Virus record (IMG/VR): IMGVR_UViG_3300046660_000385 | Span: 1-64,000 of that record | Strand: one strand, 5' to 3' | Source: a virus | DNA: 64,000 nucleotides | Part shown: positions 1 through 64,000 of the stretch, piece after piece | Position numbering within the stretch: the stretch's first letter is position 1 | Layout: each line of letters begins with the position of its first letter | The notes under the pieces: generated by a model | Seen by the model: only the letters and a program-made list of their open reading frames with translations | The model's database searches: none | Told to the model about the DNA's origin: nothing | Translations under genes and position numbers: made by a program

Positions 1-349
1 AGCTTTTCACCCGCACCACCAGGCCGCCCAGCTTGTGCTCGCGCGCCAGGTGCGCCAGCGTGAGAAACACCTTCCAGTCCTGGCCGCGGATCTCCTCGCC
101 GGTCATGGTGACGGCCGCGTCGTCGCCACCGAGCGTGAACAGCCGCTCGTTGTGGTAGTAGCGGCGCGGGGCGCCGCCCGTCTTGGTCGAGATCAGGGCA
201 CAGCGGGTCAGCTCGTTGGCGATCGCCCGCACCTCGTCGTGCCAGTACGGCAGCTGGACCGGGGCGAACCGTTTCAGTTCGGCCTCCATCGTCCGGGCCT
301 TGGTTTTCAGATCGAGCGCGCGCTGCTGCGGAGTGGAATCGTCCGGCAT
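1..349 (-). CDS. TrfA-family plasmid replication initiator (partial, C-terminus outside window)
   Basis: Only the first 116 codons are present; the gene runs off the left edge. After a helical N-terminus the protein has the TrfA-type block: LPYWHDEVRAIANELTR, then a basic RRYYHN segment, then TMTGEEI and a DWKVFLTLAHLARE helix, in the order seen in TrfA initiators of IncP-like broad-host-range plasmids. Such proteins bind iterons and recruit the host helicase to start plasmid replication. The ATG at 347-349 is the first plausible start; a 53-bp gap separates it from the upstream H-NS gene. Together with parAB this argues for an extrachromosomal prophage. The family call is from pattern only; the rest of the gene and any iterons lie outside the window. 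Confidence 0.75.
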   Translation of the reverse strand, partial: MPDDSTPQQRALDLKTKARTMEAELKRFAPVQLPYWHDEVRAIANELTRCALISTKTGGAPRRYYHNERLFTLGGDDAAVTMTGEEIRGQDWKVFLTLAHLAREHKLGGLVVRVKS

Positions 350-402
350 GGTCGTCCTATCGTTGTGTTGTCAGGCGGGCCAGGACGTGGCCCGGGTGTG
401 TC

Positions 403-873
403 TCAGCTGGTCTGGCGCGGATCTGGCCAGGCCGCCACCGGCCGCGCCGGGCCGGCGGACGCCATCTGGTGCACCGCGTGGCTGGCGTCCACGGCGGGCG
501 ATGCCGTCGGCGCGTAGCTGGCGGGCGCCGGCTTCTCGATCAGGAAGTCGTCCCAGTCGCGGCCGGCGATCCAGTTCGGGGTGCGGCCAGTGCCGGTCCA
601 GGTGGCGCCGCTCTCGGGGTCCCTGTACTTCGGTGCGCCCTTCGGCGTGCGGTCGCGCTTCTTCTCGGGTTTCCTCTCGCGCTTCGGCAGGCTTGGGGGC
701 GGCGGATAGCCGAGTTCCTCGGCGGTCAGGTCATAGGCGGCGATCAGGGCCTTGATGTCGGTGACGGCGGCGGCGCGGCCCTCCATCATCAGCAACGTGG
801 CTTTCTCCTGCAGCGCGCGGATCTGGCTCTGCAGCTCCTGGTAGGCCTGGTAGTTACGGTGCAGGTCGCTCAT
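403..873 (-). CDS. H-NS family nucleoid protein (first of tandem pair)
   Basis: 156 aa. The N-terminal half is a helical oligomerisation-type region. Residues about 80-112 carry the H-NS DNA-binding motif (APKYRDPESGATWTGTGRTP followed by NWIAGRDW), the betaproteobacterial version of the AT-hook-like H-NS C-terminus. A 40-residue Ala/Pro-rich tail follows, which is unusual for the family. The start overlaps the stop of the upstream paralogue by 4 bases (ATGA at 870-873), so translation is probably coupled. Such plasmid- or phage-borne H-NS proteins usually silence foreign AT-rich DNA or hide the element from host regulation; that role here is inference. Confidence 0.88.
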   Translation of the reverse strand: MSDLHRNYQAYQELQSQIRALQEKATLLMMEGRAAAVTDIKALIAAYDLTAEELGYPPPPSLPKRERKPEKKRDRTPKGAPKYRDPESGATWTGTGRTPNWIAGRDWDDFLIEKPAPASYAPTASPAVDASHAVHQMASAGPARPVAAWPDPRQTS

Positions 874-1220
874 GCTTCACCGCCAATCCGGTACTGTTCC
901 CGGTCTTTGCCCCGAATCCACATCGGAACGGTGCCCATGCCGCTCCACGTCTTGCCGGTTTCCGGGTCGCGGTATTTCGGCACGCCGGCAGTGGGGAAAC
1001 AGCGGCGCGGCTTGCCCACCGCCAGGATCTCCTCGGGCGGCAGGCCGATGCTGGCGGCGATGCGGGCGATTTTCGCGCGGGCCTCGTCGACCAGCTCGAC
1101 CCGCCGCTTGGCGATATGGTCGGCCAGCAGCTGCTGCAGCGATTCAAGGTAGGGAAGTTCGAGCGATTCGATCAAAGGGAGTACATCGGCCAGTGCGGCG
1201 GCGTGTGGAGAGCGGGTCAT
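870..1220 (-). CDS. H-NS family nucleoid protein (second of tandem pair)
   Basis: 116 aa. A helical N-terminus with coiled-coil character is followed by PKYRDPETGKTW and GMGTVPMWIRGKD, the H-NS DNA-binding loop and flank. It is a paralogue of the following gene (403-873), with which it overlaps by 4 bases. Having two H-NS genes in a row is odd and suggests heteromeric complexes or a recent duplication with divergence; they are clearly related only in the C-terminal domain. ATG start at 1218-1220. Confidence 0.88.
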   Translation of the reverse strand: MTRSPHAAALADVLPLIESLELPYLESLQQLLADHIAKRRVELVDEARAKIARIAASIGLPPEEILAVGKPRRCFPTAGVPKYRDPETGKTWSGMGTVPMWIRGKDREQYRIGGEA

Positions 1221-1239
1221 GGTTCGTGGTCAGGGTTTA

Positions 1240-1494
1240 TCAATTATTAAAATGGTCGGGCGCGCGGCCCAGATGAAAGTACAACGTGGCCGCCATCGCG
1301 GCCTGGCGCCGGGTCAGACCGGGCGGGTCCTCCTCCTCGCCGCCATAGCAGGAGCAGCGGCGTCTCTGGTGGCCGAGCGAGCCGAGCGCGGCGCGCAGGC
1401 CGCACTCGTAGTGGACCGGCTGGCCATAGGATGGGGCGCGGCGGTCGGTGTCGAGCACCTCCTCGTCGCAGCAGGGGCAGATCAGCGCGGTCAT
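1240..1494 (-). CDS. small zinc-binding protein of unknown function
   Basis: 84 aa from the ATG at 1492-1494. Cysteine and histidine pairs (CPCC near residue 6, HYEC near 28, CSC near 48) suggest one or two structural zinc sites. The middle (CGLRAALGSLGHQRRRCSC) recalls a small family common in phages and proteobacteria with no known function. An upstream in-frame start would add 20 basic residues overlapping the preceding gene, so the inner ATG with the 4-base overlap is preferred. Confidence 0.7.
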   Translation of the reverse strand: MTALICPCCDEEVLDTDRRAPSYGQPVHYECGLRAALGSLGHQRRRCSCYGGEEEDPPGLTRRQAAMAATLYFHLGRAPDHFNN

Positions 1495-1757
1495 GGTGCG
1501 GGCACCACCTTGAAGCCGATGGTGGCGATGGCGACCTTTGGCCTGGCGTCCCATTCGATGAAGTACATCGCGGCGCCGTTCTGGATCTCGGGGTGCGACA
1601 TGCTGCCCAGCACGGTGCCGAGCGCGCCATCCGGGTGGGCATCGCCCTCCTCGGAGTTGGCCTTCATGATGCGGGTGCCGTTGGCCAGCGCGCCGGGGGC
1701 CTGGTCGCGCGTGAACGCGCCGTGGTAGCCGGGGTACTTGCGGAACGGGTCTGTCAT
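1491..1757 (-). CDS. conserved hypothetical protein
   Basis: 88 aa, ATG at 1755-1757. The part from GTRIMKANSEEGDAHPDG to GTVLGS and the following YFIEWD resembles a small SH3-like family (G-T-x-V/I-x-K, GDAHPDGxxGTVLGS, YFVEW) found in phages and bacterial islands. No function is known. It overlaps both neighbours by 4 bases, in one co-translated string. Confidence 0.72.
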   Translation of the reverse strand: MTDPFRKYPGYHGAFTRDQAPGALANGTRIMKANSEEGDAHPDGALGTVLGSMSHPEIQNGAAMYFIEWDARPKVAIATIGFKVVPAP

Positions 1758-2443
1758 GATGGCTCCTCGTCGTCGGCGAAGTGCGCGCGCATCCGCTCGA
1801 TCTCGGCCCGCTCGGCGTTGCTCAGCTGCAGCCCGGCCGCGGCGCCCAGCGCGTCCTCGAAGTTTCGCCAGTCGCGCGCCAGCACCATCGTGCTTGCGCC
1901 CGACCCCATGAAGTGCAGGATCGTGGCCTCGTCCGGGATCGGCGCGCCGGCCAGCTCCTCCTGGGCCTCGAACATCGCCCACCATAACGAGATCGGCGAG
2001 GCCGCCTTGCGCAGCGCGGCCAGGGTTCGCTGGGTCAGCAGCAGGTCCGATTCGAGCGGCAGCGGGATCAGGCACTCGCCGACCTGTACAGCCGACGGCA
2101 GCGCGGGCAGGCGGTTGTCCTCGAAGTAGAAGTCGAGGGCCGTGCCCAGCGCGTCAGCGGCCATTGCGATCGCATCGTCCAGCGTCTCGCCCTGCGTGAG
2201 CGCTTCGGGCACGTCGCGGAACTGCACAATCCAGGCGCCGCCCTCGCCCTGCGTGAAGCTGGCCGGGTAGGCGGTGCGCCTTGGTGCGGTCATGTCCTCG
2301 GGCCAGGCGTCCTGCTTCTGGCGCCAGGCCGAGCCTTGGTAGAACGCGTTCATGACGTCGGTCTGGATGCACTCGCGGTCGTCGTCCTCGTAGCTCTTGG
2401 CGTACTCGGTGGCGGCGTCGATCAGTTCATGGGTATCGCTCAT
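1754..2443 (-). CDS. HicB-like antitoxin-fold protein
   Basis: 229 aa. Residues about 57-127 have the HicB partial-RNase-H fold pattern: YPASFTQGEGGAWIVQF, then DVPEALTQGETLDDAIAMA, then ALDFYFEDNRLPALPS. In HicAB modules this domain neutralises the HicA mRNA interferase. No HicA (a small double-stranded-RBD-like protein with a catalytic His) is seen next to it. The long N- and C-terminal extensions are also atypical. The start at 2441-2443 overlaps the upstream stop by 4 bases; a later start near residue 31 is possible. It may be an orphan regulator or an anti-toxin decoy. Confidence 0.7.
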   Translation of the reverse strand: MSDTHELIDAATEYAKSYEDDDRECIQTDVMNAFYQGSAWRQKQDAWPEDMTAPRRTAYPASFTQGEGGAWIVQFRDVPEALTQGETLDDAIAMAADALGTALDFYFEDNRLPALPSAVQVGECLIPLPLESDLLLTQRTLAALRKAASPISLWWAMFEAQEELAGAPIPDEATILHFMGSGASTMVLARDWRNFEDALGAAAGLQLSNAERAEIERMRAHFADDEEPS

Positions 2444-2664
2444 ATCCAGGTCTCCATAATGGATGGGAGGTCGCCGGGCTGGCGCACCACACGGTGCAGG
2501 CCACGCGGCAGTTGTTCGCGCACGCCGTCCAGGGTCTCTCCGGTCAGGACGTCGTCGGTCGTGACGAGCCGGCCGCCGGGCTGGACCTCGAAGCGGCGCG
2601 CTACGAAGTGTTTGGGGTAGTCGACTGGCCGGTTGTAGACGGTCCAGAGGGTGAACAGCTTCAA
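2440..2664 (-). CDS. hypothetical protein
   Basis: 74 aa, beginning MKLFTLWTVYNRPVDYP. No membrane segment or recognised domain; predicted mixed alpha/beta. It overlaps its neighbours by 4 bases on both sides, which supports a real coding unit of the leftward operon. Confidence 0.65.
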   Translation of the reverse strand: MKLFTLWTVYNRPVDYPKHFVARRFEVQPGGRLVTTDDVLTGETLDGVREQLPRGLHRVVRQPGDLPSIMETWI

Positions 2665-2921
2665 TGCAGGCCTCCATCCGGGGCCGGCTTGACCGTGACG
2701 TCGGACACCTCGCCACCAAATCCGGTGGCGAAGCGGTTCAGGGCCTGCTCGGCCAGCGCCTCGAACTCGCCGTCGCCGCGTGCATGGGAATGTTCCACGA
2801 AGCCGCGCGCGATCTGGCCGAACAGGTGCAAGCCTTCGCTGGGCGAGACTTTCAGCTCCTTCGCCAGGTCGGCCACCCGGCGCACGAACTCGTCGTACTT
2901 CTTGATGTCCTTGTCCGCCAT
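2661..2921 (-). CDS. hypothetical helical protein
   Basis: 86 aa, helical, with a central segment LKVSPSEGLHLFGQIARGFVEH. The same length and helix pattern (amphipathic helix, loop, Phe-Gly-rich helix) recurs in the gene at 3264-3587, so the three consecutive genes 2661-3587 may be distant paralogues. The stop overlaps the next start. Confidence 0.65.
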   Translation of the reverse strand: MADKDIKKYDEFVRRVADLAKELKVSPSEGLHLFGQIARGFVEHSHARGDGEFEALAEQALNRFATGFGGEVSDVTVKPAPDGGLH

Positions 2922-3256
2922 CAGTGCACCGGCCCGGTCGGGGTCAGAGGCGAGCCATCCGGGTTCTTGCCCTGCTCGGCCAGCCAGTCGTTCATTTCCG
3001 CCTCGGTCTTGAAGCGCTTGCCGACCACGTTGGCGGCCAGCGCGTGCTCGATGATCTCGCGCAGGTCCTCGACCACTTCGTCCTCGTTATCGTGCAGCAT
3101 CATGCCGACACCCTTGAGCGCAACGATCGCGGAAAACACCAGGTCCGGGTAGTGCAGGCCGTGCTGCTCCTGCTCTTTCAGGGCCTCCATGTACGCGCCG
3201 GTCAGCTCGCCGGCGAGTTCGGCGATGTTCTGTTTCGTGAATTTTTTCTTGGTCAT
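2921..3256 (-). CDS. hypothetical helical protein
   Basis: 111 aa, acidic and helical, with a Lys-rich first ten residues (MTKKKFTKQN). The segment FSAIVALKGVGMMLHDNEDEVVEDL resembles the equivalent regions of the flanking genes. The one-base overlap with the next start at 2921 supports coding. No function recognised. Confidence 0.65.
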   Translation of the reverse strand: MTKKKFTKQNIAELAGELTGAYMEALKEQEQHGLHYPDLVFSAIVALKGVGMMLHDNEDEVVEDLREIIEHALAANVVGKRFKTEAEMNDWLAEQGKNPDGSPLTPTGPVH

Positions 3257-3263
3257 GTGGTCC

Positions 3264-3587
3264 TCACTGCAGGGGTTTGTCGTCGTGCTGACGCTCGAAC
3301 TGGGCTTTTACCTGCTCGGCCATCTCGCCCTTCATCTCGACGAAGCCGCCCTTCACGCCCAGGCCGACGGTGAAGCCCTTCATCGCCTCGAGCACGAGGT
3401 CGTTGCGGTCGCCGCCCAGCTCCTCGACCTCGTAGTCGATGATGCTGCGGCCGAAGAAGCCGAACAGGCTAAACGCCATGCCCGGCTGGATCTGGTGCTT
3501 CTGCATCAGGTCGGCCACGCCGTCGAGGAACGCCTTTGCGGCCACGGCCTCGTCGTCGGTGCTGCGTTCTTTCTTCTTATTCGTCAT
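3264..3587 (-). CDS. hypothetical helical protein
   Basis: 107 aa starting MTNKKKERS. The segment PGMAFSLFGFFGRSIIDYEVEEL resembles the segment SEGLHLFGQIARGFVEH in the gene at 2661-2921. It is separated from the next gene by 7 bases and overlaps the previous one (3577-4014) by 11. No function recognised. Confidence 0.65.
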   Translation of the reverse strand: MTNKKKERSTDDEAVAAKAFLDGVADLMQKHQIQPGMAFSLFGFFGRSIIDYEVEELGGDRNDLVLEAMKGFTVGLGVKGGFVEMKGEMAEQVKAQFERQHDDKPLQ

Positions 3588-4014
3588 CGTTGTATTTTCC
3601 TTGTTTGATGAGGCGCCACGGCGGCAGGCGCCAGAGCGTGCACACCAGCACGCCGAGCAGGTTGAACGCGGCCAGCCAGTGTTGGCCCCGGTCGAGGGCG
3701 TCGATCATCCACCAGGCGTTGTTGACGCCGACGATCCACTGCAGGATTAGCCAGAACATCGGCCGGCCCGGCAGGACCGGATTGCGGCGCACCGCTGGCG
3801 GCAGCGGCCGGTGCTCCTCGCCGCGCAGGCGCGCGATCTCCCCCAGGATCGCGTCGGCCTGGTACAGCAGGCGCTTGCCCTTCCTGTGTTCGATCATGGT
3901 GAATATCGGGAAGCGGCCGGGCGCGTAGATCCGGTCCAGCTCGCGCATCATCGGGTCGAGCACGCCCATCAGGTAGGCCACGCGGCGCTCGCGTTCGAGG
4001 TCGTGCGGCGTCAT
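3577..4014 (-). CDS. small membrane protein
   Basis: 145 aa from the ATG at 4012-4014. The N-terminal 80 residues are charged and helical. The C-terminal part has two hydrophobic stretches (MFWLILQWIVGVNNAWWMI and WLAAFNLLGVLVCTLW), which makes a two-helix membrane hairpin with a cytoplasmic N-terminus likely. It overlaps its upstream neighbour by 4 bases. It could be a holin-like or accessory membrane protein, but its place in the early leftward operon argues against a lysis role. Confidence 0.68.
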   Translation of the reverse strand: MTPHDLERERRVAYLMGVLDPMMRELDRIYAPGRFPIFTMIEHRKGKRLLYQADAILGEIARLRGEEHRPLPPAVRRNPVLPGRPMFWLILQWIVGVNNAWWMIDALDRGQHWLAAFNLLGVLVCTLWRLPPWRLIKQGKYNDDE

Positions 4015-4160
4015 GCCTTCCTCCGCGCCAGGTCCTCGGTCAGCGCCTCGATGACCAGCTGGCCCAGGCTGATGCCGCGGATGCGCGCCACGCAGGCCAG
4101 CTTGCAGATCGTCGGCCACGGCAGCGTGACGGTCCAGTCGATGTCGGGTTCGCGGATCAT
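4011..4160 (-). CDS. very small ribbon-helix-helix-like protein
   Basis: 49 aa, with 4-base overlaps at both ends. The pattern is one beta strand (DWTVTLPW), a helix (TICKLACVARIRG) and a second helix (SLGQLVIEALTEDLAR), as in Arc/CopG-type ribbon-helix-helix DNA-binding proteins. The length and the S-x-x-x-L-V-x-E-A-L pattern fit. It may be a local repressor of this operon; family assignment is by pattern only. Confidence 0.62.
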   Translation of the reverse strand: MIREPDIDWTVTLPWPTICKLACVARIRGISLGQLVIEALTEDLARRKA

Positions 4161-4528
4161 GCCAGGGTTCCCAGCTTGGCGATGCCGACGAAGATGTCCG
4201 GCGGGCGCGGGATCTCGATCTCGAGCGGACGCCACAGGTGCAGGCAGTTCGGGTGGTTGGAAATCCATGACGAGCGCGGGACGTGCAGCTGCATCACGCA
4301 ATCCTCCGGGTCCCAGAACAATTCTTTGACGGCGCACATCTCGTCCCAGAGTGGCGGGCGATCCTGGCGCGAGACGGAGACGTGTTCCCAGCCCAGCTGG
4401 TCCGAGCAGATCACGCGCAGGGTCTGGTTGCGCGCGAGCTTGACCATGAACAGGCCGTTGTTGCCGGCCTCCTTGGTGGTGCCGTAGATGCCGCTGGTGA
4501 CGCGAAAACGTTCGGGGACTTTGAGCAT
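4157..4528 (-). CDS. DUF7694-type phage protein
   Basis: 123 aa from the ATG at 4526-4528. Conserved blocks WEHVSVSRQDRPPLWDEMC, LFWDPEDCVMQLH and NHPNCLHLWRP match a small family widespread in phages, whose function is unknown. A GTG ten codons upstream also opens the frame but lacks a Shine-Dalgarno. The gene follows the 102-bp AT-rich gap downstream of parB, so it may have its own promoter there. Confidence 0.78.
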   Translation of the reverse strand: MLKVPERFRVTSGIYGTTKEAGNNGLFMVKLARNQTLRVICSDQLGWEHVSVSRQDRPPLWDEMCAVKELFWDPEDCVMQLHVPRSSWISNHPNCLHLWRPLEIEIPRPPDIFVGIAKLGTLA

Positions 4529-4630
4529 TGGGGTGTCGGTAAGAAAGGGAACACACACTATTATTATTGAGCGGTATCAATGGCCGCAAGGGTTTTTATG
4601 TGTCTTGTGTGGCGTGAGAATGTGTGATTT

Positions 4631-5548
4631 TTACCGTGTTTTCAAGAGCTTAGGCAGGTTCTCCTCGACCAGCCGGTGCAGTGCGTCGTAGTCGATATTG
4701 CCGGACACGCGCGCGCCCTCGGCCGTGTACACCAGGCGCACGCCGCCGCCCAGTTCGATGTCCTTTTTCGGCTTGTCGGCGCGCGGGTTGGCCCGCTCCT
4801 CGATCCACGCCGGTACGCTGGCCTGGGTCAGCTTGCCCTTGGCGAGCAGGTCGAGCGCGTCGAGTACCAGCAGCTCGTGCTGCGGACAGTAGGCCTTGAA
4901 CTTCTTGGCCAGGTTGTAGCCGACGATCGTGGGGTGGTCGTCGAGCAGCTGCTGGGCGGCCAGCGGCAGCACGGCGAAGCCGTCCAGCGCCGGGATCACG
5001 GTGCGGTCAACGTTCAGCAGGCGCCCCAGCTCGGTCGCGCTGGTGGCGGCGCCGATCCGGCGCAGCATCTGCGCGTGCTTGTACAGTTCCCAGTCGCCCA
5101 GGTTCCTGCGGTGGGTATTCTCGGTCGTCAGTGCCCTGGCCGCCTCGGCGTCGGACATGGGGCGCACGAACGCGGGGATCTCGTGCCGGCCCAGGTGGGC
5201 GTACGCCTGCAGCCGATGGTGGCCGGCGATCAGCTCGTAGCGGGGTTGGGGGGGTGTGATACTATCACACCCCTCCTGCGGCAAGGCCGCCAGCGGGCGC
5301 ACGATGATCGGGTCGTGCAGGCCCTCGATACGGATGCTCTCGGCCAGCGCTTCTATATAGGCCTGGTCGGCCCGGCCGCGGCTCTGGTAGGCCGACACCG
5401 CGATGTAGTGCAGCTTGAGCATCTGCGGCGGCGCAGTGTCCTGGCCCATCCTGCCGATGATGGTGGTGGCGACGTCGGCCTGCATCTGTTCGCGTGGCCG
5501 GCGCTCGGCCGCGCCCGCCATCAGTTCGCGTTCCTGCTTACTCGGCAT
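4631..5548 (-). CDS. parB: ParB-family partition protein
   Basis: 305 aa. The N-terminal ParB/sulfiredoxin-like CTPase domain is clear: the strand around IIVRPL at 81-86, ELIAGHHR at 105-112 (box II, GHHR replacing GERR) and TENTHRRNL at 142-150 (box III). A helix-turn-helix follows at about 165-190 (SATELGRLLNVDRTVIPAL), then a C-terminal dimerisation region. Residues 93-100 sit in the usual variable loop and are encoded by a perfect 23-bp palindrome that recurs at 7254 (see that entry). The start overlaps the end of parA by 11 bases, as in most parAB operons. It probably binds a parS site and recruits ParA for plasmid segregation. Confidence 0.9.
   Translation of the reverse strand: MPSKQERELMAGAAERRPREQMQADVATTIIGRMGQDTAPPQMLKLHYIAVSAYQSRGRADQAYIEALAESIRIEGLHDPIIVRPLAALPQEGCDSITPPQPRYELIAGHHRLQAYAHLGRHEIPAFVRPMSDAEAARALTTENTHRRNLGDWELYKHAQMLRRIGAATSATELGRLLNVDRTVIPALDGFAVLPLAAQQLLDDHPTIVGYNLAKKFKAYCPQHELLVLDALDLLAKGKLTQASVPAWIEERANPRADKPKKDIELGGGVRLVYTAEGARVSGNIDYDALHRLVEENLPKLLKTR
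5251..5273. repeat. 23-bp perfect palindrome inside parB, candidate parS/operator (copy 1)
   Basis: Arms GGGGTGTGATA and TATCACACCCC around a central C. An identical 23-bp copy lies at 7254-7276. Two perfect copies within 2 kb, both near parAB, are far beyond chance. The natural reading is a ParB (or other HTH protein) binding site. Here it is placed in-frame in the variable loop of the ParB CTPase domain. Confidence 0.75.
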
Positions 5549-6350
5549 GGGCCAGCTCCTCCTCCACGTTCTTGCGGGCCAGCCCCAGCTTGTCCATCAG
5601 CTCGCGCATCAGGCGCACCGTCACGCGCGAGACCGTATGGTCCTTGTCGTACTGCATGATGGTCTTGCCGACCAGCTGGGCCTTCTTGACGTCGGTCGAT
5701 TCCGGCAGCGCGGTCTCGAACACGCTCTCGAACGAGGCCTTCACCTCGTTGGCGACGATCCGGCATACCTGCTTGCGGCCGTCGTGCTTGGTGAGCACGG
5801 CGCCGCCAAAGGTCAGTTTCGGGTTGGCGGTCTTGGCCTGGTGGATGAAGTCGAGCACGTCGTCAGCGCCGATCAGCGACAGCTTGGAGCCGGATTCGAC
5901 CGGCACGATCACCATGTCGGCGGCCGCCAGCGCGTTCGCGCTGAGCAGGCCCAGCGACGGCGGGCAGTCGATCAGGATCACGTCGTAGCCGTCGGCAATC
6001 CGCGACAGCTTCTCGGCCAGCAGGCGCGTGGCGATGAACGGGTTGGCGGCCAGCACCTCGCGTTCCAGGTTCGCCAGTTTCAGGGTCGCGCCGAGCAGGT
6101 GCACGCCGGGGATGCGGGTCTCGGTGATGATCGCCTCGGAGATCGTCGACTGGCCGGCCAGCACGCGCTCGATCGGCCGGGACGGCAGCTCCGCGAAGCT
6201 GTAGATCAGCGCGGTCGCGTGGGCCTGGGGATCGAAGTCGACGACCAGCACACTCAGGCCTTCGCGCGCCAGGGCGTCCGCGCCCGAGGTGCAGAGGAAG
6301 GTTTTGTTGACGCCGCCCTTGTGGTTGACGACCGCTACAATTTTCGCCAT
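5538..6350 (-). CDS. parA: ParA-family partition ATPase
   Basis: 270 aa. Deviant Walker A HKGGVNKT at 10-17 (signature Lys 11 and Lys 16; the usual Gly before the second Lys is Asn, as some plasmid ParAs tolerate), Walker A' VVDFDPQA near 36-43 and Walker B VILIDCPPSLG near 124-134. No N-terminal HTH, so it is the short (type Ib/chromosomal-like) form. It starts at 6348-6350 behind its own promoter region and after the terminator at 6423-6455, and is coupled to parB by an 11-base overlap. It drives segregation of the plasmid prophage. Confidence 0.93.
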   Translation of the reverse strand: MAKIVAVVNHKGGVNKTFLCTSGADALAREGLSVLVVDFDPQAHATALIYSFAELPSRPIERVLAGQSTISEAIITETRIPGVHLLGATLKLANLEREVLAANPFIATRLLAEKLSRIADGYDVILIDCPPSLGLLSANALAAADMVIVPVESGSKLSLIGADDVLDFIHQAKTANPKLTFGGAVLTKHDGRKQVCRIVANEVKASFESVFETALPESTDVKKAQLVGKTIMQYDKDHTVSRVTVRLMRELMDKLGLARKNVEEELAHAE

Positions 6351-6380
6351 GTCAGTAGTGCCTGGTTATTAGAAAGAGGA

Positions 6381-6406
6381 AATTATCTCATGCAGGAGCG
6401 ATAATT
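6381..6406 (-). promoter_or_regulatory. parAB promoter/operator region
   Basis: The 146-bp gap before parA is AT-rich. An inverted repeat AATTATC (6381-6387) and GATAATT (6400-6406) with a 12-bp spacer overlaps a minus-strand GATAAT that could serve as -10; the -35 (TGGTAA) is weak. An operator for ParA/ParB autoregulation is plausible. Inference from sequence only. Confidence 0.45.
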
Positions 6407-6422
6407 ACCACTAAGACAGGGC

Positions 6423-6455
6423 AAAAAAAAAGCCCCGCTGAATAAGCAGCGGGGC
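6423..6455 (-). terminator. rho-independent terminator of the leftward operon
   Basis: On the minus strand, GCCCCGCTG, a 6-base loop, CAGCGGGGC and nine T. A textbook terminator directly after the gene at 6497. It separates the leftward early operon from parAB, so parAB can be expressed independently. Confidence 0.92.
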
Positions 6456-6496
6456 AGGGTATGTTGGTCTGTCCACGGACCAGCAACGATTCTACC

Positions 6497-7129
6497 TCAT
6501 GCGGCGCTGGCCAGGTACATCGCGGTCAGCGCATCGCGCAGTGCGTCGACGTCGCCGTTGACCAACAGCGGTTCCTGGCCGATGCCGCGCAGGATCTGCA
6601 CGGTCTTGCCGTTGGCGCGGCGGGTCATGACGATCACCTTGTGGTAGGCGCGCAGCGATTCGAGCGCCTTCATCGAGTCGGCCGCGTCCAGCAGCAGCAG
6701 CTTGAACTCCTTGCCGAACTCGTTCTCGATCATGCGGTGGTGGATCTGCGGCAGCGCGATCACGGCCACGCGGCGGCGGAACGCCAGCGGCTCATTGCCG
6801 GCCGGGGCCGGCGCACGCTGCACCGGCGGCACCAGCTGCACCGCCGGCGCGGGCGCCTCGACCGGCGCCGCCAGCGGCGCGGGCGCCGGTGCGGGTGCTT
6901 CCTCCCCGCGCAGGCCGGCCAGCCAGCCCGGATACCCGCCGAGGCGCCACAGATCCCACTTGCCGATCAGGGCGGCCATCGCGCCGTCGGCGTCGGTGAT
7001 CCCCTGCTGGGTCATGAAGTCCTTGATGTCCTTGCGCAGCGCCAGGCCGTAGTCGGCCCACTCGGCTTCTTCCTGGCTACGGTGCACCTGGCCGTCATCG
7101 GACACGTATGCGGTAATCGCCTTTGCCAA
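6497..7129 (-). CDS. hypothetical protein with Pro/Ala linker
   Basis: About 210 aa. A helical N-terminal domain (to about residue 75) and a C-terminal alpha/beta domain (RRRVAVIALPQIHHRMIENEF onward) are joined by an Ala-Pro-rich linker. I prefer the TTG at 7127-7129 because AGGAGA lies 6 bases upstream; an ATG at 7142-7144, which overlaps that Shine-Dalgarno, would add five residues. The gene has its own promoter-like sequence and the second 23-bp palindrome upstream, and ends at the strong terminator. Its place next to parA hints at a maintenance role. No family recognised. Confidence 0.72.
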   Translation of the reverse strand: MAKAITAYVSDDGQVHRSQEEAEWADYGLALRKDIKDFMTQQGITDADGAMAALIGKWDLWRLGGYPGWLAGLRGEEAPAPAPAPLAAPVEAPAPAVQLVPPVQRAPAPAGNEPLAFRRRVAVIALPQIHHRMIENEFGKEFKLLLLDAADSMKALESLRAYHKVIVMTRRANGKTVQILRGIGQEPLLVNGDVDALRDALTAMYLASAA

Positions 7130-7206
7130 AACGTCTCTCCTCATGCGGGATGGTCGTCGCGCCAGCCCTGCCCGCTCCCGGCCTGGTGCGTTTTCATTGC
7201 GGCGAA

Positions 7207-7235
7207 AACATACTCGCAGGACCATAGTATTGCAA
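7207..7235 (-). promoter_or_regulatory. minus-strand promoter upstream of the 6497-7129 gene
   Basis: TTGCAA (7230-7235), 17-bp spacer, TATGTT (7207-7212). The 23-bp palindrome at 7254-7276 lies 18 bp upstream of the -35, where a bound regulator could touch RNA polymerase. It sits in the 156-bp gap before the gene at 6497-7129. Confidence 0.5.
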
Positions 7236-7253
7236 CTTTGGAACTTTGTGGAG

Positions 7254-7276
7254 GGGGTGTGATACTATCACACCCC
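7254..7276. repeat. 23-bp perfect palindrome, candidate parS/operator (copy 2)
   Basis: Identical to the copy at 5251-5273: arms GGGGTGTGATA/TATCACACCCC around C. This one is intergenic and is followed on the plus strand by six T, so it resembles a terminator there, but no plus-strand gene leads into it. It is more likely a protein-binding site. Confidence 0.75.
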
Positions 7277-7285
7277 TTTTTTAGC

Positions 7286-7831
7286 TCAGCGCGGGTAGGC
7301 GCGCAGCACGCGTTCAAGGCCTGGCCGGCACTCCTTGAACTCCGGGCACAAGCCGCCACGGTAGACGCACTCGGGCACCATGTAGTGCGCCAGGTCCGGG
7401 TCGATCTCGGCCACCGCATTGCGCACGCGGCGCCAGGTGGCGACCGTCTTGCCCGACGCGTTGTAGCACAGGCGCTTGCGGCTCATGGTGATGAGGGCCT
7501 GGGCGTTGACCAGCATGCCGTGGTTGACCGGCGTGTTGCGGGTGACGACGTCGTCGCCGGCGCCGCCGCGGTCGTCGCGCATGCTCTGGACAAAATGCTC
7601 GACGCCGTGTTTGTGGCGCACCAGGTGCACCGACACGAAGGTCGGGATGGCGGCCAGCTCGATCCAGAACATCCTGGCCCGGATCGGGCTGTGCTCGGTA
7701 CGATACCAGGCCTTCAGTGGCGCCTTGACCGGCTGGCCGTGCGTGGTCATCTGGGCCGCGCGTTGCACGAGGCCCAGGTCCGTGACCGGCACGATCTTGA
7801 TGACGCGCCGGGCCGGCGCACCCGTCTCCAT
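7286..7831 (-). CDS. ThyX-like (flavin-dependent thymidylate synthase fold) protein
   Basis: 181 aa. The core IPTFVSVHLVRHKHGVEHF followed by VQSMRDD resembles the ThyX signature strand and motif (RHR-x7-S), but here it reads RHK-x8-S. The later segment, NAQALITMSRKRLC and ASGKTVATWRRVRNAV, matches the ThyX C-terminal substrate-binding helices, and it ends PECVYRGGLC. ThyX makes dTMP from dUMP with FAD and methylene-folate; phages use it for nucleotide supply. The altered motif leaves activity uncertain. ATG at 7829-7831 overlaps the upstream stop. Confidence 0.62.
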   Translation of the reverse strand: METGAPARRVIKIVPVTDLGLVQRAAQMTTHGQPVKAPLKAWYRTEHSPIRARMFWIELAAIPTFVSVHLVRHKHGVEHFVQSMRDDRGGAGDDVVTRNTPVNHGMLVNAQALITMSRKRLCYNASGKTVATWRRVRNAVAEIDPDLAHYMVPECVYRGGLCPEFKECRPGLERVLRAYPR

Positions 7832-8082
7832 CAGGCCGGCTGCAGCGGCGTGTACAGCAGCGCGCGCAGGTCGTTGATCGACAGGCCGGTGGCGTCGTGC
7901 GACTTGATGAGGAAGGTGGCCGACACCGGCAGGTGGCCGTGGCGCATCTTGCTGATGACCGGCGGCTGCACGTCCATCACGCGGCACAGGGCGGCGTCGT
8001 TCTTGCAGCCCAGGATCTCGAGCAGCTTGTCGAGCAGTGCCTTCGGGTTCTGGGTCTGCGGGTCGGGTTTCTTGCGTGGCAT
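7831..8082 (-). CDS. small helix-turn-helix protein
   Basis: 83 aa. After a basic N-terminus (MPRKKPDPQTQN), helices LLDKLLEILGCKNDAALCRVM and PPVISKMRHGHLPVSATF fit a lambda-repressor-type HTH (recognition helix around PPVISKMR). The C-terminus SINDLRALL completes a five-helix bundle typical of small phage XRE-like proteins. A perfect AGGAGG lies six bases before the ATG at 8080-8082. Likely DNA binding; target unknown. Confidence 0.72.
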   Translation of the reverse strand: MPRKKPDPQTQNPKALLDKLLEILGCKNDAALCRVMDVQPPVISKMRHGHLPVSATFLIKSHDATGLSINDLRALLYTPLQPA

Positions 8083-8096
8083 GGTGCCTCCTATGG

Positions 8097-8492
8097 TTAG
8101 AGAGTGAAGTGCACGCCGAGCTGCTGTGCGGCGAACGCTTCGACCTGCTGCATGAACACGCTGAATTCCTCGACCGACAGGTCGGTCGAGGACATGGCGC
8201 GTGTGGCGCCGTCGGGCAGGTCGACGGTGCCGATGAACTGGCGTTTGAAATACTCGTGCCAGCTTTCCTTGTCGTACTGGCGCCCGCCGACCCACGCCTG
8301 TTCGGCGATGGCGCCGAGGACGGCCGGGCCGAAGTAGCGGCGGTTCTGTTCGAGCGAGCGCTTGGACTTATAAAACGTGACCGTCACGGCCAGGAACCGG
8401 CCCTCCTGCGCGAACTGTTTCCAGTTCGCGGTCAGGAACGAGACCAGGCTGGCCAGGTGCACCGCCTCGCGCAGGACGAACAGGCGCTGCAT
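8097..8492 (-). CDS. ninB: NinB-type recombination protein
   Basis: 131 aa. Matches the lambda NinB (Orf) family: TVTFYKSKRSLEQNRRYFG at about 37-55 and, near the end, STDLSVEEFSVFMQQVEAFA. Lambda NinB binds single-stranded DNA and SSB and replaces RecFOR-type loading in recombination. Fits the nearby SSB and exonuclease genes. The ATG at 8490-8492 overlaps the upstream stop. Confidence 0.88.
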   Translation of the reverse strand: MQRLFVLREAVHLASLVSFLTANWKQFAQEGRFLAVTVTFYKSKRSLEQNRRYFGPAVLGAIAEQAWVGGRQYDKESWHEYFKRQFIGTVDLPDGATRAMSSTDLSVEEFSVFMQQVEAFAAQQLGVHFTL

Positions 8493-9373
8493 CAGTCGAA
8501 CAGCGGCCAGATCAGTTCTTTCGGAGCGCGCACCTGGGTCAGCGTCTTGCGTTCCAGGTGCGCCAGGATCGCGTTCTGGGTGCGGCGCATCACCTCGTCG
8601 CGTTCGGCCATGCCGGTCACGCGCCCGTTGTTCAGCAGCGCGTCGCGGAACTTGATGATGCTCTGGTGGTGGGTCTTGGTCATCACGCCCGTCAGCAGCA
8701 CGTTGGCGAAGGTGTTCAGCTCCGTTTCCGCCACGCCGGCGTGGTGCGCCAGCGCGATCGCGCCCATCACCGGGATGGTGGTCAGGTGCTTGCGGATGGC
8801 GCCGCCGAACACGTCGAGTGCGAACTCGTACGGCTCGCGGTACTGCAGCAGGCGCGCGGCCATGTTGGCGTCGCTGTGCACGGCGTGGTGTGCGCAGGTC
8901 TGCTTGACCAGCGCGATCTGGCTGGAGGTGACGATCCCGCAGGCGCCCGAGATCGTGAGGGCGTCGGCCTGGCTGCGCGTCACGCCGCGGTCGACCGCGT
9001 GCGCCTCCTCGCGCGGGAAGCCGTAGGTGACGAATACCGGCACCGCCACGCCGGCGCGCTTGATCGCTTCGAGCCGGTGCTGGCCGTCGCAGATGTCGCC
9101 GGTCGTGTAGAAACAGATGCCCTGGTGCGTCACCGTCCACAGCCCGGCGCGGATGTCGTCGCACAGCTTGCGCACGCCGGCGTCCTTGAGCCTGCGGTTG
9201 ATGGTGTTGATGCGCAGCGCCTCGGCGGCCCATTCGGGCGTGACCATGACCAGCTGCGGCGCGGTCAGGTGCGGCACCTGCAGGCCCGGCTGCAGCTGCG
9301 CGAACCGGCCCAGCGGCGCCGGCGTCACGTTGTTCTGCGGGGGCAAGGCAAAGCGTTCGAGGATGCTGGTCAT
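8492..9373 (-). CDS. ParB-like (DGQHR) phage protein
   Basis: 293 aa from the ATG at 9371-9373, which has AAGGAA ten bases upstream. The segment NTINRRLKDAGVRKL, LWTVTHQGI and GDICDGQHRLEAIKRAG (DGQHR at 96-100) is a ParB/Srx-like nucleotide-binding module; the rest is helical. Proteins of this kind are frequent in phage early regions; function is unknown. Not part of the parAB system, which has its own ParB. Confidence 0.72.
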   Translation of the reverse strand: MTSILERFALPPQNNVTPAPLGRFAQLQPGLQVPHLTAPQLVMVTPEWAAEALRINTINRRLKDAGVRKLCDDIRAGLWTVTHQGICFYTTGDICDGQHRLEAIKRAGVAVPVFVTYGFPREEAHAVDRGVTRSQADALTISGACGIVTSSQIALVKQTCAHHAVHSDANMAARLLQYREPYEFALDVFGGAIRKHLTTIPVMGAIALAHHAGVAETELNTFANVLLTGVMTKTHHQSIIKFRDALLNNGRVTGMAERDEVMRRTQNAILAHLERKTLTQVRAPKELIWPLFD

Positions 9374-9435
9374 GGTGGTCGGTTCCTTGTGGTGGGGGCC
9401 GGTCGCGGCCGGCGTGAATGTCAGGGGCATCTGCA

Positions 9436-9846
9436 TCAGCGAACCAGCGGCTCTACGCCTTCCGCCTCCATGTCGTCGACCGCGATCTTCAAGGCCTTGT
9501 GCAGCCGGTCGACCAGCAGCGGCACGGTCTGCTCCGGGACCGACAGGCCGCGCGCCAGCACCCAGGCGATGGCGTCGGCCAGGTAGGCGAACGTGGCGCC
9601 GATGCGCACCGCGAGCGGCCCGATGTCATCTTCCAGCCCGCTGATGTCGATCTTGGCCAGCGCCTTGTACTGGTCGATCGGCAGCGACTCGAACATGGCC
9701 TCGAAGAAGCAGGCGAAGCACGGCATGCCGTTGGCGTCGCGCTCGATGACGGTCAAGCCCTCGGGCGGGGCCGTCTCGTCGTGGTCGTGCTTGACGAAGA
9801 AGCCGCTGTGAAAGCTCGGCAGCTCCGGGATCGGGTCAGTGGGCAT
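9436..9846 (-). CDS. hypothetical protein, tandem paralogue A
   Basis: 136 aa. Contains GMPCFACFFEAMFESLP followed by a long helical region. The next gene upstream (9836-10180) has the same architecture, with KPCFGCYFGAVFDSL. The pair of Cys in the C-F-x-C-x-F motif may bind metal or form a redox pair. Tandem duplication with divergence; no known function. Confidence 0.72.
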   Translation of the reverse strand: MPTDPIPELPSFHSGFFVKHDHDETAPPEGLTVIERDANGMPCFACFFEAMFESLPIDQYKALAKIDISGLEDDIGPLAVRIGATFAYLADAIAWVLARGLSVPEQTVPLLVDRLHKALKIAVDDMEAEGVEPLVR

Positions 9847-10180
9847 GGTTTCCTTTCGGCGCCAGGATCAGCGCGATCATGTGGTCGATGCGTTCGTGGA
9901 ACGGCTCCATCAGTTCGGGCGCGTTCTCGCCAGCGATCTGGATCGCCAGGTGCGCGACCGAGTCGGCCACCGTGGCCCAGGCGGCGCCGACGCGGCGCAT
10001 GTACTCGACCGCTTCCGGGTCCTCGCCGTCGAGGTCGTCGGCGTCAAGCGGGATGGTGCCCAGCTCGTCGTCGGTCAGGGAATCGAACACCGCGCCGAAG
10101 TAGCAGCCGAAGCACGGCTTGCCGTTGTCCTCCGGGTGGTACACGATCTCGTCGCCCGGGTCGTGCTCTTGGTCGTTCAT
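9836..10180 (-). CDS. hypothetical protein, tandem paralogue B
   Basis: 114 aa, acidic N-terminus, then the CFGCYFGAVFDSL motif and helices aligned with the neighbouring gene (VGAAWATVADSVAHLAIQI versus IGATFAYLADAIAWVLARG). It overlaps paralogue A by 11 bases and the upstream gene by 4. Function unknown. Confidence 0.72.
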   Translation of the reverse strand: MNDQEHDPGDEIVYHPEDNGKPCFGCYFGAVFDSLTDDELGTIPLDADDLDGEDPEAVEYMRRVGAAWATVADSVAHLAIQIAGENAPELMEPFHERIDHMIALILAPKGNHAH

Positions 10181-10824
10181 GGCGTTCCTTTGTTGTTGGG
10201 GTAATCGCGCAGGGCGCGCTCGGCCTTGGTCAGGCGCCGGACCTTGCCCTTGTGGGGCACCATGCGTTCAGCCGGGAAGCCGGTCGGCGGCAGCTTGTAG
10301 AACTGGCGCAGCAGGACGAACTGCTCGCGGGTCGGGACCAGCTCGCCGAACTCGAAGCGGCTGATGTCCCATTGCTTCACGCCCAGCGCGCGCGCGACGT
10401 CGGCCTGGCGCAGGACGCGGTCCGCGCTCCATCGCGCCGCCTCGAGCTGGGCCGGGGTCAGGCCGACGTCGTCCAGCGCTTCGAGTTCCAGCTCGACCTG
10501 CGCCGGCTGCACGTTGGCCGCGATCCAGGCCTCGTGCTCCTCGGGGTCCGGGAACCGTGGCGGTGGCGGCGCCGGCGGCGTCAGGCGCACCTCCTGCGGC
10601 TGGCCGGCCTGCACCGCCTTGAGCTTGGCGTAGAACAGGTTCTCCCAGCGCATCACGACGCTGGGTCCGGCGGATTCGCCCAGCACCTGGGCGGCCGCCA
10701 GTGCCAGCTGGTCCATGAAATAACCGGCGGCGGCGCCGTAGTCGAACGGGTCCGGGTTCCTGGCCGACAGCTTGGCCAGGTGCTGCTGCAGGAAGCGTTC
10801 GGGGTCATTCAGATCGCGGCTCAT
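10177..10824 (-). CDS. XRE-type helix-turn-helix protein
   Basis: 215 aa from the ATG at 10822-10824. A helical N-terminal domain and a Pro-rich linker (about residue 83-95) precede a C-terminal HTH: RQADVARALGVKQWDISRFE, then LVPTREQFVLLRQFYKL. The layout puts the DNA-binding domain at the C-terminus. Located between SSB and the CFxC pair in the leftward operon, so probably an early regulator. Confidence 0.72.
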   Translation of the reverse strand: MSRDLNDPERFLQQHLAKLSARNPDPFDYGAAAGYFMDQLALAAAQVLGESAGPSVVMRWENLFYAKLKAVQAGQPQEVRLTPPAPPPPRFPDPEEHEAWIAANVQPAQVELELEALDDVGLTPAQLEAARWSADRVLRQADVARALGVKQWDISRFEFGELVPTREQFVLLRQFYKLPPTGFPAERMVPHKGKVRRLTKAERALRDYPNNKGTP

Positions 10825-10840
10825 GGCGTCCCCTTTGTTA

Positions 10841-11272
10841 TCAAAAAGGCACATCCGAGTCTTGATAGGCCGGCTGGGCTGCCGGGCGCGGGGCCTGCGC
10901 CGGACGGGCCGGGGCGCCGCTGCCGGCACCGGCGCCACCGCCGCCGCCGAGCATCTGCATGTTCTCGGCCACGATGTCGGTCGCGTACTTCTCGACGCCA
11001 TCCTTGTCGGTGTACTTGCGGGTCTGCAGGCGGCCCTCGACGTACACGCTCGAACCCTTCTTGAGGTACTGGCCGACGATCTCGGCCAGCTTGCCGAAGA
11101 AGGAAATGCGGTGCCATTCGGTCAGTTCCTTGGCTTCGCCGGTGTTCTTGTCCTTGGACTTGAAGGAGGTGGCGACGGCGATGTTGGCGATCGGGTCGCC
11201 GCTGGGCATGTAGCGCATTTCGGGGTCGCGGCCCAGGTTGCCGACGATGATGACCTTGTTGACAGATGCCAT
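10841..11272 (-). CDS. ssb: single-stranded DNA-binding protein
   Basis: 143 aa. OB-fold with the classic N-terminus ([20 protein letters not shown]), [16 protein letters not shown] and [21 protein letters not shown] Gly/Ala/Pro-rich tail ends in DSDVPF, the acidic tip that recruits host repair proteins. Usual SSB length. It protects ssDNA in phage replication and recombination, next to the exonuclease gene. Confidence 0.96.
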
Positions 11273-11298
11273 GTTGATTCCTTTGCGGTTGAGGGTGG

Positions 11299-12054
11299 TC
11301 AGTGCAGGAGGCCGTGCTCGGCCCGGATGCGCGCGACGATCGCGTCGAGGTAGGCGCGCGCCGCCGTGACGCGGCGCGCGATCCTGTCCTCGATCGCGCG
11401 GTCGCGCAGGTAGGTGATGGTGGTGATGCGCAGCTCGATCGGCAGCGGTTCCTCGCGCAGCTCGGAGACGTCGAACTGGTGCAGGTGCGGGTTCTCGTAG
11501 CCGATCAGTTCCTCGGGCGTGTCGACCAGGCAGTACGCGACCTCGGCCTGCTCGCAATCCCACAGCCACATGTAGCCGCGCATCTGCCACTCGTACTCGG
11601 TCTTGTGCGCCTGGGCCGACAGGGCCGGGAAAGTGGCCAGCGACCACGACGACTTGATGTCGATGATCTTCTCGCCCGTAAAGATGTCGCACTCGCCGGT
11701 GATGTACTCGTTGGTGCGGCGCTCCTTGTTCTTGCGGTAGGACGTGAAGAAGCGCTCGTTGTACAGCGCGATCGACTCGTCCTCGACGATGATTCCCTTC
11801 TGCGTGTACTTCGAGTGCACGATGTTGGTGTAGCCGTACACGTACTCCTGGGCCAGGTCCTCGAGGTAGGACCTGGCGCCGGCCGACAGGGTGCTGTCGA
11901 ACAGCGGCGCCAGGATCGCGCGGTCCTCGTCGGTTTTCGCCTTCTTGGCCGCGAGCGCGGCCAGCTCGGGGGTGGTGAGGAGCAGCGGGTCGATCGCCTT
12001 CGGGTCGGCCATCAGGGTATGCAGCGACGAGCAGCGGAAGTGAAAGCCGTTCAC
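11299..12054 (-). CDS. PD-(D/E)XK recombination exonuclease
   Basis: 251 aa. The catalytic pattern is visible: [19 protein letters not shown], with Glu 121/Asp 123, Asp 132 and Lys 134, plus a C-terminal [16 protein letters not shown] helix typical of phage YqaJ/RecB-like nucleases. In such operons it resects double-stranded ends for a partner annealing protein. It starts with GTG at 12052-12054, which overlaps the upstream stop (GTGA), so it should be co-translated with 12051-12590. Confidence 0.82.
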
Positions 12055-12590
12055 GCGTTCTCCTGCGGCGCGTCAGCTGCCGGGGCGGCCTGGTCGCCGG
12101 CCAGTTCGGCCTCGACGGCGGCCAGGCGGCTTGCCTGTTCGGGCGTCAGGGCGTACTTCACGCGCAGCGTCTCGGCGGCGAACTCGCCTTTCTTGACGGC
12201 GGCCAGGGCCTTGTCCATGCGCGCCTCGGGCAGCGCCGGCTTCACCTCGGCCGGGATCTTGGTGCGGATGCGCAGGCACTCGACCATTTCGCTGCCCAGC
12301 TTGGTCGTGCTGGCGTACAGCGTGATGCGCTTGCCGGACCAGTCCTCGATGTACGGGCCGTACAGCTTCTCGATCGTCTTGCTGTTGGTCGAGTTCAGGA
12401 TCAGCGGCTTCGTCTCGACCATGTAGGCCAGCGAATGGTCCTCTTTCTTGCCGCCCATCATCGTGACCGTCTCTTTCTGGACGTAGTTGATGGTGACGGT
12501 CATGTCCTCGCCGTTGGGCAGGGCGTAGACGCCGAGGAAGCGCGGGTCGATCAGCTGCTTCCAATGGGTTTTCGTGACGGGCGCGTTCAT
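12051..12590 (-). CDS. conserved phage protein, putative recombination partner of the exonuclease
   Basis: 179 aa. The core [51 protein letters not shown] and [12 protein letters not shown] occurs in many phages beside an exonuclease and SSB. The C-terminus is helical and Ala/Glu-rich. It sits exactly where RecT/Redbeta/Erf genes normally are and is translationally coupled to the nuclease, so an annealing or SSB-like role is a reasonable guess; no established annealing-family motif is visible. Confidence 0.72.
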
Positions 12591-13000
12591 TGCAGCGCCT
12601 CCAGGTCGACCATGCTGGCGATGACGGCCGCGTCGACCAGGGCGCCGATGCGGCTGCCGCGGCGGCGCTCGATCAGGTCGGCCTCGATCATGTCCAGCCT
12701 GGCCTGCGGCAGGCGCTCGTAGATGTCGGCGCCGCTGCTGACGATCACGCGCAGGGTGCGGTCGCGCGTTTCCAGCACGATCGGGTGCGTGGCCAGCACG
12801 CGCTTGAAGTCGAATTCCTCGGGCAGGCCGGGGTCGCCCGGGTCGCCCAGGCCGGCCGGACGCGCCGGGTAGCCCGGTTCATAGGTGAATTCGACGTCGA
12901 GCACGACCGAGCCGCCGAAGTGCGCCGGTTCGCTTTCGTGCTCGTGCGGGCCGACGGCCAGCGTCAGTCCATGCAGCGTGTAGGGTGCGGAATAGTCCAA
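12587..13000 (-). CDS. hypothetical protein, first gene of the leftward operon
   Basis: 137 aa. Start is the TTG at 12998-13000, chosen because AGGAG lies eight bases upstream and no ATG fits. It contains HGLTLAVGPHEHESEP and a C-terminal helical region with ERRRGSRIG. It is the first gene after the pL-like promoter and overlaps the next by 4 bases. Function unknown. Confidence 0.7.
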   Translation of the reverse strand: MDYSAPYTLHGLTLAVGPHEHESEPAHFGGSVVLDVEFTYEPGYPARPAGLGDPGDPGLPEEFDFKRVLATHPIVLETRDRTLRVIVSSGADIYERLPQARLDMIEADLIERRRGSRIGALVDAAVIASMVDLEALQ

Positions 13001-13040
13001 CTGACGGCTCCTGTTTGCGGTGGGAAACAGGAACCAGTCT

Positions 13041-13077
13041 ATTAAAGTCTGACTTTAATTTACAAGGGAAACTTTGA
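13041..13077 (-). promoter_or_regulatory. leftward (pL-like) promoter/operator
   Basis: Positions 13051-13077, read on the minus strand, match 23 of 27 bases of the right-hand element at 13959-13985. TTGTAA (13060-13065) can serve as -35; the -10 is weak (AATAGA near 13038-13043). A perfect 19-bp palindrome, ATTAAAGTC-T-GACTTTAAT (13041-13059), overlaps the promoter. Further AAACTTT half-sites follow to about 13100. Expected to control the whole leftward operon. Confidence 0.7.
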
Positions 13078-13193
13078 TCTTTTCAGCAAAACTTTAGATT
13101 ACAGTTCAGTACACTTGTTGTGCAAACGCAAAGCTCCGAGCCTGTGTTGGCGAGAGGTGCGAGCTGACGAGCTTGTCTGAGACGCGTTGAGGC

Positions 13194-13220
13194 GAAAAAA
13201 AAGCCGGCTTGTGGCCGGCT
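13194..13220 (-). terminator. rho-independent terminator of the repressor gene
   Basis: Minus strand: AGCCGGC, 5-base loop, GCCGGCT, then a T tract (A run at 13195-13202). It lies just downstream of the repressor stop, so repressor transcripts do not enter the leftward operon. The 113 bases between it and the operator (13081-13193) hold no open frame I can support. Confidence 0.88.
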
Positions 13221-13247
13221 CCTCCTGGTGGCGTGAGGGGATCGGCG

Positions 13248-13877
13248 CTAGAGCGCTCCCTGTTGCGCCACGACTCTGCCGATGGTCTTGACGGCGGTGG
13301 CCGGCACCAGCTGCTCGGGCATGTTGGCGCGGTCGGCGCAGACCCGCACCATGCCGTCGAGCTGGATGAACAGACGGCGCACCTTGAGGCCGGCCGGGGT
13401 GTCGAGCAGGAACACCTTGTCGTCCTTCAGCTCGGTCTGCTTCAGGTCGATGAGCAGCTGGCTGCCCATGTTCATGCTGTCGTCCTCGTTGATGAATACG
13501 CGGCAGTGTTCGGGCGCGACCCCGAGCGTATGCAGGAAATCCCTGCGATAGGCAAAGCTGTTGTGGTCGTCGGCCAGACCGCCAACTTCGTGGTGATGTT
13601 GCACTGCTATGCCCCCTTCCTTATCGGTCCCTAGCAACCTTACCAAGGTATATTTTTCCGCTAATGGAACATTAACATCAATTCCCGCTGACAAGTATTC
13701 CGTTGTTGTTTTTAATACTTCTGCAATTGTTTTCAACCGATGATACGACGGCATCGCTTTAAGTTCCTCCCACCCATAGACGGCCTGCTGCGTCACTCCA
13801 CACAGATCTCCTAGTTGCACACGACTCAGTTCTAGTTCCTCACGGCGACGCTTTATGCGGTCATGGATCGTTGGCAT
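13248..13877 (-). CDS. CI-like repressor (XRE HTH plus S24 peptidase domain)
   Basis: 209 aa. HTH at about 18-40 (SRVQLGDLCGVTQQAVYGWE). The C-terminal S24/LexA-type domain has Ser 134 in EDDSM and Lys 165 in AGLKVRRLF, the likely Ser-Lys dyad for RecA-stimulated self-cleavage. Flanked by the two inverted operator copies, it is the lysogeny repressor. The first 90 or so codons (13610-13877) are clearly AT-richer than the rest and use different codons, so the DNA-binding half looks exchanged by recombination. ATG at 13875-13877. Confidence 0.9.
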   Translation of the reverse strand: MPTIHDRIKRRREELELSRVQLGDLCGVTQQAVYGWEELKAMPSYHRLKTIAEVLKTTTEYLSAGIDVNVPLAEKYTLVRLLGTDKEGGIAVQHHHEVGGLADDHNSFAYRRDFLHTLGVAPEHCRVFINEDDSMNMGSQLLIDLKQTELKDDKVFLLDTPAGLKVRRLFIQLDGMVRVCADRANMPEQLVPATAVKTIGRVVAQQGAL

Positions 13878-13958
13878 GGTGTTTCCCTTCGTTCTAGTAG
13901 TGGTGACTTCCTAACGCGCAACATAACACAGGCGGTTCTATAAGCGGCGCTTGATTCC

Positions 13959-13998
13959 TTAAAGTTTCACTTGTAATTTAAAGTGTTGCTTGTAGAAT
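13959..13998 (+). promoter_or_regulatory. rightward (pR-like) promoter/operator
   Basis: TTGTAA at 13971-13976, 16-bp spacer, TAGAAT at 13993-13998. The 27-bp element 13959-13985 is the inverted partner of 13051-13077 (23/27 identical). The expected transcript start, about 7 bases after the -10, coincides with the ATG at 14006, so the first rightward gene may be translated from a leaderless mRNA. Regulated by the divergent CI-like repressor. Confidence 0.75.
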
Positions 13999-14005
13999 CT
14001 ATCCC

Positions 14006-14578
14006 ATGAAAAAACTTTCCGCACGGATGCGCGCCGCCCGCCGGCACCGCGAACAGGAGTTTCTGGGTGTCGCCGCCAACAAGGTCGGCTCGTACAGCGC
14101 GCTGGCCCGCGAACTGGGCGTGTCGGCCCAGGCCGTGCATCAGTGGTCCCGGAAAGGCACCCCGCTCCGCCGCTGCAGCGGGATCGAGCGCGCCAGCGAG
14201 GGCGTGGTCCAGTGCGAACAGCTCAACGAGGACTACAACCTGATCGAGGTCCGGCCCTACCGCCACACCCCGCCGACCAACGCGATCTATATCTCCGGTC
14301 CGATGACCGGCAAGGTCGACCTGAACCGTCCCGCCTTCAACGCCGAAGCGGCGCGCCTGCGCAACCTGGGCTACCGCGTCGTCAACCCGGCCGAGTTCGA
14401 GCTGGCGCCGGACACCACCTGGGCCGGCTACATGCGCCACGACATCATCGCCATGCTGACCCACTGCGACACGCTGGTTGTCCTGCCGGGCTGGAACCGC
14501 TCGAAGGGCGCCCAGCTCGAGGTGTACCTGGCGCGCCAGCTGGAACTGCGCGTCGTGAAAGCCGGTGCGCTCAAATGA
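14006..14578 (+). CDS. Cro-like (YdaS-type) HTH fused to a DUF4406 deoxyribosyltransferase-like domain
   Basis: 190 aa. Residues about 25-75 are a YdaS/Cro HTH: GSYSALARELGVSAQAVHQW, IERASEGVV. Residues about 90-190 are DUF4406: AIYISGPMTGKVDLNR, VVNPAEFEL, and CDTLVVLPGWNRSKGAQLE, which resembles nucleoside 2-deoxyribosyltransferases. As the first gene after pR, the HTH should act as Cro. The fused enzyme-like half could sense or modify a nucleoside; that is speculation. The frame is continuous with no sign of frameshift, and there is no Shine-Dalgarno before the ATG. Confidence 0.82.
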   Translation: MKKLSARMRAARRHREQEFLGVAANKVGSYSALARELGVSAQAVHQWSRKGTPLRRCSGIERASEGVVQCEQLNEDYNLIEVRPYRHTPPTNAIYISGPMTGKVDLNRPAFNAEAARLRNLGYRVVNPAEFELAPDTTWAGYMRHDIIAMLTHCDTLVVLPGWNRSKGAQLEVYLARQLELRVVKAGALK

Positions 14579-14979
14579 AGCGCACCTCGATTCTCAAGCG
14601 CACCGGGTTCGTCACCCGGGCGCGTGAAAAACAGCCCAAGTCGCGCGCCAGGACCGGCCTGAAAAGCCGCCAGCGCGCCGTCAGCGCGGTCGAGGCCGCG
14701 TACTGGGACCGCCTGGCCCGCGAGATCGGCTGCATCGCCTGCCGCGTGGCCGGCCTGGCGACGTCCGACTACGTGTCGATCCACCACATCGACGGCAGGA
14801 CCAAGCCGGGCTGCCACATGAACGTCCTGCCCCTTTGCGCCGGCCACCATCAACAGGGCACCGGCAACGACCAGAGCCTGGTGGCCGTGCATCCGAACAA
14901 GGCCAGGTTCGAGGCCCTGTACGGCACGCAGGAGGAGCTGCGCGCGCTGTGCAACGAGAAGCTGGGGGTCAACCCATGA
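14575..14979 (+). CDS. Ref-family (P1 Ref-like) nuclease
   Basis: 134 aa. A Lys/Arg-rich N-terminus is followed by an HNH-like zinc core: CIAC at 53-56, HHIDGRTKPGCH at 70-81, LCAGHH at 87-92, and the family tail HPNKARFEALYGTQEEL. Ref of phage P1 is a RecA-dependent nuclease that cuts at D-loops and boosts recombination. The start overlaps the upstream stop (ATGA). Confidence 0.85.
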   Translation: MKRTSILKRTGFVTRAREKQPKSRARTGLKSRQRAVSAVEAAYWDRLAREIGCIACRVAGLATSDYVSIHHIDGRTKPGCHMNVLPLCAGHHQQGTGNDQSLVAVHPNKARFEALYGTQEELRALCNEKLGVNP

Positions 14980-15407
14980 TGAGCCGCGAGAAAGCCGCGC
15001 AGTATTTCATCGTCGCCTGGGTCAAGGAATGGACCCTGCGCACCTACCTGGAGGTCGTGACCGATGGCGGCCCCGAGATCCGGTTCGAGCATGCGCAGGC
15101 GCTGTACCCCTGGCTTCCCGATTCCTGGCCATTTGCGGCCAACCACCGCGTCCGCACCTTCCTGGCCGAGGCGAACCGCCCACTGTCCGACGCGCTCTGG
15201 GATGCCGCCGACAACCGCGCCCGCCTGGCGCTCGCGCCGCAGGTCGAGGCGTTCGTGTGCACCAGCTACTCGCGGGCCTATGTCGAGGAGGCCCGTTCGG
15301 CGGCATCCAAGGCGCAAAGCCGGATGAACGTCAAACGGCTCCTGATTAAGGCCGACATCGAGGACAAGCGCCGCAAGAACGGCTACCACTGGCAGGTGTG
15401 CAAATGA
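14976..15407 (+). CDS. hypothetical early protein
   Basis: 143 aa, aromatic-rich N-terminal half (WVKEWTLRTYLEVV, WLPDSWPF) and a helical C-terminus with a basic end. No motif recognised. Two ATGs (14976, 14979) are possible; the first overlaps the upstream stop by 4 bases. Part of the co-translated rightward operon. Confidence 0.65.
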   Translation: MMSREKAAQYFIVAWVKEWTLRTYLEVVTDGGPEIRFEHAQALYPWLPDSWPFAANHRVRTFLAEANRPLSDALWDAADNRARLALAPQVEAFVCTSYSRAYVEEARSAASKAQSRMNVKRLLIKADIEDKRRKNGYHWQVCK

Positions 15408-15733
15408 GCGCCGACGACCTGGACGTGCCGAGCGCCGAGGAAATGATCGACCTGCTGAAAGAGGAGGTCGAGATCCTGACCGCCCAGCTCGACGCCCTGC
15501 AGGCCGGCCACCGCGGCGACCTGCTGGCGGCCGAGATCCGCGCCCGCTTCGGCATCAAGCGCCGTCTCGACCAGGAGATCGCGCGCGGCAACGAGCTGGC
15601 GCGCGAGCGCGACAACCATAAACGCCAGCTGCAGCACCACCGCCGGCTGGTCGGCGACCTGATGGCCCTGACCGAGGCGCCCAGCGAGCACGACCTGCTG
15701 GAACGCGTGCGCAGACTGGTGCGGGGCATCTAA
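15404..15733 (+). CDS. hypothetical coiled-coil protein
   Basis: 109 aa, almost entirely helical: EEMIDLLKEEVEILTAQLDA and a later RLDQEIARGNELARERDNH segment give heptad patterns. ATG at 15404 overlaps the upstream stop by 4 bases and its own stop shares one base with the helicase start. Perhaps a helicase partner, by position only. Confidence 0.68.
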   Translation: MSADDLDVPSAEEMIDLLKEEVEILTAQLDALQAGHRGDLLAAEIRARFGIKRRLDQEIARGNELARERDNHKRQLQHHRRLVGDLMALTEAPSEHDLLERVRRLVRGI

Positions 15734-17226
15734 TGGACGACTACCGCGACCTGCGCGACTACCAGATCGACGCGATCGAAAGCATCCGCGCCGCGATCCG
15801 GGCCGGCCACCGCCGCATCTGCCTGGTGGCCCCGACCGGCTCCGGCAAGACCAAGATCGGCGCGTTCATGGTGCGCCAGACCCTGAAAAAGATGCACCGC
15901 GCCGCGTTTGTCTGCGACCGCATCAACCTGATCGACCAGACCTCGATGGTGTTCGACGCCGAGGGCATCCCGCACGGCGTGGTGCAGGGCAACCACCCGC
16001 GCGTGGCCCCCTGGGAGCGCGTGCAGGTGTGCTCGATCCAGACCGTGGCGCGCCGCGCCTGGCCCTCGGCCATCGTGATCCTGATCGACGAGTGCCACAC
16101 GATCAGCCGCGCCGTGAAGCAGCGCATGCTGGATGACGACGGCTCGACGGTGTTCATCGGCCTGACCGCCACGCCCTTCACGCGCGGCATGGACAAGATG
16201 TACGACGTCCTCATCAACGTGGCCACCACCAACGACCTGATCCGCCGTGGTTTCCTGTCGCCGTTCCGCATTTTCGCGGCGCGCGAGCCGGACATGACCG
16301 GCGTGGCGATCGTCAACGGCGAGTTCGACGTCGGCGAGACCAGCCGCCGCGCCAGCAAGGTCGTGGGCGACTGCGTGGCCGAGTACCTGCGCCTGGGCGA
16401 CGGCCGCAAGTTCATCTGCTCGGCGGTCGACACCGCCCACGTCCAGGAGCTGGAACGCCAGTTCATGGCGGCCGGCATCATGACCCGCGCCTACACCTAC
16501 CGCGAGGACGACGTCGAGCGCGCCGACGTGGTCGAGGAGTTCCGCCGCCCGGACTCGTCGATCCGGGGACTGATTACCGTGACGGCCGCGAGTAAAGGTT
16601 TTGATGTGCCCGACATTGGCGTGGTCATCATGGCGCGCCCGCTGGCGAACTCGCTCGCCGAGTACATCCAGCTGTTCGGCCGGGGCCTGCGGATCTCCGA
16701 CGGCAAGGACCACCTGATCGTGCTGGACCACTCGGGCAACTCCGAGCGCTTCTGGGACGAGTGGACCGCCTTCTTCGCCGAGGGTGCGCTGGGTTTTACG
16801 CGCGGGCGCAAGAACGGCGCCGGCAAGAACCGCGACAAGGCCGAGGCCAAGCCGATGAAGTGCCCGGCCTGCAAGAGCCTGCACCACCCGATGCCGTACT
16901 GCCCGACCTGCGGCCACGTCTACCCGCCGAAGGAGGCCGTGCGCCACGAGCCGGGCAGCCTGGTCGAGCTGCTGGCCGCGCGCGACCCCGCCGAACTGGC
17001 GGCCGACCTGTACCCGCAGCTGGTGCACGAGGCGATCCGCCGCAAGAAAGAGAACCCCGAGGCCTGGGCGAAGAACCGCTACGCCCGCCTGACCAACCAG
17101 CCGGCGCCGAAGATCGCGTTCGCCGACGTCGTGCCGGTCGAGGCCAAGCAGTACGTGCGCAACAAGCTGACCTCGCTCGACATCGCCTACGGCAAGAAGA
17201 TGGGTTTCAGGAAGGAGCGAGCCTGA
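15733..17226 (+). CDS. SF2 DEAD/DEAH-family helicase
   Basis: 497 aa. A Q-like motif near RDYQIDAIESI is followed by motif I APTGSGKT (Lys 39), motif II DECH (119-122), motif III GLTATPF, and motif VI QLFGRGLRI near 311-319. After the RecA-like domains comes a zinc ribbon (CPACKS...CPTCGH). Phages use such helicases beside a Toprim primase for replication initiation. Overlaps the primase gene by one base, a usual replication pair. Confidence 0.93.
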   Translation: MDDYRDLRDYQIDAIESIRAAIRAGHRRICLVAPTGSGKTKIGAFMVRQTLKKMHRAAFVCDRINLIDQTSMVFDAEGIPHGVVQGNHPRVAPWERVQVCSIQTVARRAWPSAIVILIDECHTISRAVKQRMLDDDGSTVFIGLTATPFTRGMDKMYDVLINVATTNDLIRRGFLSPFRIFAAREPDMTGVAIVNGEFDVGETSRRASKVVGDCVAEYLRLGDGRKFICSAVDTAHVQELERQFMAAGIMTRAYTYREDDVERADVVEEFRRPDSSIRGLITVTAASKGFDVPDIGVVIMARPLANSLAEYIQLFGRGLRISDGKDHLIVLDHSGNSERFWDEWTAFFAEGALGFTRGRKNGAGKNRDKAEAKPMKCPACKSLHHPMPYCPTCGHVYPPKEAVRHEPGSLVELLAARDPAELAADLYPQLVHEAIRRKKENPEAWAKNRYARLTNQPAPKIAFADVVPVEAKQYVRNKLTSLDIAYGKKMGFRKERA

Positions 17227-18116
17227 TGGACTTCTACAACACCCTGCTGGCCGCCGGTTTCCTGCCGCGCGAAGTGGTCCCGAACGGCAAGTGGTATCGC
17301 TGCGCCACGGTCGACAAGCCGAAGAAGAAGAACGGCGCCTACATGCTGCGCGTGGACGGCCGCCGCGGCTACTTCAAGGACTATGCGGTCGACGAGGAGT
17401 GGGTCGAGTGGCGCGACGAGACCCCGGTCTCGCCGATCGAGAGAAAACGCATCCAGAAGGACCTGGCCGCGCTGCGCCGCCGCGAGTGGGAGAAGGCCGC
17501 GCGCGCCTACCAGTCGATGGCCCGCTACTACCAGTCGCTGCCGCGCCTGGTCGACGGCCACCCCTATCTCACCCGCAAGGGCCTGTCGATGCTCGGCGCC
17601 GACAAGCTGCGCCTGGACGGCGAAGCGCTGGTCTGGCCGCTGTTCAAGGACGGCCGCCTGGCGACCGTGCAGCGGATCTGGCCCGACGGCACCAAGAAGA
17701 ACTATACGGGCTGCTCCACGCGTGAGGTCTCGCTGCTGCTGATGCGCCCCGGCGCCGTGCTGCACGCCTACACCGAGGGCTTTGCGACCGGCCTGGCGAT
17801 CTTCCAGAACGTGCCGAACGCGCAGGTCGAGATCTGCCTGGACGCCGGCAACCTGGTGGCGGTGGCGAAACGCGCCAAGGTCGAAGGGCTGGCCGTGGTG
17901 TGCGGCGACAACGACTGGGAAACCTGCGCGCGCCGTGGTTTTAATCCGGGCGTCGAGAAAGCCACCGAGGCGGCCGAACTGCTCGGCTGCGGCATGGCGT
18001 ACCCGGAAAACATCATCGGCACCGACTGGGCCGACGCGCTGATGGAGTGGGGTGACGACGGTCCCCGACGCCTGCGCATGGCATTGACAAGGGCGGCGCG
18101 CCCGGTATTCCGGTAG
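17226..18116 (+). CDS. Toprim-domain DNA primase
   Basis: 296 aa. The N-terminus (GKWYRCATVDKP, GYFKDYAVDEEWVEW) resembles the P4/T7-like primase entry domain but lacks the four-Cys zinc finger. The Toprim core has TEGFATGLAIF with Glu 184 and VVCGDND with the Asp pair at 228 and 230. It makes RNA primers for phage replication. Shares one base (ATG over TGA) with the helicase stop. Confidence 0.85.
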   Translation: MDFYNTLLAAGFLPREVVPNGKWYRCATVDKPKKKNGAYMLRVDGRRGYFKDYAVDEEWVEWRDETPVSPIERKRIQKDLAALRRREWEKAARAYQSMARYYQSLPRLVDGHPYLTRKGLSMLGADKLRLDGEALVWPLFKDGRLATVQRIWPDGTKKNYTGCSTREVSLLLMRPGAVLHAYTEGFATGLAIFQNVPNAQVEICLDAGNLVAVAKRAKVEGLAVVCGDNDWETCARRGFNPGVEKATEAAELLGCGMAYPENIIGTDWADALMEWGDDGPRRLRMALTRAARPVFR

Positions 18117-18435
18117 CGCGTGCCGGGTGGAGCGGACGACACCCTTATCAAATGTGCATGGGCCTGCATCGGCCCCCACCGCAAAAAGACCGGCCCCTGC
18201 CCAACCTTGCAGGCGCGCCGACGCGGCGTTGCTGAAGCGACCGCAGCAAGACCTGGTGCCAAGGGGGTGAGAACAACGCCAGGTCGAGGAAATTCAGACC
18301 CCAGCGGGTGGCGTGGTGACGGGCGAAACAGCCCTTCATGGCGCGGATGAGAGCCAAGCGGCGGCGCAGCTGCCCCCTCTCACCTTTGGATGCTGCTGGG
18401 CGCACGGTTTTTTCAACGACGACAAAAGGACGGGC
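18117..18435. other. 319-bp non-coding gap, possibly structured RNA
   Basis: The only long gap in the rightward early operon. A GTG-started 76-codon frame exists but has unusual composition and no Shine-Dalgarno. Several inverted repeats are visible, such as ACCTGG...CCAGGT around 18260-18298 and TTGCTG...CAGCAA near 18230. It could be a regulatory leader for the VWA gene, an RNA, or part of a replication origin. Nothing more can be said from the sequence. Confidence 0.35.
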
Positions 18436-19050
18436 ATGAGCATCATCGACGGCATCCTCAAAACCCCGAGCGGCAACAAGCTCGAGATCATCACCATCCT
18501 CGACCGCAGCGGGTCGATGAACGACATCCGCCAGGACACCATCGGCGGCTACAACGGTTTCCTGATGGGCCAGAAAGCGCTGCCGGGCTACGCGCGCGCC
18601 ACCCTGGTCACGTTCAGCCACGACGTCGAGACCCTGTACGAGGGCGTCAACGTCCAGCACCTGGGCAACCTGACCCAGGCCAACTACGCCACGGTCGGCT
18701 CGACGTCGCTGCTGGACGCGATCGGCACCACGCTCACGCGCCAGCTCACGCGCATCGAGCGCGAGGGCTGGGCCGACAAGGTGCTGGTCAACATCGTCAC
18801 CGACGGCGAGGAGAACACCAGCCGCGAGTTCACCCTCGACCAGGTCAAGGCGCTGGTCAAGGCGTGCCAGAACGAGAAGGGCTGGAAGTTCGTGTTCGAG
18901 GGCGCGGACATTGACTCGTTCAAGGTCGGCGCGGGCCTGGGCATCAGCGGCGCGACCACGCGCAACTTCACCAAGACCGCCGCCGGCGTGGCCGAGTCCT
19001 ACGGCAACCTGACCGCCTACGCCACCAGCATGCGCACCGAGGCCCGATGA
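18436..19050 (+). CDS. von Willebrand factor A (VWA) domain protein
   Basis: 204 aa from the ATG at 18436 (AAAAGGA upstream). MIDAS site DRSGSM at 23-28, further pattern VTFSHDVETLYEG and TDGEENTS. VWA proteins are metal-dependent adaptors, here without the MoxR ATPase partner. The C-terminus ends in a short helical stretch. Known from other phages as an early gene of unknown function. Confidence 0.88.
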   Translation: MSIIDGILKTPSGNKLEIITILDRSGSMNDIRQDTIGGYNGFLMGQKALPGYARATLVTFSHDVETLYEGVNVQHLGNLTQANYATVGSTSLLDAIGTTLTRQLTRIEREGWADKVLVNIVTDGEENTSREFTLDQVKALVKACQNEKGWKFVFEGADIDSFKVGAGLGISGATTRNFTKTAAGVAESYGNLTAYATSMRTEAR

Positions 19051-19472
19051 TCCGCATGCCCCGTCCTCCGCGCCCGGTGGCGCCGGCGACCCGCAAGATC
19101 GCGGTCTCGCGCGACTTCGTGATCGACTTCAACGTGCTGGCCTGGTTCTACGACTGGGAGCTGGCCGACATCGAACTCGAGAAGGTGCGCATCCGCATCA
19201 ACCAGGCGGCGATGGACGACGTCCCGCGCCTGGCCCGCGTGATCCGGGCGCTGGAGGACGTGGCCGAGCACTACGGCTGGACCGTGGAGGACATGGCGCA
19301 GTGGCGAATCCCGCTGCGCCATCCCGGCCCGGACCGCGACTTCGTCCTGACGCTGGCCAAGGCGATCGAGCACGGCTACCGCCAGACCCCTGAGAACAAC
19401 CACCAGCGCCTGGGCGCCTGGATGGCCGAGCACGGCCTGGACCCGGTGTATGCCGATGGAGACCCCGCATGA
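19047..19472 (+). CDS. hypothetical early protein
   Basis: 141 aa. Pro/Arg-rich start (MIRMPRPPRPVAP), then DFNVLAWFYDWELADIELEK and helical remainder. Overlaps the VWA stop and the next start by 4 bases each. No family recognised. Confidence 0.68.
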   Translation: MIRMPRPPRPVAPATRKIAVSRDFVIDFNVLAWFYDWELADIELEKVRIRINQAAMDDVPRLARVIRALEDVAEHYGWTVEDMAQWRIPLRHPGPDRDFVLTLAKAIEHGYRQTPENNHQRLGAWMAEHGLDPVYADGDPA

Positions 19473-19873
19473 AGATGCCGAACACGAACAGCAAGCCGTA
19501 CAAGATCATCAAGCTGCTGCTGGCCGGCGCGCAGATTACCCCCGAGGAGGGCGTGCTGCAGCACGGCACCCTGCGCCTGACCCTCGCCGAGATCTCCGAG
19601 CTGTACCGCGACCTCGTTGCGCGTGGCTGCGCCGAGACGGTGAGCGATGCCGGCCCGCGCATCCGCGCCAGTGACGCGCTGCTGCAGAAGTACGGCCTGA
19701 TCGAAGCGCCGCCCGACCCCAGCCAGCTGCCGAAGGTGCCGCCGCGCCAGATGCCGCCCTTCAAACCCCTGTCGCGCCAGAACATCCCGTCCTCGCGCGG
19801 CCGCCGCGACGGCAGCAACGACCTGCGCGCCGTGCCCAGCCACTACGGCAAGTTCACCGGGGAGAAAGCATGA
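19469..19873 (+). CDS. hypothetical protein with possible winged-helix fold
   Basis: 134 aa. The N-terminal 70 residues (KIIKLLLAGAQITPEEG, LAEISELYRDLVARGC) could form a winged helix. The C-terminus is Pro/Arg-rich and probably unstructured. Coupled to both neighbours by 4-base overlaps. DNA binding is only a guess. Confidence 0.65.
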   Translation: MKMPNTNSKPYKIIKLLLAGAQITPEEGVLQHGTLRLTLAEISELYRDLVARGCAETVSDAGPRIRASDALLQKYGLIEAPPDPSQLPKVPPRQMPPFKPLSRQNIPSSRGRRDGSNDLRAVPSHYGKFTGEKA

Positions 19874-20097
19874 GCGTGGTCCTCATCACCAACTGGATCG
19901 CCGCGCGCGCGGCGCGCTACATGGCCGAGTCGATGTCCTCTGACCCGGCAATCCGCGCCGCCGCCCGCGCCCGCGCGATCGCCGCCGTCAACCGCCGCGA
20001 GCAGCGCGCCAAGCGTCCGTACCTCGCCGAGGTGGTCCAGCTCGACACCCGCCGCACGGCGCCGCGCCGCCCGGTGCGCACCGTGAAGGATTACTGA
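19870..20097 (+). CDS. small basic protein
   Basis: 75 aa, very Arg/Ala-rich (ARYMAESMSSDPAIRAAARA), with a helical N-terminus and a basic tail that may bind nucleic acid. The last base of its stop is the first base of the next ATG. No family recognised. Confidence 0.6.
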   Translation: MSVVLITNWIAARAARYMAESMSSDPAIRAAARARAIAAVNRREQRAKRPYLAEVVQLDTRRTAPRRPVRTVKDY

Positions 20098-20432
20098 TGG
20101 GCCGCAAGTTCTTCAACCGCAAGACCGTGGTCGACGGCCTGGCGTTCGACTCGCAGGCCGAGGCGCGCCGCTGGAAGGTCCTGCAGCAGCTGGCCGCCGA
20201 GGGCCGGATCTCGAAGCTGCGCCGCCAGGTGGCGTTCGAGCTGGTGCGCGGCGTGCGCCTGGTGGGTTCGCGCCGCTCCACCCCGGCCATCCGCTACATC
20301 GCCGACTTCGTGTACGAGCAGGACGGCCGCGAAGTCGTCGAGGACGTCAAGGGCGTGCTGACTGCTGTGTACAAGCTGAAACGGCACCTGATGAAAGCCG
20401 TCTACAACATCGACATCCTGGAGACCCAATGA
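20097..20432 (+). CDS. DUF1064 phage nuclease-like protein
   Basis: 111 aa. DUF1064 pattern: FFNRKTVVDGLAFDSQAEARRW, then IRYIADFVYEQDGREVVEDVKG, with the D-x-K type spacing (DFVY ... EDVKG) of a PD-(D/E)XK core. The family is proposed to be nuclease/resolvase-like. In the middle of early replication genes, so branch processing is plausible. Confidence 0.85.
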   Translation: MGRKFFNRKTVVDGLAFDSQAEARRWKVLQQLAAEGRISKLRRQVAFELVRGVRLVGSRRSTPAIRYIADFVYEQDGREVVEDVKGVLTAVYKLKRHLMKAVYNIDILETQ

Positions 20433-20620
20433 AAACCCAGTACCAAGTCAACGAGCAGGATGCGCGCCGCTACCGCATGGTGCGCCTGATGCTGTGCGCG
20501 AGCGACGCCACGCAGGACGAGATCGCGGCCCTGATGGACCCGATCATCCAGGGCAACCCGACCCCGCAGCTGCTCGACCGCGCCATCGACCACGTCCTGG
20601 CCACCCTGAAACTCGTCTGA
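20429..20620 (+). CDS. small hypothetical protein
   Basis: 63 aa helical protein starting MKTQYQVNEQDARRYRM. It overlaps the DUF1064 stop by 4 bases. No motif. Confidence 0.6.
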   Translation: MKTQYQVNEQDARRYRMVRLMLCASDATQDEIAALMDPIIQGNPTPQLLDRAIDHVLATLKLV

Positions 20621-20627
20621 GGTCCCC

Positions 20628-21161
20628 ATGCTCCTGGCCGAACGCTATGCCCGCGCCACCCAGTCCGGCAACCTGCGCAACGACGCGCTGCACGTCACCA
20701 CCGACGTCCTGATGGCGATGGCCCTGTCGTCGAACTTCGGCGGCCTGCTGGTGCGCGTCAAGTATGGCAATGACGCCAGCTGCTACCGGCGCCTGCTGGA
20801 CAAGTGGACCTGGATCGTCTCGACCAAGGCGCTGCGCCGCAACTGGCCCGAGCACATCCCGATCGACAAGATCGCCTACCTGTCGCTGCGCCGCTGGCTC
20901 AACTCCGTGTGCCCGGCCTGCACCGGCCACGGCAAGGTGAAAGTGCTGGGCGCGCCGGTGCTGTCGGAGAAGGATTGCCCGCTGTGCCTCGGCAAGGGCG
21001 AGACCGAGCTGCGCTGCAACCCGGCGATCCGCGACTATGTGCTGGACATGGTCGAGGAGCTGGAAATGGACCTGATCCGGGGCGTGACCCGCGCGAACAA
21101 GCGCCTGCGCAGCGACAGCGAGGACGCGAACGCGAAATTGGGCTTGAATCCGGCTCTTTAA
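20628..21161 (+). CDS. zinc-finger protein, probable Q-like antiterminator
   Basis: 177 aa. A DnaJ-like zinc finger is visible: CPACTGHGKVKV and CPLCLGKGE. The N-terminal region is helical (TDVLMAMALSSNF, LDKWTWIVSTKAL). Some lambdoid Q antiterminators carry this type of finger, and this is the last gene of the rightward early operon, just before the late region; Q-like function is inference from both. ATG at 20628 after a 7-bp gap. Confidence 0.6.
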   Translation: MLLAERYARATQSGNLRNDALHVTTDVLMAMALSSNFGGLLVRVKYGNDASCYRRLLDKWTWIVSTKALRRNWPEHIPIDKIAYLSLRRWLNSVCPACTGHGKVKVLGAPVLSEKDCPLCLGKGETELRCNPAIRDYVLDMVEELEMDLIRGVTRANKRLRSDSEDANAKLGLNPAL

Positions 21162-21363
21162 ATCCGTATCCTGACGGCACTGCTGAGCGTATCGGTGCTG
21201 TTGTGGATGGTTTCTGGCCCTTTCGACTCGGCATAACTCGGGCGAACCACCCGGTTTACGGGTGCCAGCGACACACCGTGCAGTAGCGGACGGCGACCCT
21301 CGCGGCCTTCGTTCGTCCAGAGTTTCCGACATTCCCCAGGGGCGCAAGACTGCAAGACCAACC

Positions 21364-21389
21364 CCTCTATCCTGTTATCTATATAGAGG
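21364..21389 (+). promoter_or_regulatory. hairpin covering a Shine-Dalgarno
   Basis: CCTCTAT (21364-21370) pairs with ATAGAGG (21383-21389), loop 12 bases. The 3' arm contains the GAGG ribosome-binding site of the gene at 21396, so this hairpin could block its translation. It sits in the 234-bp gap 21162-21395, where I see no gene or tRNA; a late promoter or antitermination site would be expected here. Confidence 0.5.
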
Positions 21390-21395
21390 AACATC

Positions 21396-21659
21396 ATGAG
21401 CGACGTCATGGTCTGCAAGCTGCAACTCCATCATGTGAACCCTTCCCGATCCAGCAGCGGCGACCCGGCCGGCGGCTACGTCAAGTTCGGCGCGGTCTGG
21501 GAGGGCAGCACCGAAAAACAGGCGCTGAGCGAGAACGCGATCTTCGGGCACTACACCCCCTGCGCCGAGTTCAACGCCTCGATCCAGAACCAGGCCGTCG
21601 TCGACAAGCTCGTCGTCGGCAAGAAATACTACGTGACGTTCACCGAAGCGCCCGACTGA
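21396..21659 (+). CDS. hypothetical protein, first gene after the early operon
   Basis: 87 aa. MVCKLQLHHVNPSRS near the start, YVKFGAVWEGSTEKQALSEN in the middle and KKYYVTFTEAP at the end; probably a small beta protein. GAGGAA lies 6 bases before the ATG. A terminator follows at 21725. Function unknown. Confidence 0.72.
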   Translation: MSDVMVCKLQLHHVNPSRSSSGDPAGGYVKFGAVWEGSTEKQALSENAIFGHYTPCAEFNASIQNQAVVDKLVVGKKYYVTFTEAPD

Positions 21660-21724
21660 TTTCTGCGGAGGTACGGGGCCGCCCTGGCGCTTGCCGCCTG
21701 CCCGTCATCCGCAACCCCTATTAG

Positions 21725-21749
21725 ACCCGCCACCCGGCGGGTTTTTTTT
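21725..21749 (+). terminator. rho-independent terminator
   Basis: ACCCGCC, 4-base loop, GGCGGGT and a run of eight T. It precedes the fibre gene cluster. A closely similar module (pyrimidine-purine lead, GACCCGC hairpin, T8, CG) stands before the scaffold gene at 49472. Confidence 0.88.
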
Positions 21750-21789
21750 CGTCCTGGCCCCGCACAGCGGCCGGGTATGGAGATCCATC

Positions 21790-22209
21790 ATGGCAATGAA
21801 CACCCAAATTTCCGACACCGTCGTCAACGCCCAGGCCGACGCGCTGAGCGCCCTGCTGAACAACGGCTACCTGCGCATCTACAGCGGCACCCAGCCCGCC
21901 ACCGCCAACACCGCGCTGTCCGGCAACACGTTGCTGGCCGAGCTGCGCTTCTCGGCCACCGCGGCCCCGGCGGCCGTCGGCGGCCTCATCACCTTCAACG
22001 CGATGACCGCGGATTCGAGCGCCGACGCCACCGGCACCGCGACCTTCTTCCGCGCGGTCAAATCCGACGGCACCACCGTCGTGATGGACGGCTCGGTCGG
22101 CACCAGCGCCGCGAACATGATTATTGCCACGACCTCGATCTCGGCCGGCCAGACCGTGTCCTGCTCGTCGTTTACTCACGACGTGTTGAATTCGAGCAGC
22201 GGTCTTTAA
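21790..22209 (+). CDS. virion protein, IYSGTQP family
   Basis: 139 aa from the ATG at 21790. The N-terminal block ADALSALLNNGYLRIYSGTQP is shared with the protein at 56271-57041 (IYSGSQPPSAD), so the two are paralogous in that domain. The remainder is a Thr/Ser/Ala-rich beta domain. Such proteins are found in phage tail/fibre clusters. It is the first gene of the cluster leading to the large fibre proteins. Confidence 0.72.
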   Translation: MAMNTQISDTVVNAQADALSALLNNGYLRIYSGTQPATANTALSGNTLLAELRFSATAAPAAVGGLITFNAMTADSSADATGTATFFRAVKSDGTTVVMDGSVGTSAANMIIATTSISAGQTVSCSSFTHDVLNSSSGL

Positions 22210-22230
22210 CGTTTAGATAACTAGTCCACC

Positions 22231-22698
22231 ATGTACGCCTACCAGCGCACGGCGAGCGTCGAGGAAAGTTTCGGCCACTGGATGGTGCTCGTCGTGCTGT
22301 CCGACGACGGCGTCGAATCGGGCATGCAGTTCGAGTTCGACCATCTGCCGGACGAGGCTGAGATCGTGGCGGTCGCCACCGCCCGCGCCGACATGCTCAA
22401 CGCGATTGCCGCCGACGCCGAGCTGCGCGACATGCTTGCCGGCGGCGCGTTCTCGCTCAAGTACCAGGACGCCGCCGGTGTGGCCATGCGTTTTCGCGCC
22501 GCCTACCGGCCGACGTCCGGCAGCGACACCGTGCGCCTGGCGTACTGGGTCGTCCAGCGCCTGGCCAATGGCGAGCTGCTCGACGCCGACGTGAGCGCGG
22601 CGTTCGAGCTGGCCGGCGAGGACTACGACGCGCTGCTGGGCCGCCTGCAAACCCTGCACGACATGTGGCTGGCGATCCAGTATGCGGCTGGTGAGTAA
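22231..22698 (+). CDS. hypothetical protein of the fibre cluster
   Basis: 155 aa with beta-rich N-terminus (HWMVLVVLSDDGVESGM) and helical C-terminus. Stop shares one base with the next ATG. No family recognised; likely virion or assembly protein by position. Confidence 0.65.
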   Translation: MYAYQRTASVEESFGHWMVLVVLSDDGVESGMQFEFDHLPDEAEIVAVATARADMLNAIAADAELRDMLAGGAFSLKYQDAAGVAMRFRAAYRPTSGSDTVRLAYWVVQRLANGELLDADVSAAFELAGEDYDALLGRLQTLHDMWLAIQYAAGE

Positions 22699-25556
22699 TG
22701 ACCACGTTCTACCTGGACCCCGAGGGCGGCGATGATCTAGGCTCGGACTTCTCGATCTACGGGCGCGTCCCGACCCACAACGCCATCTCCAGCGTGGCGG
22801 TCGGCAAGTACGGCGGCCGTTCGATCTCGACGGCGGCCGGCACCAGCTCGTACATGAGCTTCCCGAACCAGACCGCCAACGGCATGCAGGTCGGCGCGTT
22901 CAAGTTCACCGCCGAGGCGTGGGTCTACTTCACCAGCCACTCGGCGACCACGGTCGAGCCGATCATGGGGCAGTGGAACACCGTCAGCGCCAACAACCGC
23001 GTGTGGCAGGTCGGCATGAACGCCTCGGGCCAGCTCCAGTACCAGTGGTCGACCAGTGGCACCGCTGCCGCCGGCACGCTGACCTTCAACTGGACCCCGA
23101 CTCTGAACCAGTGGTATCACATCGCGTTCGACCGCGATGGGACCACGGCCCGCCTGTACATCGACGGCGCCGTGGTGGCCTCGGTCGCCGATGCGCTGCC
23201 GTCGCTGTTCTCGACGACGACCAACATGTACATCGGTGGCGACAGCTCGGGCGCGAGGAACTTCCCCGGCTACATCCAGGACGCCCGCCTGACCAAGGGC
23301 GTGGCACGCTACGCCGGCGCGTTCACGCCGCCGGCCGAGCCGCTGCCGATTGGCTACCCGGCCGACCCGTACTGGCACTACGTGTTCGTGCTGGTGCCCG
23401 GCCGCATGGACGGCACCGGCACCACGTTCGCGCAACGCTGGCGCTCCGTCGAGAATGGCGCGACCGCCGCGCGCACCGCCGCCGGCGACACCATCCGCCT
23501 GCGCGCCACGCCGGACCCGACGCTGGTCGGCAACGCGACGTGGACACAGAATAGCTCTACCGTCACGCTGGCCTCGGCGGTGAACGCCACCATCGACACC
23601 TGTGACGCTGTCTGGACCGGCGCGACCAACGTCACGGCCACGCTCCAGACCGGCGCCAGCCGCCGGCAAGGCACCGGCTATGCGCAGATCGCCGTTGCCG
23701 CCGCCTTCACCACCGGCAAGATGGCGTACAAGGCGACCGGCCTGCTGGACCTGTCAAACTACAAGCAGGTCAGCTTCTGGTTCCAGTGCAACACCGGCTT
23801 CAACAGCGGCCAGTTTCGCCTGTGCCTGTGCAGCGACACGACCGGCGACACCGTCATCCAGTCGTTCGTCCTGCCGGACTTCTACTCGTGGAATGGCCGC
23901 TGGCTGCCGCTGGTGGTCGATACCGGCGCGGCGCTGCCGTCGAACGTGCAATCGGTCGCGCTCTATGCGGACGTGGACCCCGGCACCGCCACCTTCCAGC
24001 TCGACAACATCGTCGCCTGCAAGGCCAGCTCCGACCCGGCCTCGATTACGCACCGCTCGCTGATCGGCAAGGTCCACAACCTGTCGTGGGCGGCGACCAC
24101 CGCGTACAGCCTGAACGAGCGCCGCCGCCCGACCCAGGTGAACCGCACTGGCTTCGCCTACCAAGTCACCACGGCGGGCACCTCGGGCGCCACGGAGCCG
24201 GCCTGGCCGGCGGTATGGGGCAAGACCGTCACCGACGGCAGCGTGGTCTGGACCTGCATCGCCAACGAGCTGGAGGACAGCTGGTTCGCCATTGCCAGCA
24301 TCAACGGCGCCACGCTCACGCTCGACAATTATCAAACCGACTCGTTCACCTTGCTGCGCGGCTACCACGGCGCGACCGAGACCGTGGCGACCTACAAGCG
24401 CGAGCCGGTCAATCCGTGGCCCTTGGGGAATAACTTCTCGTCCTCCAACAACGTCAGGAAAGCGGGCAGCGCAGGCTTGCCGATCACGTACAGCGGCGGC
24501 TGGGATCGCAACGACATGAGCGCGCTCAATGCCGAGACCTGGTGGGACGGCGTCAACGGCAACTGCAACGGGATGAACATCGGCTCGTTCAAGTTCATCA
24601 ATCTCGACCATTTCAACGCGGTGCGCTATGACTCGGGCATCGCTGGCAGCTCCGGTTCCGGCACCATCAGCCACTGCCACGCCAACAACAACAGCTACGG
24701 CTTCTCGTTCGCCAGCACGCAGGGCCAGTGGGTGGTGAACGGCATCCACGCCTTCAACAATTCCAACTCGGGCGTGACCTTCGCCAACGCAGCGGCCCTG
24801 TTTGGCAAGGGCATCCAATCGTCGGGCGGCGGGGTCAACTCGCAAGGCGTCGGCGTGCAGCTCGCCAGGTACAAGACCCGCGTCAGCTTCGTGGTGGCGC
24901 GCAACAACAGCCAGACCGGCATCGGCTCGTACTCGTCGAATGTCTACGACGCCATCGTCTACAACTACGCCACCTCCAGCAACGCCCAGTCGGTGTCAAC
25001 CGGCCAGGGGGACAGCAATCCGATCTGTTTCGTCAACGGCAGCACCACCGAGGCGAACTTCGTCAACACGGCGTCGATGAACGGCGGTTATTCGGACTCG
25101 ATGGTGTACTCGCACAAGCACGGCGGCGACGCTTTCGACCACCGCGTCTACTTCGCCGAGGGCACCGTGCGCACCGACCTGACCCAGCGCCACACGGCCT
25201 CGGGCCTGGCGTGGAAGTGCAACCTGTTCTCCAACGCGCGCCACAGCGGCTACCCGGTGCGCTTCTCGCTGGGGCGCTACCTGCTTGCCGCGAACGTGGC
25301 CAAGACCTTCAAGATCTGGAGCCGGCGCGACGTGACCACCATGAAGGGCGCGCTGCTGATCTACGGCGGCTCGCTGGCCGGCATCGACGCCGACGTGCAG
25401 GTCTCGACCGACCCATCGGCCCTCAACACCTGGGAACAATCCGCAGGGCTGACCGTGACCCCGCTTGAGACCGGCGTGGTCGAACTCTGGATGCTCTGGT
25501 GGGATGGCGTCGGAACCGCCAGCAACTACTGGATTGATGACCTGACGGTGACGTAA
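22698..25556 (+). CDS. tail fibre/spike with LamG-like and beta-helix domains
   Basis: 952 aa. About 1-220: concanavalin/LamG-type lectin domain (FKFTAEAWVYF, TLNQWYHIAFDRDGTTARLYIDG). About 220-470: beta-rich linker. About 470-520: a small carbohydrate-module pattern (WAATTAYSLNERRRPTQVNR, then AGTSGATEPAWPAVWGKTV). About 600-830: Asn/Ser/Gly-rich repeats typical of a right-handed parallel beta-helix. A C-terminal beta domain closes it. No catalytic residues can be assigned. Most likely a receptor-binding or glycan-degrading adhesin. Coupled to both neighbours by one-base overlaps. Confidence 0.78.
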   Translation: MTTFYLDPEGGDDLGSDFSIYGRVPTHNAISSVAVGKYGGRSISTAAGTSSYMSFPNQTANGMQVGAFKFTAEAWVYFTSHSATTVEPIMGQWNTVSANNRVWQVGMNASGQLQYQWSTSGTAAAGTLTFNWTPTLNQWYHIAFDRDGTTARLYIDGAVVASVADALPSLFSTTTNMYIGGDSSGARNFPGYIQDARLTKGVARYAGAFTPPAEPLPIGYPADPYWHYVFVLVPGRMDGTGTTFAQRWRSVENGATAARTAAGDTIRLRATPDPTLVGNATWTQNSSTVTLASAVNATIDTCDAVWTGATNVTATLQTGASRRQGTGYAQIAVAAAFTTGKMAYKATGLLDLSNYKQVSFWFQCNTGFNSGQFRLCLCSDTTGDTVIQSFVLPDFYSWNGRWLPLVVDTGAALPSNVQSVALYADVDPGTATFQLDNIVACKASSDPASITHRSLIGKVHNLSWAATTAYSLNERRRPTQVNRTGFAYQVTTAGTSGATEPAWPAVWGKTVTDGSVVWTCIANELEDSWFAIASINGATLTLDNYQTDSFTLLRGYHGATETVATYKREPVNPWPLGNNFSSSNNVRKAGSAGLPITYSGGWDRNDMSALNAETWWDGVNGNCNGMNIGSFKFINLDHFNAVRYDSGIAGSSGSGTISHCHANNNSYGFSFASTQGQWVVNGIHAFNNSNSGVTFANAAALFGKGIQSSGGGVNSQGVGVQLARYKTRVSFVVARNNSQTGIGSYSSNVYDAIVYNYATSSNAQSVSTGQGDSNPICFVNGSTTEANFVNTASMNGGYSDSMVYSHKHGGDAFDHRVYFAEGTVRTDLTQRHTASGLAWKCNLFSNARHSGYPVRFSLGRYLLAANVAKTFKIWSRRDVTTMKGALLIYGGSLAGIDADVQVSTDPSALNTWEQSAGLTVTPLETGVVELWMLWWDGVGTASNYWIDDLTVT

Positions 25557-28258
25557 TGGCCGCGCACCGCTACTGGCGGCTGTACATCACGGCCGTCACC
25601 GGCTACCCGCACCTCGACCTGACCGAACTGATTTTGCGGACCACCGCAGGCGGCGCGCAGGCGGCCACCGGCGGGGTGCCGCTCTACTCGAACCAGTCGT
25701 CCAGCTTCGAGGCCACCAAGGCGTTCGACGGTCTCGACAACACAAGCTGGTACGTCAACCAGTCGAGCTTCCCGGTGCCGCAGTGGCTGGGCTACGACTT
25801 CGGCAGCAACGCGAGCATCGTCCAGTACGCGCTCAAGTGCTGGAACGTCAACGAGACCCCGCAGGACTTCCAGTTCCAGTGGTCGGACGATGGCGTCAAC
25901 TGGACGACCGCCGATACCCGCTCCGACCAGATCAGCTGGACCGTGAACGAGGTGCGTTCGTTCGATGTCCCGCCGGAAGCAGGAACCCTGACCACCCGCC
26001 AGGCGCAGAGTGCATCGGCCAGCGCGAGCGTCAGCGGCGCCGTCGCGCCGCCCGACCCGCTGGGGCTGGACGTGATCTACCTCGGCCAGATTTTCAACGA
26101 CCTCGACCCGTCGTCCAGCATCGTCCTCAACACCACGCTCGACGTGGTCTACCTGGCCGAGCCGATTGGACCGCGCGGCACCGGGCCGATCACCACCGAC
26201 AGCACCGGCACCAGCCGGCAGGGGCAGACCGCCAGCAGCAGCGCCGCCGTCGGCGTCGATCTGGTCGTCGCCACCTCGCAGGGCCAGACCGCGAGCGGCA
26301 GCGGCACCGTGCTCACGCCCGGCGACACGGCCGCGACCACCGGCCAGGCCCAGAGCGCGCAAGCGAGCGGCACCACCAGCAGCAGCGCAAGCAGCGCCAC
26401 CAGCCAGGCCCAGGGCGCCAGCCTCGCGGCCGGCGTGCGCTCGATCGCCACCGCCAGCACCAGCCAGGGCCAGACCAGCAACGCGCAGGCCGGGGCGTTC
26501 ACGCCGTGGCAGCTCGTCAGCAGCGCGCACATCGACAGCCGCGACGGCAGCGACTCGTTCCCGCCGTTCAATCTGGCCGCCGGCAACCACGTCGTCGTCA
26601 GCGTATGGCTCACCGGCTACACCAACCCGGTCGACGGCAGCCCCGACACCAGCACCTCGCGCGCCTGGACCCTGTCGGTGTCGGACACGGCGGGCAACAG
26701 CTATGTGGGCCTGACGCCGGTACGCGACCAGGTCGTCATCGGCTATCCGCAGTTCCCGGTCAAGTGGCAGTACCAGTTCTATTGCGTCAACGCGCTCGGC
26801 AACGCCAGCAACGTGCTGACGGTGGCGCCGGTCTCGCCGCCGCCCAACCCGTACGATGCCAGCCATCCGACGATGTTCAGCACCGTGACGGTCCTGAACA
26901 GCGGCGGCCCGGCGGCCGAGTTCGGTTCGACGGCCTCGGCGGCCTCGACCAACAACGGCGCGGGCAGCCTGTCGCTGCCGGCAATGACGGTGCAGCCCGG
27001 CGCTTCGGTGTTGCTGGACTCGGCCAGCAACGGCAGCACCACCGAAAGCGCGCCCGGCTGGACCCTGACCGACCAGTTCTTCACCTCGGTGTACGCCTAC
27101 TGGCGCGCGAACAACAGCGCCGCCACCCAGAACACCACCGTCACCGGCGACGGCGGCATCCGCCTGCTGTCGGCCATCGCGCTGCGCAATGCGCAGGGCA
27201 TCGCCAGCACCACCCGGCAGGGCCAGACCAGCAGCGCCTCGGTCGAGATCAGCCTGGACTTCGTCACCAGCTCGGCCTCGACCAGTCAGGCGCAGAGCGG
27301 TTCCGCCGTCGCCGCGACCGCTGCCGACACGACCACCGGCACGGCGCAGGCACAGCGCACGGCAGCCAGTGCGAGCGCCACCCTGCTGGTGTCAAGCAGC
27401 ACCAGCCAGGCCCAGGCCAGCAGCGCCACCGGCGACGTGTTCCAGCCCGGGGCGTCCGGCAGCGCGCAGGCGCAGACCACCGCAGCACAGGCGATTGTTG
27501 CCAGCACGGCCAGCAGCACCAGCAGCCAGGCGCAGCACCAGTCCGGCGTGGCCGAAGTCACGCTCGATGCTAACGGGGCAGGGCAGCAGGCCCAGCATGC
27601 GGCCGGCCACCTCGCAGGGGAGATCGGCAGCAGCGCCACGACCGCGAGCGCCCAGCGCGCCGCCGGCCAGCTGGCGAACGCGTTCATCGCCGACGCCGCC
27701 ACCGCGCAGGCCCAGCAGGTTGACGCCCAGGCCGGTGTGGCCAGCCCGGCAGTGGGCGCGACCAGCCAAGGCCAGCGCGCCGCCGCGGAGTCCGCCGTCG
27801 GCACCGACACCAGCGCGACCACCGAGCAGCGCCAGCGCGTGCGCGCCGCGATGCGCGGCGAAGCCGTCAACACGGTCGAGAGCGGGCAGGTGCAGCGCGC
27901 CAGCGGCGGGCTTGCCCTGTCGTCGGATGCGCCAGCGGCGACCCGTCAGGGCCAGTCCAGCAGCACTCAGGTGGGCGTGGCGGCGGACACGCAGATCGAA
28001 GCAGGACAGGCCCAGCACATCGGCGACGGCAACGTCCTGGTCGTGGCGACCGATGCCGTCGTGACCACGGCGCAGGCCGCGCAGCACGCGGCAGGGGTGC
28101 TGGAACAGTACCAGCCCCGGCCCGGCATGCTGTCGCTGGACACGAAGCGCCTGCACCCGGCACTGGCCGGCACGCCGCACCCCTGGACCTCGCTGGACGG
28201 GGCGAACCGCGTGCGCCCGGCCTTGAGCGGGCGCGTAGACTTGAGGCCTGAACGATGA
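25556..28258 (+). CDS. fibre protein with discoidin-like domain and GQxQ repeats
   Basis: 900 aa. About 1-140: F5/8 type C (discoidin-like) fold (RYWRLYITAV, AFDGLDNTSWYV, PQWLGYDFGS). About 300-560: a beta-sandwich-like domain. Between and after, about 20 degenerate units of the form T-(S/T)-x-Q-(A/G)-Q-(S/T)-(A/S) spaced mostly 18-32 residues, rich in Ala/Ser/Thr/Gln. The C-terminus ends PGMLSLDTKRLHP. Starts in the stop of the previous gene. Host recognition or a rigid spacer is likely. Confidence 0.75.
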   Translation: MAAHRYWRLYITAVTGYPHLDLTELILRTTAGGAQAATGGVPLYSNQSSSFEATKAFDGLDNTSWYVNQSSFPVPQWLGYDFGSNASIVQYALKCWNVNETPQDFQFQWSDDGVNWTTADTRSDQISWTVNEVRSFDVPPEAGTLTTRQAQSASASASVSGAVAPPDPLGLDVIYLGQIFNDLDPSSSIVLNTTLDVVYLAEPIGPRGTGPITTDSTGTSRQGQTASSSAAVGVDLVVATSQGQTASGSGTVLTPGDTAATTGQAQSAQASGTTSSSASSATSQAQGASLAAGVRSIATASTSQGQTSNAQAGAFTPWQLVSSAHIDSRDGSDSFPPFNLAAGNHVVVSVWLTGYTNPVDGSPDTSTSRAWTLSVSDTAGNSYVGLTPVRDQVVIGYPQFPVKWQYQFYCVNALGNASNVLTVAPVSPPPNPYDASHPTMFSTVTVLNSGGPAAEFGSTASAASTNNGAGSLSLPAMTVQPGASVLLDSASNGSTTESAPGWTLTDQFFTSVYAYWRANNSAATQNTTVTGDGGIRLLSAIALRNAQGIASTTRQGQTSSASVEISLDFVTSSASTSQAQSGSAVAATAADTTTGTAQAQRTAASASATLLVSSSTSQAQASSATGDVFQPGASGSAQAQTTAAQAIVASTASSTSSQAQHQSGVAEVTLDANGAGQQAQHAAGHLAGEIGSSATTASAQRAAGQLANAFIADAATAQAQQVDAQAGVASPAVGATSQGQRAAAESAVGTDTSATTEQRQRVRAAMRGEAVNTVESGQVQRASGGLALSSDAPAATRQGQSSSTQVGVAADTQIEAGQAQHIGDGNVLVVATDAVVTTAQAAQHAAGVLEQYQPRPGMLSLDTKRLHPALAGTPHPWTSLDGANRVRPALSGRVDLRPER
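25985..28120 (+). repeat. degenerate coding repeats (GQxQ units)
   Basis: About 20 tandem-to-dispersed units encoding T-x-Q-(A/G)-Q, interrupted by a non-repeat domain at about 26500-27190. The DNA is rich in CCAGGCGCAG/CCAGGGCCAG words. The same unit occurs about five times at 41885-42245 in another virion gene. Confidence 0.7.
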
Positions 28259-28578
28259 GCACTATCCATATCCTTTATCTCGGCAACAACAGCATCGTGG
28301 ACGTGACAGGTCTGCGCGACGAAGCAACCGGCGCCTATGTGACCGACGCCAACGTGGTCATGACGCTGCTGACCCAGACCGGGGCAGAGGTGGGCGGCGT
28401 GCAGTGGCCGATCCAGCTGGTGTACGTCCCCGAGACCAGCGGCACCTACCGCGCCACGCTGCCGTACACGCTGGACTTGACCGAGGGCGGGCGCTACGTG
28501 GCCCGGATCATCGCCAACGCCGGGGCCGGACTGCGCGCCGAGTGGGACATGCCCTGCGTCGGCAGGCTGCGCACGTAA
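28255..28578 (+). CDS. small virion-associated protein
   Basis: 107 aa, beta-rich: HILYLGNNSIVDVTGL, LVYVPETSGTYRATLPY, GRYVARIIANAG. The look is of a small immunoglobulin-like or jelly-roll domain. Last gene of the fibre cluster, overlapping the previous stop by 4 bases. Might be a fibre base or assembly factor. Confidence 0.68.
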   Translation: MSTIHILYLGNNSIVDVTGLRDEATGAYVTDANVVMTLLTQTGAEVGGVQWPIQLVYVPETSGTYRATLPYTLDLTEGGRYVARIIANAGAGLRAEWDMPCVGRLRT

Positions 28579-28600
28579 AAAAGCCGCCCGAGGGCGGCTT
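28577..28600 (-). terminator. terminator at the convergent junction
   Basis: AAGCCGCCC/GGGCGGCTT around a 2-base centre. The T run lies on the minus strand (A run 28577-28582), so it ends the leftward accessory operon; the hairpin may also stop the fibre transcript. Confidence 0.85.
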
Positions 28601-28618
28601 CACAGGGGCAGGGCCGGT

Positions 28619-28936
28619 TCAGGCGGGGCCGTTCTGATCGCGCCAGATTTGGACCGCATGCTCGGCTGATTCGGCTTCACCGTTGTCGATCACCATGCTG
28701 TCGCCGGTGCCGCTGCCCTTCTGGTTGACGTAGGCGTAGCCGAAGGTCGGCGAGTACAGCACGTCCAGCCCGTCGATCTGGTGCAGTTCCAGCACGGCCT
28801 CGTCGCCCTGCTCGGCGATCACGGCGGCGGCGTCGTCGCGGCGCTCAATGGCGTGCTGGCGCATGTCGGTGTAGGGGATGGCGTCCTCGACCTGCTGCGT
28901 GCTGGTCGAACCCTTGATGGTCAGAATTGAAGTCAT
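28619..28936 (-). CDS. hypothetical protein, last gene of accessory operon 1
   Basis: 105 aa; acidic. DAAAVIAEQGDEAVLELHQI followed by YSPTFGYAYVNQKGSG. AGGAG lies 8 bases before the ATG at 28934-28936. No family recognised. Confidence 0.65.
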   Translation of the reverse strand: MTSILTIKGSTSTQQVEDAIPYTDMRQHAIERRDDAAAVIAEQGDEAVLELHQIDGLDVLYSPTFGYAYVNQKGSGTGDSMVIDNGEAESAEHAVQIWRDQNGPA

Positions 28937-28948
28937 GTTGATCTCCTG

Positions 28949-29164
28949 TTAGCGTGGTGAATAGCCCTGCTTGGCCAGGGCACCCTGCACGGCCTCGATC
29001 CCGCGAATCATGCGGTAGGCCAGGGCGGTGCGCTGGTCGTGCGGCAGGTGCGCTTCGGTCTTGTCGAAGAAGTCATGGAACGTCGAGCGCTTGCAGAACT
29101 GCGCCAGCTCCCACGCACAGTCATCGTCCATTGTGGCGGTGATGGTGACGGGATCGTGGCTCAT
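28949..29164 (-). CDS. small hypothetical protein
   Basis: 71 aa from the ATG at 29162-29164, in which MSHDPVTITATMDDDCAWEL leads into a helical rest. It overlaps the upstream stop by 4 bases. No motif recognised. Confidence 0.6.
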   Translation of the reverse strand: MSHDPVTITATMDDDCAWELAQFCKRSTFHDFFDKTEAHLPHDQRTALAYRMIRGIEAVQGALAKQGYSPR

Positions 29165-29511
29165 GACGGCTCCTTCTGGACGGTGTAGACGTCGCACCAG
29201 AGCAGCATGCTTTTCGCGTAGGCCCACGGCCAGCGCAGATACCGCTCCACCGCGATCCGCTCCTTGTGATCCTTCATCGCCGCCCGGTAGGCTTCGACGT
29301 CGTTCTGAAACCATGCGTATTCGCCTTCGAGGTCGAAGCAGGGGTCCCTCTCCCAGCTTGCGATCATCTTGCGGTCCTCCTCCGGGATGCCGGCGGGAAG
29401 GGTGGGGTAGGCCGGGCCGTTGTACTCCGGTTCTTCGGGCTTGAACCAGTCGGGAATCGCCGTCGGCGCATGGGCGGCGAAGTAGTCGAGCCGCGTGATC
29501 GAGTCGTTCAT
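29161..29511 (-). CDS. hypothetical protein, aromatic-rich
   Basis: 116 aa; many Trp/Tyr (DWFKPEEPEYNGPAYP, YAWFQNDVEAYRAAMKDH, RYLRWPWAYAKSM). Soluble and alpha/beta. Function unknown. Confidence 0.65.
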   Translation of the reverse strand: MNDSITRLDYFAAHAPTAIPDWFKPEEPEYNGPAYPTLPAGIPEEDRKMIASWERDPCFDLEGEYAWFQNDVEAYRAAMKDHKERIAVERYLRWPWAYAKSMLLWCDVYTVQKEPS

Positions 29512-29523
29512 GGCTTGCTCCTT

Positions 29524-29982
29524 TCAGTTGAGGGTGCTGCGCAGGATGGGCTGGCGAGACACCAGCGCCGGGTCGAAACCGTTATCCCAGGGATAGCGGC
29601 TGTTCTCGTCGGTCCAGACCAGCTGGACCGCCGTGTAAGCGGGGTAGCGGTGCTTTGCGGCGAACAGGTACTGGTCGGCGGCGACACGCGGGACCGGCAC
29701 CAGGCGCGCCGGGTAGCCCTGAGCCACGTCGAGCAGATCCACGTCGAGCGGGGGTACGCCCTCGGTCGTGAAGCGGCGGCCCAGCTCGTTCAGGAACTGG
29801 GCCGCAACCTGCGGCGGCAGGCCGAACACGATCACCTCGGGCAGGCCTTTCGCGGCCAGCCCGACGGTGTAGGAAAACGAGGGTGAGGTCGGGCTGCCGA
29901 ACACGCCCTGCACGGCCCAGCCATGCTTGGCGATCATGTCGTCCATGCCGGCCTCGTAGATCTTGAAGTCCTTCTTCTTCAT
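29524..29982 (-). CDS. DUF4262 protein
   Basis: 152 aa. DUF4262 pattern: KHGWAVQGV, FSYTVGLAAKGLPEVIVFGL, and a later RYPAYTAVQLVWTDENSRYP. The family is common in phages, actinobacteria and defence-associated loci; biochemical role unknown. Part of the minus-strand accessory operon. Confidence 0.85.
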   Translation of the reverse strand: MKKKDFKIYEAGMDDMIAKHGWAVQGVFGSPTSPSFSYTVGLAAKGLPEVIVFGLPPQVAAQFLNELGRRFTTEGVPPLDVDLLDVAQGYPARLVPVPRVAADQYLFAAKHRYPAYTAVQLVWTDENSRYPWDNGFDPALVSRQPILRSTLN

Positions 29983-30167
29983 GATTCCTCCTTGCGGGTT
30001 GGGGTTGTTTCCTGCTCGGCTTTGTACGCCTTGTACAGCGGCGAGCGGTAGATGGTGGACAGTGCGATGCCGACGGCCCTGGCGGCGGCGTAGGCCGTCA
30101 CCTTGCCTCCGCTCTCGCGCATCAAGGCCACGGCCTTGACGACTTCTGCGGACGGACGCCCGCTCAT
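29979..30167 (-). CDS. small HTH protein
   Basis: 62 aa from the ATG at 30165-30167. AYAAARAVGIALSTIYRSPLY is a resolvase/Hin-type HTH (A-A-R-A-V-G-I-x-x-S-T-I-Y-R). Overlaps both neighbours by 4 bases. Likely DNA-binding; could regulate the accessory operon. Confidence 0.7.
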   Translation of the reverse strand: MSGRPSAEVVKAVALMRESGGKVTAYAAARAVGIALSTIYRSPLYKAYKAEQETTPTRKEES

Positions 30168-30505
30168 GGCTTCATCCCCACGTCGCGCGGGTCGGTCAGG
30201 TCGTACTTGTTCGCCCACATGTCGACGAACTCCTCGGGCGTGCCGCTCATGGCGTAGGTGTCGAACAGCTCCTCCAGCATGGCGCGGTCATCCCAGCACC
30301 AGCGCGCCTTGGCGTAGGCCAGGATCGCAGTCAGCGTCTTGGGGCGCTGCGCGGCGCAGGCAGGGCAGCGGTACATGGTCAGGCCCGGCGTGCACTGCAC
30401 GAGGGTCATGCTGGCCTCGGGCAGCGCGGCCATGCAGTCCATGCACGCCTTGTCGGGGCCGCAGGCGAACGGGCTGATGTTGCTGCCCTTGTAGCGGTCG
30501 GTCAT
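30164..30505 (-). CDS. small Cys-rich protein
   Basis: 113 aa from the ATG at 30503-30505, AAAGGAG upstream. Zinc-type Cys pairs: CGPDKACMDC and CPAC. C-terminus helical and acidic (EELFDTYAMSG). Unknown function. Confidence 0.66.
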   Translation of the reverse strand: MTDRYKGSNISPFACGPDKACMDCMAALPEASMTLVQCTPGLTMYRCPACAAQRPKTLTAILAYAKARWCWDDRAMLEELFDTYAMSGTPEEFVDMWANKYDLTDPRDVGMKP

Positions 30506-30519
30506 GGTTGAGACTCCTT

Positions 30520-30834
30520 TCATTTGTGCAGCAGCCCGTTGCGGTCGCCTGGATCAATCGGCGAGACGGGCTGGTAGTGGAAAATCCTGGCCCACGGAAT
30601 GTCGGCCAGCGCCCCGCGCACCATCGGGTAGACGTCGAGGGTGCATGCGGCCAGCAGCAGGACCACAGCGGCCAGCAGCAGCGGCCATGTGCCTTGCTCG
30701 GCCCGCACCACGGTGGCGGTGGGCCGGTCGCGCAGCCACTGGCGCTCGGCAGCGGTCATCACCCACGGATCGCGGGTGACGAACCGCTCGTCAGGTTTCG
30801 TCACGATGTGACGAACTTCGTCAGAGCGGTTCAT
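30520..30834 (-). CDS. single-pass membrane protein
   Basis: 104 aa. One hydrophobic stretch, WPLLLAAVVLLLAACTLDVY, between a charged N-terminus of about 45 residues and a 40-residue C-terminal part. The LAAC ending looks like a lipobox but lies too deep for a normal signal peptide, so a plain membrane anchor is preferred. An accessory or exclusion-type function is possible. Confidence 0.65.
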   Translation of the reverse strand: MNRSDEVRHIVTKPDERFVTRDPWVMTAAERQWLRDRPTATVVRAEQGTWPLLLAAVVLLLAACTLDVYPMVRGALADIPWARIFHYQPVSPIDPGDRNGLLHK

Positions 30835-30837
30835 GGG

Positions 30838-31260
30838 TCAGGTCTCGTCGTCGGTGGCTTGCGTTGCCATGAGAAGGTCGGCGGCGGCGTCCAGGCTGGC
30901 ACGCAGGCGGCGGCTCAGGTTGCGGTCGTCCTTCACACGGAAGAACGACTCCACCGAGTCGATCAGGATGGTCATCGCGTGCGCGCGGTCGGGCAGATCG
31001 CCTTCGTCAATGATGTTCCCGCCCAGCCATTTGCCGAACTCGCTGGACACCTCGTACTCGAACACGCCGGGATAGTCGAGGCGCAGCCGGTCGGCAGCGG
31101 CACGCAGTGTCGTGATGGCCGGGACCCAGTACATGACGTCGTCGACCACTTCGAGCAGGCCACCGTCGCCGATGTAGTGGGACATGACCTCTTTCAGGTC
31201 GGCCTGGTGCAGCCCATCCATCACGAACGCCGCCGTGATTGCGGTTTGGTGCAGGTTCAT
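30838..31260 (-). CDS. hypothetical protein
   Basis: 140 aa from the ATG at 31258-31260, preceded by an AGGAG Shine-Dalgarno at the end of repeat copy A. Helical and acidic, with ITTLRAAADRLRLDYPG in the middle. No family recognised. Confidence 0.66.
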   Translation of the reverse strand: MNLHQTAITAAFVMDGLHQADLKEVMSHYIGDGGLLEVVDDVMYWVPAITTLRAAADRLRLDYPGVFEYEVSSEFGKWLGGNIIDEGDLPDRAHAMTILIDSVESFFRVKDDRNLSRRLRASLDAAADLLMATQATDDET

Positions 31261-31330
31261 TGCTCTCTCCTTGGTTGCCGGGACAATTCCCGCACCAGCC
31301 TCCGCAGTGCAGAGGCTGGCACTGGCGCTG
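31261..31330 (-). repeat. intergenic two-hairpin element, copy A
   Basis: Between the stop of 31331-31579 and the start of 30838-31260. Minus strand: hairpin CCAGCCTC...GAGGCTGG, then CGGGA-loop-TCCCG, then AGGAG. The first stem differs in sequence from copies B-E but keeps the pairing, a sign that structure is selected. Confidence 0.75.
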
Positions 31331-31579
31331 TCAGTCGGCGCGGGTTTCCTCGAAGTAGGTGGTCGCCGCATCGGCGATCTTGGCGTCGAAGCTGACCCCG
31401 TTGCGGTCGCACCAGTGCATCAGGTCGCACAGCAGGTCGTGCAGGATCGTCTCCGGTTCCTCGTTGGCGGCGACCATGCCGGTAGCGGTGGCGAACGCGC
31501 TGAGCGCAGTGCCTGCGTAACCGGCGCGGTCGTCGTTCTTGCCCTCCGGGTCGGGCGGCAGGTTGTCGAGGTGGCTCAT
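31331..31579 (-). CDS. small hypothetical protein
   Basis: 82 aa from the ATG at 31577-31579. Begins MSHLDNLPPDPEGKNDDRAG, then a helical region with CDLMHWCDRNG. Followed on the minus strand by the first two-hairpin element (copy A). Function unknown. Confidence 0.65.
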   Translation of the reverse strand: MSHLDNLPPDPEGKNDDRAGYAGTALSAFATATGMVAANEEPETILHDLLCDLMHWCDRNGVSFDAKIADAATTYFEETRAD

Positions 31580-31581
31580 GG

Positions 31582-32049
31582 TCAGGCTCCTTTGGTGGTG
31601 GTGGGGGAAGGGCTGTCGGCAGGCGCGGCCACGCTCCAGCCACGCGCGCGCATGATGTTGCCAACGATACGCAGGGTGTAGTGCGGGACGTCGCGGTCGT
31701 CGACCCCGATCACGGCGTTGCACTCCGGGCAGCAGCCAGCCGGGACCAACTCGCCCGGTTCCAGGTATTCGCTGATGCGCTGGATGTGGTGGATACCGTT
31801 GATGGTGTCCAGCGTGCCGGTCCAGTCGCACTCGTCGCAGGCGTAGACGGTGGGCGTGCGCGGCTCCTGCTTCGGCGCGGTGATCGGCAGCGGCGCGGTC
31901 ATGCGCTCGATGTAGCTCGTGACTACCATGTACAGGTTGTTGTAGTCCGTGCCGGTCGGGGCGCTCTCGGGCTGGTTGATCTCCTCGTCGTCGTACTGCT
32001 TTACCAAGCGCAGCAGCTCGGCCAGCGGGTCTTGCGGTGTCGTTGTCAT
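31582..32049 (-). CDS. zinc-ribbon hypothetical protein
   Basis: 155 aa. Zinc-ribbon pattern CDECDW ... CCPECN at about 75-115. N-terminus helical. Probably binds one zinc; function unknown. Preceded by repeat copy B. Confidence 0.68.
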   Translation of the reverse strand: MTTTPQDPLAELLRLVKQYDDEEINQPESAPTGTDYNNLYMVVTSYIERMTAPLPITAPKQEPRTPTVYACDECDWTGTLDTINGIHHIQRISEYLEPGELVPAGCCPECNAVIGVDDRDVPHYTLRIVGNIMRARGWSVAAPADSPSPTTTKGA

Positions 32050-32118
32050 GGCATCCTCCTGTAGTCGGGACCATTCCCGCCTGAGCGCCCCCTTGCGGAG
32101 ACGCTGAGACTGGCATGG
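32050..32118 (-). repeat. intergenic two-hairpin element, copy B
   Basis: Minus strand: CTCAGCGTC...GGCGCTCAG stem (one mismatch, one wobble), then CGGGAATGGTCCCG, then AGGAGG before the next ATG. Confidence 0.8.
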
Positions 32119-32565
32119 TCAGGGTTGCGGCACCGGCAGCACGACCACTTCGGCCCAGTAGCCGGTGGCGCGCGCCTTGGCCTCCTCCTTCATGGCCAGA
32201 TCCGGCCTGCCGCACCATGTCAGCGCCCCCAGGGTGTCGAACACGCCCTTGGCGCGGCGCTCCTCGACCCTGGCCCTGGCCTGCTCGCCCTGTTCATCCG
32301 CGAACTGCTCGCGGGTGAGGCTGGCGGCGTGCTCGTAAAGCGCCAGGGTTTCGGGCGTGATGTCCTTGTAGACGCGGGTTTGCGGGTTGGCCTCGCGCAC
32401 GAAGAACGGGTGATCGTCCCAGGCCCGCTCGCGCGCCATAAGGATCTGCGATTTCAGTTCGGCCTCGTAGTCGCGGCGCACCAGCACGAGGTGGGTGTAG
32501 ATACGTTCGGTCCTGCGGGTGTACTCGACCCCGTTGTGGACCACGCGGTAGGTTTTCATCGGCAT
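32119..32565 (-). CDS. hypothetical protein
   Basis: 148 aa from the ATG at 32563-32565 (AGGAG ten bases upstream; a second ATG at 32559 is possible). YRVVHNGVEYTRRTERIYTH and EAELKSQILMARERAWDDH show a beta hairpin then helices. Ends VVVLPVPQP. Flanked by repeat copies B and C. Confidence 0.68.
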   Translation of the reverse strand: MPMKTYRVVHNGVEYTRRTERIYTHLVLVRRDYEAELKSQILMARERAWDDHPFFVREANPQTRVYKDITPETLALYEHAASLTREQFADEQGEQARARVEERRAKGVFDTLGALTWCGRPDLAMKEEAKARATGYWAEVVVLPVPQP

Positions 32566-32637
32566 GCTCGGCTCTCCTGCAGGTAATCGGGGACGGCCCC
32601 CGCCTGAGCGCCCTGCGTACAAGGCGCTCAGACTGGT
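32566..32637 (-). repeat. intergenic two-hairpin element, copy C
   Basis: Minus strand: perfect CTGAGCGCC...GGCGCTCAG stem, then CGGGGGCCGTCCCCG, then AGGAG. The middle stem sequence differs from D and E (CTGAG versus GTCAG) with compensating changes on the other arm. Confidence 0.82.
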
Positions 32638-33048
32638 TCAGTCGTCGGCACGGTCCTTGTCGTGATCGAGCTGCTCCATGATCTCGTCGGCCTCGTCCGT
32701 GACCACCTGTGCCATGTCCTCGAACGCCTGGACGGCAGCTTCCGGCGATTCGGGTTCGATCAAGTCAAGGGTCCTAGTGGGTGCGGCGCAACTGTCGGGG
32801 ATGCTCATCGTGAGCATGATCGCCCGGACGTTGCCGGTCTCGACGCCCTTCAGCTCATCGCTGTGACGCCACGTTCCGTCGTGCAGCAGGACGGAGACAG
32901 CCGCGCCGCAGCCGTACTTGTCCACGGCGCGCCCGAACTCGGCCACGGTCTCGCACCCGGTGTGGGCAAGGATTGACTTCAAGTTCTCGTAAATCGCGGT
33001 GCCGGTAGCGGCGTCCTCCTCCATCTTGAAATACTCTTTCTCGTTCAT
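32638..33048 (-). CDS. hypothetical acidic protein
   Basis: 136 aa from the ATG at 33046-33048, AGGAG seven bases upstream. Helical; very acidic C-terminus. No motif. Flanked by repeat copies C and D. Confidence 0.66.
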   Translation of the reverse strand: MNEKEYFKMEEDAATGTAIYENLKSILAHTGCETVAEFGRAVDKYGCGAAVSVLLHDGTWRHSDELKGVETGNVRAIMLTMSIPDSCAAPTRTLDLIEPESPEAAVQAFEDMAQVVTDEADEIMEQLDHDKDRADD

Positions 33049-33119
33049 GCCGTGCTCCTGTGTGGTTGCCGGGAATAGCCCCGCGTCAGCACCCGGTATG
33101 CCCAGGCGCTGACACTGGT
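33049..33119 (-). repeat. intergenic two-hairpin element, copy D
   Basis: Minus strand: GTCAGCGCC...GGTGCTGAC (one G-U) then CGGGGCTATTCCCGG, then AGGAG and the ATG. Confidence 0.82.
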
Positions 33120-34100
33120 TCAGTCGCGGTCCTGTTCGATCTGGTGCTCGACCCATTGCCAGTAGCCCAGGAGCGTGTTGTCCTCGGCCACATCGTGCCG
33201 CCAGTCACGGCGCAGGTACTGCGGATGCTCGCCGTTGTCGCGCTTGGTGGCGTACTTCTGGAACAACTGGTCGGCGGTCAGTTGGTGGTCGGCAATCGCC
33301 AGCTCGGGCGGGTAGGAGTCGGGCAGATCGGCCCTGGACAGGTCGGCCGCGATCTCGAACACGTTGGTGTCGCGCTCGATCACGAAGCCCACGCCGTTGT
33401 GCTCGACCATGCCCTGCTCGCGCATGTACTCGTAGACGCGGGTGGCCAGCTCGTACGATCCCTCATGGCCCAGCCAGCCCTCGACGGCGCGGATCACTTC
33501 CTCGCGCGTGGTGTAGACCGGCTCGTCCGGGTCGATCTCGTACTGGTCCTCGTCGATCAGTTCCTCCAAGTTCAGCACGACAGAGACCTCCGACGGCTCG
33601 AAGGCCAGGGTGATGCAGTTCTCGACGTCGTAGTCGATGGCGGTGATGGTGCCGATGGCGTTCTCGCCGGTATGGCGCTCGCCGTGGTCGGTGTCGGACG
33701 TTTCGCCGTTGATCGACAGCACGCGGGTGCCGACTTGGATGCGCCCGCGGATCTCCTCGTACTTCGGGTGCTCGTTGATGAAGGAGCGGGTGCCCAGCTT
33801 CGCCAGCTTGTCGTAGATGCCGCTGATGAAGTCCACGCAGTCGCCGCCGTTGACAGGCGTATCGTCGTCGCCGAACCCAAGCTGGGTCAGGCCCAGGATG
33901 ACCGCGTCGATGGTGTCGCGGGCGGCGCGAAGCCCCGTGTCATCCTCCGCGATCAGGTGATTGTGGGAGACGGTGACGGTGGCCGGGATCATGCCCGACT
34001 CGGCGGCGTCTCCCGCGCGCAGGACGATCTCGTCGCGCGCTGCAGCCGCCTTTCCGAAGGTCGGCGCGGTGATGAAGGTGGTGAAGCGGTATTCAGTCAT
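33120..34100 (-). CDS. large hypothetical protein of accessory operon 1
   Basis: 326 aa, the longest in this operon. Starts MTEYRFTTFITAPTFGKAAA. A mid beta domain carries GRIQVGTRVLSINGE; the C-terminus is helical with YLRRDWRHDVAEDN and WQWVEHQIEQD. No family recognised. Surrounded by repeat copies D and E. Its size makes it the most likely effector of the cluster if that has a counter-defence role. Confidence 0.7.
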   Translation of the reverse strand: MTEYRFTTFITAPTFGKAAAARDEIVLRAGDAAESGMIPATVTVSHNHLIAEDDTGLRAARDTIDAVILGLTQLGFGDDDTPVNGGDCVDFISGIYDKLAKLGTRSFINEHPKYEEIRGRIQVGTRVLSINGETSDTDHGERHTGENAIGTITAIDYDVENCITLAFEPSEVSVVLNLEELIDEDQYEIDPDEPVYTTREEVIRAVEGWLGHEGSYELATRVYEYMREQGMVEHNGVGFVIERDTNVFEIAADLSRADLPDSYPPELAIADHQLTADQLFQKYATKRDNGEHPQYLRRDWRHDVAEDNTLLGYWQWVEHQIEQDRD

Positions 34101-34175
34101 GATCTGCTCCTTTCAGTGGTGGCCGGGACGATCCCCGCGTCAGCGCCCCGGACAGAGGCGCTGACACTGGTGCCG
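34101..34175 (-). repeat. intergenic two-hairpin element, copy E
   Basis: Minus strand: GTCAGCGCC...GGCGCTGAC stem, then CGGGGATCGTCCCGG, then AAAGGAG before the ATG at 34098-34100. Confidence 0.82.
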
Positions 34176-34379
34176 TCAGGCCGGGTTGCCCTTGAGCTTC
34201 ACATGGGCCAGCAGGTAGCCGGTGGGCGAGCCTTCAAGGATCGCCAGGGTGCCAAAGCGCGTCGTGACGCTGCGCTCGAAGATGCCCTCGGTGCGGAACT
34301 TGCCGGTATCGACGACAACCGCCTTGCCGCAGAAGGGGTGGCGGTACTGGTCAGGATAGGTTTCGCGGTGCGATTTCAT
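34176..34379 (-). CDS. small SH3-like protein
   Basis: 67 aa, starting MKSHRETYPDQYRHPFCGKA; the rest (GKFRTEGIFERSVTTRFGTL, AHVKLKG) suggests a small beta barrel. AGGAGATCC leads its ATG. Function unknown. Confidence 0.65.
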   Translation of the reverse strand: MKSHRETYPDQYRHPFCGKAVVVDTGKFRTEGIFERSVTTRFGTLAILEGSPTGYLLAHVKLKGNPA

Positions 34380-34396
34380 GGTGGATCTCCTCTCAG

Positions 34397-34891
34397 TCAG
34401 ATAAGACCGTGTTCGGCCATCGAATACGACGCGGAAGCGGTGGCGATGATGTGGTCCAGCACGCGGACGTCGATCAGCGCCAGGGTCTGTGACAGCGTGC
34501 GGGTCAGCAGCTTGTCGGCCTCGCTCGGCTCGATGTGCCCCGACGGGTGGTTATGCGCCAGCAGGACCGCAGCCGCGTTGTAGTGCAGCGTGGCCTTGAC
34601 CACCTCACGCGGGTGGATGCTGGTCTGCGTCAGGGTGCCCCGGAACATTTCCTCCCGCGCGATCAGGCGGTGCTGCGGGTCGAGGAACAGCACCAGAAAG
34701 ACCTCATGCTCCAGCTCCCCCACGTAGAGGCGCACATAGTTGCGCGCCGTGGCCGGGCTGGTCATCAGCTCGCCGGGTGCGCGCATGCGGTTCGACAGGA
34801 TCGACAGGGCGCGGCGGATGGTCGCATCCTCGCGCTGCCGGCGTGTATCAACGCGCGGCTCTGGTTTCAGCTGCACTACCTGGGCGTTCAT
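34397..34891 (-). CDS. radC: RadC-family JAMM protein
   Basis: 164 aa from the ATG at 34889-34891. MPN/JAMM core: [15 protein letters not shown], Glu 80/81, [19 protein letters not shown] with HNHPSG at 113-118 and Asp 126. Only the JAMM domain is present; the usual N-terminal helix-hairpin-helix is absent, as in RadC-like proteins of phages and islands, where they often associate with anti-restriction loci. First gene of the minus accessory operon, behind a divergent promoter with palindrome. Confidence 0.9.
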
Positions 34892-34946
34892 AAGTTGGCT
34901 CCGTTCAAGTGGAAGGGGAAACGAGGGCGCACAGACCCACATGGAT

Positions 34947-34975
34947 AGTATATAGCATGATGCTATATATGTGCA
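34947..34975 (-). promoter_or_regulatory. promoter and palindromic operator before radC
   Basis: Minus strand: TGCACA (34970-34975), 17-bp spacer, TATACT (34947-34952). A perfect 21-bp palindrome, TATATAGCAT-G-ATGCTATATA (34949-34969), covers spacer and -10, the position of an operator. It could repress both the accessory operon and the divergent terminase operon. Confidence 0.68.
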
Positions 34976-35013
34976 CACAATAGGCGCTCCCTCGCGCACA
35001 AAGGACAGCTCGA

Positions 35014-35559
35014 ATGACCACTCAATATGATTTCGCCGCTGCGGAGGTCGACTACGCGGCAGGCGGGTACAGCATCAACGCCCTGGCCACGAAGCACAGC
35101 ATCCCCGAACCCACCTTGCGGCGCTACGCCAAGAAGCAGGGCTGGATCAAAGGGACCAGTGATGTTAAGCGGGAACTTGTACGGGAAGCAATGGCTGGCG
35201 TACCTGTTGACGAACAGGTGACGAACGGAATGACGAGCGACGAACAGATTCGTCAAGTGCAGATCGACGAGGCCACCCAGGACGTGCGGGACATGACGAC
35301 CGGCTTGGCCGTGGCACGCAAGGCGATGGACAAGCTGCTGACGATGGTGGACAGCGTCGATCAGCCCAAAGATGTCAAAACGATTGTCGAGGCGAACAAA
35401 CTGGCCGTCGAGACGATCCGCAAGATCCGCGAGCTGGACGACCCGGAGGACAGCAGCACCAACGTGACCGTGGCGGTGTCGGATGGATTCGACGAGCTGC
35501 GTGCCGCGTTCAAGAAGCGCCTGCAACAGGCCGTAGGGACCAATGCTGACCCTGCCTGA
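35014..35559 (+). CDS. terS: terminase small subunit
   Basis: 181 aa. N-terminal HTH ([22 protein letters not shown]) for pac/cos DNA binding, a helical central oligomerisation region and an acidic C-terminus. It precedes and overlaps by 17 bases the large-subunit gene, as usual. Starts headful or site-specific packaging. Confidence 0.85.
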
Positions 35560-37159
35560 CGAGATCCGCGCCGCCCTGCACGCGGCCCCGTTCGACACGG
35601 TGGCCGACCTGTGGGAGGTGATCGAGAGCCAGTACGGCATGGACGGCAAGGCGTGGCTGGGCAGGAACGACCGCTTCTATTTGCTGACGCGCCTGCTGCA
35701 CCGGCTCGACGCCATCCACCCCTGGATCTACGCACGCTGCCGCGAGGTCGAAACTGAACCGGACGGTGTTCTTGATCTTTGGGCAAGGGAACATTATAAG
35801 AGTACGGTTATTACATTTGCGGGCATTATTCAGGAAATTATTGTCAATCCAGAGATCACGATAGGCATTTTTTCCCACACTAAGCCGGTGGCGAGAAAGT
35901 TCCTATTGCAGATCAAGCAGGAGCTTGAGGCCAACCGGGAATTGCAGGCCACCTACCCCGACGTGCTGTACCCCGACCCACGCGGCCAGTCGCCAAAGTG
36001 GAGCGAAGAAAAAGGCATCGTGGTGAAAAGGCGCTCGAATCCCAAGGAAGCGACTGTCGAAAGCCACGGTCTTGTCGATGGGCAACCCACCGGCGCACAC
36101 TTTTTACTGCGCGTGTATGACGACGTGGTGACGAGGGAGTCCGTCAGCACCCCGGATCAGGTCAACAAAACGACCACGGCCTGGGAACTCTCGGACAACC
36201 TGGGCGCCAGGGGCGAGGACGGCAAGATCCGCGCGTGGCACGTCGGGACGCGCTACTCGTTCATGGACACCTATCAGGAGATCATCGACAGGCGCATCCT
36301 CAAGGTGCGGCTGTACCCGGCCACCGCTGACGGCACGCCCGACGGCAAGCCGGTGTTCCTGACCCAGGAAGCGTGGGAAGCGAAGAAACTGGCCCAGGGG
36401 CCGGCGACGATCGCGTGCCAACAACTGATGAATCCTGCCGCAGGGAATGAAAGCATGTTCAAGAAGGAGTGGCTATCCTTCCTCGACATTCGACCCGCCA
36501 CCTTGAACGTGTACATCATGGTGGACCCGGCCAATTCCAAAAAGAAGGGGTCGGACAACACCGCAATGGCCGTGGTCGGCGTCGATAGCGGCAACAACCG
36601 CTATTTATTGGACGGCTACAGACACAAAATGGGCCTGCGCGAGCGTTGGGAAGCGTTGAAGGGCCTGCGCCGGTACTGGATGTCCCAGCCTGGGGTCCAG
36701 GCCGTGCACGTCGGCTATGAGCGGTACGGTCTCCAGTCGGATCTCGAATACTTCGAGGAGCAGATGACCCGTGAGAAGGAGGCGTTCGAGATCGTCGAGC
36801 TGGCCTGGACTTCCGACGGAGCGCAATCGAAAGACGACCGCGTCCAGAGGTTGCAGCCCGACTTCATCAGCCGCCGTTTCTATTTGGCCGCCGTGGTCCA
36901 GGGCGAGACCGCGAACCAAAAGAGAATCCGCGAGCAGGGACAACCCTTCCGAATCTTCAAGCCTGTGACCAGGCGCGACCACGAAGGGAACATGTACAGT
37001 CTCAACAAAGGCTTTTTGGAAGAATATCTGACCTATCCTTTCAGTGCGAAGAAGGATCTGATCGACGCGACCTCCCGCCTGTACGACATGTCGCCGGTCC
37101 CGCCGATCATCATCGACGAGCGTGCGCTCGAACCCGAAACCTTCGCGGACGGGGTGTGA
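35543..37159 (+). CDS. terL: terminase large subunit
   Basis: 538 aa. ATPase half: Walker A AREHYKST at 81-88, Walker B LLRVYDDV (Asp 193/194). Nuclease half: IMVDPA with Asp 328, followed by KKKGSDNTAMAVVGVD, an RNase-H-like core. Motor that packages DNA into the portal. A stretch around codons 75-130 (35765-35935), spanning the Walker A motif, is distinctly AT-rich compared with the rest of the gene and its neighbours, with rare-codon use. Confidence 0.95.
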   Translation: MLTLPDEIRAALHAAPFDTVADLWEVIESQYGMDGKAWLGRNDRFYLLTRLLHRLDAIHPWIYARCREVETEPDGVLDLWAREHYKSTVITFAGIIQEIIVNPEITIGIFSHTKPVARKFLLQIKQELEANRELQATYPDVLYPDPRGQSPKWSEEKGIVVKRRSNPKEATVESHGLVDGQPTGAHFLLRVYDDVVTRESVSTPDQVNKTTTAWELSDNLGARGEDGKIRAWHVGTRYSFMDTYQEIIDRRILKVRLYPATADGTPDGKPVFLTQEAWEAKKLAQGPATIACQQLMNPAAGNESMFKKEWLSFLDIRPATLNVYIMVDPANSKKKGSDNTAMAVVGVDSGNNRYLLDGYRHKMGLRERWEALKGLRRYWMSQPGVQAVHVGYERYGLQSDLEYFEEQMTREKEAFEIVELAWTSDGAQSKDDRVQRLQPDFISRRFYLAAVVQGETANQKRIREQGQPFRIFKPVTRRDHEGNMYSLNKGFLEEYLTYPFSAKKDLIDATSRLYDMSPVPPIIIDERALEPETFADGV

Positions 37160-37161
37160 CG

Positions 37162-37347
37162 ATGCGGATCACGACGCGCAAGTTCCATGAGTTCGGTGGC
37201 CTGACCTTCTACCAGATGCGCCTGGGCGACTTCGGGATCGAGCTGATGGTGACTGCCAAGCAGATGGAGTTCGGTCGCCACGTCGTCGCACGGCTGCTGT
37301 GGAAAGCCAGGGCGGATCTGCGCCGGGTGGCTGCACCACAAGGGTAG
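37162..37347 (+). CDS. small protein after terminase
   Basis: 61 aa from the ATG at 37162; a GTG at 37156 overlapping the terminase stop is also possible. RITTRKFHEFGGLTFYQMRL. Unknown; position suggests a packaging-related small protein. Confidence 0.62.
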   Translation: MRITTRKFHEFGGLTFYQMRLGDFGIELMVTAKQMEFGRHVVARLLWKARADLRRVAAPQG

Positions 37348-37412
37348 AACCATGTGTTACGGGGCGCAGGCCTGACCTCGACCAGTAACAATAGGATGGT
37401 GTCCCGCCTAGC

Positions 37413-37440
37413 TTGACACTATGCGTCTGTGGTCTACACT
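37413..37440 (+). promoter_or_regulatory. promoter of the resolvase gene
   Basis: TTGACA (37413-37418), 16-bp spacer, TACACT (37435-37440): the best sigma70 match seen in the window. GTGGT-ACACA-ACCAC (37444-37458) follows in the leader, and GTGTC...GACAC flanks the -35. The 126-bp gap (37348-37473) may include recombination (res) subsites for the resolvase. Confidence 0.78.
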
Positions 37441-37473
37441 CTAGTGGTACACAACCACCACGGAGGGCAGGCC

Positions 37474-38046
37474 ATGAGCAAGGGACCAGGGAAGCGGATC
37501 GGGTATGTGCGGGTATCGACGACCGACCAGAACACGGAGAGGCAGCTTGACGGGATCGAGCTGGACAAGACGTTCGAGGACAAGTGCAGCGGCAGCACGA
37601 CCAACAGGCCGGCATTGAAGGCGATGCTCGACTACGTGAGGGACGGCGACACGCTCTACGTCCACTCGCTGGACCGCCTGGGCCGCAACCTGCACGACCT
37701 GCTGCTGATGGTGGCCCGCCTGACCGATGACGGCGTGACGGTCATCTTCGTCAAGCAGAACCTGACCTTCTCGGGCGAACCCAACCCGATGAACGACCTG
37801 ATGCTCGGCCTGCTCGGTGCCGTGGCGCAGTTCGAGAGGGCCATGATCCGCGAGCGCCAGGCCGAAGGGATCGCCATCGCCAAGAGGAAGGGCGTGTACA
37901 AGGGCAGGAAGCCCACGCTCGACGACGCCACGGTGCAGGAGCTGCGCCTGCGCGCTGCCGACCCCGCGATCTCCAAGGCCGCGCTGGCCAGGGAGTACGG
38001 CATCAGCCGCATGACCATGTACCGCTACCTCGACGGCCACGCCTAA
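37474..38046 (+). CDS. serine recombinase (resolvase/invertase family)
   Basis: 190 aa from the ATG at 37474 (GGAGGG upstream). Catalytic Ser 15 in GYVRVSTTDQNTERQLDG, the SLDRLGRNLHDLL motif, the long E helix (MLGLLGAVAQFERAMIRERQAEG), and a C-terminal Hin-type HTH (SKAALAREYGISRMTMYRYL). Complete, of Tn3 resolvase/Hin size. On a plasmid prophage it most likely resolves dimers; tail-gene inversion is less likely because no inverted repeats flank the fibre genes. Own promoter and terminator: an independent unit, possibly mobile. Confidence 0.92.
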   Translation: MSKGPGKRIGYVRVSTTDQNTERQLDGIELDKTFEDKCSGSTTNRPALKAMLDYVRDGDTLYVHSLDRLGRNLHDLLLMVARLTDDGVTVIFVKQNLTFSGEPNPMNDLMLGLLGAVAQFERAMIRERQAEGIAIAKRKGVYKGRKPTLDDATVQELRLRAADPAISKAALAREYGISRMTMYRYLDGHA

Positions 38047-38085
38047 CGGGCGCTATACTGGACTGGCCAACTGTGGAGGGGGGCC

Positions 38086-38122
38086 AACGCCTCCGGTGCC
38101 GAAAGGTGCCGGGGGCGTTTCT
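38086..38122 (+). terminator. strong hairpin with GAAA tetraloop
   Basis: 15-bp stem (three wobbles): AACGCCTCCGGTGCC, GAAA, GGTGCCGGGGGCGTT, then a short T run. Terminator of the resolvase unit at the convergent junction with accessory operon 2, although the T run is short. Confidence 0.7.
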
Positions 38123-38273
38123 ACGTCCGCTCGTCCCGGCCCGGCTTGACCATTGCCACGTAGGGCCTGAGCGCAGCGGTGTACTCGCCCGGCCTGCGGT
38201 AGTACCGGCTGCGCCAGTGGGCACCGTACAGCTTGCCGGCGTAGTAGCCCTCACGCTGGCGGCGGCTAGTCAT
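38121..38273 (-). CDS. small basic protein, paralogue of the next gene
   Basis: 50 aa: MTSRRQREGYYAGKLYGAHW at its start, with a basic, aromatic rest. The N-terminus matches that of the gene at 38266-38526 (M-S-R-x-Q-R-E-G-x-Y-A-G). Overlaps that gene by 8 bases. Too short to assign a function. Confidence 0.62.
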   Translation of the reverse strand: MTSRRQREGYYAGKLYGAHWRSRYYRRPGEYTAALRPYVAMVKPGRDERT

Positions 38274-38526
38274 CGGCATCGGCCCGGTCGATCACCACCT
38301 CGGCGGTCATGCCCTTGCTGCGGTAGCGGATGCGCAGCGGCAGGATCGGCGGCACCGGACTGCGGGCGTTCATGGTCATCCAGGCGATCCCGTTGTCGGG
38401 GAACGGCAGGAAGGGCGGGAACAGCTCCTCACCGCCGACCATCAGGGCAGGCACCAGAGCACGACGACGGACATGCTTGCCGGCCCAGGTGCCGGCGTAC
38501 CGGCCCTCTCTCTGGTTGCGGCTCAT
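38266..38526 (-). CDS. hypothetical protein
   Basis: 86 aa starting MSRNQREGRYAGTWAGKHV; a middle FPPFLPFPDNGIAWMTMNA and a final beta-rich part (LRIRYRSKGMTAEVVIDRA). The N-terminal 15 residues are shared with the 50-aa gene downstream, so partial duplication is likely. Confidence 0.66.
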   Translation of the reverse strand: MSRNQREGRYAGTWAGKHVRRRALVPALMVGGEELFPPFLPFPDNGIAWMTMNARSPVPPILPLRIRYRSKGMTAEVVIDRADADD

Positions 38527-38780
38527 GGCCATAGCCTCTTGAAGTGGTCGGTGCGGCGGTAGGTCCGTGCCGTCAGGTCGTACGCTGCATTGCCCGGCGC
38601 GTAGTCGAGGTACAGGTTCAGGTCGAGGCTGGCCTGGGGCATCGACAGGCCGAAGAAGTCGACCAGCACGCCACGGTTGATGTTGCCGTAGGTCGCCAGC
38701 ATGCACTCGACGAACTGTAGCCGCATCAGCAGGGCAGGGCGCAGGGTCGACAGCTCCGCCAACGGTGTGGTCCTGCTCAT
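38523..38780 (-). CDS. winged-helix protein (WYL-regulator N-terminal type)
   Basis: 85 aa: LLMRLQFVECMLATYGNINR, VLVDFFGLSMPQASLDLNLYL and AYDLTARTY follow the winged-helix DNA-binding part of WYL-domain transcription regulators, but the WYL sensor is missing. The protein likely binds DNA only. Overlaps both neighbours by 4 bases. Confidence 0.75.
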   Translation of the reverse strand: MSRTTPLAELSTLRPALLMRLQFVECMLATYGNINRGVLVDFFGLSMPQASLDLNLYLDYAPGNAAYDLTARTYRRTDHFKRLWP

Positions 38781-38965
38781 TCCGGTGTCCTCGGTTCGGC
38801 GTGGAACGTGTGCTTGCAGTGCGGGCAGGTGTAGACCACCAGGTTAAAGAACGGCATGACCTCGGCAGCATCGGGATGGCTCCACTGGTAGTGGTCCCGT
38901 TCCTCGTGCTGCATCGGCTGCTCCGGCGTGCAGAAGCGGCGTGGCAGGGCGCTGTAGTACATCAT
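38777..38965 (-). CDS. small zinc-finger protein
   Basis: 62 aa (ATG at 38963-38965; alternative ATG 38960-38962). C-terminal YTCPHCKHTFHAEPRTPE has a CxxC...H pattern. Function unknown. Confidence 0.62.
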   Translation of the reverse strand: MMYYSALPRRFCTPEQPMQHEERDHYQWSHPDAAEVMPFFNLVVYTCPHCKHTFHAEPRTPE

Positions 38966-39219
38966 CCCTCGTCCTCGTCGCCGCCCCGCTTGACCACCCA
39001 CTCGGCCCGGCCAACGTACTCCATGTCGTCCCAGGTGGCGCGGTAGTAGGCCTGTCCTCCCAGCTGGCCGTTCTCGCCGGTCATCTGGACGTAGCCCTGC
39101 GCTCCCCACGGCTTCGGCTCGGTGACGGTCATCATGCAGCAGGCGAACATCGGGTTGCCGACGTCGGGCGAGAGTTGGACCACATCGCCCTCCTTGAGCT
39201 GGCGTTCGTCCGGCGTCAT
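38962..39219 (-). CDS. conserved phage protein of unknown function
   Basis: 85 aa. LKEGDVVQLSPDVGNPMFAC, MTVTEPKPWGAQGYVQ and GGQAYYRATWDDMEYVGRAEW match a small protein conserved across many unrelated phages; a beta-barrel is likely. No known function. Confidence 0.78.
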   Translation of the reverse strand: MTPDERQLKEGDVVQLSPDVGNPMFACCMMTVTEPKPWGAQGYVQMTGENGQLGGQAYYRATWDDMEYVGRAEWVVKRGGDEDEG

Positions 39220-39455
39220 GCGGTGCGCTCCTTGAGCGCGACGATCACATCTGACAGCACGCTGTGCAGCCACTTGATCTCCAGCCGCGGGTCGATGTCG
39301 AACAGGTCGACCAACCCCGACTTCGCACCGCGCTCGTCCAGCGTGGCTTGCAGGTGGCGGATGATGTCGGCGTCGGTCCTCAGATACATCTTGGCCGTCC
39401 ATTCCCGCAGTGCGGCGATCCTCTCGGGGGTGATCTCGATGTCAAGGTCGGTCAT
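39216..39455 (-). CDS. small helical protein
   Basis: 79 aa, acidic, helical (MTDLDIEITPERIAALREWT). Overlaps the next gene by 4 bases. No family recognised. Confidence 0.63.
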   Translation of the reverse strand: MTDLDIEITPERIAALREWTAKMYLRTDADIIRHLQATLDERGAKSGLVDLFDIDPRLEIKWLHSVLSDVIVALKERTA

Positions 39456-39458
39456 GGT

Positions 39459-39596
39459 CTAACTCCAGATAGTGTAGAGGCCGCCGATCATGCCGATGAT
39501 GCACAGCACACCATAGACAGGTTCGGCGAAGGCAATCGCGCAGCAGGCTGCGCAGCAGGCCACGCTGGCGATGGCGCGGGCGGTCGGGTTGCTCAT
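39459..39596 (-). CDS. very small membrane protein
   Basis: 45 aa, with two hydrophobic segments (AIASVACCAACCAIAF and VLCIIGMIGGLYTIW). Four Cys as two Cys-Cys pairs in the first helix. Starts at 39594-39596 and overlaps the upstream stop by 4 bases, so it is part of the operon. Confidence 0.65.
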   Translation of the reverse strand: MSNPTARAIASVACCAACCAIAFAEPVYGVLCIIGMIGGLYTIWS

Positions 39597-39880
39597 GGCC
39601 GGATACCTCGCACTGGCTGGTCGTCGAACGGGATCGGCTTGCCCACCTCGGCCTCGTCGAGACGGCGGATCGGCACGAACACGTCGAAGTGCTGCTCGTC
39701 CTCGGGGTGCCTGATCGCTTCGAGGAACACGTTGGCGAACTTGGTGCGCCAGTGGATGAACACGCCGCGCTCATCGTTCCAGCGTGCGACGGTGGCATTG
39801 CGGCAGCGCCCCTCATAGTAGGCGCCGTCGACCAGATCGGCCCTGGCGATGATGGTGCGGGTAGCGTGGGGGTGAATCAT
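39593..39880 (-). CDS. hypothetical protein
   Basis: 95 aa from the ATG at 39878-39880; beta-rich (TIIARADLVDGAYYEGRCRN, ARWNDERGVFIHWRTKF, HFDVFVPIRRL). Four-base overlaps on both sides. No family recognised. Confidence 0.66.
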   Translation of the reverse strand: MIHPHATRTIIARADLVDGAYYEGRCRNATVARWNDERGVFIHWRTKFANVFLEAIRHPEDEQHFDVFVPIRRLDEAEVGKPIPFDDQPVRGIRP

Positions 39881-40341
39881 TCGCGGCACTCCGGGTCGAG
39901 CAGGTGGCGCAGCTGGCGGTAGTCGCTCAGGCTGACGCCCCGCTGGGGGTTGGTCTGGACGAAGCGCGCCGCGAGTTCGGGATGGCCGTCGCAGATCGCC
40001 ACGTCGTCGACGATGGCGAACGTCGTCACCTCGGGATGCTCGGCGAGCCAGGCCGCGATCTCGCTGCCCCGCGTGTCGTAGCTGCCGTGGTCCGGCGTCT
40101 CGTCGATCACCGGCAAGTCCAGCGCCTCGGCAACGACGCCCGGACGGTGGTAGATGCGCCAGGTCGAGGACAGGACGATCACCGTCTCGGTCACACGGCA
40201 CAACCTGCGGATCAGCCCCAGGGCAACGTGGTCGAACTTGGGCATGTCGGCCTCTGAGAAGTCGTGCGGGTAGCCGCCCAGCGCCATGCTGCTGCGGTCG
40301 CTATTGACCACGCCGTCGATGTCGAAGAACAGGACCTTCAT
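39877..40341 (-). CDS. HAD-superfamily protein of the SAK-type
   Basis: 154 aa. HAD motif I FFDIDGVVN (Asp 7, Asp 9), motif II VLSSTWR, later RGSEIAAWL and IVDDVAICDGH (motif IV acidic pair). It fits the HAD domain linked to Swiss-army-knife RNA repair proteins found as single-domain phosphatases in phages, e.g. for 3' or 5' phosphate removal. Overlaps both neighbours by 4 bases. Confidence 0.83.
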   Translation of the reverse strand: MKVLFFDIDGVVNSDRSSMALGGYPHDFSEADMPKFDHVALGLIRRLCRVTETVIVLSSTWRIYHRPGVVAEALDLPVIDETPDHGSYDTRGSEIAAWLAEHPEVTTFAIVDDVAICDGHPELAARFVQTNPQRGVSLSDYRQLRHLLDPECRE

Positions 40342-41246
40342 CGCTGACTCCCGACCAACTGCATGCGCTCGACGAAGTCAGGTCTGGCACGGCAGTACAG
40401 CTGGCCGGTCTGCGCGTCGCGGTACACGACCAGATCGGCATGGTCACGCATGGTGCCCGCGCCCTTGGCCTGGCCGATCAGTTCGTACTCGCCGCCCTTG
40501 CCGATGCAGGTATAGACCAGAGTCGGGTAGGCGTTCAGCCGGCGCGCGATCTCCTGGGCGTGGGCGATCTCGCGCTCGTCCGAGTCGAAGTGGCCGTAGA
40601 CCTCCAGCGCCACAGTGAAGGTGGAATCGCCGGATTGGATCACGATCCGGCCCTGGCCCCAGTGGTCGACCGTCCACGGACCCTTTTCCGTGACAGTCAC
40701 GGATTCAGCGGAAGCGGTGTCGAACCACCAGTCGAACGCCGACAGCAGGTCGTGGGCAGTGAGCTGGAAGCGCACCCGGTCGGGCTGCTCGTGATACTCG
40801 ATCACCTCGCACTGGTTGCCGATGAAGGCGATCGCCTGTTCCGGCGTGCTCGGGATCGCCGGCCTCGCCGCCATGCGCTCGCGCAGCTCCATGCACTCCT
40901 TCGACTTCGACGCGGCGCGGGTCTCGGCCAGGTCGGCACGCAGCTTCTCGGCAGCGAGCTGGCGGTGCAGGGCGGTGATCTCGTCGTCGGCGCTCAGCGC
41001 GGTTCCCCAGCAGGTCCTGTCGATCTCGGCTGCGATCTCGGCGTGGGTCTTGGCAGGGTAGGCCCGCACCATGTTGACGTGAAAGGCAGCGCGCAACTGG
41101 CGCAGCTTCGTCAGCAGCGCCTCGGACACGAACATCGGCGGCACCCTCTCGTCGATCACGCCGGCCTCGACCAGCTCCTGGCGAACCATGTCCATGCAGT
41201 CGGCCATGCCCTGCAGTGTGAGTTCAGTTTCTTTATCGCTATTCAT
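40338..41246 (-). CDS. hypothetical protein, first gene of accessory operon 2
   Basis: 302 aa from the ATG at 41244-41246. N-terminal helical region (to about 125) with a coiled-coil (LHRQLAAEKLRADLAETRA), then an alpha/beta part with YGHFDSDEREIAHAQEIARR and a C-terminal beta end. No known domain. It is divergent from the proline-rich gene at 41301, only 54 bp away; GTGGT-GTT-ACCAC (41263-41275) in that gap may be an operator. Confidence 0.7.
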   Translation of the reverse strand: MNSDKETELTLQGMADCMDMVRQELVEAGVIDERVPPMFVSEALLTKLRQLRAAFHVNMVRAYPAKTHAEIAAEIDRTCWGTALSADDEITALHRQLAAEKLRADLAETRAASKSKECMELRERMAARPAIPSTPEQAIAFIGNQCEVIEYHEQPDRVRFQLTAHDLLSAFDWWFDTASAESVTVTEKGPWTVDHWGQGRIVIQSGDSTFTVALEVYGHFDSDEREIAHAQEIARRLNAYPTLVYTCIGKGGEYELIGQAKGAGTMRDHADLVVYRDAQTGQLYCRARPDFVERMQLVGSQR

Positions 41247-41300
41247 CACGCCAGTTTGTCGCGTGGTGTTACCACCTGTCAAGACTTTCGGAGACCTCCC

Positions 41301-41573
41301 ATGAAGAAGTTCGTCAAGCCCGTGGCCAAGCCAGAACAGGTGCCGTCGATGAACCCGCCGCCGATGCCGGTCAAGGCTGCGCGTCCGCCGGCGGTGCCGC
41401 CCGTCTCGCCGAAGATCCCGGCCGGTCCGTCGCCGATGGCGCGCCCGCCGGTGCCCAAGACCAGCCGCCAGGTGCCCAGCGTGCCGACCGCCCGCGGCGT
41501 GGTGCGCACCGACACCCACAACCAGGTCAACCAGGTCCCGGCCCACGCCAAGCACAAGGGCCGGGGTGTGTGA
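41301..41573 (+). CDS. proline-rich small virion-region protein
   Basis: 90 aa, 25 or so prolines (PVKAARPPAVPPVSPKIPAG). Unstructured. GGAG before the ATG at 41301. Its stop and the next start share one base. Function unknown; first gene of the late module. Confidence 0.66.
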   Translation: MKKFVKPVAKPEQVPSMNPPPMPVKAARPPAVPPVSPKIPAGPSPMARPPVPKTSRQVPSVPTARGVVRTDTHNQVNQVPAHAKHKGRGV

Positions 41574-41698
41574 TGGCCAGCCCGTTCCCCGACAGGCCGT
41601 TCGAGCCGTCCCCGGAATTCCGGGAATGGCTGGACCGCCTGGTGGGGAACGGGCCGCCACCGAAGCCCACGCCGATCCCAGAGGACCCCGATGAGTGA
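41573..41698 (+). CDS. very small protein
   Basis: 41 aa: FPDRPFEPSPEFREWLDRLV near the N-terminus and a Pro-rich end. Overlaps both neighbours. Probably real because of tight coupling. Confidence 0.58.
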   Translation: MASPFPDRPFEPSPEFREWLDRLVGNGPPPKPTPIPEDPDE

Positions 41699-44249
41699 CG
41701 ACCGCACGATCCCGAGCTTCTCGACCCGCCTGTGGTCGGAGGAGGTCGGCATGGCCGACCCGAGCGCGAACTTCAACGCGCCGCCGGTGCTCGGCTATAC
41801 GTTCGGCGGCCGCACCCTGACCACCGACGTCAACTCGACCCTGTACAACCAGGTGCCGCAGATCCCGGCCCTGCTGGACGTGCACTTCACCGCCCGCCAG
41901 GCCCAGCGCGTTGCCGCCCTCGCCGAGGTCAGCGAACATATCGCCATCGACGGCGTCGCCGCTACTGGCCAGCGCGGTCAGATCGCCGCCGTGTGGGTGC
42001 CGGTCGACGGCCTCGAGCCGCAGAACGTCGCCGAGGTCGCAACCGGCCAGCGCCAGCTCGCCGCCCTGCTGGGTGGGATCACCAGCGAGAACATCACGAC
42101 CGGCAGCACCGTCACCACCAGCCAGGGCCAGCGCGGCGTCGCCCAGATCGCCATCAATGGCGCCAACCCGCCGGCCGTCGGCACTGCGTCGTCCGGCCAG
42201 CGCCAGTACGCGGCCGCCGTGGTCGCGGTCAACGGCATCCAGCCGGGAAGCGATGCGCCGATCGCCATCGGGGGCGAGATCACCAACTTCAAGCTGGAAA
42301 ACACGTCGACTACGCCGCTCACCAACACGCCGTTCTCGTTCGGCCAGGTATTCGTGGCGGGCCACCTGCCGGCCGCCGGCGCCAACGTCAGCCTGGCGCT
42401 GGCCGACAACACGCCGCTGTCGTGCCAGATCGACGTGAAAGCAACCCACGGCGACGGCTCGGTGCGCCACGCCATCATCAGCGGCATCATCCCGCAGCTG
42501 GCCGCAAGCGCCACCCAGACCGTCACGATCCGCCGCGCAGCACCGGCGCCAGGCCTGCCGGCGGTGTCCCTCCCGCCGTCGCTGCCGTCGGCCACGCTCG
42601 TCATCGCGGGCGCGACCTACACCGCGACCTGCGCGGGAGTCGCCCCCGACACCTGGCTCGCCGGCCCCTGCGCCAGCGACTACGTGTTCAACGTGCCGTT
42701 CACCGGCGCCGGCGGTCCGCACGCGACCCTCATGGCCCAGTTCTCGGTGCGCCGGTTCAGCACCGGCCAGGTGCGGGTCGACGCCGTGCTCGAGCACTGC
42801 AAAGCGTATCTCTCGACCGCCGATATCACCTACGACGTGACGATCGTCGCCAACGGCGCCACCGTCTACAGCAAGACCGGCCTGGTGCACACCCCGGCGG
42901 CGCGCTGGAAGCGCACGTTCTGGTACGGCACGGCCCCGGCCCTGCACATCCGCCACAACACGCCTTACCTGATCGCCAGCCGCCAGATCCCGAACTACGA
43001 CCAGAGCATCACGATCCCCGAGTCGGTGCTGGCCGGCTACGCGACCGACCTGGCCAGCACCAGGTTCGACCCGATGGGCTTCGGCCGCTTTGCCGCCTAC
43101 ATGCCGACCACCGGCGGGCGCGCCGACATCGGCCTGATGCCGGACTCGTATGTCGCCACCGTCCTGTCGATGGACAAGCGCGCCAAGGCGATGATGCTGG
43201 CCAGCGCCGACATCGGCGGCAGCTGGCCGGTCTGCCGGCGCGACGACAGCAGCGGGCCAGGGCGCGGCCTGCCGCTGTCGGTGGTGAACTTCCCGTATTC
43301 CTCGGTGGTCGGCAACCCCGGCGACTGCATCAACCCGGCCACCGGCAAGAACGAGAAACTGCCGATCCTGAGCAGCGCCAGCCAGGGCGTGCCGGACAGC
43401 TCGCACCAGCCGGCCATCTATTACCTGCCGTACCTGCTGACCGGCGACTTCTTCTATCTGGAGGGCCTGCACTTCTACGGCACCTTCAACCACTACCAGG
43501 ACAACCCCTACTACCGCGACTTCGCCAAGGCGCATGTGCGCGCCGACCAGGTGCGCGGACAGGGCTGGAGCATGCGCACGCTGGCCGAGTGTGCGGCGAT
43601 CACCCCGGAAGGGCACCCGCTCAAGTCGCACTTCCAGACCTGGTACACCAATAACATCAGCTGGTTCGTCGCCCGCTACCCGGACGGCAACGACAACACG
43701 CTGGGCATCATCACCAACGGCTACGCGCTGGGCTACACGGTCAACGGCCAGGCCAACACCGGCATGGCGCCGTGGATGGACGACTTCTTCACCCAGGCGA
43801 TCGGCCACGGCATCGAGCTGCTGGGGAATTCGGAAGCGCGCCGCCTGCTGCTGTGGAAGGCGAAATTCCAGCTCGGCCGCCTGCTCGACCCGGCGGTGTG
43901 CATCCAGGATTGCTCCACCTACGCGCTGGGCGTGCGCACCACCTCGACCGCGCCGTTCTTCGCCACGCTGGCCGAGTGCTTCGCGTGGACCGTGCCGGCC
44001 GCCCAGCAGCAATACCCCTGCAACTCGCCGCAGCGCCTGGCCCTGACCCCCGGCCTGCTGCCGGGCGACATCGGCGGCTATCCCGGCTCCACCGAGGGCT
44101 ACGCGGCCGACTACCAGCCGGCCCTGGCCGTCGCCGTCGACAGCGGCTATCCGGGCGGCGCGACCGCCTGGGCCAAGTTCATGGCGCGCCCGACCAAGCC
44201 CGACTACGGCTACGAGCCGCAGTTCGCCATCGTGCCGCGCACCGTCTGA
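41691..44249 (+). CDS. putative glycan-degrading tail spike with GQxQ repeats
   Basis: 852 aa. About 1-60: leader. About 65-190: five GQxQ-type units like those in 25556-28258. About 200-330: a RIFT-barrel pattern (FSFGQVFVAGHLPAAG, DVKATHGDGSVRHAIISGI) typical of rhamnogalacturonate-lyase-like enzymes. About 330-850: helical/aromatic repeats (YYLPYLLTGDFFYLEGL, YHYQD-like) fitting an (alpha/alpha)-toroid polysaccharide lyase. A depolymerase acting on host capsule or exopolysaccharide is the likeliest role; catalytic residues cannot be assigned. Confidence 0.7.
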   Translation: MSDDRTIPSFSTRLWSEEVGMADPSANFNAPPVLGYTFGGRTLTTDVNSTLYNQVPQIPALLDVHFTARQAQRVAALAEVSEHIAIDGVAATGQRGQIAAVWVPVDGLEPQNVAEVATGQRQLAALLGGITSENITTGSTVTTSQGQRGVAQIAINGANPPAVGTASSGQRQYAAAVVAVNGIQPGSDAPIAIGGEITNFKLENTSTTPLTNTPFSFGQVFVAGHLPAAGANVSLALADNTPLSCQIDVKATHGDGSVRHAIISGIIPQLAASATQTVTIRRAAPAPGLPAVSLPPSLPSATLVIAGATYTATCAGVAPDTWLAGPCASDYVFNVPFTGAGGPHATLMAQFSVRRFSTGQVRVDAVLEHCKAYLSTADITYDVTIVANGATVYSKTGLVHTPAARWKRTFWYGTAPALHIRHNTPYLIASRQIPNYDQSITIPESVLAGYATDLASTRFDPMGFGRFAAYMPTTGGRADIGLMPDSYVATVLSMDKRAKAMMLASADIGGSWPVCRRDDSSGPGRGLPLSVVNFPYSSVVGNPGDCINPATGKNEKLPILSSASQGVPDSSHQPAIYYLPYLLTGDFFYLEGLHFYGTFNHYQDNPYYRDFAKAHVRADQVRGQGWSMRTLAECAAITPEGHPLKSHFQTWYTNNISWFVARYPDGNDNTLGIITNGYALGYTVNGQANTGMAPWMDDFFTQAIGHGIELLGNSEARRLLLWKAKFQLGRLLDPAVCIQDCSTYALGVRTTSTAPFFATLAECFAWTVPAAQQQYPCNSPQRLALTPGLLPGDIGGYPGSTEGYAADYQPALAVAVDSGYPGGATAWAKFMARPTKPDYGYEPQFAIVPRTV

Positions 44250-44257
44250 GGCCGTCC

Positions 44258-44416
44258 ATGCAGAACGACCGCGAGAACCTGGTGTACCGCGAGTACCAGG
44301 CGCTGCCCGAGGCGCTGCGCGCCATGTATTCGTTCGACCAGTACCTCTGGCTCTCCGACATCGAGAAGGTCCGCCTGATCCAGAGCGAGACCGAGCCGGA
44401 CAGCTACGACTATTAA
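44258..44416 (+). CDS. small acidic protein
   Basis: 52 aa: NLVYREYQALPEALRAMYSF then SDIEKVRLIQSE. ATG at 44258. Unknown; between the putative spike and the portal module. Confidence 0.62.
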   Translation: MQNDRENLVYREYQALPEALRAMYSFDQYLWLSDIEKVRLIQSETEPDSYDY

Positions 44417-44428
44417 ATAGGACACCCC

Positions 44429-44779
44429 ATGAGCAAACTTCTCGTCGGCCTGGACGACAGCGCCATGACGACCTGCGCCAGCGACATGATCCTGGCCAAG
44501 GAGATCGCGGACACCCTGAACACCCACTACCCGGGCCACCTGTGGGCGATCAACGTCGACGGCGGCGTAGCCAACATCCACGACCTGATGCTGTCCGGCC
44601 AGTGGGGCTACCGCCTGCTGCTGACGAACATGTACTCCGCATCGGAACTCAAGAAGGACACGATCCGCGCCGGCGGCGAGATCCTCGAACGGTTCCGCCT
44701 GAGCCGCGGCCAGTTCAACGAGGCCCAGTACACCCAGCTCAAAACCAATTTCGCCGGCGACTTCGTGTTCGACCGCTAA
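44429..44779 (+). CDS. hypothetical protein before the portal gene
   Basis: 116 aa, alpha/beta: MILAKEIADTLNTHYPGHLW, VANIHDLMLSGQWGYRL, then GGEILERFRLSRGQF. Twelve-base gap upstream. No family recognised. Confidence 0.68.
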   Translation: MSKLLVGLDDSAMTTCASDMILAKEIADTLNTHYPGHLWAINVDGGVANIHDLMLSGQWGYRLLLTNMYSASELKKDTIRAGGEILERFRLSRGQFNEAQYTQLKTNFAGDFVFDR

Positions 44780-44789
44780 CCGAGGCCCT

Positions 44790-47700
44790 ATGGACGACCA
44801 GACCAAACCCGCTGCCCCAACCGAGGCCCCGCCAGACTGGGTCGCGCTGGCCCGAGACGCATACTCTGCCTCGACCAACTGGTTCGATTCGTCCGTGCGC
44901 GCCCAGATCGAGGGAGACCTGCGCCAGTTCCAGGGCCAGCACCCCAGCGGCAGCAAGTACCTGGCCGACGCCAACAAGGGCCGCTCGAAACTGTTCCGGC
45001 CCAAGACCCGCACCACGATCAGGAAGAACGAGGCCGCCGCGGCCCAGGCCTTCTTCGCCTCCAACGACGTCGTGAAAGTCACGGCCCAGGACGAGGACGA
45101 TCCCGCGCAGATGGCCAGCGCGGCGGTGATGGGCGAGCTGCTGCAGCACCGGCTGACGAAATCCATCCCCTGGTTCCTCACCTTGGTCGGCGCCTACCAG
45201 GACGCCCAGACCGTGGGCGTGGTGGCGTCGTATCAATACTGGCAGTACAACGAGAAGAAGGGCATCGACCGCCCGCAGATCCGCCTGATCCCGATCGAGA
45301 ACCTGCGCTTCGACCCGGGCGCGGACTGGACCGACCCGGTCGGCACCTCGCCGTACGTGATCGAGCTGATCCCGATGTACGTCAAGGACGTCAAGGCGCG
45401 CATGCGCAATGTCGACCCCAAGACCGGCGAGGCGAAGTGGAAAACCCTGCCGGAAGCGACCATCATGGGCGCGACCAAGACCTACGGCGACACCATCCGC
45501 CTGCAGCGCGAGGCCCCGCGCCCCGATTCCAAGTACCAGACCCAGGCCAACAATAATTTCAACGTGGTGTGGGTCCACAAGAACATCGTCGAGGTCGACG
45601 AGGTCGACTACTGCTACTACACGCTCGGCTGCGAACACCTGCTGTCGGACCCGGTGCCGCTGGGCGAGGTCTATTTCCACGGCCGCCGCCCGTATGTCGT
45701 CGGGTCCGCCGTGATCGAGACCCACAAGCTGTACCCGTCGTCGGTGCCGCGCCTGACGAAAGACGTGCAGGCCGAGATCAACGAGGTCGCCAACCAGCGC
45801 ATCGACAACGTCAAGCTGGCGATGAACAAGCGCTATTTCGCGCGCCGCAACAAGCAGGTCGACCTGCGCAGCGTGACGAGGAACGTGCCCGGCTCGGTGA
45901 CGCTGGTGCAGGACATCGACGACGTCAAGGTCGTGGAGTTCAACGACGTCACCGGCTCCTCATATAAAGAGCAGGAAGTCCTGAACCTGGACTTCGACGA
46001 CGTCGCCGGCACCTTCAGCGGCTCCTCGGTGCAGTCGAACAGGAAGCTCAACGAGACCGTCGGCGGCATGCAGATGCTCGACGCCGGCGCCAACCAGGTG
46101 TCCGGCTACCAGCTGCGCACCTTCTGCGAGACCTGGGTCGAGCCGGTCCTGCGCCAGCTGGTGATGCTGGAACAGTATTACGAGACCGACGACGCGCTGC
46201 TGGCCCTGTGCAGCAAGAGCGCGCAGCTGTCCCAGCGCTTCGGCGTCGACCAGATCACGGACGACATGCTGATGAACGAGTTCACTTTGAATGTGAACGT
46301 CGGCATGGGCGCCGTCAACCCGACCGAGCAGGTGCAGCAGTTCATCCAGGGCATGACGGCGCTGGGCAACATGCTGGCCAACGAGGGCCTGGTGAACCTC
46401 GGCATGAACACCGAGGAAGTCGTCAAGGAACTGTTCGGCAAGCTGGGGTACAAGGACGGCGCGCGCTTCTTCAACTTCGACGGCAGCGACCCGCGCATCA
46501 AGCAGCTGCAGGACCAGGTGTCGCAGCTGCAGCAGCAGCTGGCGCAGAAGGTCGACCCGGCCCTCATCGCCGCGCAGATCCGCAAGATCGACGCCGAGGT
46601 GGCCAGCCTGAACGTGAAGGACCGCGTCAGCGCGGCCGACGCCGTCAAGAAGGGCAGCGAGGCGCAGTTCAGCGCGATGCAGACCGCCGAGGTCATCGCC
46701 GCCGTGCCGGGCGTGGCCCCGATCGCCGACGAGCTGATGAAGGCCGCCGGCTACCGCCCGCCGCAGCCGAGCGGGATCGACCCGAACTTCCCGCAGCCGG
46801 GCATGCCCGCCGCTGGCCTGGGGATCGAAGCCGTGAAAAACCGCCGCACCGGCATCGCCTTCCTGCCGGGCCAGGACCCGTCGACCACCGGCCAGCCGAT
46901 GCCGCCGATGCCACCCACCGCCGGGACCGGCGCCCGCGCCGGCATCGAGACCACCCGCCCGGATTCGGCGGGTCCGAGCCTGATCGCGCAGGCGGCCTAC
47001 GCCAACGGCGGCCTGGTCGGCGCGATCCCGGAGGGCCTGGACTACTACGGCCAGCAGCGCGCAGCGGCCAACCTGCTGCGCCGCGGCGGCCAGTTCATCA
47101 ACCCGGACACGATGGAGCGGGACAACCTGGCCAACTACACCGGCTGGCTTGACGACAAGGGCCTGGGCAAGAACGCGCTCAATTCCAGCCTGGTCGGCGA
47201 CCAGATGAAGGGCCTCATCACCGACGACCTGGAGACGAACAGCCTGACCCATAGCCTGATGAGCAACCTGTCGACCACCAACTTCGCCGACGGCGGCCTG
47301 GTCGACCCGAACAACCCGCTGCAGCCGCTGCAGCAGATCTGGAACGGCGCCGCCAACACGATCAACAACGGCGTGCAGCAGGCGGCGAGCCTGCCGGGCC
47401 GTGCGCTGGCCGGCTACGAGCGCCTGTCGAACGAGAACCCGAAGATCAAGCTGGCGCTCGACATGATGCCCTACACCGGCACCGTGACCTCGGCGCTGGA
47501 CGTGGCCAACGACCTGCGCAAGGGCGAGTACGGCGCCGCCGCGGGTGACGCGATCGGCCTGATCCCCGGCTACAAACTGGCCAAGGCGCCGATCCACAGC
47601 GCCGCCCAGCAGGCCATGAAATTCGTCGGCGACAACCGCGGCAAGCTCGACGCCGCGATCAACTCGATCCCCGAGTACGTCGAGAAGATCCAGCGCCAGC

Positions 47701-48035
47701 AGCAAACGCCCCCCGGCTACGCCGACGGCGGCCTGCTGCAGGGTCCGGGCACCGGCACCTCGGACACCATCCCGGCCCTGATCGACGGCGCGCAGCCGGC
47801 CCAGGTGTCGAGCGGCGAGTACGTGATCCCGGCGGCCGTCGTGCAGGTGCTGGGCCAGGACTACCTCGAGGAGCTGGTGATGCAGTTCCACACCCCGGCC
47901 GAGGGCACACCGGGCGCGCCGGCCGACATGGAGCCGATCGGCCTGCAGGGCGGCGACTTCGTCATCCCGGCCGACGTTGTTGACCAGCTGGGCCGCGACT
48001 TCTTCGACAAACTTGTGGAGCACTACAGCGAATGA
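44790..48035 (+). CDS. portal protein with long tape-measure-like C-terminal extension
   Basis: 1081 aa. About 1-640 fits a phage portal: RKNEAAAAQAFFASND, IENLRFDPGAD, IETHKLYPSSVPRL, a long crown/clip region and a coiled-coil end (DQVSQLQQQLAQKVDP). From about 640 on an extension unlike other portals appears: YANGGLVG (about 736), FADGGLVD (about 830), YADGGLL (about 976), then GTGTSDTIPALI and SGEYVIPAA/GGDFVIPADVV, motifs typical of tape-measure C-termini. The fusion seems continuous. Confidence 0.85.
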   Translation: MDDQTKPAAPTEAPPDWVALARDAYSASTNWFDSSVRAQIEGDLRQFQGQHPSGSKYLADANKGRSKLFRPKTRTTIRKNEAAAAQAFFASNDVVKVTAQDEDDPAQMASAAVMGELLQHRLTKSIPWFLTLVGAYQDAQTVGVVASYQYWQYNEKKGIDRPQIRLIPIENLRFDPGADWTDPVGTSPYVIELIPMYVKDVKARMRNVDPKTGEAKWKTLPEATIMGATKTYGDTIRLQREAPRPDSKYQTQANNNFNVVWVHKNIVEVDEVDYCYYTLGCEHLLSDPVPLGEVYFHGRRPYVVGSAVIETHKLYPSSVPRLTKDVQAEINEVANQRIDNVKLAMNKRYFARRNKQVDLRSVTRNVPGSVTLVQDIDDVKVVEFNDVTGSSYKEQEVLNLDFDDVAGTFSGSSVQSNRKLNETVGGMQMLDAGANQVSGYQLRTFCETWVEPVLRQLVMLEQYYETDDALLALCSKSAQLSQRFGVDQITDDMLMNEFTLNVNVGMGAVNPTEQVQQFIQGMTALGNMLANEGLVNLGMNTEEVVKELFGKLGYKDGARFFNFDGSDPRIKQLQDQVSQLQQQLAQKVDPALIAAQIRKIDAEVASLNVKDRVSAADAVKKGSEAQFSAMQTAEVIAAVPGVAPIADELMKAAGYRPPQPSGIDPNFPQPGMPAAGLGIEAVKNRRTGIAFLPGQDPSTTGQPMPPMPPTAGTGARAGIETTRPDSAGPSLIAQAAYANGGLVGAIPEGLDYYGQQRAAANLLRRGGQFINPDTMERDNLANYTGWLDDKGLGKNALNSSLVGDQMKGLITDDLETNSLTHSLMSNLSTTNFADGGLVDPNNPLQPLQQIWNGAANTINNGVQQAASLPGRALAGYERLSNENPKIKLALDMMPYTGTVTSALDVANDLRKGEYGAAAGDAIGLIPGYKLAKAPIHSAAQQAMKFVGDNRGKLDAAINSIPEYVEKIQRQQQTPPGYADGGLLQGPGTGTSDTIPALIDGAQPAQVSSGEYVIPAAVVQVLGQDYLEELVMQFHTPAEGTPGAPADMEPIGLQGGDFVIPADVVDQLGRDFFDKLVEHYSE

Positions 48036-48343
48036 GCATGATCGAGATCGACTTCTCGCAGTTCCCCCCGGAGGTGCGCCAGCTGCTGCACACCGTGCAG
48101 TTCGGCCTGGACGTGAAAGCGTTCATGGACGGCGCCGTCGGCCAGTACCTGATCGGCCGCGCCGAGCAGGAGCGACACGCCGCGCTCGAAATGCTGGCCG
48201 ACGCCGAGGCCAGCGACGTCAACTACGTGCGCGAACTGCAGATGATCGTGCGCCGCGCCGCCAGCTTCACCGAGTGGCTGGAAGAAGCGCGCCTTGCCGG
48301 CCAGGCCGCCGAGGCCGAGCTGGCCAGCCAGGAGGGCGAATGA
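48032..48343 (+). CDS. hypothetical protein downstream of portal
   Basis: 103 aa; helical (VRQLLHTVQFGLDVKAFMDG) with an acidic end. Overlaps the portal stop by 4 bases. Perhaps head or portal accessory. Confidence 0.68.
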   Translation: MSMIEIDFSQFPPEVRQLLHTVQFGLDVKAFMDGAVGQYLIGRAEQERHAALEMLADAEASDVNYVRELQMIVRRAASFTEWLEEARLAGQAAEAELASQEGE

Positions 48344-48615
48344 TGCTGAGCGAGGATCTTGACCGCATCCTGGATGGCGACGACGCCATGCTGCTGGAAC
48401 CGCGCGACCTGTTCGACGCCTGCGTGATCGGCATCGCCGAGCGCATCAACCTGCGCGTGGCCGCGTACGACGTGGCCAAGGTGCTGCAGGTCCTGATGGA
48501 CCACCACGGCATGGACGAGGAGGAAGCCGAGGAATACTTCGACTTCAACATCGCCGGCAGCTGGGTCGGCGAGGGTTCGCCGGTGTTCGTCCACCAGTTC
48601 GGCGAGGACGACTGA
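48340..48615 (+). CDS. hypothetical acidic protein
   Basis: 91 aa; acidic helical (MLSEDLDRILDGDDAM, MDEEEAEEYFDFN). Two tandem ATGs at 48340 and 48343. Four-base overlap upstream, one-base downstream. Confidence 0.66.
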   Translation: MMLSEDLDRILDGDDAMLLEPRDLFDACVIGIAERINLRVAAYDVAKVLQVLMDHHGMDEEEAEEYFDFNIAGSWVGEGSPVFVHQFGEDD

Positions 48616-48890
48616 TGGAAGGCCGCAAGGACGACGGCGGCAAGCTGCGCTACGAGCTGCTGCCAATGGCCCCCATCGACGAGGTCGTGCGCGTATTGAC
48701 GTTCGGCGCGCAGAAGTACGCCGACGACAACTGGCGGCATGTACCGGACGGCGAGGACCGCTACTACGCCGCCGCCATGCGCCACCTGTCGGCCTGGCGC
48801 CAGGGCGAGAACATCGACCCGGAAACCGGCCGCTCGCACCTGGCCCACGCGGCCTGCTGCCTCGTGTTCCTGATGGAGCTGCACGAGTGA
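48615..48890 (+). CDS. dATP/dGTP diphosphohydrolase-family protein
   Basis: 91 aa. MazG-like fold: KDDGGKLRYELLP, VVRVLTFGAQKYADDNWRHV, RYYAAAMRHLSAWRQGEN, GRSHLAHAACCLVFLMEL. These proteins hydrolyse purine dNTPs and adjust pools during infection. Metal-binding Glu/His residues appear in the E-x-x-D and HLAHA regions. It lies inside the structural operon. Confidence 0.85.
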   Translation: MEGRKDDGGKLRYELLPMAPIDEVVRVLTFGAQKYADDNWRHVPDGEDRYYAAAMRHLSAWRQGENIDPETGRSHLAHAACCLVFLMELHE

Positions 48891-49114
48891 AAACCATCAT
48901 CCACGTCCACCAGCAGAAGATCCGCGCCAACATCGGCAAGCCGGCCGCCGAGCAGGAACCGCCGCTGACCGTGAAAACCTACAAATCGAACGACTACGCG
49001 TTCGAGGTCGAGATCCTCGGCCCGTCGCGCGTCGTGTACTCCCCGGACAAGCCGTTGTCCTGCGGCGCGCGCGTGTGGATAGAAGCGCAGGGCGAGGTCA
49101 GGATCGTTCGCTAA
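48887..49114 (+). CDS. small hypothetical protein
   Basis: 75 aa, beta-rich end (VWIEAQGEVRIVR). Overlaps the previous stop by 4 bases. Function unknown. Confidence 0.62.
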   Translation: MKTIIHVHQQKIRANIGKPAAEQEPPLTVKTYKSNDYAFEVEILGPSRVVYSPDKPLSCGARVWIEAQGEVRIVR

Positions 49115-49118
49115 AGCG

Positions 49119-49415
49119 TCAGCGTGCGAGGACGTCGCGCGGGTCGATGCCCTGGTCGCTCAGGCGCTTGTACCGGCTGGCGACGGCGCGCGCGTCCGCG
49201 ATGCTCCATGACCGCACGTCGCCAATGGTGATGCGCAGCTGGATTCTCGGCGTGACGCGCCGCACCTTCGTCTCGAAGATGAACGACTTGGCGCCGCCGC
49301 GCGTCACCCGGACGCCCAGGCCCGGACAGGCGCCGTCCCAGTAGAGCGTCTGGTCCTTGCCCTCGGCGCACTCGAACGACGCGATCAGATCAACTGTGAG
49401 TTCGGGCCACTGCAT
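49119..49415 (-). CDS. orphan N-terminal domain of a tyrosine integrase
   Basis: 98 aa from the ATG at 49413-49415. The pattern WDGACPGLGVRVTRGGAKSF, LRITIGDVRSWSIADARAVA and LSDQGIDPR is the DUF4102-type arm-binding domain of P4-like integrases. The catalytic Arg-His-Arg-Tyr domain is absent and no remains of it are seen nearby. Frame and ribosome-binding site are intact, so it is a kept small gene or a recent remnant; it may compete for arm sites. It is the only minus-strand gene in the late region. Confidence 0.8.
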   Translation of the reverse strand: MQWPELTVDLIASFECAEGKDQTLYWDGACPGLGVRVTRGGAKSFIFETKVRRVTPRIQLRITIGDVRSWSIADARAVASRYKRLSDQGIDPRDVLAR

Positions 49416-49471
49416 GACGATTTCCAAAAAGCGGCAAGCCTAGCACAGTCCGCCCGCCATCCCCGTATCAG

Positions 49472-49494
49472 ACCCGCGCCCGCGGGTTTTTTTT
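49472..49494 (+). terminator. rho-independent terminator before the scaffold gene
   Basis: ACCCGCG-CC-CGCGGGT with eight T. Followed by a second GC hairpin and the AGGAG of the next gene, the same layout as at 21725 and 56207. Ends the portal transcript. Confidence 0.9.
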
Positions 49495-49531
49495 CGCCCG
49501 CACCCCGCGGGTTTCACCCAGGAGTCAATCA

Positions 49532-50557
49532 ATGAGCGCTATCCAACCGGACGTGCAAAACGATGCAGCACCGGCAGCACCGGCAGTAGAACCGATCCCG
49601 CAGATCGCCGCGCGCGAAGCCGCGCTCGAGGCGCTTGAAGCGCGCCACCAGGCCGAAATGGCCGCCCAGAACGGCTGGCAACTGCCGGCAGATCCGCCGG
49701 CCGAGCCGGCCCCGGACCAGCTGTCGCAGCAGCTGAGCGACCCGGCCCCCGAGCCGGCGCCAAGCGCGCAGGCCGCGCCGGCCAAGGTCAAGGTCAAGAT
49801 CGACGGCGAGGAAACCGAAGTCGCGCTCGACGAGTTGACCCGCCAGTACCAGAAGAATTCCGCCGCCGACAAGCGCCTGGCCGAAGCCACCCGCTTGCTG
49901 CGCGAGGCCCAGGAGGCCGAGGCTGCGCGCCTGCTGCGCGAACAGCAGCTGCAGCAGTACCAGGAACAGCTGCAGCAGCAGCCGCAGCACCAGGAACCGA
50001 ACCCCGCGGACGTCGACGCCGTCGCCGCCCGCAAAGATTTCCTCAAGGCCCTCTTTGAGGGTGATGAAGAAAGTGCGCTCACCAAGCTGGACGAAATGTT
50101 GGCTGGACGGCAGCAGGCCCAAGCGGCCGCGCCCATCCTCGACGTCGACCAGATCGCCCAGGCGGTGACGCACAACGTGCAGCAAAAGCTCGTCGTAGAG
50201 AGTGTATTGACGCAGAACCGACACGACTATCCCGAGATGTATAGCGATCCCGATATGGAATCCCTGGCCCTGGCCAAGATCCAGCGCAAGCAGGCCGAAG
50301 AAGGCATCGACTTCTTCAGCGCGCTGGACACGGTCTCGAAGGAGCTGGCGACGAAGTTCAACTGGGGCGCCGTACAGGAACCGGGCCGCCGTGACGATCC
50401 TGCACCGACCACGTCCTCCCGAGCGCAAAAGCTGGAAGCAAAGAAGTCGATCGACAACGTCACGTCGATCAACACCAAAACCGCGCCCAACGAGCCACAG
50501 CCCGAGGATGCGTCCTCGATCATCGCCGCCATGAAGGCGGCCCGCGCTGGCGGCTAA
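49532..50557 (+). CDS. capsid scaffolding protein
   Basis: 341 aa. Pro/Ala/Gln-rich N-terminal 100 residues, a KVKIDGEETEVALDELTRQY unit (the domain common in phage scaffolds), a coiled-coil (LREAQEAEAARLLREQQLQQ), and a helical C-terminus ending SSIIAAMKAARAGG. Directly before the capsid gene. Assembles the procapsid. Confidence 0.85.
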   Translation: MSAIQPDVQNDAAPAAPAVEPIPQIAAREAALEALEARHQAEMAAQNGWQLPADPPAEPAPDQLSQQLSDPAPEPAPSAQAAPAKVKVKIDGEETEVALDELTRQYQKNSAADKRLAEATRLLREAQEAEAARLLREQQLQQYQEQLQQQPQHQEPNPADVDAVAARKDFLKALFEGDEESALTKLDEMLAGRQQAQAAAPILDVDQIAQAVTHNVQQKLVVESVLTQNRHDYPEMYSDPDMESLALAKIQRKQAEEGIDFFSALDTVSKELATKFNWGAVQEPGRRDDPAPTTSSRAQKLEAKKSIDNVTSINTKTAPNEPQPEDASSIIAAMKAARAGG

Positions 50558-50595
50558 GCGCAATCCATCATTTTTGCAATCTAAGGAGAAATATT

Positions 50596-51540
50596 ATGGC
50601 TGGTCAAGTATGGCTGACTAATTCGCTCGGCGGTTACATGTGGTCGCCGAACCTGTCGAAAGTTCTGCGCATGAGCGTGCAGCCCCTCACGAAATTCCGT
50701 CAATTCGCGGATATCAAGGACGCTGCAGTGCAAGGCAAGGGAATCGGCGAATCTTTCCACTGGAATATTTATTCCGATGTGGCAACTCAGGGCACGACCC
50801 TGACCGAGGGCACCGCGATGCCGACCACCAACTTCATCATCCAGCAAGGGACGATGACGGTGACGGAATTCGGAAATAGTGTCCCGTACACAAGCAAGCT
50901 GGATGACCTCTCTGAACAGCCGGTGAAGGAGATCATCGCCAAGGTCCTGAAGAACGACGCCAAGAAGGCGTTCGACATCGCGGCCGAGGCGCAGTTCAAC
51001 CTGACCCCGCTGCGCGTGGTCCCGACCGGCGGCACCTCGACCTCGTCGGTCACGCTGTCGACCAACGGCACCGCGGCCGCCGCCAACGGCGTTGCACTCG
51101 GCAAGAATCACGTCAAGGCAATCGTCGACGTGATGAAAGAACGCAACGTGCCGCCGTATACGGGCGATGACTACATCAGCCTGGCCCACCCGACCACGTT
51201 CCGCCAGCTCAAGAACGACCTGGAAGCCGTGCACCAGTACGTGGACGCGGGTTTCCAAATGATCTTGAACGGCGAAATCGGCAGATATGAATCGGTTCGC
51301 TTCGTCGAACAGACCAATATCGCCAAGGCGAACTGGGCCTCGGGCCTGTCCAACTGGGCGTATTTCTTCGGCAACGACACTGTCGCAGAAGGAATCGTTA
51401 TCCCGGAGGAAATGCGCGGAGCTATTCCCTCGGATTATGGCCGCTCGCGCGGAATCGCGTGGTACTACCTCGGCGGTTTCGGTATTATTCACAATCAACC
51501 GAAAAATGCGCGCATCTTCAAGTGGGATTCGGCATCCTGA
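50596..51540 (+). CDS. major capsid protein (N4-gp56 family)
   Basis: 314 aa. Recognisable order: VWLTNSLGGYMWSPNLSKVL, GKGIGESFHWNIYSD, TMTVTEFGNSVPYTSKLDDL, a long spine helix (AKVLKNDAKKAFDIAAEAQF), YISLAHPTTFRQLKNDLEAV, and GAIPSDYGRSRGIAWYYLGGFGI, as in N4-gp56-like HK97-fold capsid proteins. AAGGAG 6 bases before the ATG. Parts of the gene (50596-50780 and 51240-51540) are AT-richer than the neighbours. Confidence 0.92.
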   Translation: MAGQVWLTNSLGGYMWSPNLSKVLRMSVQPLTKFRQFADIKDAAVQGKGIGESFHWNIYSDVATQGTTLTEGTAMPTTNFIIQQGTMTVTEFGNSVPYTSKLDDLSEQPVKEIIAKVLKNDAKKAFDIAAEAQFNLTPLRVVPTGGTSTSSVTLSTNGTAAAANGVALGKNHVKAIVDVMKERNVPPYTGDDYISLAHPTTFRQLKNDLEAVHQYVDAGFQMILNGEIGRYESVRFVEQTNIAKANWASGLSNWAYFFGNDTVAEGIVIPEEMRGAIPSDYGRSRGIAWYYLGGFGIIHNQPKNARIFKWDSAS

Positions 51541-51556
51541 CGCAATAATCTGCTAA

Positions 51557-51587
51557 ACATGCCCATGACTTGTAGTTATGGACATGT
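51557..51587 (+). promoter_or_regulatory. inverted repeat after the capsid gene
   Basis: ACATGCCCAT (51557-51566) and ATGGACATGT (51578-51587) around an 11-base loop, one mismatch. It could protect the capsid mRNA 3' end or act as a processing site. Confidence 0.5.
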
Positions 51588-51621
51588 AGTAGAAAACTTG
51601 CGCCAGAGCAGCGAAAAGGCC

Positions 51622-51655
51622 TTGCCCCTACCTTCCGGCGGGGCAACGGCTTTTT
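51622..51655 (+). terminator. rho-independent terminator after the capsid gene
   Basis: TTGCCCC ... GGGGCAA, extended to GCC/GGC, with five T. Ends the scaffold-capsid transcript. Confidence 0.82.
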
Positions 51656-51684
51656 CGTGACAGCCATTTCTTACGGAGGTCGCC

Positions 51685-51936
51685 ATGACCATCGAAAACA
51701 GCGAACTGAACAAGAGCGGCCCGCTCAAATCGTCAAATTCCTCATTTGACGGCGCCAGCGGCACCGGCAACGATCCGCCGCAGGCCGACCTGGCCCAGGG
51801 CTTCAGCCACCTGCCCGACCCCGAAAAGGTCCCGCACTGGCTACCGCAGAACGCCGACGACGGCGAGAACTATGTCGGCGAGATCTTCGGCGAACGCGGC
51901 GGCTTCGCCGGCCGCCCACGCGGCAACGAACGTTAA
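51685..51936 (+). CDS. small hypothetical virion-region protein
   Basis: 83 aa, low complexity, acidic (ENSELNKSGPLKSSNSSFDG, PHWLPQNADDGENYVGEIFG). GGAGG before the ATG. Possibly unstructured head decoration. Confidence 0.66.
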   Translation: MTIENSELNKSGPLKSSNSSFDGASGTGNDPPQADLAQGFSHLPDPEKVPHWLPQNADDGENYVGEIFGERGGFAGRPRGNER

Positions 51937-51952
51937 TCCCAAGGAGAACAGC

Positions 51953-52195
51953 ATGTCCGAATCGAACTACAAGCCGGACGGCACCGGCGTCGTCATGGGC
52001 GACAAGAAGCCGGTCCCGGATCGCGGCACCAGCACCGGCATGACCGGCATCAAGACCGACCTCGGCGGCATGAGCATCGACGTCGACGCCACCAACAGCA
52101 TGGGCGCCGTCGGCGACACCGGCAGCGACCCGATGGACCAGTGCTACGCACCGGACCCGACCTTCGGCAAGACCAGCCACAGCTTCAAGGAGTAA
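51953..52195 (+). CDS. small hypothetical virion-region protein
   Basis: 80 aa from the ATG at 51953 (AAGGAG). Gly/Asp/Thr-rich (GTSTGMTGIKTDLGGMSIDV). Function unknown. Confidence 0.66.
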   Translation: MSESNYKPDGTGVVMGDKKPVPDRGTSTGMTGIKTDLGGMSIDVDATNSMGAVGDTGSDPMDQCYAPDPTFGKTSHSFKE

Positions 52196-52199
52196 GCAC

Positions 52200-52400
52200 A
52201 TGGCCGACTTCGACCGCAACAAGCCGTACGCGCAGATCGTGAACGACGACGAGGGCCGCTGCTTCGAGCAGAACGGGGCCTACTTCACCGCCGACGGCAA
52301 GGCCTGGACCGCGCCCGGCGCCGAGGCCCCGGCCCCGGCCCCCAAGGCCAAGAAGGGCGCCGCCACCCAGCTCGACGCCCAGCTGCAGGAGCCAGCTTGA
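52200..52400 (+). CDS. small hypothetical virion-region protein
   Basis: 66 aa: MADFDRNKPYAQIVNDDEGR then an FEQNGAYFTADGKAW turn and an Ala/Lys/Pro-rich tail. Its stop overlaps the next TTG start. Confidence 0.63.
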   Translation: MADFDRNKPYAQIVNDDEGRCFEQNGAYFTADGKAWTAPGAEAPAPAPKAKKGAATQLDAQLQEPA

Positions 52401-53998
52401 CCTGGCGCCCGGATGACCCGACGGGCGACGAAGCCCGCAAGGTGGTCTGGGACGTCGTGCAGTACCTGCGCGGCACCGTGCTCGATCTCGGGTGCGGTCC
52501 GCGCAAGGTGCTGCCGCATGTCGTCGGCGTCGATTCCTGCGCCGACACGGCCCTGTTCGGCATCCCGATCCGCCCCGACGTCAAGGTCGACGACTGCGCC
52601 GACCTGGCCGACTTCGAGTCCGCGGCCGTGGACGCCGTGTTCTCCTCGCACCTGCTGGAACACATCGCCGACACCGGCAAAGCCCTCGCCGAATGGTGGC
52701 GCGTCCTGAAACCGGGCGGCCACCTGGTGCTGTACCTGCCGCACCGCGACCTGTACCCGAACATCGGCACCGAGGGCGCCAACCCCGACCACAAGCACGA
52801 TTTTTCTCCCGACGACGTGCTCGGCCACATCGCCAGCGTGGCCGCCGGCAGCCAGACCGGCATGGACGTGCTGGTCAACGAGACGCGCGACCAGGGCATG
52901 GAATACAGTTTCCTCCTCGTCGTCCAGAAGCTGGCCGAGGTCGACTGCCGCTCAAGCTACAAGAAGCCGCGCCCCGAGAAAACGGCGGCCGTGTTCCGCT
53001 GCGGCGGCTTCGGCGACATGATCCAGATGGCCAACATCCTGCCGCAGCTGCGCCGCGAGGGATACCACGTCACCGTCATCACCACGCCGTCCGGCCAGGA
53101 CATCGTCAAGCACGACCCGCACATCGACGACTTCGTGATCCTCGACCCGGACCTGGTGCCAAACCACGAGCTGCCGCTGTACTGGGAAGCCGTCAGCCGC
53201 CGCTACGACAAGTTCATCCAGCTGTCGGAGTCCGTCGAAGGGACCTTGCTCGCCATGCCGGGCCGCGCCAACCACATGTGGCCGCAGAGCGTGCGCCAGG
53301 TGGTGCTGAACAAGAACTACCTTGAGTGGACCAGCTTCATGTGCGAGCTGCCGTACTACTCCGAGGCCCGGTTCTACCCGGCCCCCGAAGAAGCCGGCAA
53401 GGCGCGCGGCTTCCTGACCGCGATCCAGCTGTTGCGCGCGCCGAAGGACCTGATGATCGGCGTGCCGACCCCGAAGGTGTTCACCATCATGTGGGCGCTG
53501 GCCGGCTCATCCGTCCACAAGTGGTCGCCCCACATGGATAGCGTCATCAGCCGCGTGCTGCTCGACATGCCCGAGGCGGTCGTGATCCTGACCGGCGACG
53601 AGGCCTGCCAGGTGCTCGAGTGCGGCTGGGAACTGGAACCGCGCGTGTACCGCGAATCCGGCAAGCAGACGATCCGCGAGACCCTCGCGCTGGCCCAGAA
53701 GGTGGATCTGGTGATCGGCCCGGAGACGGGCGTGCTGAACGCCGTCGCGTTCGAGGCCGACGTCGCCAAGCTCATCATGCTCTCGCACAGCTCGCGCGAG
53801 AACCTGACCAAGCACTGGGACAACACCATCACGCTCGAACCGAAAGGCACAGCTTGTTTCCCGTGCCACCGCCTGCATTATGGATCAGCATACTGCACCA
53901 CTGACGCGGCCACCGGCGCGGCCCAGTGCCAGGTCGACATCAGCGCGGCCGCGATCTTCGAGGCGATCAAGACCGTCTACGACGACTGGAAGGAGTGA
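52397..53998 (+). CDS. fused SAM methyltransferase and heptosyltransferase-like (GT9) protein
   Basis: 533 aa; TTG start at 52397-52399 (AGGAG upstream, overlapping the previous stop). About 1-170: class I methyltransferase (VLDLGCG at 28-34, FSSHLLEHIAD, WRVLKPGGHLVLYLP). About 190-533: GT9/ADP-heptose heptosyltransferase-type fold (FRCGGFGDMIQMANILPQL, VIGPETGVLNAVAFE, MLSHSSRENL). It may modify LPS, a virion glycan or nucleic acid. Such fusion within a head operon is unusual. Confidence 0.82.
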   Translation: MTWRPDDPTGDEARKVVWDVVQYLRGTVLDLGCGPRKVLPHVVGVDSCADTALFGIPIRPDVKVDDCADLADFESAAVDAVFSSHLLEHIADTGKALAEWWRVLKPGGHLVLYLPHRDLYPNIGTEGANPDHKHDFSPDDVLGHIASVAAGSQTGMDVLVNETRDQGMEYSFLLVVQKLAEVDCRSSYKKPRPEKTAAVFRCGGFGDMIQMANILPQLRREGYHVTVITTPSGQDIVKHDPHIDDFVILDPDLVPNHELPLYWEAVSRRYDKFIQLSESVEGTLLAMPGRANHMWPQSVRQVVLNKNYLEWTSFMCELPYYSEARFYPAPEEAGKARGFLTAIQLLRAPKDLMIGVPTPKVFTIMWALAGSSVHKWSPHMDSVISRVLLDMPEAVVILTGDEACQVLECGWELEPRVYRESGKQTIRETLALAQKVDLVIGPETGVLNAVAFEADVAKLIMLSHSSRENLTKHWDNTITLEPKGTACFPCHRLHYGSAYCTTDAATGAAQCQVDISAAAIFEAIKTVYDDWKE

Positions 53999-54002
53999 AC
54001 CC

Positions 54003-54659
54003 ATGACCCTGCAGGACCTCATCACCCTGTTTCGCAACGAGGCCGACGACGCCACCGAACCGTACCTGTGGAGCGACGACGAAGTCACCGAGTTCGCCAA
54101 CGACGCCGAGAACGAGGCCTGCCGGCGTGCGCGCCTGATCGTCGATTCCGGCTCTGCCGTGACCCAGCTGCTGGTCGACCCGATCCAGGGCGGCCTGGTG
54201 CGGCTCGACCCGGCCGTGATCTTCGTGCGCCGCGCCAAGATCGACGGCGGCCGTCCGCTGCACCGCATGGCGCTGCGCGACATGGATGCGCACAACCCGT
54301 ACTGGCAGAACGCGCAGCCCGGCCGGCCGCTGGCCTTCATCCCCGACCTCGATACCGGCGCGCTGCAGCTGCACCCGGCGCCCGCCGAGGAGGGCCTGCT
54401 GCGCCTGACCGTGATACGCACGCCGCTGGTCGAGATGAAGGGCATGGAGGACAGCCCGGAGATCGCCCCGCGCTTCCACCGCGCGCTGCGCTACTGGATG
54501 CTGTACCGCGCGTACAGCAAGCAGGACGCCCAGGCCAACGACCCGAAAAAGGCCGCCGATTCGCTGGCCCTGTTCGAGCAGGAGTTCGGCAAGAAGTCCT
54601 CGGCGATCGACGAGACCTGGATCGCGCGCGAGCAGCTCGACCACGACGGCACCTATTAA
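54003..54659 (+). CDS. head-tail adaptor-like protein (DUF6682 type)
   Basis: 218 aa. LQDLITLFRNEADDATEPYL, WSDDEVTEFANDAENEACRR, FHRALRYWMLYRAYSKQDAQ and a C-terminal helix match phage adaptor proteins of the DUF6682 type that bind under the portal. Position after capsid and before large tail genes agrees. Confidence 0.8.
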   Translation: MTLQDLITLFRNEADDATEPYLWSDDEVTEFANDAENEACRRARLIVDSGSAVTQLLVDPIQGGLVRLDPAVIFVRRAKIDGGRPLHRMALRDMDAHNPYWQNAQPGRPLAFIPDLDTGALQLHPAPAEEGLLRLTVIRTPLVEMKGMEDSPEIAPRFHRALRYWMLYRAYSKQDAQANDPKKAADSLALFEQEFGKKSSAIDETWIAREQLDHDGTY

Positions 54660-54676
54660 CCCACCCGGAGGCAATC

Positions 54677-54778
54677 ATGCAGGCAAGACTGAGACCGAAC
54701 AAGAAATGCGGCTGCACCCTGGAACAGGCCGTGTTCCTCATCCTGCTGTGGAACGCCTGTGTACGCGCGGCTCGCTAA
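54677..54778 (+). CDS. very small hydrophobic protein
   Basis: 33 aa, basic start, then CGCTLEQAVFLILLWNACVR, one possible membrane helix. GGAGG seven bases before the ATG. Overlaps the next frame by 20 bases. Short, hence moderate confidence. Confidence 0.5.
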   Translation: MQARLRPNKKCGCTLEQAVFLILLWNACVRAAR

Positions 54779-54926
54779 GGCCTGGGCCGCGGCCGTCGAC
54801 CGCACCCTCGACCTGCTCTGGGACGTGACGCTGCCGGTGTCGACCCGCTGCCCGGTGTGCGCGTTCTGGCGCGGCGTCGCCCTCGGCGGCGTGTCGATGC
54901 TCGTGATCGAAGGGATCGCCCGGTGA
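54759..54926 (+). CDS. very small protein, GTG start
   Basis: 55 aa, WAAAVDRTLDLLWDVTLPVS near the N-terminus, RCPVCAFW, then a hydrophobic VALGGVSMLVIEGIA end. It ends by overlapping the next GTG start (GTGA), which supports it. Confidence 0.5.
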   Translation: MYARLAKAWAAAVDRTLDLLWDVTLPVSTRCPVCAFWRGVALGGVSMLVIEGIAR

Positions 54927-56128
54927 AACCGATCCAGATCAAGGGTTTCCGCGGGATCAACAACCTGCAGGGACCCGAGTCGATCCAGGCGGTCCCGGGC
55001 CGCGACGATCCGCTGGTCGAGCTGGCCGACGCCGTCAACGTCGACATCGACGACCGCGGCGGCCTGCGCCGGCGCCTCGGCCAGTCGCTCCTGATCCCGG
55101 GCGAAGCCCATTCGCTGTACGCGGACGGCGAGCACTGCGTGTATATCCAGGGCGACATGATGTATTCGCTCGACCGCTCGATGGTGCCGACCGCCGTGGC
55201 GATGGGCCTCGACCCACTGCCGATGGCGTACGTCACGGTCGGCAACCGGGTCTACCACACCAACGGCAGCGACTCGGCCGTGTTCGAGGACGGCTACGTG
55301 CGCAGCTGGGGCATCCCGCTCGCCGCGACCGCCGTCGCCGCGTCCGCCACCCTCGGGCACCTGCCGGCCGGCGCCTACCTGTTCGCCATGACCCTGCTGC
55401 GCGAGGATGGCCAGGAGTCCGGCACCGGCATGGCCGGCCGCATCGACCTGCCCGACAACAGCGGCCTGGTGTTTTCGTGGGACGTCCCGCGCGACCCCGG
55501 GATCATGCGCGCCGTGCTGTACCTGTCGCAGGCCGACGCCGAGACCCTGTTCCTGGCGGCCGAGGCTGATGCCGGCGCCGGCCAGTATACGTATACAGGC
55601 GGGCCGCGCTCGATCCCGCTGGCCACCCAGTGGCTGGACCAGCCACCCGCCGGCCGCGCGCTGGCGTTCTACAAGGGCCGGATCTACATCGCCCGCGGCG
55701 AATTCCTCTACGCCACCACGGCCCTGTCCTATGAGCACTGCGACCTGCGCGACTACCGCGCGATCGACGGCAGCGCGATCCTGCTGCTGGCCGCCGTGGA
55801 GTCCGGCCTGTTCGTCTCGACCTCCCACGCCGTGTACTTCCTGTCCGGCAGCAGCTTCGGCGAGGGCGCGCTGGTCAAGAAGCTCGACGTGCCGGCCGTG
55901 GCCGGCTCGATGGTCCACGGCGACGCCGGCGAGATCCTCGGCAACCCGCAGCTGGCCGGCCAGGTGGCCGCCATGTTCGCCACCAGCCTCGGGATCGTGC
56001 TCGGCCTGCCCGACGGCACCATCCTGAACCTGACCGGCGAGCGCTACCAGCTGCCGCCCGTGCGCAGCGGCGCCGCCCTGCTGCGCCCCGGCCCCGACCA
56101 CCACTACCTGCTCGCGCTCGACGCCTAG
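54923..56128 (+). CDS. beta-rich virion protein
   Basis: 401 aa; GTG start at 54923. KPIQIKGFRGINNLQGPESI, LADAVNVDIDDRGGLRRRLG and repeated blades such as GNRVYHTNGSDSAVFEDGYV, YKGRIYIARGEFLYATTAL suggest a beta-propeller-like fold common in podophage tail tubes/nozzles. Placed after the adaptor; likely tail. Confidence 0.74.
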   Translation: MKPIQIKGFRGINNLQGPESIQAVPGRDDPLVELADAVNVDIDDRGGLRRRLGQSLLIPGEAHSLYADGEHCVYIQGDMMYSLDRSMVPTAVAMGLDPLPMAYVTVGNRVYHTNGSDSAVFEDGYVRSWGIPLAATAVAASATLGHLPAGAYLFAMTLLREDGQESGTGMAGRIDLPDNSGLVFSWDVPRDPGIMRAVLYLSQADAETLFLAAEADAGAGQYTYTGGPRSIPLATQWLDQPPAGRALAFYKGRIYIARGEFLYATTALSYEHCDLRDYRAIDGSAILLLAAVESGLFVSTSHAVYFLSGSSFGEGALVKKLDVPAVAGSMVHGDAGEILGNPQLAGQVAAMFATSLGIVLGLPDGTILNLTGERYQLPPVRSGAALLRPGPDHHYLLALDA

Positions 56129-56129
56129 C

Positions 56130-56190
56130 ACAGCGTTCAACGCTGTCAAGTCCTGAATTCGGTACTGAACTGGCTTCGTACCGAATTCAG
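56130..56190 (+). repeat. two successive perfect inverted repeats
   Basis: First ACAGCGT-TCA-ACGCTGT (56130-56146), then CTGAATTCGGTAC (56153-56165) and GTACCGAATTCAG (56178-56190) around a 12-base loop. Thirteen perfect base pairs, AT-richer than surroundings; directly after the stop of the previous gene and before a terminator. Confidence 0.78.
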
Positions 56191-56206
56191 TTCGCTTTCC
56201 CCAAGC

Positions 56207-56235
56207 AGCCCCGCATCCAGCGGGGCTTTTTTTTT
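56207..56235 (+). terminator. rho-independent terminator
   Basis: AGCCCCG, 7-base loop, CGGGGCT and nine T. Followed by another GC hairpin and AAGGAG, as at 21725 and 49472. Confidence 0.9.
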
Positions 56236-56270
56236 GCCCCGCTGACGGGGTTGACCCAAGGAGATTCACC

Positions 56271-57041
56271 ATGACGCTGCGCCTCTCGACCGCCGCCCGC
56301 GACTACATCAATAGCGCCGGTTCCCTGAAAGCCGCCTTCCAGGACGGCCAGATCCAGATCTATTCCGGCTCGCAGCCGCCCAGCGCGGACGCCGCGCCCA
56401 CCGGCACCCTGCTGTGCACCGTCACCGCCAGCTCGGCCGCCCGCACCGCCGAGGTGCTGGCCACCGGCACCGTAACCCTGTCCGGCAGCGCCGGCTCGGT
56501 CAACAGCGTCACCGTCGACGGCGTCTCGGTCATGGACGTGGCCGTGCCGTTCACCACCGACCTGACCACCACCGCCGCGCTGGTGGCCGCCGCGATCAAT
56601 GCCGCGCGCTCGGTGCCGGACTACACGGCGACGTCGGCCGGCGCGGTTGTCACGATTTCCGCCCCGCGTGGCATGGGCCTGGCCGCCAACGGCCTGGTCG
56701 TGGCCGCCGACGCCACCACCATGACCGCCACCGTGGCACCGATGTCCGGCGGCGTCACCGCCGCCAACGGCCTGAAATTCAGCGCGTCCAGCGGCGGCGT
56801 AGTCTCGAAACTGGACAGCCAGGCCTGGTCCGGCGTGGCGGTGGCAAGCGGCACTGCCGGCTGGTTCCGCTTCACCGGCTCGGTGGCCGACTCGGGCGCG
56901 GTCGACTCCACCGCCAGCCAGGTCCGCATGGACGGCGCGATCTCGACCTCGGGCGCGCAGCTGAACATGTCGAGCACCCTGCTCACCTCGGGCGCCACGC
57001 AGACCATCGCCAGCTTCCCGATCACCCTGCCGAGCGCATAA
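56271..57041 (+). CDS. virion protein, IYSGSQP family
   Basis: 256 aa. The N-terminal AARDYINSAGSLKAAFQDGQ-IQIYSGSQPPSAD block matches 21790-22209. A middle insertion (SGSAGSVNSVTVDGVSVMDV) and a Ser/Thr/Ala-rich end. Shared domain between two late modules 34 kb apart. Probably an external tail or fibre component. Confidence 0.72.
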   Translation: MTLRLSTAARDYINSAGSLKAAFQDGQIQIYSGSQPPSADAAPTGTLLCTVTASSAARTAEVLATGTVTLSGSAGSVNSVTVDGVSVMDVAVPFTTDLTTTAALVAAAINAARSVPDYTATSAGAVVTISAPRGMGLAANGLVVAADATTMTATVAPMSGGVTAANGLKFSASSGGVVSKLDSQAWSGVAVASGTAGWFRFTGSVADSGAVDSTASQVRMDGAISTSGAQLNMSSTLLTSGATQTIASFPITLPSA

Positions 57042-57053
57042 GGGGAGGCGCGC

Positions 57054-58328
57054 ATGGCGACCGACGGCAACATCAACCTGGGCGACCTGAGCGGGAAGGT
57101 CACGCCGTTCCTGCTGGCAGGGTCGCTTGAGTCGGCGCTGCCGTTGCCGCCGTTCGCGCTCGACGCCACCGGCGAGACCGGCCAGGCGTTCGAGGGGTTC
57201 GCGCCGGCCCTGCAGCTGGCGGCGTTCAGCGGCGACGGCGGCATGGCCGACGGCATGGTGCTGCGCGCGCCGCGCCTGCAGGCGCTGGCGGTCGCCGGTG
57301 CCAGCATCAACGCGATCCTCGCCCTGCCGGCCTTTGGCGCGGCCGGCTCGCTCGACGGGCCACTGGCCCTGCCGCCCCTGGCCCTCTCGGCCAGCGGCGC
57401 CGCCGGCGCCACCGCCCAGGGCGCGCTGGCGCTGTCCGCGTTCCAGCTGGCGGCGCAGGCGATCGACCACGCCGCCCTCGCGCTGCCGCCGTTCGATCTG
57501 GCCGGCGCGATGCTGGCGGGACAGCTGGCGCGCGGGCAAAGCCAGCTGGCCGGCTGGATTCTGGACGCCGAGGCCTGGCGTGACACCCTTGCCAGCGGCC
57601 AGGCCCAGCTGCCGCTGCTGCAGTTGCAGGCGGTCGGGCGCGCCGACAGCGCGATCGACGCCGTCATCACCCTGAGCGCCCCGGAACTGGCCGCCGCCGC
57701 CGTCAGCGGCAGCGTGGCCACCGCTTCCCTGACCGTGCCGCTGTATGCCAGCGCGGCGGACGGCGAGGGCGGCCCCGGCGCCATCGCCGAGATCATCGGC
57801 AGCGCGACCGTGCTGCTGCCGGCGTTCGGCGCCAGCGCCGTCACCGTGCACCTGGCCCGCCCGGCCGCCGCCGCCGTGCTGCTCAACACGCGCATCAAGG
57901 GCGTCACCCGCTACGAGGGCCTGGCCGCCAACAGTTTCGCCACCTTCGCCGGGGTCCAGCTGGCCGCCACCCCCGACGGGATCGTCGCGCTGATGGGCGA
58001 GACCGATCTCGGATTCCCGATAACGGCCAGCATCACGGCCGGCACCAGCGACTTCGGCGCTGCCGAGAGGAAGCGGATCGAGGCCGGCTACGTCGGCTAC
58101 CGGGCCGGCGGCGACATGGAACTGACGCTTATCACCGACGAACACCACGAATACACCTACCGGCTCGCCGCGCGCCAGATGGCCGATGCGATTCACGGCA
58201 ATCGCGTGAAATTCGGCCGTGGCGTGGACGGCCGCTACTGGCAGTGGAAGCTGGCCAACACGGGCGGCGGCGCGTTCGAGCTGGCCAGCGTGCAGCTGGA
58301 CGTGGTTCCCCTGTCGCGCAGCGTATGA
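57054..58328 (+). CDS. tail protein with LxLPPFxL repeats
   Basis: 424 aa. About 1-290: at least eight short units such as LPLPPFALDATG, LALPPLALSASG, LALPPFDLAG, spaced about 20-25 residues, likely a beta-solenoid or stacked strands. About 300-424: a conserved domain (TAGTSDFGAAERKRIEAGYV, LTLITDEHHEYTYRL, GVDGRYWQWKLANTGG) known from several phages. Stop overlaps the next ATG by 4 bases. Confidence 0.73.
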   Translation: MATDGNINLGDLSGKVTPFLLAGSLESALPLPPFALDATGETGQAFEGFAPALQLAAFSGDGGMADGMVLRAPRLQALAVAGASINAILALPAFGAAGSLDGPLALPPLALSASGAAGATAQGALALSAFQLAAQAIDHAALALPPFDLAGAMLAGQLARGQSQLAGWILDAEAWRDTLASGQAQLPLLQLQAVGRADSAIDAVITLSAPELAAAAVSGSVATASLTVPLYASAADGEGGPGAIAEIIGSATVLLPAFGASAVTVHLARPAAAAVLLNTRIKGVTRYEGLAANSFATFAGVQLAATPDGIVALMGETDLGFPITASITAGTSDFGAAERKRIEAGYVGYRAGGDMELTLITDEHHEYTYRLAARQMADAIHGNRVKFGRGVDGRYWQWKLANTGGGAFELASVQLDVVPLSRSV

Positions 58329-60388
58329 GCGGCAACGACGGCAAGATCGACGATGTCCGGCCGTATGGCGGCCTGGTGCAGGTGCAGACGGCCGGCGACC
58401 CCGAGCTGGCCATGTCGTACCGCCTGGACGGCCTGCGCCTGCTGGGCAAGCTGCTGAACACGACCGCGCTGACCTCGCGCCAGGACGACGGTCCGGGCGG
58501 CTTCCACCAGCTGGTGCGCATGCAGCCGGACGGCACCCGCCTGAGCGCGATCACCAACAACGGCCATCACATCGTGCGCATCGAAACCCCCGAGGCGCTG
58601 CGCGAAAGCGAGGCCGGCACCCACAGCGCCCACGTCTCGACGCCGCCCCAGTCCGAGCACCAGCGCCACAACGTCGAGGGCGGCTTCAAGGACCCGCCGC
58701 TGCCGTGGCCGCCGATGCCGCAGCACAAGCACGAGGACGAGGAAGAAGAAGAAAAGAAGGACGGCTACGAGTACATGTGGGTCGGCGCCCGCTACACGAG
58801 CCAGAACGTGCCGTTCGACGTGCTGGCCGCCATGATGATCGAGCCGGACAGCGCCCCCTTGTTCCGCGACAGCGAGCTGCCCAAGCGCGGCATCGTCGAC
58901 AACATCAACTGGTGGGGGATCAATGCGCTGGCCGTCAAGCAGGGCGACGACGGCGAATGGAGCCTGGACACCGAGCCTTATGGCGTGTTCCCGGACGTCG
59001 ACAGCGCGATCCAGGACCTGTACGACAGCTGGTACGGCAACTTCGGCGGCCCCGGCGGCGAGTTCGACCGCGCCGAGAACCACATCGTGCTCGGCACCCA
59101 CGCGATCGAGGTCGAGGTCAACAACGACGACGACGGCAGGTTCCTCATTTCGGCCAACGGCCTGCGCTGCGAGTCGATCTACCAGTGGCAGCCCGGGATG
59201 AACGACCAGTGGGTCGGCTACGACCCCTACGCCACCGACCAGACCGGCGCCGCGGTGCGCAACGTCGGCGACCGCCAGCTGGGCGATTATTTCAGGGACG
59301 CCCCGAACGTGCTGTGGGACGTGGTGTTCACGCTCGACCCCTACGAGGACCTGCAGGACACGCCCTGCGACGACCGCCCGGCCATGCTGGGCGCGCGCCG
59401 CGCGCTGGAACGCGAGGCCGGCATGGTCACGCAGATCCTGCCGGGCGACTACATCCTGGCCCTGCATGCGATGGACACCATGCCGCAGCTGCGCTCAAAC
59501 CGCGCCGGCCAGCAGATCCCGCTGTACCAGAGCGACCAGAGCGGCCTGGCGTACCGCAGCACGTTCTCCGACTACGACGAGTACATGAAGCCGGTCGACA
59601 CCACGACCAACCTGGGCGTCGAGATCGAGGTCCGGCTGGGCAAGGGCAACCGCGAGACCGTCTACAACTTCTCGACCACGATCCCCGAGTCGAGCTACGA
59701 CAACTGGGTCAACTATCCGTACGGCATGGACTGGTGGGAGCCGTGCGACCCGGACGGCGGCCCGAACCCGGCCGGCCTGAACTTCGCGCCGCAGTATCTC
59801 GCCATCAACCCGCTGGCCGGCACCGCGGAGTGGGTCAACCACGACAAGGTCGACCTGTACCCGATCCTCGGCGGCGGCCACTACAGCCACCCCGGCGACA
59901 CCCGCGTGCCCCTGTTCATCTACATCCACGTCGTGCCGTGGTCCCAGCCGTCCGACGAGCACTGGGCCGAGAACGCCGGCCGCGCGCTGTTCAAGGTGCT
60001 GGAAGCGGCCACCGCCGGCGTGTACGGCGCCTCGATGATGAGCGACCCCGGCGGCGAAGGCGGCTGCGTCGCCATCTTCGAGGGCACCAGCAAGTCGATG
60101 CTGTGGAAGTACAACGCGATGTCCCAGGCGCTGGAAGCGGTGCCGGTGGTGAGCGAAGTCGACGACTATCCGTACGGCTGGCAGGAGGACCCGAACAGCC
60201 CCAACGGCGGCTTCCAGAGTCCCTACGAAATGACGATGTACTGGTACTACCCGTACAAGTACATCGAGCGCAACAACTGCAACAACAGCATCGGCATCGC
60301 CATCACGGCCGTCTACGACTCGTTCAGCTTCGACCACGGCCAGCACCGCTATTTCGCCGACCCGCCCGACACCGGCGACTGCTGCTGA
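58325..60388 (+). CDS. large hypothetical virion protein
   Basis: 687 aa from the ATG at 58325. An acidic, charged stretch (HEDEEEEEKKDGYEYMW) near 140 separates an N-terminal domain (GGLVQVQTAGDPEL) from a long Trp/Tyr/Asp-rich body (INWWGINALAVKQGDDG, WVGYDPYATDQTG). Ends PDTGDCC. No family recognised; tail-associated by place. Confidence 0.7.
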   Translation: MSGNDGKIDDVRPYGGLVQVQTAGDPELAMSYRLDGLRLLGKLLNTTALTSRQDDGPGGFHQLVRMQPDGTRLSAITNNGHHIVRIETPEALRESEAGTHSAHVSTPPQSEHQRHNVEGGFKDPPLPWPPMPQHKHEDEEEEEKKDGYEYMWVGARYTSQNVPFDVLAAMMIEPDSAPLFRDSELPKRGIVDNINWWGINALAVKQGDDGEWSLDTEPYGVFPDVDSAIQDLYDSWYGNFGGPGGEFDRAENHIVLGTHAIEVEVNNDDDGRFLISANGLRCESIYQWQPGMNDQWVGYDPYATDQTGAAVRNVGDRQLGDYFRDAPNVLWDVVFTLDPYEDLQDTPCDDRPAMLGARRALEREAGMVTQILPGDYILALHAMDTMPQLRSNRAGQQIPLYQSDQSGLAYRSTFSDYDEYMKPVDTTTNLGVEIEVRLGKGNRETVYNFSTTIPESSYDNWVNYPYGMDWWEPCDPDGGPNPAGLNFAPQYLAINPLAGTAEWVNHDKVDLYPILGGGHYSHPGDTRVPLFIYIHVVPWSQPSDEHWAENAGRALFKVLEAATAGVYGASMMSDPGGEGGCVAIFEGTSKSMLWKYNAMSQALEAVPVVSEVDDYPYGWQEDPNSPNGGFQSPYEMTMYWYYPYKYIERNNCNNSIGIAITAVYDSFSFDHGQHRYFADPPDTGDCC

Positions 60389-60409
60389 TCCCCTTTCCCG
60401 GAGCGCCCC

Positions 60410-62761
60410 ATGAGCCTGAAAGACTTCGACCCGAGCGACCTCGACCCGGACAACCCGCCCGATCCGCCACTGCCGATCCCGCTGCCGGCGCCGATGCCGC
60501 TGGCGCCGCTGCCCACCCTGCCGCCGCCGCCGCTGCTGTCGAGCATGCCGATGTTCCCGCCACCGGCGGAAACCGGCTCGTTGGGTGGCGGCGGCCCGGC
60601 CGTGGTCGACCCGGTCGGCGTCGATCCGCACGACCCGGCGACATGGAACATCCTGGACGACGGCAACGACGTCGCCCGCATCGTCCAGAGCTTCCTCACC
60701 GCCTCCGACGACGCCCAGAGCGCCGCGTTCGAGGCGCTGTCGAACCTGTACTCGGTGATGACGGGCTTTACCCCGCTGAACCAGCCGAGCCTGGCGTCCG
60801 GCCAGCTGGCCCAGCCGACACTGGCGCCGCCCCCGCCTGACCCCGGCCCCGGCGACAACCAGTTCCCGTCGCTGCCGCCGATGCCGCCGATCGGCCGGGT
60901 CGACACCTTCGAGCCGCCGCCGCCGCCGCTGTTCGACGTCGCCGCCCCCGCCATTGCCGACCTCGAACTGCCCGACCCGATCGACGTCACGATGCCGGAC
61001 GAGCCGGTGCTGCTGGACGTGGTCGCGCCGCCGCCGCCCGACTTCGTGCTGCCGCCAAGCCCGACCCTGATCGAACTGGCGATCCCCGAGCCGCCGGCGA
61101 TCGAGCTGCCGCTGTTCGACGCCAGCCTCGGCGCCCGCCCCGAGCTGCCCGCGACCGCGCTGGTCTACCACGAGGTCGAATACAACTCGGCGCTGCTGAA
61201 CGCCGCCAACGCGCGCCTGGGCCAGCTGCTGCTGGACGAGCGTGCCACCGGCATCCTGCCGGAACACGAGCAGGCACTGTGGGAGCGGGCCGCCGCGCGC
61301 GAAGCGCAGCTGACCCGCCGCGCCGTGGGCGAGGCCCAGCGCATGCTGCGCGCCCGCGGCTTCGCCATGCCGGACGACACGCTCGCGCGCGTGGTGCAGC
61401 AGGCCCTGCACGCCGGCATGGCGCGCTCGAACGCGCTGGCGCGCGCGGTCGCGGTCGAACGCGCCAACCTGGCCCAGCAGAACCTGCGCTTTGCGATCGA
61501 GGGCACGATCTCGGCCGAGGCGCGCATGCTCGACAAGCACAACGCCGTGCAGCAGCGCGCCCTCGAAGCGGCCAAGGCCGTCATCGCCACCGAGATCCAG
61601 CTGTTCAACGCCCAGGTCAACCTGATGCGCGCCGACGTCGCCGCCTTTTCGATGAAGGCCGAGGTGTTCAAGGCCAGGCTGCAGCAGGCGCTGGCTTCTG
61701 TTGCCGTCTACCGCGCCCAGATCGAGGCCGCGATCGTGCGCGGCGAGGTCAACGGCCAGATGCTGGCGATCTACCAGGCGCAGATCAACGGCGTGCGCGT
61801 GGTCGCCGACACCTATAAAACCCAGGTCGAGGCGGCCCAGCAGATGGCCGACGCCAACAAGGCGCGCGCCGACCAGTACAAGGCCCGGATCGAGGCCTAC
61901 CAGGCGCAGGTGTCGGCCATGCAGAGCGACTACGAGCGCTACGCCGCCGCCGTGCGCGGCCAGACCGAGCGCGCATCCCTGTTCGAGAAGCAGGTCGGCG
62001 CGTTCCGCGCCCGCGTCGGCGGCTTCGAGGCGCTGGTCAAGGCCAAGACCGGCCTGATCGACCTGGCCGTCAAGGCCGAGGTCGAATTCCCGCTCGAAGA
62101 ATACCGTGCCCGCACCGACGCCTACCGCGCCAGTTCCGAGGTGGCGGTCGAGCAGGTGAGGGCGCTGGCCAGCCAGTACGGCGCGCGCGTGCGCGCGTTC
62201 GCTACCGCCGAGGGCGTGGCGATGGAGAACGCCGAGGTCGGCGTGAAGGTGGCCCAGGTCGTGGCCGAGGCCGCGATCAGCGCAGCCAGCCTCGGCGTCG
62301 AGACCGCCCGCGAGAACCTGGCCGCGACCCAGATCCGCACCCAGATGACGGAGCAGGCCGCACGCTCGGCCGCGCAGATCGCCGGCCAGATCGGCGCCGC
62401 CGCCGCCTCGATGACGACCACCCACACCATGACCAGCAATGCCAGCTCGTCCTCGACCAGCAACAGCGACACCACGTCGAGCAGCTTTGTCAACAGCACG
62501 ACCGCGGTCAACTCGACCAGCAACAACGTGAGCATGAACCACAGCGACAGCACCATTTCCGGCAACACCACGAACAAGACCGTCAGCAACGTGACCGGGC
62601 GCCACAACAACCGCGGCACCAGCAACACCTACAGCAATGCGACCAGCGTCAACTACAGCGACTCGCATTCGGTCGCAATGAGCAACACGAACAGCATGAC
62701 CAACAACTTCACGTTCGCTTCGTCGTTCGAGCGCGTCGACCGTACCGTGCACAAGGATTGA
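60410..62761 (+). CDS. long coiled-coil virion protein, paralogue A
   Basis: 783 aa. Pro-rich N-terminus (PLPIPLPAPMPLAPLPTL), about 260-610 helical coiled-coil (e.g. AYQAQVSAMQSDYERYAAA), then a Ser/Thr/Asn-rich tail (NASSSSTSNSDTTSSSFVNS). The next gene is its paralogue. Possibly an injected internal or tape-measure-like protein; no transmembrane segment. Confidence 0.73.
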   Translation: MSLKDFDPSDLDPDNPPDPPLPIPLPAPMPLAPLPTLPPPPLLSSMPMFPPPAETGSLGGGGPAVVDPVGVDPHDPATWNILDDGNDVARIVQSFLTASDDAQSAAFEALSNLYSVMTGFTPLNQPSLASGQLAQPTLAPPPPDPGPGDNQFPSLPPMPPIGRVDTFEPPPPPLFDVAAPAIADLELPDPIDVTMPDEPVLLDVVAPPPPDFVLPPSPTLIELAIPEPPAIELPLFDASLGARPELPATALVYHEVEYNSALLNAANARLGQLLLDERATGILPEHEQALWERAAAREAQLTRRAVGEAQRMLRARGFAMPDDTLARVVQQALHAGMARSNALARAVAVERANLAQQNLRFAIEGTISAEARMLDKHNAVQQRALEAAKAVIATEIQLFNAQVNLMRADVAAFSMKAEVFKARLQQALASVAVYRAQIEAAIVRGEVNGQMLAIYQAQINGVRVVADTYKTQVEAAQQMADANKARADQYKARIEAYQAQVSAMQSDYERYAAAVRGQTERASLFEKQVGAFRARVGGFEALVKAKTGLIDLAVKAEVEFPLEEYRARTDAYRASSEVAVEQVRALASQYGARVRAFATAEGVAMENAEVGVKVAQVVAEAAISAASLGVETARENLAATQIRTQMTEQAARSAAQIAGQIGAAAASMTTTHTMTSNASSSSTSNSDTTSSSFVNSTTAVNSTSNNVSMNHSDSTISGNTTNKTVSNVTGRHNNRGTSNTYSNATSVNYSDSHSVAMSNTNSMTNNFTFASSFERVDRTVHKD

Positions 62762-62771
62762 GGAGGACCCG

Positions 62772-64000
62772 ATGGCTGACCCGACCACCCCGCTTGACGC
62801 GACCGACGTGACCGAAGCGGCGCCGACCATCCCGACGGTGCCCTCGCCGGTCAGCCAGCTGCCGCCGCCGCCGGCGTTCGATCCACCGCCGCCGCCGGCG
62901 CAGAAAGCCACCGTCGACGCCCTCAGCGCCGCCCTGACCTACATTTCCGGCAACCTGTCGGGTAACGCGATGGCGCTCGGCCAGGCCGCGATCGAGGCGC
63001 TGGCGTCGATCGACCTGCAGCTGCCCGAGATCGTGTCGCCCTCGCTCGACATCCCGACCGTCACCCTCGCCGGCACGCCCGGCCCGGACGCCCCGAGCGA
63101 CCTGTCGGTCGTGCTGCCCGAGGCGCCCGTCGCACCAAGCCTGCCCGAGCCGCGTTCACTGGGCGACCTGGACGTCCCGCAATACGACCTGAGCGCGCCG
63201 CTGCTCATCGACGTGCCGCTGCCGGACCCGTTCGACCTCCTGGTGCCCGGCCCGCCCGAACTGGGCGACGTCAGCGCCCCGGTCGAGCCGGATTTCACGC
63301 TGCCGGCCGTGCCGGACCTGGTCGCGCTGGCGCTGCCGGACGCCCCCAGCTTCGACGTGCCCACCTTTACCGACGAGGCCCCGGCGCCGATCCTGCCGCC
63401 CGAGCTGGAATTCACCTGGGCCGAGGTCGAGTACCAGTCGGACCTGCTGGCCGACGTCAACAGCCGCCTGCTCGCGCTGGTACAGGGCGCCTGGTCGGCG
63501 CTGCCGGTCGAGGTCGAGCAGCGGATCTGGGATAAAAGCGTGGACGAGGCGGCCCCCGCGACCGCCCGCAGCGTCGACGAGGCCGCGCAGCAGGTCGCCG
63601 CGCGCGGGTTTGCCCTGCCCGGCGGCGAGATGGTGCGGCTGGTGCAGGGCGCGGTCAACGCCGGCATCGACCACGACCGCGACGCCAGCCGCGAGCTGAT
63701 GACCGCGCAGGCCCGCATGCAGGTGGCGAACTTCGCGTTCGCGTTCTCCAACGCCATGCAGCTTGAGGGCCAGCTGATCGCCCTGTACAACCAGGTCCAG
63801 CAGCGCGCGCTGGATGGCGCCCGCTACCGGGTCGAGGCCGCCATGCAGCTGTTCGACGCGCGCGTGAACCTGTACCAGGCCGAGGTGCAGGCGTTCGGCG
63901 CCAAGGCCGAGGTGTTCAAGGCGCGCCTCACGGCTGTCCTCAGCCGCCTGGATCTCTACAAGGCCGAGCTGGAAGCGGTCAAGGCGAAAGGCCAGCTGAA
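62772..64000 (+). CDS. coiled-coil virion protein, paralogue B (partial, runs off window)
   Basis: First 409 codons; ends at the window edge. Pro/Asp-rich N-terminus (PSPVSQLPPPPAFDPPPPP), then WAEVEYQSDLLADVNSRLLA, RIWDKSVDEAAPATARSVDE, RGFALPGGEMVRLVQGAVNA, VNLYQAEVQAFGAKAEVFKA. These align in order with 60410-62761 (VEYNSALLN, RGFAMPDDTLARVVQQAL, VNLMRADVAAFSMKAEVFKA), so they are tandem duplicates. AGGAGG before the ATG at 62772. Confidence 0.8.
   Translation, partial: MADPTTPLDATDVTEAAPTIPTVPSPVSQLPPPPAFDPPPPPAQKATVDALSAALTYISGNLSGNAMALGQAAIEALASIDLQLPEIVSPSLDIPTVTLAGTPGPDAPSDLSVVLPEAPVAPSLPEPRSLGDLDVPQYDLSAPLLIDVPLPDPFDLLVPGPPELGDVSAPVEPDFTLPAVPDLVALALPDAPSFDVPTFTDEAPAPILPPELEFTWAEVEYQSDLLADVNSRLLALVQGAWSALPVEVEQRIWDKSVDEAAPATARSVDEAAQQVAARGFALPGGEMVRLVQGAVNAGIDHDRDASRELMTAQARMQVANFAFAFSNAMQLEGQLIALYNQVQQRALDGARYRVEAAMQLFDARVNLYQAEVQAFGAKAEVFKARLTAVLSRLDLYKAELEAVKAKGQL

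Follow-up and report, generated by a model that had tools for sequence, protein, structure and literature searches.

A putative parS palindrome within the coding sequence of a phage parB, diverging together with the other copies in each genome

The par locus and its palindromes

The window under study comprised 64,000 nucleotides, taken from the first position of a 117,858-bp viral record which encodes phage terminase, an SU10-type portal, major head and baseplate proteins and a CI-like repressor. Its minus strand carries an operon of gene X, which has no family match, parA and parB (Table 1). ParB matched PF02195 (E 2e-13), with Noc, Spo0J and ParB as its best sequence and fold matches and KorB also among the structures matched, and putative CTP-binding motifs (GHHR-like and ENTHRRNL) were read in it by eye; ParA matched PHROG 164 (E 3e-53) and AAA_31, and its gene overlaps parB at 5538-5548. 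Several features of a ParABS system were found here, namely a ParB_N domain with a helix-turn-helix (HTH), an adjacent Walker-type ParA in the same operon and a palindromic site at or near the par locus, present in few copies per genome. The ParB_N fold, the HTH, the short ParA without HTH and the palindromic site liken the locus to the chromosomal-type ParABS of the Noc/Spo0J/ParB CTPases; however, the site is phage-borne and differs from the conserved chromosomal parS TGTTTCACGTGAAACA both in sequence and in the odd symmetry of its centre.

Table 1. Features of the par locus in the window.
Feature	Position	Strand	Remark
parB	4631..5548	-	305-aa ParB/Noc-type protein: ParB_N CTPase fold, HTH, C-terminal domain; proposed palindrome binder
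HTH of ParB, residues 171-193	4970..5038	-	181/182 align with Caulobacter S172/R173 (by inspection)
Loop of ParB, codons ~92-100	5249..5275	-	Low-confidence loop between predicted strands 81-86 and 103-108, housing the palindrome; residues 92-95 pLDDT < 50
parS-like palindrome GGGGTGTGATA-C-TATCACACCCC in parB	5251..5273	.	Codes for loop GCDSITPP; position and codon phase shared by all 10 distinct phage ParBs
parA	5538..6350	-	Partition ATPase of the Walker type, 270 aa, no N-terminal HTH
Gene X, first gene of the operon	6497..7144	-	No family match; start codon inferred
Candidate promoter TTGCAA-17-TATGTT	7207..7235	-	18 bp from the second palindrome; sequence reading only
Second exact palindrome copy	7254..7276	.	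Upstream of the promoter of the geneX-parA-parB operon

An earlier note on this DNA had described two identical palindromes, one lying in frame in the CTPase-domain loop of ParB and the other 18 bp from a promoter, and each part of this description was confirmed. The 23-mer GGGGTGTGATACTATCACACCCC is present in two exact copies with only the centre base unpaired, where the chance expectation was 0 in 100 dinucleotide-preserving shuffles. The copy in parB spans residues ~92-100 (EGCDSITPP), and in the AlphaFold2 model of ParB (mean pLDDT 79) the residues encoded by the palindrome form the least confident stretch. The other copy ends 18 bp before the TTGCAA of the minus-strand promoter.

The scan for the 23-mer which that note had proposed was run on the whole record and revealed further copies at 105857 (exact), 105043 (1 mismatch) and 103892 (2 mismatches), all three belonging to a second parAB locus whose ParB is 64% identical to that of the window. 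This locus lies in a second, 70-85% identical version of window positions 1-20002, with its own parAB and three palindromes (G000:C1:98641-117848). We infer that the record holds a circular or permuted genome of ~98.4 kb (genome A) followed by part of a related one (genome B). The record is probably a chimera assembled from two related phages, or else a tandem arrangement. A diverged copy, GGCGTGATACTATCACGCC (3 mismatches), overlaps the stop codon of an endolysin-like gene (G000:C1:91337-91359). If the first genome closes at ~98.4 kb, this site (~91340) is 12,333 bp from the site in parB, and the same site-to-site distance (56880 minus 44547) separates the two in the near-identical contig G001; because the diverged site recurs there at an equal distance from parB, it may be a weaker, third parS. 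Further along the record, past the window, one ORF of 7,229 aa (G000:C1:68360-90049) encodes a giant polyvalent phage protein, which combines pyrophosphatase, LPD1, LPD39 and strawberry-notch helicase domains.

Conservation and concerted change among phages

Relatives of ParB were collected from further viral records and from one Oxalobacteraceae contig. Whether homologous ParBs keep the loop had been left as a check, and it turned out that every one of the 10 distinct phage ParBs (nine share 54-70% identity with that of the window) has it and carries a palindrome there, between the VRP and YELIAG segments and always with the palindrome centre on codon position 2. The loop peptides vary from phage to phage (GCDSITPP, ECYTITPP, GCNSITP, GCHTMTPP, SGHTMST), yet 90.9% of the cells in the in-gene palindromes were paired and 16 changes on both sides were counted, against 4.7 in shuffles; the pairing signal collapsed in slid-register controls. 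Comparison indicates that the in-gene palindrome is conserved at the DNA level, because the encoded peptides differ while the DNA remains palindromic. It is not universal even in this ParB clade, since the KH32C and G1071 ParBs, which have short loops, are without an in-gene palindrome; an imperfect GGGGTGTCCAAATTGTACACCCC follows parB in G1071.

Such constancy of position bears on the notion of a mobile palindromic repeat that inserts into genes and has no partition function. Copies do stand in coding as well as intergenic positions, as this would predict, but the constant position and codon phase across all phage ParBs, the concerted divergence described below and the presence of only 2-3 copies, all at par, make such a repeat extremely improbable.

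Each phage has 1-2 further copies closely preceding gene X and/or parA, and within a phage the arms of these copies are the same, or nearly the same, as those of its in-gene copy. The arms read TGTGA in the window, G001, genome B and L024, TGTTA in L014, L019 and L021, TGTAA in L018, TGTCA in L020 and TGGACA in L016 and L017, the last being mixed, with an outermost copy of the TGTCA type against TGGACA elsewhere. Whole-record scans of the viral records that matched the exact motif placed it at par loci only, bar one diverged copy, and a control scan of viruses with the reversed pattern gave 0 matches. The only genes common to all motif carriers are parA and parB. Comparison demonstrates, besides the conserved site and its position, that copies within a genome change in concert and that the site is tied exclusively to parAB. 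Among the sequence-specific DNA-binding proteins that could read the site, ParB alone is present in every carrier; gene X is evidently not the palindrome binder, because it is missing from several relatives that retain palindromes.

A second thought in the earlier note, that the copies might prove to be a common terminator-like repeat unrelated to par genes, did not hold up, as the motif in this phage family occurs at par loci only and the look-alike hairpins found elsewhere come without ParB. It is true that T6 follows the 7254 copy on the plus strand and that an RNA stem, be it of a terminator or of a regulatory mRNA hairpin, would also show compensatory changes in its arms. Nevertheless, the side and the presence of the T-run differ among relatives, none occurs at the in-gene copies, and a hairpin would need neither shared arms at different sites of one genome nor fixed bases persisting across phages, all of which leaves an RNA role barely credible. 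An intrinsic terminator, taken as a hairpin with a downstream T-run in conserved orientation, was rejected on the same varying orientation and absence of T-runs. Viral contigs that matched by the motif only (L006, L007, L009, L025 and others) carry single hairpins and no ParB relative.

The arm changes were also compared with the recognition helix of ParB, using an alignment of 14 ParBs (~10-14 related sequences). Residue 181, just before the helix, ranked 3-4 of 223-283 columns in association with arm position 5, the top-ranked column being a residue encoded by the palindrome itself. Serine at 181 goes mostly with C, aspartate mostly with G, and asparagine or histidine with A or T; as exceptions, L021 retains D181 with a T arm, and L017 has copies of two arm types. 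R182 is otherwise invariant and is lost only in G756, which is also without G at arm position 3. The equivalent residues of Caulobacter ParB, S172 and R173, contact parS (PMC7383237). That the arm changes partly track the recognition helix is only suggestive, because the tree shows the sequences to be related.

Relatives on plasmids and the identity of the binder

Outside the phages, the plasmid-like Oxalobacteraceae locus L022 has only parA (56%) and parB (38%) in common with them. Its parB coding sequence is without the motif; directly after the gene, GTGTCATNNNATGACAC is repeated four times, ~118 bp apart, with degenerate copies further on. A position directly after parB is the classic one for a plasmid centromere. 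Around this locus, neither gene X, the small HTH gene nor the repressor was found. The earlier note had offered another HTH protein as the possible owner of the site, and in this phage the CI-like repressor (13248-13877) or a small HTH protein (~7831-8080) would be eligible, both genes being conserved in most relatives. This alternative fails because the neighbouring HTH genes are missing where the motif and parAB persist, as around L022 with its motif array. In addition, a different palindrome, ATTAAAGTNNGACTTTAAT, ~190 bp past the repressor gene, is constant in its arms across several relatives, in contrast to the par palindrome, which varies; we regard an operator of another HTH protein as very unlikely. 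The palindrome past the repressor gene (window 13041-13059, ATTAAAGTCTGACTTTAAT), with its arms kept in several relatives, is a candidate repressor operator.

On plasmid p2 of Robbsia andropogonis (ParA 49%, ParB 32%), the same loop of ParB holds two GCCACANTGTGGC palindromes, 35 bp apart and in different reading frames, and the plasmid has no other GCCACANTGTGGC in its 206 kb. The plasmid-like Burkholderiales contig G756 likewise carries AGATTTACATTGTAAATCT in that loop and ACATTTACAATGTAAATGT a few bases past the parB stop; its TTTACANTGTAAA is present in two copies in the 4.3-Mb genome, in the ParB loop and just after parB, and the 13-bp core was found nowhere else in the 4.3 Mb. A region scan of plasmid ParBs from Acinetobacter, Moraxella, Mycetohabitans, Cupriavidus and Pseudomonas revealed no comparable in-loop palindrome, and candidate sites in the flanks of several of these loci; the VarioGold and Aval ParBs are much larger proteins. 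Downstream of parB on Vogesella plasmid NZ_CP085531 (L076:6116-6691), 16 tandem GTGTGCTAATAGCACAC spaced 37 bp apart form a candidate parS array, with arms that resemble those of the phage site; three copies lie between parA and parB in pCAR1. When ParA-linked loci in viral contigs were surveyed, in-gene copies of an array motif were found only in the repABC-like L149 and in L144/L146. The former has a repABC-like parS in the first codons of its ParB homologue (L149:6890), and the latter a two-copy palindrome near the start of parB (L144:6905 and 6944).

The palindrome is very probably parS, that is, a centromere-like loading site for the phage's own CTPase-type ParABS. This reading, proposed in the earlier note, gained strong support from the fixed place of the palindrome in 10/10 phage ParBs and the way its sequence shifts in step with that of the other copies a phage carries, from parA and parB being the only genes common to all carriers and from the motif array just after parB in L022. 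ParB might instead bind the palindromes mainly as transcriptional operators, in the manner of a KorB-like auto-repressor, with the true centromere elsewhere. One copy does always lie a short way upstream of the operon's first gene, and KorB is among the structures resembling ParB. The in-gene copy, however, sits 1.2-2 kb downstream of the promoter, as a centromere might; the L022 array and the double in-gene copy of Robbsia look centromeric, and these par loci yielded no further motif-like site. We consider a mainly operator role improbable, and the operator and centromere roles of the palindrome are compatible.

Proposed mechanism and significance

With the palindrome taken as parS, the ParABS system presumably maintains the prophage as a low-copy plasmid; no tyrosine integrase was detected in the record, in keeping with a plasmid prophage. 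We infer that ParB binds the site and acts in clamp loading, partition and autoregulation: dimers of ParB would recognise both palindrome arms through the HTH, and, by the mechanism known for the family, CTP-bound ParB would close as a clamp, leave the site, spread on flanking DNA and be moved by ParA. One loading site would lie in parB, housed in a flexible beta-hairpin of the CTPase domain, a loop that tolerates many peptide sequences, and one or two more would lie ahead of the par operon; bound there, ParB probably also autoregulates the operon. The in-gene site may be a roadblock, or a candidate self-contained centromere travelling with its reader. Site and reader being in one gene, they would therefore travel together in mosaic phage genomes and could co-diverge into new specificities.

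The earlier note had held that a centromere embedded in the gene of its own binder would be notable. Comparison supports such an arrangement here, but it is not unprecedented (PMC4442127, PMC4492784). B. subtilis parS-359 lies inside parB (spo0J) (PMC4442127), and the phage site, as a putative ParB loading site within its own parB coding sequence, resembles it; in contrast to the near-universal chromosomal parS of B. subtilis, it is lineage-specific, occupies a disordered loop and has diverged among the phages. The repABC locus of R. leguminosarum pRleTA1b also has parS in the coding sequence of its ParB homologue, repB (PMC4492784), as does L149, where the site GTTGACGGCCGTCAAC is even, conserved and near the RepB N-terminus, whereas the phage site is variable and in the CTPase-domain loop. 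Dispersed centromeres are known from N15, RK2 and pMF1, some pMF1 sites lying in ORFs (PMC3235114); these systems share with the phage the use of few separated palindromic sites for one ParABS but, unlike phage ParB, have no reported conserved ParB insertion that co-evolves with the site. We found no report of a parS in a ParB CTPase-domain loop co-diverging with it, in a search that covered few subscription journals. What is new here is the putative centromere housed in a dedicated loop of ParB and co-evolving with ParB.

We tentatively propose, with rather less than even confidence, that the loop is a dedicated centromere-hosting insertion whose peptide has the job of letting the DNA encode parS; that clamps load within transcribed parB, coupling partition to autoregulation; and that, with the reader and its site in a single gene, phage partition systems can change specificity (incompatibility group) in both at once.

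In a group of phages and plasmids where we found no centromere described, the palindromes now provide candidates. Synonymous recoding can abolish the putative in-gene centromere with ParB unchanged, a clean test of one parS in place. The family bears on the question of how a DNA-binding protein and its site come to change specificity jointly. Because one gene holds both reader and site, with at least five natural arm types and accompanying changes in the HTH, the specificity code of ParB would be directly testable in this family.

Follow-up and report, generated by a model that had tools for sequence, protein, structure and literature searches.

A single open frame in the immunity region of an apparent phage-plasmid joins a Cro-type DNA-binding domain to a DUF4406 domain, which is predicted to take the fold of deoxyribosyltransferases (the NDT superfamily). 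In the textbook picture, Cro proteins are regulators reduced to the minimum: a DNA-binding domain and no sensor. We give about an even chance to the reading that the protein described here is a bifunctional Cro: the lytic repressor of a phage-plasmid that gained an NDT-superfamily domain, which would bind a ligand and, in the members with an intact triad, probably be catalytic. The gene lies in a 64,000-nucleotide stretch of viral DNA, here called the window (positions 1 to 64,000 of IMG/VR record IMGVR_UViG_3300046660_000385), and the features of the locus are collected in the table.

Features of the fusion locus and of the initiator and partition genes (window coordinates unless stated otherwise)
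Feature	Position	Strand	Basis or remark
TrfA-like initiator	26..334; 97955..98986 of the full record (G000)	-	
ParA/ParB	4631..6350	-	
Left operator-like box AAGTCTGACTT	13045..13055		Candidate by motif; beyond cI
CI-like repressor	13248..13877	-	HTH_3 and weak peptidase S24 (E = 0.0055)
Operator box, OR3-like, AAGCGGCGCTT	13942..13952		Candidate by motif AAGYNNNRCTT
Operator box, OR2-like, AAGTTTCACTT	13962..13972		Candidate by motif AAGYNNNRCTT
Presumed pR of cro	13971..13998	+	TTGTAA 13971-13976, spacer 16, TAGAAT 13993-13998; -10 ends 7 nt before ATG
Operator box, OR1-like, AAGTGTTGCTT	13981..13991		Candidate by motif AAGYNNNRCTT; within pR spacer
cro-DUF4406 fusion gene	14006..14578	+	190 codons, stop-free; Pfam and fused homologues
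Cro/YdaS HTH, residues 23-76	14072..14233	+	Pfam; sequence and fold matches to Xfaso 1 Cro (3bd1)
Linker, residues 77-92	14234..14281	+	Model confidence lowest here; mean pLDDT 59 over block 81-90
DUF4406 domain, residues 93-184, predicted NDT/DNPH1/MilB fold	14282..14557	+	Pfam; Tyr95, Asp146, Glu172
Ref-like RecA-dependent nuclease gene	14575..14979	+	ATGA overlap with the stop of the fusion

A sequence-only reading of the window had proposed one continuous frame with a YdaS/Cro helix-turn-helix (HTH) at residues 25–75 and DUF4406 at residues 90–190. This was borne out: Pfam matched both domains within the 190-codon ORF, at limits within a few residues of those proposed. The HTH matched YdaS_toxin (PF15943; residues 23–76, E = 2.6e-16, 59.6 bits vs. 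a cut-off of 30) and P22_Cro (PF14549; residues 27–70, E = 1.3e-7, 31.7 bits vs. 30.2), and the C-terminal half matched DUF4406 (PF14359; residues 93–184, E = 1.1e-28, 99.9 bits vs. 22). NCBIfam returned a carph-isopro match only, below its cut-off. The “YdaS toxin” label is disputed; Jobling argues that YdaS is the Cro of the Rac prophage (PMC5917428). By sequence, the solved structure closest to the HTH was that of the Xfaso 1 prophage Cro (3bd1; E = 2.1e-14), which the HTH model also matched in a fold search (Z 10.7, rmsd 1.9 over 64 residues, 39% identity). The AlphaFold2 model of the fusion had a mean pLDDT of 91.2, lowest at residues 81–90, and a pTM of 0.64, so the mutual arrangement of the two halves is not fixed by the model. 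Separate translation of the DUF4406 half was considered and rejected: the in-frame start codon nearest to the domain is a GTG, at Val67, which lies 26 codons before it, and this position is alanine in the second copy of the gene in the same record (L002).

The fusion is the first rightward gene, divergent from the CI-type repressor. The presumed pR was the sole sigma-70-like match between 12900 and 15000 (shuffled sequences gave a mean of 0.5), and its −10 hexamer lies exactly where the sequence-only reading had placed it. The absence of a Shine-Dalgarno (SD) sequence, also claimed there, was confirmed, with none of eight SD-like motifs found in the 20 nt before the cro ATG. We compared 12 upstream regions of fused and unfused cro genes (L003 and L005 were omitted as repeats of the window and L006; L008–L010 are near copies). 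In all 12, TA[AG]AAT ends 6–7 nt before the ATG, and in none does an SD-like motif lie between; AGGA occurs in L008 and L009, upstream of the −10 only. Because the −10 ends so close to the ATG and no SD intervenes, a leaderless cro mRNA is likely. The leaderless transcript proposed earlier thereby gained a conserved promoter-to-ATG distance, and transcription starting at the ATG itself remains a likely reading of that spacing. The window’s cI is preceded by AAGGGA, so of the two genes cro alone looks leaderless. A leaderless cro mRNA, as predicted here, is not new: the cro mRNA of the telomere phage PY54 begins with AUG, as mapped by RACE, and the available portion of that article mentions no enzyme domain for PY54 (PMC4488713).

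Candidate operator boxes (AAGYNNNRCTT) lie before and within this promoter, the three right-hand copies in the window following each other at steps of 20 and 19 nt. At a distance of no more than 75 nt from the cro ATG, the box occurs three times in eight of the 12 regions and twice in four, with steps of 19–21 nt in 10 of them (L007 and L011 are the exceptions). At least one further copy lies 897–1088 nt upstream of cro in all 12, which in the window is beyond cI. The whole window contains six copies vs. 1.54 expected (1 of 100 shuffles reached six), four of them at this locus. The same layout precedes fused and unfused cro genes and resembles the OR/OL plan of lambda; judged by its motifs and gene order, this is an immunity region of the lambda type, with a divergent CI and repeated operator-like boxes. 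A terminator-like minus-strand match over cro codons 5–10 did not reach the shuffle mean and was discarded. We also observed that the first 24 nt of cro (14006–14029) are identical in all nine viral contigs from the first protein scan, which were partly selected by the peptide MKKLSARM. Across 10 representatives, codons for the same residue agree in 88.5% of pair cells at codons 2–8 and in 70% later; L002, L029, L030, and L031 differ from the shared 24-nt start. The conserved 5′ codons may reflect leaderless initiation.

In a fold search with the predicted model, residues 89–190 matched 1t1j (Z 12.8) and, at Z of about 9–11, deoxyribosyltransferases, DNPH1, MilB, and the TIR domains of SPARTA. 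The structure prediction thus agrees with the deoxyribosyltransferase likeness proposed from sequence: as modeled, the C-terminal half has a deoxyribosyltransferase/DNPH1/MilB fold, with Tyr95, Asp146, and Glu172 as predicted catalytic residues. The best solved-enzyme match of the DUF4406 profile was the NDT of T. brucei (2a0k, E = 0.0018), whose Tyr, Asn, and Glu the alignment pairs with these three residues, and BcmB, a CMP N-glycosidase, matched at E = 0.029; a single DUF4406 sequence searched with phmmer in the PDB returned just a chance ribosomal protein. The sharing of the fold with TIR domains and the weakness of the sequence matches to solved enzymes (best E = 0.0018) both count against a bifunctional Cro, as do the low pTM of the two-domain model and the loss of the catalytic Glu and GPMTG in one fusion, L031. 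The Asp146–Glu172 distance of 26 equals that between D62 and E88, the residues mutated in C. thermalis NDT according to PDB titles, which is a coincidence of numbers and not an alignment.

DUF4406 matched 666 of 50,697 phage records, and its phage proteins are annotated as nucleoside 2-deoxyribosyltransferase, hydrolase, or under other names. All 80 DUF4406 loci surveyed, which comprise 73 distinct domains including the window’s own and are the top 80 among at least 570 relatives, have the Glu of S.GA..E. Tyr95, Asp146, Glu172, and GPMTG are intact in four of the five distinct fusions (the window, L002, L004, and L030), and in each of the six pairs of these four, conservation is higher in the DUF4406 half than in the HTH. 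For L004, for example, identity is 95.9% in the DUF4406 half vs. 84.9% in the HTH, and dN/dS is 0.07 vs. 0.39.

Homologues with the same fusion, a check that the sequence-only reading had suggested, do exist: we found six fused cro genes across five records. A diverged second copy (L002, 77% identical) lies at 111891–112463 of the window’s own record, and the others are identical (L003) or 91% (L004), 66% (L030), and 53% (L031) identical to the window’s. In L003, the fusion and ref protein are exactly the same but a different gene follows them, and we therefore regard it as a separate, mosaic genome. Eight related records carry the same kind of cro unfused and without a DUF4406 match; two of these are fragments under 8 kb, and all are possibly incomplete. 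The Ref-like nuclease family is present in all 13 records, directly after cro at the loci read. In an HTH tree built from 12 rows and two outgroup rows, the fused genes group as a single clade among the unfused (87/87), which fits a single gain, and one change was found in 91% of 200 bootstrap trees. The ref tree agreed weakly, with a single fused group (55/81) among the 10 of 12 rows that were usable; L031 and L029 were left out, as their Ref ORFs were not recovered.

The homologue in L031 (1843–2424) is the one distinct fusion of the five in which the catalytic Glu is replaced by Gln and GPMTG is gone, so catalysis through the Glu172 position is dispensable in L031. Its DUF4406 is still recognizable (44.6 bits vs. 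the Pfam cut-off of 22). In all four pairs that include L031, conservation is lower in the DUF4406 half than in the HTH, and dN/dS is 0.51–0.80 in the former vs. 0.55–0.70 in the latter. Between L030 and L031, the C-terminal block (47 codons) has 17, 11, and 14 differences by codon position, with no excess at third positions. The L031 model keeps the fold, as predicted from an alignment full of intact homologues. With the catalytic residue lost from a frame that has stayed fused and open, the L031 domain could be a sensor, have an oligomer role, or be decaying.

No match covered 80% of the fusion in any of the 666 phage or 360 plasmid records that gave a match. Two near-misses were rejected: in Gordonia phage Bock (among the matches with 74–75% cover), a separate DUF4406 gene has an in-frame extension, HTH-less by eye, before its annotated start, and a 176-aa Pseudomonas koreensis plasmid protein has, by eye, a different N-terminal part. 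The fusion was also absent from one genome per species of 84,980 species, in protein-pattern and exact 24-base scans that reach close relatives. The viral scans rely on short conserved patterns, and their counts are lower bounds; a scan of 40 loci gave no Cro–DUF4406 fusion at the 26 newly found loci whose frames were read, and a further scan, which gave six loci, added none. At 79 other DUF4406 loci, searched up to 2.5 kb on each side, no Cro-type HTH lay in the DUF4406 frame, and elsewhere at these loci there was one good match to a Cro-type HTH (L156, E = 1.8e-11) plus four that were weak. Where annotations were inspected, they give DUF4406 its own gene. Phage D6, in which many P1-like genes are annotated, carries a stand-alone DUF4406 gene close to a ref nuclease gene (L173, 3129–4591), the same pair of functions. 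The literature searched, which omits most subscription journals and preprints, rarely names DUF4406, and the titles and abstract openings listed for regulator fusions contained none of the Cro–DUF4406 kind.

The fusion resembles the Cro proteins of Xfaso 1, P22, and YdaS in HTH sequence and fold, in its divergence from CI, and in its operator-like boxes, but it adds about 15–20 N-terminal residues and an entire C-terminal enzyme-like domain. With other DUF4406 phage proteins it shares the full-length domain and the catalytic Glu, and it differs from those at the 79 other viral loci in having an in-frame Cro-type HTH. DmtZ, a phage dAMP hydrolase and dZMP transferase of the NDT superfamily, is described in PMC12884076 as having a Tyr/Asn/Glu triad, cleaving dAMP, being inactive without the Tyr or Glu, and being fused to DutZ in some phages. 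By residue type, its triad corresponds to that of the window’s fusion, with Asn in place of Asp, and its partner is a nucleotide enzyme, whereas the partner here is a DNA-binding regulator. In retron effectors of the Retron-Eco1 type, the NDT-like and HTH parts act together. These effectors carry an NDT-like part with an HTH/winged-helix DNA-binding part, according to PMC12548924. They are defense effectors beside a reverse transcriptase, whereas the window’s fusion sits in the Cro position, flanked by CI and the Ref nuclease, and a family scan of five proteins gave no reverse transcriptase. In PADLOC, the DUF4406 half had no match at E ≤ 1, and the HTH side gave a weak match to mad1 (E = 0.0012) and nothing else. 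Retron effectors were not among the 50 fold-search rows listed, which has no bearing either way. What is new here is a Cro with an added NDT-superfamily domain; the combination of NDT-like and HTH parts is known from retron effectors.

TrfA-type initiators occur in 10 of the 13 related records and are missing from the L031 record, of 39 kb, and from two fragments that are short. The window also encodes ParA/ParB; terminase and portal genes follow further to the right, and from its gene content the group looks like phage-plasmids. A second early region, 70–85% identical to and colinear with window positions 1–20002, lies at the contig end (G000 98641–117848); it is a tandem related element, a cointegrate, or a chimeric assembly. 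Outside the window, a 7229-codon open frame (G000 68360–90049, plus strand) with InPase, DUF6884, LPD1, LPD39, and Strawberry-notch-type helicase domains is a giant polyvalent protein. An H-NS-like protein is encoded near the window start (403–873, minus strand).

If the protein is a bifunctional Cro, its simplest origin would be that a C-terminal domain resembling nucleoside-monophosphate N-glycosidases (DNPH1, MilB) was gained once, in frame, between cro and the ref nuclease gene that follows. In favor of this reading are the Pfam and fold matches of both halves, the six fused genes, the boxes before fused and unfused cro, the conserved Glu and triad with the higher conservation of the DUF4406 half, and the dAMP cleavage by DmtZ. 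The product would be made early from pR, probably via a leaderless mRNA. We infer that it binds the AAGYNNNRCTT operators as a Cro does and that the C-terminal domain binds a nucleoside or nucleotide, which it probably cleaves where the triad is intact; a coupling of the two halves would be a guess. That coupling is central to a ligand-gated Cro, in which DUF4406 would be mainly a sensor whose nucleotide occupancy alters operator binding, letting the lysis-lysogeny choice read the nucleotide pool. The domain of L031, recognizable despite the loss of its catalytic Glu and GPMTG, speaks for gating, as does the retention by fused genes of the Cro HTH and the operator-box layout of unfused ones. 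However, the GPMTG lost from L031 is conserved across the family, the L031 domain is less conserved than the HTH, DUF4406 is widespread as a gene of its own, and the linker is modeled with low confidence. We consider gating unlikely, though credible.

Somewhat harder to believe is a module for oligomerization or stability, in which the ligand is irrelevant and DUF4406 helps Cro dimers pair on the boxes. NDT-superfamily proteins are oligomers, the box spacings of 20 and 19 nt in the window would suit such pairing, and L031 keeps the domain without the Glu, but the triad and GPMTG kept in four of five distinct fusions would go unexplained, and similar boxes also precede the unfused cro genes. 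The fusion could also be incidental, uniting two independent early functions, with the enzyme half acting alone on the nucleotide pool or against host defense. The usual occurrence of DUF4406 without an HTH, none in frame at the 79 other loci, and its annotation as a separate gene fit this idea; the persistence of the joined state down to 66% (L030) and 53% (L031) identity does not, and we think it improbable. An assembly or frameshift artifact, akin to the lone sequencing error contemplated in the sequence-only reading, has next to no probability: the two related early regions mean that the window’s contig could be chimeric, but the presence of the same frame in L003, L004, L030, and L031 refutes an artifact.

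This Cro, whose enzyme-like domain is conserved, offers a direct way to ask whether a phage lytic switch reads nucleotide metabolism. Natural controls are at hand in the unfused relatives, whose operators are of a like kind, the four distinct intact fusions, and the one without the catalytic residue. The fusion would also offer a functional handle on DUF4406, seldom named in the literature searched. In its boldest form, which we hold to be doubtful, this Cro would be a nucleotide-responsive transcription factor of a temperate phage-plasmid, its NDT-fold domain binding a (deoxy)nucleoside monophosphate from infection or host damage and tuning operator binding, with the L031 lineage as a noncatalytic sensor.

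Follow-up and report, generated by a model that had tools for sequence, protein, structure and literature searches.

A covarying hairpin element between accessory genes recurs in unrelated phages

Described systems closest to the element

RNase III requires little primary sequence in its substrates. Its sites in the early region of phage T7 are imperfect hairpins between cistrons, about two helical turns long and interrupted by an internal loop, and several occur per operon. In Cluster K mycobacteriophages, the SAS/ESAS sequences lie in multiple copies upstream of the starts of unrelated small genes, and their function is unknown (PMC3203893). According to the same authors, changes in the ESAS arms generally do not support pairing in RNA (PMC3203893). 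A third system is putL/putR of phage HK022, a cis-acting antitermination RNA of roughly 70 nt with two stem-loops (PMC9378689).

The locus described here lies within a window of 64,000 nt, the whole stretch of DNA that was analysed (positions 1 to 64,000 of IMG/VR virus record IMGVR_UViG_3300046660_000385). Five gaps of an accessory operon in this window each hold a hairpin element, for which SAS/ESAS is nearest in description and the T7 RNase III site nearest in working principle. Like SAS/ESAS, the element is a multi-copy inverted repeat with a variable spacer, next to the ribosome-binding region. However, its sequence is different, its arms and outer helix are compensated whereas the ESAS arms reportedly are not, and it ends mostly 13–33 nt before the start codon, while SAS is immediately adjacent to it. 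The 13-nt SAS GGGATAGGAGCCC, sought just before the start codon, is absent from the five window gaps. With the T7 sites the element shares the placement from stop codon to Shine-Dalgarno and the general fold, an imperfect hairpin roughly two turns long that an internal loop interrupts, here 20 consensus pairs with a 2x2 loop and an A.G mismatch. We know of no sequence relation between the two, and to our knowledge the T7 sites have neither a conserved CCAG/GCGGG core nor an alternative GGG/CCC hairpin.

A put-type RNA, which brings about processive antitermination by acting on RNA polymerase, would have a similar size and location in a phage operon, and the two-hairpin fold of the first-pass annotation resembled the two stem-loops of put. 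On the other hand, the consensus is one long hairpin present in many copies, each beside a Shine-Dalgarno sequence. The covariance model found nothing in HK022 or in seven other isolates (the best score in HK022, 8.2 bits with an E-value of 1.9, falls inside a tail gene), and up to seven copies per operon, each fixed in place by a Shine-Dalgarno, are unnecessary for a persistent antiterminator. This role is very improbable. An intrinsic terminator was also rejected, as the 3' flanks are GCAACCAAGGAG-like and have no U run.

The claim that no described family fits has stood, as none matching was found in Rfam or the literature. Rfam 15 at the gathering threshold gave no match in the window or in five element-bearing loci, and a relaxed threshold gave chance-level hits only. 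The element is therefore treated as a new RNA family of a known broad kind.

The five window copies and their predicted fold

The operon, with its genes and the element copies given below, is on the minus strand. Its head is a RadC-like JAB-domain gene (34397-34894) with no element in front of it, divergent from the terminase genes (terminase small subunit, 35014-35559). The 67-aa gene at 34176-34379 lies upstream of copy E, and its stop codon overlaps the outer helix. Downstream of copy E is a 326-aa gene (33120-34100) with only a weak match, to a PHROG that has no assigned function. The genes downstream of the remaining copies are (i) a 136-aa gene after copy D (32638-33048); (ii) the gene at 32119-32565, with its ATG at 32565, after copy C; (iii) a 155-aa gene after copy B (31582-32049); and (iv) a 140-aa gene after copy A (30838-31260). 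The first-pass annotation had placed five copies here, each between the stop codon of one gene and the Shine-Dalgarno of the next, and all five are present. It had also held that the other gaps of the operon lack the element, and this is so for those at 31580, 30837, 30520, 30163, 29983, 29512 and 34380, all of which are short. The pattern CCAGTNNNAGC..GCTNNNGCGGG..CCCG matches five times in the window and not once in 100 dinucleotide shuffles (0 expected), and a covariance model run on the 117,858-base virus record returned exactly these five copies and no other convincing one.

Two successive hairpins had been proposed for each gap. The GGG/CCC stem of the second can indeed be drawn, but the consensus is a single long hairpin and the second hairpin is its weaker competitor. 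The best-supported predicted structure is thus one long hairpin of about 50–75 nt, with a 5-bp outer helix, a 2x2 loop, a CC/GG helix, an A.G mismatch and a stem of 11–13 bp, or 21–23 helical layers when the 2x2 internal loop and the A.G mismatch are included. Copy E (34127-34177; 68.9 bits with the covariance model) has this order, with its outer helix at 34177-34173/34131-34127, CC/GG at 34170-34169/34135-34134 and stem at 34167-34155/34149-34137, and pairs at 5/5 outer and 13/13 stem positions. Copy D (33073-33125; 57.6 bits) pairs at 4/5 outer positions (33125-33121/33077-33073) and 13/13 stem positions (33115-33103/33095-33083), as does copy C (32592-32643; 64.1 bits; outer helix 32643-32639/32596-32592, stem 32633-32621/32614-32602). 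In copy B (32069-32120; 65.7 bits), the outer helix (32120-32116/32073-32069) is complete and the stem (32110-32098/32091-32079) has 12/13 pairs, with a single C.C mismatch. Copy A (31282-31332; 65.5 bits) is fully paired, 5/5 in the outer helix (31332-31328/31286-31282) and 13/13 in the stem (31322-31310/31304-31292). At its 5' edge the element reaches 1–5 nt beyond the limits first proposed, into the stop or last codon of the gene before it.

The outer helix emerged from folding with flanks, in which the sequence preceding CCAG paired with what had been drawn as the loop of the second hairpin, and it was no search criterion when the copies were collected. Counted from CCAG and CGGG as anchors, the base at -k before the former is paired with the base at +k after the latter. 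Among 30 nonredundant elements, positions k=3–7 are paired in 93, 83, 93, 87 and 70% of cases, against 67, 47, 48, 65 and 58% for shuffled partners, and no other register rises above 0.44, against 0.70. Within the window, the pair at k=4 is G-C in copy E, U-A in D, C-G in B and A-U in A, and is unpaired in C. Stem pairs 3, 4, 5 and 9 have changed on both sides among the five copies, in agreement with the compensated arm changes first reported.

Given 34 elements in an alignment that was ungapped apart from the apical loop, RNAalifold returned the same single long hairpin, of 20 pairs, unprompted. Double-sided changes occur at 15 of these 20 pairs (13 of 18 in another count), and the covariation score is 0.490, compared with 0.149 for shuffled and at most 0.080 for slid controls (0.451 against 0.157 shuffled for the outer region alone). 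G-U pairs are far more frequent than A-C mismatches on the sense strand, and therefore selection acts on the sense RNA. The ratio is 25:6 for elements selected on context only, whatever their stem, and with the conserved pair 2 (U-G) excluded, for which a binomial p is indicative only because related sequences are not independent; in a second set of elements it is 65:3. The earlier claim that RNA structure is under selection is thereby upheld, and the evolution of the element indicates that it functions as a folded RNA. These conclusions rest on alignment A3 and model R3, with unaltered sequences.

The alternative GGG-loop-CCC hairpin lies at 34125-34136 in copy E, with equivalents at 33071-33082 (D), 32589-32601 (C), 32067-32078 (B) and 31280-31291 (A). 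It is mutually exclusive with the outer helix and CC/GG of the long hairpin, and both forms are possible in 34/39 nonredundant elements. Its covariation is weak (0.169, compared with 0.084 for shuffled controls and 0.127 for a slid one), and the search patterns themselves called for its CCC. Its fourth pair is kept in 35/39 elements compared with 19 by shuffling. By summed energies the long hairpin is ahead by about 4 kcal/mol on average, before a coaxial stacking bonus for the two-hairpin form. A three-way junction formed with flanks after CCCG was rejected, as the pairing test gave no signal.

Carriers, placement and downstream genes

In scans of IMG/VR, further copies turned up in related and unrelated phages, and the element is not specific to the window operon. 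Some 80 IMG/VR contigs, of unrelated phage origin, carry it in one to seven copies each, always in the direction of the gene and with up to seven same-strand copies in 3.5 kb. A first set of loci comprises 75 covariance-model hits, and all 25 of the whole records searched contain the element (25/25). A broader pattern added a second set of 51 further contigs. This group is distinct in that its flanks resemble UGACAGNG ahead of CCAG and AAUUGUCCCG behind GCGGG, and its records usually have one copy and sometimes two. The carriers, whose contigs span 39–68% G+C, include relatives of the window phage, T7-supergroup phages and one phage with a terminase 56% identical to that of Bordetella avium phages.

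None of the isolate phages scanned and none of the bacterial genomes searched yielded the element. Against isolate phages, BLAST with the region and with two element consensus sequences gave chance-level fragments only, as did one consensus against plasmids, and a pattern scan of genome contigs gave, among the matches listed, apparent chance matches only. The strict pattern had 0 hits in 399 genomes from the order of a Paraburkholderia and in 269 from the family of a Parapusillimonas, and the covariance model, in an insensitive first look, had 0 in 12 bacterial genomes. A blastp search for a partner protein in 18 records found no family that spans the carrier lineages.

The downstream genes fall into many unrelated clusters of diverse small accessory genes. 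Their products include an ArdC N-terminal domain (antirestriction), an ArdC-type metallopeptidase, an AAA ATPase and a probable sliding clamp that is below the Pfam cut-off. In T7-like genomes the terminase borders the early region. G008 is a T7-supergroup phage by its terminase, and its element copies lie just past that gene. From gene position and the presence of antirestriction and replication genes, we infer that the element-bearing genes are early. Such exchangeable small genes, flanked by copies, would also be expected if the repeat acted as DNA, either as an attC-like site for the recombination of gene cassettes or as a spreading intergenic repeat that shuffles accessory genes. An element at L013 4472 resembles a hybrid of two L020 element types, indicating that exchange inside elements has happened, but homologous recombination between repeats explains this hybrid. 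In addition, sense-strand G-U is tolerated far more than A-C, co-direction and Shine-Dalgarno spacing are strict, and elements of the B and A families mostly keep the type of their downstream gene. A DNA-level role is therefore improbable, though slightly less so than antitermination. The integron attC site itself was rejected, as the RYYYAAC/GTTRRRY ends are absent in the five copies and the G-U/A-C asymmetry favours sense RNA.

Several individual loci show further features. In the L013 hybrid (4420-4480), the 5' part is like one L020 element and the 3' leader and gene are like another (4428-4489 and 3376-3433 were compared), which suggests recombination inside the element with loss of the intervening gene. 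Four variant elements (GCAGGGGATGC..GCATCACCGGCC-N6-GGCCG) precede consecutive small genes on the minus strand of L216 (5729-7349), in IMG/VR in this contig alone, and in several of them the six bases of the loop are complementary to sequence further upstream. L053 has, in the leader that precedes its first element copy, a boxA-like GCTCTTTAACAACACG followed by a short G+C-rich hairpin (about 1995-2045), possibly an antitermination (nut-like) site. At L053 5200-5235, a gene start has the repeated Shine-Dalgarno leader of its element-bearing neighbours, CCCGATTAGACGGAGATTAGACATG, with no hairpin. In L015, a roughly 29-nt TAGCGCGTTTYGCCCATTYCRCAGTGCT is repeated upstream of two element copies (6467-6495 and 7010-7039), and may be an extended part of the element or a promoter-associated repeat.

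The element is always intercistronic or in a 5' leader, with the start codon mostly 13–33 nt downstream. In the first set, CCAG is 0–7 nt after the upstream stop codon in 51/55 distinct elements, mostly 1 or 5 nt, and the start codon is 15–33 nt after CCCG with a Shine-Dalgarno-like motif, which that scan required. Elements of the second set usually have their CCAG 5 nt behind the stop, with a similar spacing to the start. The 5' strand of the outer helix usually takes in part of the upstream stop codon. At least three copies without an adjacent upstream stop, including L053 2110 and L015 6488, keep the outer helix; the element is thus part of the downstream gene's leader, and compaction may account for its overlap with the stop codon.

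The same overlap could make the element a bistable switch that senses translation. When the upstream gene is untranslated, the long hairpin would form; a ribosome terminating at the upstream stop would open the outer helix, allowing the GGG/CCC hairpin to form and altering initiation or stability of the next gene. The exclusivity of the two structures, the fixed spacing of the stop and the conservation of CCC, although it is unpaired in the long hairpin, agree with such a switch. The loop of the alternative hairpin is moreover the 3' strand of the outer helix, also in the divergent variants (L216 and L053 4804). However, at least three copies keep the outer helix where there is no adjacent upstream stop, the Shine-Dalgarno (mean unpairedness 0.61) is sequestered in neither state, the long form has the energetic advantage given above, and the evidence for the alternative hairpin owes part of its strength to lineage structure and part to what the search pattern demanded. 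We regard a switch as rather unlikely. That the element is a widespread phage riboregulator which senses translation termination with no protein factor is, by a small step, unlikelier still; if true, each gene's stop codon would be one strand of a helix which the terminating ribosome opens, flipping the next leader into the alternative hairpin, so that neighbouring early anti-host genes are coupled or uncoupled.

Candidate roles of the hairpin

Of the roles considered, the likeliest, though proposed only tentatively, is that of an intercistronic hairpin for mRNA processing or insulation, of the T7 RNase III-site type. Processing was already among the roles first proposed, as was a target for an RNA-binding protein. 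A cis-acting mRNA hairpin would occupy the space that separates two early or accessory phage genes in one transcript, and host RNase III, or a similar enzyme, would cut the two-turn helix with its central internal loop and separate the cistrons. Cleavage would give the downstream message a new 5' end, which could fold into the conserved GGG/CCC hairpin and so be protected, while the unstructured leader would keep the Shine-Dalgarno open. This reading is put forward because the helix has two turns and a central internal loop, the element lies in polycistronic messages, its carriers are diverse and they share no phage partner. A universal host factor would also be expected to act before many unrelated genes, in carrier lineages with no protein family in common.

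Certain features argue against processing. The core of CCAG(U/C), GCGGG and the A.G mismatch is nearly invariant, in part by ascertainment because the search patterns required CCAG and GCGGG; the outer helix often holds the upstream stop codon, which is needless for a processing signal; and the covariation of the alternative hairpin itself is weak. The conserved core makes it nearly as likely as processing, if still on the unlikely side, that the element is a site for a host RNA-binding protein (e.g., a ribosomal protein or a global regulator) which represses or enhances translation of the downstream gene. The internal loop, CC/GG, A.G and U.G would be the candidate recognition core, where near-invariant bases cluster mid-helix between flanking helices that vary yet covary. 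Many genes of one phage would bear the same site, as in a regulon, and the lack of a common phage-encoded partner points to a protein of the host. However, the Shine-Dalgarno is outside the structure, so that occlusion would have to be indirect, and the carriers differ widely in G+C and probably in host.

Whether it acts in processing or otherwise, the element is an addition to the structured RNA families: it has no entry in Rfam, and it recurs ahead of early accessory genes in phages of unrelated lineages. Small phage genes and their starts can be annotated with its help, and with the covariance model the hypotheses of processing, protein binding and switching can be put directly to the test. 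It also offers a precise way to approach how phages control accessory genes, antirestriction ArdC among them, or keep them apart within one transcript.

Follow-up and report, generated by a model that had tools for sequence, protein, structure and literature searches.

A C-terminally extended SU10-family portal protein in an IMG/VR phage record and its genomic linkage with a presumed ejection cassette

Little is known of how phages keep their ejection proteins at the portal until infection, and in SU10 and P22 these proteins are not resolved. The C-terminus, or barrel, of the portal protein is located on the head side in SU10 (PMC9509320), DEV (PMC10925440) and P22 (PMC8402733). In DEV, ejection proteins are found around the portal (PMC10925440), and in P22 they lie close to the barrel (PMC8402733). 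Portal fusions to effector domains (PBECR, 2H and InPase, e.g. BcepF1.124), for which injection was suggested, are also known (Iyer et al. 2017, PMC5512222). The portal protein described here resembles these in carrying an extra part but differs in that no enzymatic domain was found there; residues 666-1081 gave no Pfam match at E ≤ 1 and contained no recognisable enzymatic or toxin domain. With the SU10 portal gp6 (PF23899; 7z44) it shares the family profile, the fold over residues ~11-639, a neighbourhood with an SU10-type adaptor and, by homology, a predicted barrel on the head side. SU10 gp6, however, aligns only to its residue 661, whereas ~440 residues including two modules follow the barrel here.

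The window, i.e. the whole 64-kb stretch of DNA that was analysed (64,000 nucleotides), belongs to a 117,858-bp IMG/VR record. Near each end of the record lies a divergent gene pair, and the two pairs (window 13251-14578 and record 111139-112460) are similar; each seems by eye to consist of an HTH-like regulator and another small gene, and a duplicated regulatory region or an assembly effect is possible. Window 22698-28258 encodes two large proteins in which Laminin_G_3 and F5/8 type C domains occur and which possibly bind receptors or glycans. The 1081-aa portal frame is real and unbroken, with a typical coding GC3 of 0.95 (Table 1). Around it lie genes for terminase, MCP and SU10 adaptor (phrog_38 at 35543, phrog_1357 at 50596 and PF24175 at 53880) and for a head-closure-like protein (Hc3). 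By eye, a serine recombinase (resolvase)-like ORF is situated between terminase and portal (37429-38046), and an ORF with a SAM methyltransferase-like start and a glycosyltransferase-like remainder between the capsid and adaptor genes (52397-53998).

Table 1. Features of the extended portal gene and associated genes (window coordinates)
Feature	Position	Strand	Remarks
Portal-extension ORF	44790-48035	+	1081 aa, ATG start, no internal stop
Portal body and barrel, residues 1 to ~637	44790..46700	+	PF23899, AlphaFold2 model, Foldseek
'GIET' tail, residues ~601-735 (AQFSAMQTAEVIAAVPGVAPIADELMKAAGY..DPNFP..GIETTRPDS)	46590..46994	+	Common to P22-type portals
Variable linker, residues 736-975	46995..47714	+	ANGG (738) and ADGG (833) repeats
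First module, residues ~976-1037: ADGGLLQGPGTGTSD..SGEYVIPAAVVQVLGQDYLEELVMQFHTP	47715..47900	+	Predicted strand-helix-helix, pLDDT ~80
Second module copy, residues 1054-1081: GGDFVIPADVVDQLGRDFFDKLVEHYSE	47949..48032	+	
Next gene, 103 aa	48032..48343	+	Overlaps portal stop; apparent L029 homologue directly after its portal
phrog_10969 protein, presumed ejection cassette	60410..62761	+	Co-occurs with portal tail

By profile and structural model, residues ~10-640 are an SU10-family portal. PF23899 (SU10_portal) matched with an E-value of 2.6e-30 and 105.9 bits (cut-off 30), and several PHROG portal/connector families also matched. An AlphaFold2 model of the 1081-aa protein, built with 51 aligned sequences, gave a portal fold for the body, and its top Foldseek match was the SU10 portal 7z44 (E 5.3e-23), so that the portal-like N-terminal ~640 residues of the preliminary description were borne out. 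Model residues 11-639 were paired by VIA-align with SU10 residues 7-661 (Z 27.7 over 479 residues), and the barrel helix 590-636 was predicted after the crown, at a pLDDT of only ~43-48. Pairwise dN/dS of the body versus the window was 0.17-0.36; this and the following dN/dS values are rough because a counting method was applied to GC3-rich sequence.

Portal and extension were found in one open frame in ~25 other IMG/VR contigs (59-100% identity, close relatives), in which the fused portals are 846 to ~1100 aa long. A frameshift or stop between the two parts was sought and none was present in these contigs, which upholds the single-chain portal with a C-terminal extension and rules out separate genes or a frameshift for this clade. 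A MuF fusion was also rejected (no Pfam match); a scan of genome contigs gave a single weak match. The earlier remark that known portals are shorter is true for the examined relatives without the extension (~690-850 aa), which comprise more distant SU10-type relatives and the cultured phages Vibrio D279 and 1.232.O and Escherichia PTXU04 and Bas95. The extension is absent from the L029, L201 and L202 portals, and the portals of other relatives end near residue 640 or 726. Termination of the L029 portal (68% identity) just past the GIET motif, at window residue ~728, with the next gene directly adjoining, points to the extension as an accessory C-terminal gain or loss.

Residues 600-735 are conserved among relatives (pairwise dN/dS versus the window 0.24-0.61 for residues 586-735) and also end other portals. 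Consequently, the 440-residue extension of the preliminary description is present but its boundary moves, the unusual part being residues ~736-1081 (346 aa). P22-type portals with the GIET tail (PF16510; L205; F116, 8P) are similar over the last ~150 residues (40-53% identity), whereas their body is of another family without detectable BLASTP similarity and they have neither the long linker nor the second module. The P22-type portals L197 and L200 (PF16510) had no match by BLASTP to the body of the window portal, and were identical to the window portal at 53% over residues 601-743 and 46% over the first module (L197), and at 49% over 569-743 and 54% over the first module (L200); they thus carry one module too. 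In many other P22-type portals the GIET tail occurs without the module. These alignments indicate that a C-terminal tail has been exchanged between portal families lacking detectable core similarity, which is new here.

The linker (residues 736-975) is fast-evolving and probably disordered: it was predicted to be mostly so, varies in blocks gained and lost among relatives, and showed dN/dS values versus the window of mostly about 0.7-1.2 (range 0.67-1.8). Three repeats exist where ADGGLV motifs had been placed at about 736, 830 and 976, but only that at 833-838 has this sequence, the first being ANGGLV (738-743; AN, not AD) and the third ADGGLL (978-983). Between L022 and L026, whose DNA is ~98.9% identical, a 381-bp in-frame deletion falls between two near-identical ~20-bp repeats coding A(D/N)GGLI, which suggests that such repeats can serve as recombination seams. 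A match of residues 718-853 to D-alanyl-D-alanine carboxypeptidases (E ~0.3) was attributed to chance.

The motifs SGEYVIPAA and GGDFVIPADVV named in the preliminary description are present (1008-1016 and 1054-1064) and are not due to chance. Structure prediction, proposed there as a check, returned the portal fold for the body but left the extension mostly at pLDDT <50, apart from strand-helix-helix elements at 1011-1033 and 1057-1080 (pLDDT ~80); when the extension was modelled alone, the mean pLDDT was 44 and the pTM 0.22. Every aligned SU10-type copy with the extension retains both related modules, and pairwise dN/dS versus the window was 0.28-0.73 for residues 976-1081. The records of this phage and of 11 relatives with the extension each have the module region at a single place, within the portal. 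A search with the C-terminal part alone, which had also been proposed, matched the tape-measure profile phrog_3547 at E 3e-8 (whole protein, 1.7e-8), and a C-terminal family profile matched two solved tape measure chains (8zdo, E 3.3e-8; 8rk3, E 2e-3). A likeness to ribbon-helix-helix or AbrB proteins, considered from the predicted strand-helix-helix, was set aside, the sole sequence hint being PF04014 at E 0.15. A literature search with the motif letters returned no paper, and we know of no structure that resolves the module.

Viral contigs were scanned with a module profile, and among the best 80 of 405 confirmed matches the module was located ~100-150 aa before the C-terminus of long tape-measure-like proteins, near the extreme C-terminus of phrog_8003 virion proteins (~350-430 aa), near the N-terminus of some phrog_11341-kind proteins, and on other small proteins, including portal-adjacent ones. 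The module is therefore not specific to tape measures, its carriers also including proteins of the head, of the ejection cassette and of genes next to the portal in short-tailed phages. Proteins of phrog_11341 (8P_022, F116p58) carry the module in tandem, but as stand-alone genes with the module near the N-terminus, and HTVC103P gp79 has GGL repeats and a C-terminal module, but is again a stand-alone gene. The pelagiphages HTVC103P and HTVC104P, and by a partial match HTVC115P, encode a protein of 431 aa that has GG repeats and a single module; in HTVC103P its gene is separate and directly follows the SU10-type portal.

The tape measures JBD30 gp46 and Douge gp16 share the GPGTGTSD...GEYV module. 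In JBD30 the motif lies at 1020-1054 in a module that was not built, and 33 C-terminal residues were built (PMC11445458); in Douge the motifs lie at 965-1009 and 1413-1456, again in unbuilt module sequence, and residues 1658-1699 were built (PMC13033339). The window portal, unlike these, has no such segment beyond the module: the C-terminal hub-binding coiled coil of tape measures was not found, and the chain ends with the second strand-helix-helix module. The subset of ORFs scanned yielded the SU10 adaptor, Hc3 and a transglycosylase protein of 1108 aa; neither a long-tail gene set nor a tape measure was found among them. The term 'tape-measure-like' therefore fits insofar as the module is best known from tape measures, but not as an identity.

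The presumed ejection cassette lies downstream. Two successive phrog_10969 proteins (window 60410-62761 and record 62772-65006) apparently represent a duplication; in relatives, the matches sit in longer frames (e.g. G009, G028, G029). Outside the window follow the 1108-aa SLT transglycosylase protein, also presumed to belong to the cassette (L174 5022-8345; record 65021-68344), and a 7229-aa open frame (record G000 68360-90046; L174 from 8361 through L175 to 10047) for a giant polyvalent protein that is probably ejected and that combines InPase, DUF6884, LPD1, LPD39 and strawberry-notch-type helicase domains.

Of 50,697 phage records searched, 39 were matched by the tail query and 40 by the phrog_10969 query, with 39 in common, but these counts overstate independence because most of the cultured records so matched are close kin of Pseudomonas phage F116, thus representing few independent events, and many IMG/VR contigs are fragmentary. 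Among SU10-type records, extension and phrog_10969 occur together in the present record (G000) and in G001, G004-G006 and G008-G011; the extended G003 and G007 have no phrog_10969, and their contigs end within ~10 kb downstream of the portal. No phrog_10969 was found in SU10-type records without the tail, including the cultured Bas95, D279, 1.232.O and PTXU04, several of the metagenomic ones being fragments. All P22-type records with the tail (9/9) have phrog_10969. The major capsid protein is common to SU10-type records whether or not they have the tail, and so tracks the portal body; it was not found in the P22-type records compared. The module was on the portal in 12 of 20 tail records, all without a stand-alone phrog_11341, and the other 8/8 have phrog_11341 (counting partial matches in G030, G031 and G033; Fisher p 8e-6, relatedness ignored). 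In F116 and USP_25 the module is on proteins at the phrog_11341 position. As read from these genomes, the co-occurrence of tail and phrog_10969 and the mutual exclusion of portal module and phrog_11341 are new here, and they lend indirect support to a plausible link of the portal tail to ejection.

We infer that the tail, by homology, lies inside the head and that the portal is a dodecamer. The portal C-terminus being on the head side in SU10, DEV and P22, entry of the extension into the tail, as the preliminary description had suggested, is unlikely while it is joined to the portal. The chain would instead run on past the barrel tip into the head, and each portal copy (twelve in SU10) would carry a long flexible tether and two small folded modules. 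Such a tail may dock or organise the cassette proteins (the phrog_10969 proteins, the transglycosylase and the giant polyvalent protein) at the portal vertex, where they would stay near the exit channel before their putative ejection. Given the head-side C-terminus, the position of ejection proteins near the portal in DEV and P22, and the linkage with the cassette, docking or organising is the best-supported reading, and we put it forward tentatively. Several points count against it: co-occurrence is not contact, joint inheritance of the whole block could give the linkage without direct binding, in P22 the entry of ejection proteins into procapsids does not depend on portal protein (PMC8402733), and the extension was modelled at very low confidence. 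Furthermore, the GIET tail and phrog_10969 are present in Y7 and Y11 with no detectable module on the portal or at the phrog_11341 position, and MW202615 has phrog_10969 with no tail detected by profile.

Alternatively, cleavage within the head may release the tail from the portal for ejection along with the cassette, one gene giving both portal and ejected peptide. This would agree with the flexible linker ahead of the module and with the module on (possibly) ejected proteins, namely tape measures, phrog_11341, which sits between phrog_10969 and the giant protein, and phrog_8003, which is encoded within a gene order like gp14-15-16; the JBD30 module also lies just ahead of residue 1066, where cleavage of the tape measure has been proposed (PMC11445458). 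We nevertheless consider cleavage unlikely, as conservation of the linker is poor, neither a protease site nor a maturation protease came to light (without a dedicated search), and the full-length fusion kept by all relatives is equally expected of an uncut tether. Comparably unlikely is a role of the modules in binding scaffold or coat, thereby helping to position portal or cassette within the procapsid, but not taking part in ejection: P22 ejection proteins are recruited by scaffold (PMC8402733) and the similar HTVC103P module protein is encoded between portal and scaffold-like gene, but the tail tracks phrog_10969 and not the capsid gene, whose relatives occur with and without it. That the extension is largely mobile passenger sequence of little function, spread by recombination at A(D/N)GGL repeats, would suit the near-neutral, block-wise variable linker, the L022/L026 deletion and the unextended L029, but is quite improbable given the constraint on C-terminal modules kept in all extended copies and a portal/phrog_11341 exclusion unexpected of a passenger.

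Docking or organising thus stays the preferred reading. A fuller scheme, in which a transferable tail moves between two families of portals, is paired with one particular ejection cassette and is itself cleaved and ejected, has a low probability; if it is true, the portal gene contributes a component of the ejection apparatus. A segment common to portal families and tied to one cassette protein is a specific lead to their contact, and a widespread unexplained module, present on tape measures, head proteins and portals, gains a setting apart from tail length.
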